Shown piece by piece: positions 1 to 7,959 of a stretch of DNA of 7,959 nt. The notes beneath the pieces are model-generated. The model saw only the letters and a list, made by a program, of their open reading frames with translations. It was not told the origin of the DNA and did not search any database. A program made the translations under genes and the position numbers. The DNA is from an uncultured Streptomyces sp. (GTDB lineage Bacteria > Actinomycetota > Actinomycetes > Streptomycetales > Streptomycetaceae): assembly GCA_946480485.1 (NCBI GenBank), contig CAMLJW010000234.1, positions 1-7,959 on the forward strand. Reading direction: 5' to 3'. Within the stretch, counting starts at the first letter, position 1. Every line of letters starts with the position of its first letter.

Positions 1-514
1 CGATGTGGTCGAGCTGCACTGGTGTGAGGGGCCGGAATGGTCCGGGCGCTCCCTGTACGCGGGCGAGCAGCCACAGCGCGGTGTACGGGGCGTCGGGCCG
101 GGTTTTCGTCCACGACCAGCGGCGCGGGTCGCGGCGGTCCTGCATCACGAGGAGATCGCGCCGGGCCCGGTCCGCGGGCGGGTAGCCGGCGGGCAAGGAG
201 CCCATGACGGGGCGTTGGACGCTGCCAGCGATCTGGTCGGCGCAGTCGAGGAGTTGGGCGTGGACGATGCGCATCGTCTCGTGGACCTGGAGCCGGATGG
301 GGATGGGGCGTTCGCCGAGGGCGTCGGGGTCCGTGTCGGCGCGTTCGTCGGTGCGGGCCTGGGCGAGGAGTTCGAGGTCGGGCTCGGTGAGTGCGGCGAG
401 GTGTCCGCGGAGGCCTTTGCCGAAGCCGTCGGTGACGGTCGGGGCGCCGAGGGCGTCGGTGAGATCCGTCCAGTGGAGGGCGACGGTGTGCAGGTGTGCG
501 GTGGTGGTGGTCAT
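1..514 (-). CDS. Hypothetical actinophage/Streptomyces-type protein, 3' end beyond the window
   Basis: The frame is open from an ATG at 514 to the left edge with no stop, giving 171 visible residues; the C-terminus is missing. The start is chosen because it is preceded by GGGAG about 7 nt upstream and begins with a run of Thr (MTTTTAHLHTVALHW). Nearly all third codon positions are G or C. The visible part contains an acidic/Leu-rich stretch at about residues 34-50, an amphipathic helix-like segment at about 72-96 (IRLQVHETMRIVHAQLL), and a Trp/Arg-rich segment at about 128-150 (DPRRWSWTKTRP, then YTALWLLARV). No signal peptide or membrane segment is visible. I recall similar uncharacterised proteins from Streptomyces genomes and phages, but that is memory, not a search. 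No function is assigned. It is the last gene of the series within the window, 96 nt after the 72-residue gene. Confidence 0.85.
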   Translation of the reverse strand, partial: MTTTTAHLHTVALHWTDLTDALGAPTVTDGFGKGLRGHLAALTEPDLELLAQARTDERADTDPDALGERPIPIRLQVHETMRIVHAQLLDCADQIAGSVQRPVMGSLPAGYPPADRARRDLLVMQDRRDPRRWSWTKTRPDAPYTALWLLARVQGAPGPFRPLTPVQLDHI

Positions 515-542
515 CGTGACTCCCGTGGTGCGTGCGGGGCGT

Positions 543-600
543 ACGGTGGTTCCACCGTTGGGGGCGCGCCGTGGCCTGGGGAGGTCTGTGGGCGCGCCCC
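543..600. repeat. Two inverted repeats in the 515-610 intergenic gap
   Basis: The 96-nt gap between the genes ending at 611 and starting at 514 holds two perfect dyads. ACGGTGG at 543-549 pairs with CCACCGT at 552-558 around TT. GGGGCGCGCC at 561-570 pairs with GGCGCGCCCC at 591-600 around 20 nt, and each arm contains the self-complementary GGCGCGCC. As RNA on the minus strand this would form a strong 10-bp GC stem followed by a short second hairpin. There is no T-run, so it is not a canonical intrinsic terminator, although GC-rich actinobacterial terminators often lack one. Protein binding sites or an mRNA-stabilising structure are alternatives. Confidence 0.5.
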
Positions 601-610
601 TTCGACATGC

Positions 611-829
611 TCAGTCCCAGGTGATGCCGTTGTTGGCGAACGCGCGGACGATCGCCGGGTCGTCGAGGAACTTCTGCAGCGAGTCGAGTTCGGTGTCCCA
701 GTCCTCGTGCTGGAGTGTCGGGATCAGGTCGGTGAGGACGCGTTCCTTCAGCTCGTCGGAGGCGCCGGCTTCTTGGAGGGCGGACGCGACGGGGTCGAAG
801 AGTTTGTATCCGGCGGATCCCCATCCCAT
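611..829 (-). CDS. Small acidic hypothetical protein, 72 aa
   Basis: ATG at 829 lies 2 nt after the TGA of the preceding gene, with a strong AAGGAG in that gene's end about 8 nt upstream. This favours translational coupling and decides the start over any longer reading. The 72-residue product begins MGWGSAGYKLFDPVASALQE. It is mostly helical in appearance, rich in Asp, Glu and Leu, with a conserved-looking middle (LIPTLQHEDWDTELDSLQKF) and a C-terminus ending NNGITWD. No Cys, membrane segment or signal peptide is present. The composition is real-protein-like and third positions are GC-rich. I recall similar small proteins in Streptomyces phages and genomes without a known function, and I assign none. 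An acidic, non-DNA-binding partner protein is one possibility, which is inference only. Confidence 0.88.
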   Translation of the reverse strand: MGWGSAGYKLFDPVASALQEAGASDELKERVLTDLIPTLQHEDWDTELDSLQKFLDDPAIVRAFANNGITWD

Positions 830-831
830 GA

Positions 832-1467
832 TCAGTTCTCCTTCGGGTTGATTGCGGCATGGAGTTCGGCGAGTCGCGTGTCCCACCAGCGGCTGAGCGA
901 GGTGCCGAGGGGTGGGGGCCCGGCTTTCACCCACCGTTCGTAGAGGTCGATGACGCGGGTGACGGTGGTTTCGGCGCTGTGGTGGAGGGCGGAGAGGACG
1001 ACGGCGGTCTGCCGGTCCACGACGGGAGGTTCCTGCCGCTCCTTGGGCTCGTCGAGGATCGCGAGGGTGTCGCGGGCTTGCTCTACGGCCTGGGCGCGAA
1101 CTGATGCGGCGATGGTGAGGTCGCACAGGCGGCGCACGCGGGCGAGGGTGGTCTCGGCGCGCTCCGCCCGTCGGGTCTCGCGGATGCAGGAGTCGAGGAC
1201 GCGGGCGCATCCGGTGCAGGTGGTCATCCAGTTGATCGTGTGCTCGTACTCGGCGAGGGCGCCCAGCTCGCGGCGCAGTTCCGCGAGGACGAAGTCGGCC
1301 TCGCCGTAGTGGTGCTTGCTGGGCATGTCGTTGCCGGACAGGGCGTGATGGTTGTCGTAGCGGTGGATCGCGTGGGCGATGCGCTTCCGCATCTGGTCGT
1401 TTGAGGCTGCTTTGGGGAGGGTGTTGCTGGTCTCGTCGTCCTCAAAGGAGCTGGTCTGGTCGGTCAT
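832..1467 (-). CDS. Hypothetical protein with Cys motif and helical middle, 211 aa
   Basis: The ATG at 1467 has GGAGGAA about 6 nt upstream and overlaps the TGA of the preceding 58-residue gene by 4 nt (ATGA); longer upstream readings turn into Pro/Arg-rich out-of-frame sequence. The 211-residue product has a polar acidic N-terminus (1-25), a His-rich segment (about 34-54), and a Cys cluster around residues 84-94 (CTGCARVLDSC). A long helical, probably coiled-coil region of Arg/Glu/Ala follows at about 95-140, then a Trp-containing C-terminal part (RWWDTRLAELHAAIN). C84, C87 and C94 could bind metal with C115, but this is uncertain. Soluble, with no signal peptide. I do not recognise the family. 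It is translationally coupled to both neighbours, so it probably acts in the same process or is at least co-expressed. Confidence 0.88.
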   Translation of the reverse strand: MTDQTSSFEDDETSNTLPKAASNDQMRKRIAHAIHRYDNHHALSGNDMPSKHHYGEADFVLAELRRELGALAEYEHTINWMTTCTGCARVLDSCIRETRRAERAETTLARVRRLCDLTIAASVRAQAVEQARDTLAILDEPKERQEPPVVDRQTAVVLSALHHSAETTVTRVIDLYERWVKAGPPPLGTSLSRWWDTRLAELHAAINPKEN

Positions 1468-1640
1468 CGGTTCCTCCTGCGTGCTGCGCGGGCGAGTGCG
1501 CGTCTGGTGGCCCGGTTGGGTGGTGCGGGGTCGGGTGCGGTGTCGTCGACGTGCTGTTCGAGGCGGGCGAGTTCGGTCTGCCAGGTGACGCCGGGGCGCG
1601 GGGTGTGCTCCCCGCGGGGCGTGGACGATGGTCCGGTCAC
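1464..1640 (-). CDS. Small basic protein, 58 aa, short ORF in a coupled chain
   Basis: A GTG at 1640 begins a 58-residue frame ending TGA at 1466-1464. The GTG overlaps the preceding gene's TGA (GTGA) and the stop overlaps the next gene's ATG (ATGA), so it exactly fills the space between two well supported genes. GAGGAG lies about 6 nt upstream of the GTG. Third positions are strongly G/C. The sequence has a Pro/Thr-rich N-terminus, a short Trp/Gln/Glu/Leu helix (VTWQTELARLEQHVDD), and a very basic C-terminus with the motif NRATRRALARAARR. Asn-Arg-Ala-x-Arg-Arg-type tails are frequent in small actinophage proteins (recollection). The Arg-rich tail could contact nucleic acid, which is inference. 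The other frames of this segment give Pro/Arg/His-rich sequence typical of wrong-frame reading. Confidence 0.82.
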   Translation of the reverse strand: MTGPSSTPRGEHTPRPGVTWQTELARLEQHVDDTAPDPAPPNRATRRALARAARRRNR

Positions 1641-1837
1641 GGCTGCTCCTCGGGTGCCGGGCGCAGCGCCTCCGGGGCGGCTGGGTCTTCCCAGCGGATT
1701 CGGGCCGGGGCGGCGGCGAGCAGGTTGACGTGGTCACCGGCGTGGCCGGTGCGGCGGACACAGCGCACGCTTCGGCCGTCGTCGCTGAGGGTTCGGGACT
1801 GGCATTGGCAATGGGGGCACATCGTCGGATAGGTCAT
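1637..1837 (-). CDS. Small Cys/His protein, probable zinc binding, 66 aa
   Basis: ATG at 1837 with AGGAG about 6-7 nt upstream gives a 66-residue product; an upstream in-frame start would add only Arg/Pro-rich residues and has no comparable ribosome binding site. Near the N-terminus is CPHCQCQ (C7, C10, C12), followed by C26 and the segment RTGHAGDHVN (H32, H36). A Cys followed by a GHxGxH-like motif recurs in many small actinobacterial proteins and probably helps form a zinc site here. Residues 44-66 are Pro/Ala/Glu-rich and likely disordered. Function unknown; a zinc-stabilised fold binding nucleic acid or protein is inferred. Its TGA overlaps the GTG of the next gene by 4 nt. Confidence 0.87.
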   Translation of the reverse strand: MTYPTMCPHCQCQSRTLSDDGRSVRCVRRTGHAGDHVNLLAAAPARIRWEDPAAPEALRPAPEEQP

Positions 1838-1861
1838 GGTGTCTCCTGTGGGTTGTGGGCC

Positions 1862-1887
1862 CAGCGGGGCGCTGTGCGGGCGCGCCC
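1862..1887. repeat. GC-rich dyads in the 1838-1913 intergenic gap
   Basis: The 76-nt gap contains CAGCG-GGG-CGCTG at 1862-1874 (5-bp stem) and the perfect palindrome GGGCGCGCCC at 1878-1887. On the minus strand the palindrome is followed by GCACAG, resembling the GGGCGCGCCC-ACAG sequence in the gap at 515-610. They could be a terminator-like or protein-binding element, but in such GC-rich DNA chance is a serious alternative. Confidence 0.35.
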
Positions 1888-1913
1888 GACGTCTGCCGGG
1901 CACGCCGTGGGGG

Positions 1914-2183
1914 CTACGGGGTGAACAGCTCCGTCTGCTCGGGCTCGGGCGGTGTCGCCGTCTCGACGAGCCGCAGCTTCTTCGTCTCGACCGTGGTGAC
2001 GTGGCCGGGCCGTTGGTTGAGGAACCCGTGCGGGTCTGTGCACTCGATGTCGGTCAGGCCGAGGAGTCCGCCGACGCCGTTGTCGTGGTGGAACAGGACG
2101 ATCCCGTGCCAGTGGGCTTCGGGGAGGTGGCCGTTGCCGGGGTGGACGGCAACGTGGGTTCCGGGTGGGAGGCGCTTGGACAT
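1914..2183 (-). CDS. Hypothetical protein with C-terminal EQTELFTP tail, 89 aa
   Basis: ATG at 2183 with GAAGGAA about 7 nt upstream starts an 89-residue protein; the frame extends further upstream to a possible start at 2243, but that reading overlaps the well supported 47-residue gene and is Arg-rich. The protein begins MSKRLPPGTHVAVHPGNGHL and is rich in His, Gly and Val, with alternating hydrophobic residues (GIVLFHH, LGLTDIEC, HVTTVETKKLRLVE) that suggest a small all-beta fold, perhaps SH3-like. The C-terminus is acidic and ends EQTELFTP, like a short linear tail. There is only one Cys, so no zinc site is expected. No membrane segment. Function unknown. Confidence 0.87.
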   Translation of the reverse strand: MSKRLPPGTHVAVHPGNGHLPEAHWHGIVLFHHDNGVGGLLGLTDIECTDPHGFLNQRPGHVTTVETKKLRLVETATPPEPEQTELFTP

Positions 2184-2203
2184 GGGGTTCCTTCCGGGGC
2201 TGG

Positions 2204-2347
2204 TCAGTCGGCGTAGGTGAGGCGCTCGTCGTACTCGCTGCATGCGCAGTCGCAGGTGTGGGAGCGCTCGCAGGGGCAGGGCTCGACGCAGTAGTGGGTG
2301 GTGCAGTCGCGGCAGCGGGTGCGTCCGCAGTCGTCGCAGTCGTCCAT
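2204..2347 (-). CDS. Cysteine-rich mini-protein, 47 aa, ten Cys
   Basis: This short frame starts at ATG 2347 with AAAGGA about 8 nt upstream and ends TGA at 2206-2204, 20 nt before the next gene. The product is 47 residues with ten cysteines (4, 7, 12, 15, 20, 24, 26, 32, 34, 36) and His18 and His30. It begins MDDCDDCGRTRCRDC, so it opens with two CxxC pairs, then has closely spaced CxC pairs, and ends in an acidic Cys-free tail (SEYDERLTYAD). Almost all codons end in G or C. The spacing suggests binding of two or more metal ions, metallothionein-like or as compact zinc fingers; there is no signal peptide, so disulfide-rich secretion is unlikely. Family not recognised. Confidence 0.85.
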   Translation of the reverse strand: MDDCDDCGRTRCRDCTTHYCVEPCPCERSHTCDCACSEYDERLTYAD

Positions 2348-2435
2348 GGGTGTCCTTTCGCGGGGCCGTGTGGGGCTTGTGACGGCCGTTGGGGTCGGAT
2401 GCGGGGTTGTGGTGGGTCGGGGCGCTGCGGGGCTG

Positions 2436-2720
2436 TCAGGCGGGCTTGCGTGCGTGCCGGATGCAGCCGCAGCGGGGCGGGCAGGCCCATCGGACGTCGT
2501 CGTTGCGGTGCTTGCCCCACCGGTGCCGTCCTCGGCCGCAGACGATCTCGTGGATCACGGCATCGGGGGTGGACACCTCGGCGCGGGACCAACAGGACGT
2601 GGAGGTGCGGGGGTCGGAGATGGACGGGTGCTCGCGGTTGAGGTGGTCGTCGAACTGGCTGGCGGGGATGCGGGGCATGCCGGGGCACCAGATGCAGGGC
2701 ACGTCGGGTCGGGTGTTCAT
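2436..2720 (-). CDS. Putative C2H2-type zinc-binding protein, 94 aa
   Basis: ATG at 2720 with AAGGAG about 8 nt upstream; an upstream in-frame GTG at 2807 has no good ribosome binding site and adds sequence without coding character. The 94-residue product has a C2H2-like pattern near its N-terminus: C9-x2-C12, F23, H26-x4-H31 (CIWCPGMPRIP then FDDHLNREHP). This resembles a classical zinc finger with an extended Cys-to-His spacing of 13. A second cluster (C80, C84, C86, H89) sits in a basic C-terminal region with several Arg, Lys and His (GRGRHRWGKHRND). The whole is consistent with a small nucleic-acid-binding zinc protein, which is inference. It sits among other small Cys-rich genes. Confidence 0.86.
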   Translation of the reverse strand: MNTRPDVPCIWCPGMPRIPASQFDDHLNREHPSISDPRTSTSCWSRAEVSTPDAVIHEIVCGRGRHRWGKHRNDDVRWACPPRCGCIRHARKPA

Positions 2721-2752
2721 GCGGGGCTCCTTGGGGTTCGAGAGAGGCTGGA

Positions 2753-2791
2753 AGCCGCAGGCGGCTCTGTGAGGCGCCGGGAGGGCCCGGC
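2753..2791. repeat. Tandem GC hairpins in the 2721-2858 intergenic gap
   Basis: The 138-nt gap between the 274- and 94-residue genes is the longest gene-free stretch between the small genes. It holds AGCCGC-AG-GCGGCT at 2753-2766 and GCCGGG-AGGG-CCCGGC at 2776-2791, both perfect on the plus strand and therefore also able to fold in the minus-strand transcript. Neither is followed by a T-run. They could act as a GC-rich terminator or attenuator between transcription units. No convincing small gene was found in the gap; the frame open across it is Ser/Pro/Arg-rich. Confidence 0.4.
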
Positions 2792-2858
2792 AGAGGAATT
2801 CCCCCACCGGACGCTCCCGAGGCCGTACAGCAGCGACTGAGGGCGCGGGACGGGCCTG

Positions 2859-3683
2859 TTACGGCGAAGTCGACGGCTCCTTGGCGTAGCCGGGGCAGTG
2901 GACGGGATCCATGCCGGGCTGCGGTGTGAAGTCGTGCCGGTCGTCGTCCGGGCAGTCGGCGCACGAGCCTGGCGTGACCGGGTCGTCGCCCTCGACGTGG
3001 ACGCTGTGGGGGTGCCCGCACTCCGCACACGCGCCGGGCGCGGCGTCGGCACGAAGCCGGTCGACGACCTCGCAGCAGCAGACCGTCAGCTCGGGTTCGA
3101 CACAGCCATGGTCGGGGCAGCGCTCGATGATCCACTCGAAGCGGTTCGGGGCAGCGGCTGGTGGCGTGTCGGCGGCCACACCCACGGCAGGCACGGCGGC
3201 GGCCATACGGCGCAGCTCGCGCATGGCGTCCTCAAGGCCGTTTGCCCAGCCGATCTCGTGGTCAGACAGGGCGCGCTCGTAAGCCTGATCCATCAACGTC
3301 TCGATGCGGTCGGCTGCTTCGCGGAGCACGGCGGACCGATCGACGGGCGCGGGCAGCACCGACAGCACAGCGTCGGCGAGGTGACTGTCGTAGTCGTCTT
3401 CGTCGGAGCCCATCGGCCCGGGCTCGCGCCAGCCTCCGCAGCAGCAAGGCAAGTTGCCGTCGGCGTCAGCCTCTTCCCGATTGGTGACGATGTAGTGCTC
3501 GCGCATGGCCTGCGCAGCCAGTTCGACGAGCGCGACCCGGTCTGCGGCAGGCACAACAGCAGCGGCCTGCCGCTCGTAGTTGACGCCCTTCCAGCAGATG
3601 ACGGCACCGTCGGGGCTGGCGAAGATCTCAGGGCCGAGGACGGTCACATCACCGTCCTGGTACGGGTACTGGCGGTCGGTCAT
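2859..3683 (-). CDS. Hypothetical protein with C-terminal Cys clusters, 274 aa
   Basis: ATG at 3683 has AAGGAG about 8 nt upstream; the open frame continues upstream but becomes Arg/Pro-rich there and overlaps the previous gene. The N-terminal part (1-40) is beta-like (DVTVLGPEIFASPDGAVICW). A helical region with ADRVALVELAAQAM follows at about 47-60, with a CCCGGW cluster at 80-85. A segment at about 114-162 (DRSAVLREAADRIETLMDQA, then AMRELRRMAA) is a pattern I recall from many uncharacterised Streptomyces proteins. From about residue 189 on there are many Cys/His: CPDHGC, CCC, CAECGHPHSVH and CADC, very likely one or two zinc sites. Soluble. No catalytic motif is recognised and no function is assigned. 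Modular composition could reflect fusion of separate phage domains. Confidence 0.88.
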   Translation of the reverse strand: MTDRQYPYQDGDVTVLGPEIFASPDGAVICWKGVNYERQAAAVVPAADRVALVELAAQAMREHYIVTNREEADADGNLPCCCGGWREPGPMGSDEDDYDSHLADAVLSVLPAPVDRSAVLREAADRIETLMDQAYERALSDHEIGWANGLEDAMRELRRMAAAVPAVGVAADTPPAAAPNRFEWIIERCPDHGCVEPELTVCCCEVVDRLRADAAPGACAECGHPHSVHVEGDDPVTPGSCADCPDDDRHDFTPQPGMDPVHCPGYAKEPSTSP

Positions 3684-3745
3684 CGGGTTGCTCCTTGGTG
3701 GGTAGTGGCGTAACCGGATGCGCGGGTGGTGTGCGGGGACGGGGC

Positions 3746-4210
3746 TCACACAGCAGGCGAGGCAGGCGCCCTGTGGACGGTGAACCCACCGTCGGGGTGG
3801 CGGACGATCCAGTCGCCGAAGTAGGCGACGACGTGGTCCGGGTACTGGCCGACGCGCAGCCCAACGACTTGGAGTTCGCCGTCGACGGTCTGCCAGTAGC
3901 CCTTGGTGAAGACCCACGGGCGCATGCGATCGATCTCCCCTACGACGCGGCCGAAGCTGCGCGGGGTGAGTTCCCACGTCTTGCAGCCCGCGGCTTCCAG
4001 TTCGACGAGCGGCTTGCAGTGGTCGCATTCGGCGCGGACGTCGGTGAGGTTCCCGTGCTGGTCGACGTCGCGGTTGTCGGCGTCGCCGAGGTGCTGGCCA
4101 CAGCCGTTGCAGGCGCGCTTGATCTTGAAAGTGGTGGTCTTCGAACCGTCGTCGTTGACGGTGATCGCGTCGGGGGTGTTGGTGCGGGCGGGTAGGTCGA
4201 CGCTGGTCAT
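3746..4210 (-). CDS. Hypothetical protein with four-Cys zinc motif and GDWIVRHPDG C-terminus, 154 aa
   Basis: ATG at 4210 with AGGAG about 8 nt upstream gives 154 residues. After a basic, beta-like start (TTTFKIKRA) comes CNGCGQ (C34, C37) and later CDHC (C62, C65), a CxxC-x24-CxxC arrangement typical of a zinc ribbon. The C-terminal part (about 95-147) has VFTKGYWQTVDGELQVVG and ends VAYFGDWIVRHPDGGFTVHR. I recall similar GDW-I/V-R-x-P-D/G-G segments near the ends of many phage-encoded proteins of unknown function. The rare His-Asn-His-type residues needed for an HNH nuclease are not evident. Cytoplasmic. It is 58 nt after the helix-turn-helix gene and 62 nt before the 274-residue gene, so probably on one transcript. 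Confidence 0.9.
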   Translation of the reverse strand: MTSVDLPARTNTPDAITVNDDGSKTTTFKIKRACNGCGQHLGDADNRDVDQHGNLTDVRAECDHCKPLVELEAAGCKTWELTPRSFGRVVGEIDRMRPWVFTKGYWQTVDGELQVVGLRVGQYPDHVVAYFGDWIVRHPDGGFTVHRAPASPAV

Positions 4211-4268
4211 GGCTGCTCCTGGTGTTGTTGGCGGGCGGTGGCGATGGGGCTCGCGGGGTGGTGATCGG

Positions 4269-4580
4269 TTAGGCGGCGGTTCGTTGTTGGGCGCGCCAGC
4301 GGTAGACGGTGCGTGGGGTGACGGCGAGGATCCGGGCGATCTCCTCAGCGGGGAGGCCGAGGTTGGTGAGGCCTTGGGCGACGAGGACGCGCTCCAGGCG
4401 GGTCAGGCCTTGGGTGGGTCGCTGCTCGCGGATGATCGTGGCGACGTCTTGGTCGTCGGCCACTGTCCAGGTGGTGAAGTGGGGGTCGCCGTGGCGGCGG
4501 ATGCGGTGGTAGTGGCGGTAGCAGTAGTGGCGGCGTTTGGCGGCGGGGGTGGGGCAGTCGGTGATGCGGCAGTGGCGCAT
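4269..4580 (-). CDS. Cys/His zinc motif plus helix-turn-helix DNA-binding protein, 103 aa
   Basis: ATG at 4580 is preceded by GAGGAG about 5-8 nt upstream. The 103-residue product starts MRHCRITDCP and has C4, C9, C20 and H23 followed by HYHRIRRHGDP. A Cys-x4-Cys-x10-Cys-x2-His pattern with a downstream RRHGDP is one I recall from short zinc motifs of actinophage proteins, some of them attached to HNH nucleases; no HNH motif follows here. The C-terminal part (about 58-99) reads LTNLGLPAEEIARILAVTPR then TVYRWRAQ, a clear helix-turn-helix of the resolvase/sigma-70-region-4-like kind, with the turn around AVTPR. It is very basic overall. A transcription regulator or DNA-binding accessory factor is likely; the target is unknown. 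It is the only clear regulator-type gene in the window. Confidence 0.88.
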   Translation of the reverse strand: MRHCRITDCPTPAAKRRHYCYRHYHRIRRHGDPHFTTWTVADDQDVATIIREQRPTQGLTRLERVLVAQGLTNLGLPAEEIARILAVTPRTVYRWRAQQRTAA

Positions 4581-4699
4581 GGGTTCTCCTCGGTGGCGTG
4601 GGCTTCGATGCGTGCGTCGTGGCTGGTGATGGGGAGGCGCCGTCCGCGGGGGCTGGTGCAGCGGGTGCCGGGTGGGGCCTGGCACCAGGGGCAGCGGTC
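4581..4699 (-). pseudogene. Orphan zinc-finger coding stretch without start or stop
   Basis: Between the TGA of the 88-residue gene (4700-4698) and the ATG at 4580, the frame beginning GAC at 4699 reads DRCPWCQAPPGTRCTSPRGR and continues with HDARIEAHATEEN. Its codons end almost entirely in G or C, whereas the other two frames give Pro/His/Arg-rich sequence. CPxC-x-A-x-x-G-x-x-C followed by His and Arg resembles a small zinc-finger motif I recall from actinobacterial proteins. No ATG, GTG or TTG lies in this frame back to a TAG at 4861-4859, and no stop occurs until TGA at 4405-4403, deep inside the next gene. It may be a gene that lost its start through an indel, a sequence error, or the product of +1 frameshifting at the 88-residue gene's stop. 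The coding character is convincing; the status is not. Confidence 0.55.
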
Positions 4700-4964
4700 A
4701 GGCGGTGCGGGGAGGCTGGGTGGCGAGGCGGATGTGGAGCTGGGCGGCGAGGTCTTCGAGGCCGATCGGGTCGTCGGGCGGTACCGGGGGCTGGGGGCCG
4801 GCTTGGGTGCTCCAGGCGCAGGTCCAGGTGTGGCCGCAGGCGGGGCACCGGTAGGCGGCTATGAGGCCGCCGTCTCCGTCGGGCAGGGCCATGGCGGGGC
4901 GGACGACGGTGCGGGTGCGGTGCAGGCAGTTCTCGCAGGTGTCGCGGTAGGGGGCGGTGTCCAT
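4698..4964 (-). CDS. Zinc-ribbon protein, 88 aa
   Basis: ATG at 4964 has AGAGAGGA about 8-10 nt upstream, 18 nt after the helicase stop, so it is probably co-transcribed with the replication genes. The 88-residue product has CENC (C10, C13) and CPAC (C40, C43) followed by GHTWTC, a standard two-knuckle zinc ribbon with a beta-rich spacer (TRTVVRPAMALP, IAAYR). The C-terminal 35 residues are Pro-rich and then form a short amphipathic helix (IGLEDLAAQLHIRLA). Zinc ribbons of this size bind nucleic acid or scaffold a protein contact; which applies here is unknown. Its TGA is followed by C, a weak termination context, and is followed immediately in the +1 frame by the orphan zinc-finger stretch. 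Confidence 0.88.
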   Translation of the reverse strand: MDTAPYRDTCENCLHRTRTVVRPAMALPDGDGGLIAAYRCPACGHTWTCAWSTQAGPQPPVPPDDPIGLEDLAAQLHIRLATQPPRTA

Positions 4965-4982
4965 CGGGGTTTTCCTCTCTGG

Positions 4983-6347
4983 TCAGGTCTGGGCCATGTC
5001 GACGAAGCGGGCGTAATGCCCTTGGAACGCGACGGTGATGGTGGCGGTGGGCCCGTTGCGGTGCTTGGCGACGATCAGGTCGGCTTCGCCGGCGCGGGGG
5101 GATTCCTTCTCGTAGGCGTCTTCGCGGTGGAGGAGGATCACGATGTCGGCGTCCTGCTCGAGCGAGCCGGACTCGCGGAGGTCGGACGCCATCGGCTTCT
5201 TGTCCTGCCGTTGCTCCGGCCCGCGGTTCAGCTGCGAGAGGGCGACGACGGGAACCTGAAGGTCCATGGCGAGGGTTTTGAGGCCGCGGCTGATCCTCGA
5301 GACTTCCTGCTGCCGGTTGTCGCTACGGCCCTGGGATTCGCCGTTCATCAGTTGCAGGTAGTCGATCACGACGAGGCCGAGTCCGTGCTGACGCTGGATA
5401 CGCCTGCAGTTGGAGCGGATCTTCGCGAGGGTGATGCCGGTGTCCGCGACGATGAATAGAGGCGACGCCTGCATGTCCTTGCCTGCCTCGATCAGGTCAA
5501 GGATCTTTGCGTCGTCGAGTGGCCCCTTGGTCTTCATCCAGTGGAGCGGATAGGTGGCGTGGGCTGCGAGGAACCGCTTCTCGAGTTCCTTGCGGCCCAT
5601 CTCCAGGGAGAAGAACGCGGTGGGGATATCGTTGCGGATCGCGGTGTAGCGGGCGAAGTCTCCGGCGAGGACGGATTTCCCCATGGCAGGGCGGGCAGCG
5701 ATGAGGACGAACTGTCCGGGCTGCAGGCCGCCGGTGAGGGCGTCGAGGTCGGTGAACCCGGTCTTGAGGCCTTCTTTGGGACCGTGCTCGCGGATGTCGA
5801 CGACTTCGGCGACGGTGGCCATGATGTCCGCGCCGATGGAGAGGTCGTCGTCGCGGCCGTCGGTGAGGCGAGCGAGGCCTTCGAGGGTGTCGTAGGCGTC
5901 TTGGATGATCTCGTCGGGGGCGCGGGTGGGGCGGTGGACGCTGTCGGCCATGCCGTTGGCGGCTTTGAGGACTTTCCGCAGGATGGCTTTCTCGTGGACG
6001 ACGAGGGCGTACCACTCGCCGTTGGCGGCGGTGGGTACGGCGCGGGTGAGTTCGAAGGGGAAGGTGGGGCCGCCGCAGCGGGTGAGGTCGCCGTTCTTTT
6101 CGAGGCGGTGGGTGAGGGCGATGGGGTCGTGGACTTGGCCCTCGGTGTGGAGGTCGAGGAGTGCCCGGTAGATCGTTTCGTGTTGTGGACGGTAGAAGTC
6201 AGCGGGCTCGAGGATCTCGATGATCTCTTCGATGGCGCGGGTCGACAGGAGCATCGCGCCGAGGACGGCCCTCTCGGCTTCGAGGTCGAACGGCGGCTTC
6301 CGGTCAGGCTGGCCGTTGTCGTCGGGGGCGTCGCGGTCGTGGGTCAT
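4983..6347 (-). CDS. dnaB: Replicative DNA helicase, DnaB family
   Basis: Hexameric 5'-3' helicase that unwinds the replication fork. The 454-residue product is of normal DnaB length. The N-terminal helical domain spans about 19-125 (PFDLEAERAVLGAMLL, then DFYRPQHETIYRAL). The linker is about 145-190. The RecA-like ATPase domain carries Walker A ARPAMGKS (218-225), FFSLEM with the probable catalytic Glu at 249, Walker B VVIDYLQLM (326-334), SQLNRGPEQR (371-380), SDLRESGSLEQDAD (388-401) and KHRNGPT (428-434) with the Arg-finger-like residue at 430. All expected motifs are present and no intein or frameshift is seen. The ATG at 6347 overlaps the loader's TGA (ATGA) and has AGGAAGG about 5 nt upstream; the longer in-frame reading is Arg/Pro-rich wrong-frame sequence. 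A phage-encoded helicase fits with its own loader upstream. Confidence 0.97.
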   Translation of the reverse strand: MTHDRDAPDDNGQPDRKPPFDLEAERAVLGAMLLSTRAIEEIIEILEPADFYRPQHETIYRALLDLHTEGQVHDPIALTHRLEKNGDLTRCGGPTFPFELTRAVPTAANGEWYALVVHEKAILRKVLKAANGMADSVHRPTRAPDEIIQDAYDTLEGLARLTDGRDDDLSIGADIMATVAEVVDIREHGPKEGLKTGFTDLDALTGGLQPGQFVLIAARPAMGKSVLAGDFARYTAIRNDIPTAFFSLEMGRKELEKRFLAAHATYPLHWMKTKGPLDDAKILDLIEAGKDMQASPLFIVADTGITLAKIRSNCRRIQRQHGLGLVVIDYLQLMNGESQGRSDNRQQEVSRISRGLKTLAMDLQVPVVALSQLNRGPEQRQDKKPMASDLRESGSLEQDADIVILLHREDAYEKESPRAGEADLIVAKHRNGPTATITVAFQGHYARFVDMAQT

Positions 6348-6928
6348 GAGGCCTTCCTGAAGTCGGCGCCGGTGAACTTGACGAAGGTGGAGCCGCCGTC
6401 GGCGAAGCGGGACGTCGTGCGGGCGCCGAGCGGCTCGAGGGTGGGGAGGTTGGTGGAGATCAGCGTGGGGAGCTGGTTTTGCCACCGGTGGTCGATGAGC
6501 TGGGCGATGGCGTCGACGGTCCAGGGGTAGAGCTGGGTGGCGCCGAGGTCGTCGAGGGCTACGAGGGGGGCTTCGCGCCAGGCGTGGAGTTTGTCGAGGT
6601 TGGCGGGCCGGTCGGCGGCGGCTTTGAACTCGTAGTCGGAGATCAGGTAGTAGCGGCCGTACCAGCCGGCTTGGATGAGGAGTTCGCCGATCTTCCACAG
6701 GTGCCAGGTCTTGCCGGTGCCGGGTTCGCCGAGGAGGAGCAGCGAGGCGTGGGAGCCGGTGAGGTAGCCGTCGATCCATGTGTGGATCTCGGGCTTTACG
6801 GGTGCGTCGAGGGTGAAGGCTTTGGGCCGTCGGGCGAGGTAGCGGTCGAGGGTCTGGTTCCGGATTTCGTTGCGGGCTGCGGCTTGCGCTGCGTCGTGGC
6901 GGTTGCGCCTGTCGTCTGCGCTGGTCAC
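6344..6928 (-). CDS. DnaC-like AAA+ helicase loader
   Basis: A 194-residue AAA+ ATPase of the DnaC/DnaI/IstB group, expected to deliver the DnaB helicase to origin-bound initiator. Visible motifs are Walker A GEPGTGKT (67-74), Walker B LVALDDLGA (122-130), sensor-1-like LISTN (156-160), and SRFADGGS (173-180) with candidate Arg finger residues R170/R174. The N-terminal 45 residues are polar and charged and may contact helicase. It is somewhat shorter than E. coli DnaC (about 245 aa). The IstB alternative, a transposase partner, is unlikely because there is no transposase and the next gene is dnaB. The start is a GTG at 6928 that overlaps the initiator TAG by one base (TAGTG); no strong ribosome binding site precedes it, so expression probably depends on coupling. 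Confidence 0.93.
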   Translation of the reverse strand: MTSADDRRNRHDAAQAAARNEIRNQTLDRYLARRPKAFTLDAPVKPEIHTWIDGYLTGSHASLLLLGEPGTGKTWHLWKIGELLIQAGWYGRYYLISDYEFKAAADRPANLDKLHAWREAPLVALDDLGATQLYPWTVDAIAQLIDHRWQNQLPTLISTNLPTLEPLGARTTSRFADGGSTFVKFTGADFRKAS

Positions 6929-7833
6929 TAGAACGGGGTCGCTTTCTCGTAGTCCTCGGTGGTCCAGTTCTGTGCGGCGGCGCCGGTGGCGGGGTGCGGG
7001 CGGTTGGGTCCTGCTGTCCAGCCGCCGGACACGGCACGCAGCGCGGGCCGGCCGTTGGGCCCGGTGGCGTAGGTGTCCTCGTAGCGGGCTTCGCGGAGCC
7101 AGTTGACGGAGTGCTTCACGTAGCGGAAGTCCTCGTCTTGCTTCTCGCGGGCGTAGGCGATAGCGGCAGTGATGATCTGGCGGGGGTCTGCGCCCTTGCC
7201 GAGTGCCGTGCGCCAGGCGTCGAGGGTGGCGTCCTTGTTGCGGCTTTTGGGGTAGGCGAGCCAGAACTCACCGAAGAGCTTCATGTCGATGGGCGGGACA
7301 GAAGAATCTTCTTGAGGAGATGAGGGGTCTGAGGAGTAGGGGGTAGCCGTGGCTCCTTCAGAGTGAGCCACCGCTCCTTCTGAGTGAGCCGTGGCTACCC
7401 CTTGGGGTGGCTGAGGGGTAGCGGGGGCTCCTTCCGAAGGAGCGGTGGCTACCCCTTCAGGGGTAGCGGGGGCTCCCTCCCTAGGGGTAGCCGTGACTCC
7501 TTCCTTGGGGGTAGCGGGGGCTACCCCTGGGAAGTCGGGCACGCGGAATGTCATGCGGATGCCGGGCTTGGCGTACATGACCCGGCCGTCTTTCTTCGCA
7601 ACACCGATCGGGATGCGGAATTCCCAGCCGGCCGCCGCGAGCCGCTTCAGCGCGTTGCGTACGACGGCGGTGTCCTTCGCACCGGTCCAGCGGGCGAGGT
7701 CGTCGAGGGTTACCCAGCTGATGCGGGTCTCTTCTTTGGCGTCGTCTGCGATCTCCAGTGCGACCGCGCGTTGCAGGCCGGTGATGTCCGGGCCGAGCGC
7801 CTCGCGAAGGTCGCGGCGGAGCTTGAATCCCAT
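6928..7833 (-). CDS. Phage replication initiator / replisome organiser with embedded repeats
   Basis: The 301-residue product is taken to start at ATG 7833, preceded by GAGAAGAG about 9 nt upstream. An open in-frame extension exists to ATG 7956, but its codons lack the GC third-position bias, so it is read as leader. Residues 1-100 are a winged-helix-like DNA-binding region (ITGLQRAVALEIADDAKEE, SWVTLDDLARWTG, VVRNALKRLAAAGW). Residues 102-165 are a degenerate 7-8-residue repeat rich in Gly, Ala, Thr and Pro (units such as EGAPATP and GVATAPS), then a Ser-rich stretch. Residues 185-252 (FGEFWLAYPKSRNKDATLDA, then YVKHSVNWLREARYED) match a C-terminal region shared by many phage replication proteins. 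The layout resembles lambda O and SPP1 gp38: origin binding first, loader contact later. The domain calls are by eye; the role is supported by the loader and helicase directly downstream. Confidence 0.88.
   Translation of the reverse strand: MGFKLRRDLREALGPDITGLQRAVALEIADDAKEETRISWVTLDDLARWTGAKDTAVVRNALKRLAAAGWEFRIPIGVAKKDGRVMYAKPGIRMTFRVPDFPGVAPATPKEGVTATPREGAPATPEGVATAPSEGAPATPQPPQGVATAHSEGAVAHSEGATATPYSSDPSSPQEDSSVPPIDMKLFGEFWLAYPKSRNKDATLDAWRTALGKGADPRQIITAAIAYAREKQDEDFRYVKHSVNWLREARYEDTYATGPNGRPALRAVSGGWTAGPNRPHPATGAAAQNWTTEDYEKATPF
7300..7320. other. AT-richer patch beside the repeats, candidate unwinding element
   Basis: This 21-nt stretch is 8/21 G+C, far below its surroundings, and contains the dyad AGAAGA-A-TCTTCT at 7300-7312. 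It lies inside the initiator gene just downstream, in coding direction, of the GGGGTAGC repeats, where it encodes Ser/Gln/Glu-rich linker. In lambda the AT-rich unwinding region of ori lies beside the O-gene iterons in the same relative position. The role here is inferred. Confidence 0.4.
7340..7527. repeat. Iteron-like repeat cluster inside the initiator gene, candidate replication origin
   Basis: The octamer GGGGTAGC occurs five times on the plus strand (starting 7340, 7415, 7460, 7484, 7508) and its complement GCTACCCC three times (7394, 7448, 7520), with a one-mismatch copy, GGGGTGGC, at 7404. Three copies are exactly 24 bp apart (7460, 7484, 7508). A companion motif GGCTCCTTC or a close variant alternates with it (7351, 7426, 7471 and others). 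Perfect inverted pairs are GCTACCCC-TTCA-GGGGTAGC at 7448-7467, GGGGTAGC-GGGG-GCTACCCC at 7508-7527, and GCTCCTTC-C-GAAGGAGC at 7427-7443. The cluster encodes the initiator's linker. By analogy with lambda ori within gene O, these are likely initiator-binding iterons. Confidence 0.65.
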
Positions 7834-7959
7834 CGGGTATCTCTTCTCGTTCGTTCTGGTCAGGGCATGCGAAATGAACCCCCAGTTCAGGGAGGCTTGT
7901 TGACCTCTTGCCCTGCGCTTGATCCTACCGTCAATGGTGGCAAAACGCATATGCAATCT
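7834..7959 (-). promoter_or_regulatory. Leader/upstream region of the replication operon
   Basis: The 126 nt before the initiator start have visibly lower GC than the genes, and third positions in every frame lack the window's coding bias. On the minus strand TAGGAT (7927-7922) fits the actinobacterial TAGRRT -10 consensus; no good -35 lies 16-18 nt upstream, so promoter confidence is low. A dyad TGAAC-CCCCA-GTTCA sits at 7875-7889, between the candidate -10 and the gene, where an operator or 5' leader hairpin would lie. The palindrome GCATATGC is at 7947-7954. No gene is supported here. Confidence 0.35.

Follow-up and report, generated by a model that had tools for sequence, protein, structure and literature searches.

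A candidate replication origin of inverted repeats embedded in the linker of a phage-type initiator gene

What a densely repeated stretch of DNA is doing inside the coding sequence of a predicted replication initiator is the question raised by the locus studied here, a window of 7,959 nucleotides from an uncultured Streptomyces sp. The repetition may belong to the protein, to its messenger RNA, or to the DNA itself, and in the last case the sites may serve to start replication or mainly to control it. The evidence gathered here argues for an embedded origin resembling that of phage lambda, in which the initiator gene holds, within its linker, sites bound by its own protein to start genome replication; judged from sequence, we consider this highly likely. 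A sequence-only reading of the window had proposed such a lambda-like arrangement, and the comparisons below lend it support.

The initiator (table 1) matches the PHROG profile phrog_270, annotated "replication initiation protein" (E 6.3e-19; protein residues 9-265 on profile positions 37-258 of 383), across both of its domains, while the sole Pfam entry at E<=0.1 is HTH_36 (E 0.002), which does not reach the Pfam cutoff. In the structure model the predicted helix-turn-helix consists of helices 45-52 and 57-69, the latter the putative recognition helix, with a wing at 77-89 (model numbering). The C-terminal domain is modelled at residues 186-250 (pLDDT 86-96 per block), and in relatives it also occurs fused to other N-terminal domains. 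Between the predicted winged helix-turn-helix and this C-terminal domain runs the linker, PGVAPATPKEGVTATPREGAPATPEGVATAPSEGAPATPQPPQGVATAHSEGAVAHSEGATATP, of low complexity and with a period of 7 or 8 residues; the repeat array lies here, inside the coding sequence. The observation that a loader and a helicase follow extends from the window to its relatives: searched with the window's two proteins, 49 of 72 initiator loci have loader and/or DnaB relatives at or after the initiator end on the same strand, and among the 33 loci with at least 2.5 kb of downstream sequence the count is 27. Neither was found in L032, L138, L146, L169, L172 and L173, despite at least 2.5 kb downstream. Three further genes, all on the minus strand (3746-4210, 2859-3683 and 2-514), lack a Pfam match at E<=0.1; the last matches phrog_7575 (E 3.6e-40), a group of unknown function. 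Among the genes of the window none was identified as a virion gene; we infer that the element is a phage, a label that rests on the source collection of the relatives and on the gene types. At E<=1e-5 the initiator is matched by 2 of 50,697 phage records.

The repeats were first seen as an octamer, GGGGTAGC, of which eight exact copies in 188 bp had been reported. All eight do lie within 7340-7527, five on the plus strand (7340, 7415, 7460, 7484, 7508) and three on the minus strand (7394, 7448, 7520), and scanning all 7,959 bases returned no copy outside this cluster, as had been judged by eye; 200 dinucleotide shuffles of the window gave a mean of 0.35 copies and a maximum of 4. The exact 24-bp spacing (7460/7484/7508) and the three perfect inverted pairs (7394-/7415+, 7448-/7460+ and 7508+/7520-) described earlier are also as stated. 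A near copy, GGGGTGGC, is indeed present at 7404; it sits in the single long spacer and belongs to no dyad. What the sequence-only reading lacked is the array underlying the octamers: the repeat unit is a 20-bp dyad, 8-N4-8, rather than an octamer, and eight such dyads fill 7340-7527 (table 1) with start-to-start spacings of 24, 24, 24, 21, 33, 21 and 21 bp. Read along the coding (minus) strand, the half-site consensus G[GA][GA][GT][GTA][AT]GC fits 15 of 16 half-sites; the exact GGGGTAGC octamers make up eight of these 16, the others being GAAGGAGC (four), GAGTGAGC (two), GAGGGAGC (one) and GAAGGAGT (one). Within the window alone, palindromy is not clearly beyond synonymous nulls, since the two dyads with at least 7 of 8 pairs were equalled in 5,009 and 7,399 of 20,000 recodings under the two nulls, and the eight with at least 6 of 8 in 1,332 and 24; the dyad unit in the window thus rests on the relatives.

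Table 1. Features of the window and half-site types found in initiators with other N-terminal domains.
Feature	Position	Strand	Remarks
Initiator gene, 301 aa	6928..7833	-	ORF, ATG at 7833; N-terminal winged helix-turn-helix, repeat linker, C-terminal helical domain
N-terminal DNA-binding domain	7537..7833	-	predicted winged helix-turn-helix
Dyad D1, GGGGTAGC-CCCC-GCTACCCC	7508..7527	-	perfect
Dyad D2, GAAGGAGT-CACG-GCTACCCC	7484..7503	-	left half deviates from consensus
Dyad D3, GAGGGAGC-CCCC-GCTACCCC	7460..7479	-
Dyad D4, GGGGTAGC-CACC-GCTCCTTC	7436..7455	-
Dyad D5, GAAGGAGC-CCCC-GCTACCCC	7415..7434	-
Dyad D6, GGGGTAGC-CACG-GCTCACTC	7382..7401	-
Dyad D7, GAAGGAGC-GGTG-GCTCACTC	7361..7380	-
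Dyad D8, GAAGGAGC-CACG-GCTACCCC	7340..7359	-
Lower-GC stretch, candidate unwinding region	7274..7339	.	coding-downstream side of array
C-terminal helical domain, presumed partner-binding (loader/helicase) module	7090..7284	-	structure model; matches to phrog_10293/9327
DnaC/IstB-like helicase loader	6344..6928	-	IstB_IS21 E 1e-6; phrog_50 E 1.7e-21
DnaB-like replicative helicase	4983..6347	-	DnaB_C E 3.6e-93; phrog_19 E 9.3e-111
Half-site GGGCCAAC			L161, L163, L180
Half-site GGGCCAGT			L162
Half-site GGGGAGGT			L164, L165
Half-site GGTC[CA]CCC			L181, L194-L196
Half-site GGGTCCGG, centre 5 or (read by eye) 3			L182, L187; L183, L184, L191
Half-site GGGTCACC			L172, L173
Half-site GTCACG[CG]A			L185, L186
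Half-site ACGTACCA			L188; single dyad in L203
Half-site TCAGTGTC			L189, L190

Could the repetition be a by-product of the peptide, a low-complexity linker built of repeated Ala, Thr, Pro and Gly? The linker is low-complexity and periodic, as this would have it, and some palindromes arise already under the synonymous null. Eight octamers, however, were reached in none of 20,000 synonymous recodings drawn from the codon usage of the remaining window, and in none of 20,000 in which the linker's own codons were permuted. Codons that are rare elsewhere are enriched in the linker: GTA in 3 of 5 cases versus 7%, GCT in 8 of 15 versus 7%, and GGA in 5 of 8 versus 9%. Relatives carry the comparison further. 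Counting the window, the set comprises 37 distinct initiators that share its N-terminal domain; they come from viral contigs, from a single Streptomyces contig and from genomes of that genus. A profile built from 40 proteins, run against genomes from one host's genus and family, matched 29 of 392 and 25 of 394 respectively, the second draw overlapping the first. In the 179 in-frame dyads of these initiators, the sixth base of the half-site, which is a wobble base whichever way the half is oriented, is without exception A or T (358 of 358 halves); outside the linkers, by comparison, codons ending in A or T make up 18-20% of those for Gly, Val and Ala. These dyads were picked out by the peptide motif Ala-x-Ala, a choice that determines positions 7-8 of the half-site and leaves the wobble bases free; only 15 of the 179 are perfect.

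A scan free of reading frame, with a consensus derived from the same sequences on which it was scored, found 197 dyads in the initiator ORFs, 196 in linkers and one elsewhere, and none in the 214,492 bp that these loci contain beyond the initiator ORFs. The right half-site stands at exactly +12 for 196 of 213 left half-sites, and the spacings between dyads cluster at 21-24 and 32-33 bp. Of the linker dyads, 177 lie in one reading frame and 19 in another, the latter one each in 19 of the 37 loci (the window not among these), where the DNA encodes KGEPPLP and similar peptides in place of the usual GVATATP or GGAGATP. Two of the 37, L141 and L159 (a truncated ORF), lack in-frame dyads or consensus dyads wholly or almost wholly. 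The sequence-only reading had named as its refutation a linker whose peptide repeat is retained in relatives while the octamers drift; the reverse is seen, with the peptide drifting, even into another frame, and the DNA dyad kept. Wobble bases fixed against codon bias, one DNA site kept in two frames over unrelated peptides, and the return of dyads under the quite different peptides of other initiators, together with the recoding null, refute the by-product explanation, to which we assign a practically negligible probability. By this sequence evidence it is the DNA and not the peptide that is under selection.

Inverted repeats in a transcribed region could also serve as hairpins of the initiator mRNA, or as DNA cruciforms. 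The coding strand does fold better than its shuffles (z -7.4), in line with hairpins. The halves, on the other hand, pair at 6.006 of 8 positions and at 5.993 when shuffled between dyads, 2,249 of 5,000 shuffles reaching the observed value; the pairing itself is thus not conserved. No compensatory changes beyond chance were found within dyads in this shuffle of left and right halves, nor did Rfam give a match. Hairpins or cruciforms are accordingly very improbable as the reason for the array. Each half-site fits the common consensus on its own, as is expected of sites for a dimeric protein.

If the array is read by the initiator, the half-site should be considered beside the domain that would read it. 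Initiators with other N-terminal domains carry different arrays at the same place in the linker (table 1). The repeat survey of these other initiators covered 33 of 69 ORFs, and 28 representatives, picked for visible repeats, entered the domain comparison, where the window stands for the 37 of its own type; L193, L199, L200, L202, L032 and L111 were left out. Among the 27 counted in pairs (L188, which holds N, was dropped), related pairs being non-independent, the same half-site with at most one mismatch is shared by 19 of 31 pairs whose N-terminal domains are at least 50% identical, by 0 of 87 with a weaker N-terminal match and by 2 of 233 with none. For the C-terminal domain the corresponding counts are 11 of 39, 6 of 75 and 4 of 237. 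In this count GGGTCCGG and GGGGTCCG were scored as different, though both contain GGTCCGG with a different centre length; L164 and L167 represent one and the same contig, and L222, whose contig equals that of L164 in length, is probably the same element as L164. Combinations of domains point the same way. L161 and L172 have C-terminal domains 69% identical, no N-terminal match and different dyads, and L182 and L186 likewise combine a 70% identical C-terminal domain with no N-terminal match; in the other direction, the window and L160, as well as L181 and L194-L196, have the same half-site and no C-terminal match. The N-terminal domain of L160 is 74-76% identical to those of L161, L162 and L163 and 65% to that of the window, and its half-site is nonetheless the window's. 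Its recognition helix reads VVRNAIKRL and that of the window VVRNALKRL, as against S[VI]REMLRRL in L161, L163 and L180 and VVRDALRSL in L162. The helix [VIL]GKVLGKL is common to L181 and L194-L196, whose half-sites differ by one base. As far as sequences can tell, then, the half-site follows the N-terminal DNA-binding domain, down to its recognition helix, over the C-terminal domain.

The synonymous null was also applied ORF by ORF, to 47 ORFs with 100 recodings each and with 12 control genes, L215 (a 106-aa fragment) being excluded. In 41 of the 47, lambda O as positive control among them, the observed value beat all recodings, as it also did for 2 of the 12 control genes against all 60 of their own. 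Recodings reached the observed value once in 100 for L180, L197, L207 and L225, five times for L216 and 24 times for L209, the last two being clear failures. The excess lies above the highest of the 12 control genes in 37 of the 47; the ten below include lambda O, Brevibacterium phage Rousseau and L204, and this yardstick is strict for short arrays, since lambda O and L204 fall below it.

Sites for the cognate initiator need not be where replication starts. They could serve mainly for control, through autoregulation, handcuffing, incompatibility or partition, with the start elsewhere; all sequence evidence for cognate binding fits such sites equally, and the AT-richer step next to the array is modest. 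That step had been pointed out as a patch on the downstream side, and it is there, at 51.5% GC in 7274-7339 against 68.6% in 7340-7527 and 68.8% in the window, although 40-bp patches of equal or lower GC begin elsewhere (at 7918, 4119 and 7823). Over 34 of the 37 loci the 40 bp after the last dyad have a mean GC of 0.52 versus 0.60-0.74 in other bins, a modest dip; the lowest-GC 40 bp of the ORF begins 0-80 bp past the last dyad in 13 of the 34, or in 19 when starts up to 6 bp earlier are admitted. A pyrimidine-rich CTCCTCA... directly follows the array in 7274-7339 and in the type-1 relatives, and was seen by eye to be followed by CTAGCTAGC in several relatives.

The position of the sites is unlike that of a promoter operator. 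Measured from the GLQR motif at about codon 19, the distance to the first consensus dyad is 249-324 bp in 36 of 37 loci, the exception, L141, having no such dyad; this is far from a promoter position, and no consensus dyad occurs in the 214 kb outside the initiator ORFs. Loader and helicase genes usually lie downstream, and the counterparts with the same layout, in lambda, SPP1 and TP901-1/Tuc2009, are origins. A role mainly in control is, in our judgement, improbable. An embedded origin would operate as follows. Each 20-bp hyphenated dyad would be the site for a dimer of the N-terminal winged helix-turn-helix domain of the same gene's protein, and the array at 7340-7527 the initiator-binding part of the phage replication origin; dimers bound at intervals of about 21-24 or 33 bp might assemble into a compact complex, the adjoining AT-richer stretch would open, and the C-terminal domain could then recruit the loader and DnaB encoded next door.

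The best-known counterpart is phage lambda. There, according to PMC7466680, every iteron forms an inverted repeat, the O protein is dimeric, and the middle of gene O contains the iterons together with an AT-rich tract; O itself is laid out as an N-terminal DNA-binding domain, a linker and a C-terminal P-binding domain (PMC6022878). Lambda resembles the window in the place of the sites, mid initiator gene between DNA-binding and partner-binding domains, and in their form, ITN1-4 being inverted repeats of 19 bp minimal length beside the 20-bp dyads found here. In J02459 the iterons, ATCCCTCAAAACGAGGGA and variants, are hyphenated dyads annotated at 18 bp and 20, 24 and 23 bp apart, spacings by which they also occupy more than one reading frame. 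The suggestion that the mix of direct and inverted copies departs from lambda and may be a new architecture is therefore not supported, because the lambda iterons are themselves inverted repeats 20-24 bp apart; the window shows an architecture of the same kind with a larger number of units. Differences exist: lambda has four iterons (six in Stx phages) with A-rich centres, whereas the window has eight GC-rich 8-N4-8 dyads, and the window element, unlike lambda, encodes its own DnaB. Homology to lambda O was not recovered for the window initiator (hhalign probability 0.2), nor did it match PF04492 (Phage_rep_O) at E<=0.1, whereas lambda O itself does so at 5.7e-36; against the O-like phrog_678 the match is weak (E 0.0023), and the initiator is not counted as a member of the lambda O family (PF04492).

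Other phages offer likenesses of arrangement. In Bacillus phage SPP1, oriL lies in gene 38, and gp38, gp39 and gp40 are initiator, loader and DnaB-family helicase (PMC6316719); it shares with the window origin repeats inside the initiator gene and the trio of initiator, loader and phage DnaB, but its repeats are described there as direct and it has a second origin, oriR. In the lactococcal P335 phages TP901-1 (ORF13) and Tuc2009 (Rep2009), a repeat-rich region within the cognate replisome organizer gene is the ori (PMC8965321); these repeats too are described as direct, unlike those of the window. For some mycobacterial prophages the origin has been speculated to lie within repA, as in lambda (PMC7157519). 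Saliva phage D_HF5_3 and phage Rousseau match phrog_270 (2.6e-49 and 2.1e-21), as the window initiator does, and have repeated octamers in the linker that differ in sequence from the window's, the Rousseau array being within the control range; D_HF5_3 also matches the O-like phrog_391/678, matched by lambda O too, and so forms an indirect bridge. The best reading of the window is that of an embedded origin of the lambda O/ori kind as architecture, which would work like lambda O/ori, SPP1 gene 38 and TP901-1.

The embedded arrangement itself has long been known from lambda; here it very probably recurs in another set of phages, with sites that change along with the DNA-reading part of the protein. 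In the open-licence literature we found no published account of embedded dyads in this initiator family. New, on the present comparisons, are the family and its coordinates, the unusual clarity with which DNA takes precedence over peptide, and a natural series in which domains are paired with matching sites. The coordinates are those of a precise candidate origin in a family almost without isolated relatives, and the initiator linker suggests itself as a rule for locating such origins by sequence. Wobble bases that are fixed, and one site written in two frames, illustrate a DNA function that overrides protein sequence within a coding region, and different half-sites on related recognition helices offer a direct route to how a winged helix-turn-helix initiator selects its site. 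It is possible, though we hold it slightly less probable than its contrary, that, in phages and prophages of actinobacteria, the iteron-coding linker and the DNA-binding domain form a self-matched cassette that is swapped between C-terminal partner-binding domains and re-specified via one recognition helix. The roughly ten half-site types would then be a natural series of replication-compatibility groups, and would spell out a readable specificity code of this winged helix-turn-helix family.

Some arrays have features of their own. L197-L200, L202 and L225 are chromosomal helix-turn-helix genes whose linkers contain, towards their end, ACCGGCAC repeats that are mostly direct and spaced 20-23 bp (L197 shows them only as one-mismatch plus exact copies); this group is weak against the synonymous null and possibly represents a different arrangement. 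L172 and L173, with initiator ORFs from 2509 and 2539, combine the GGGTCACC N-terminal domain family with the L161-type C-terminal domain, and further downstream L172 has a single isolated dyad resembling that of L162, GGGACAGC-CACG-ACTGGGCC, which may be a remnant of an exchanged array. The TCAGTGTC half-sites of L189 and L190 stand about 11 bp from each other in a unit of about 27 bp, a dyad longer than in the other types, and the same octamer is present in L213 and L218.
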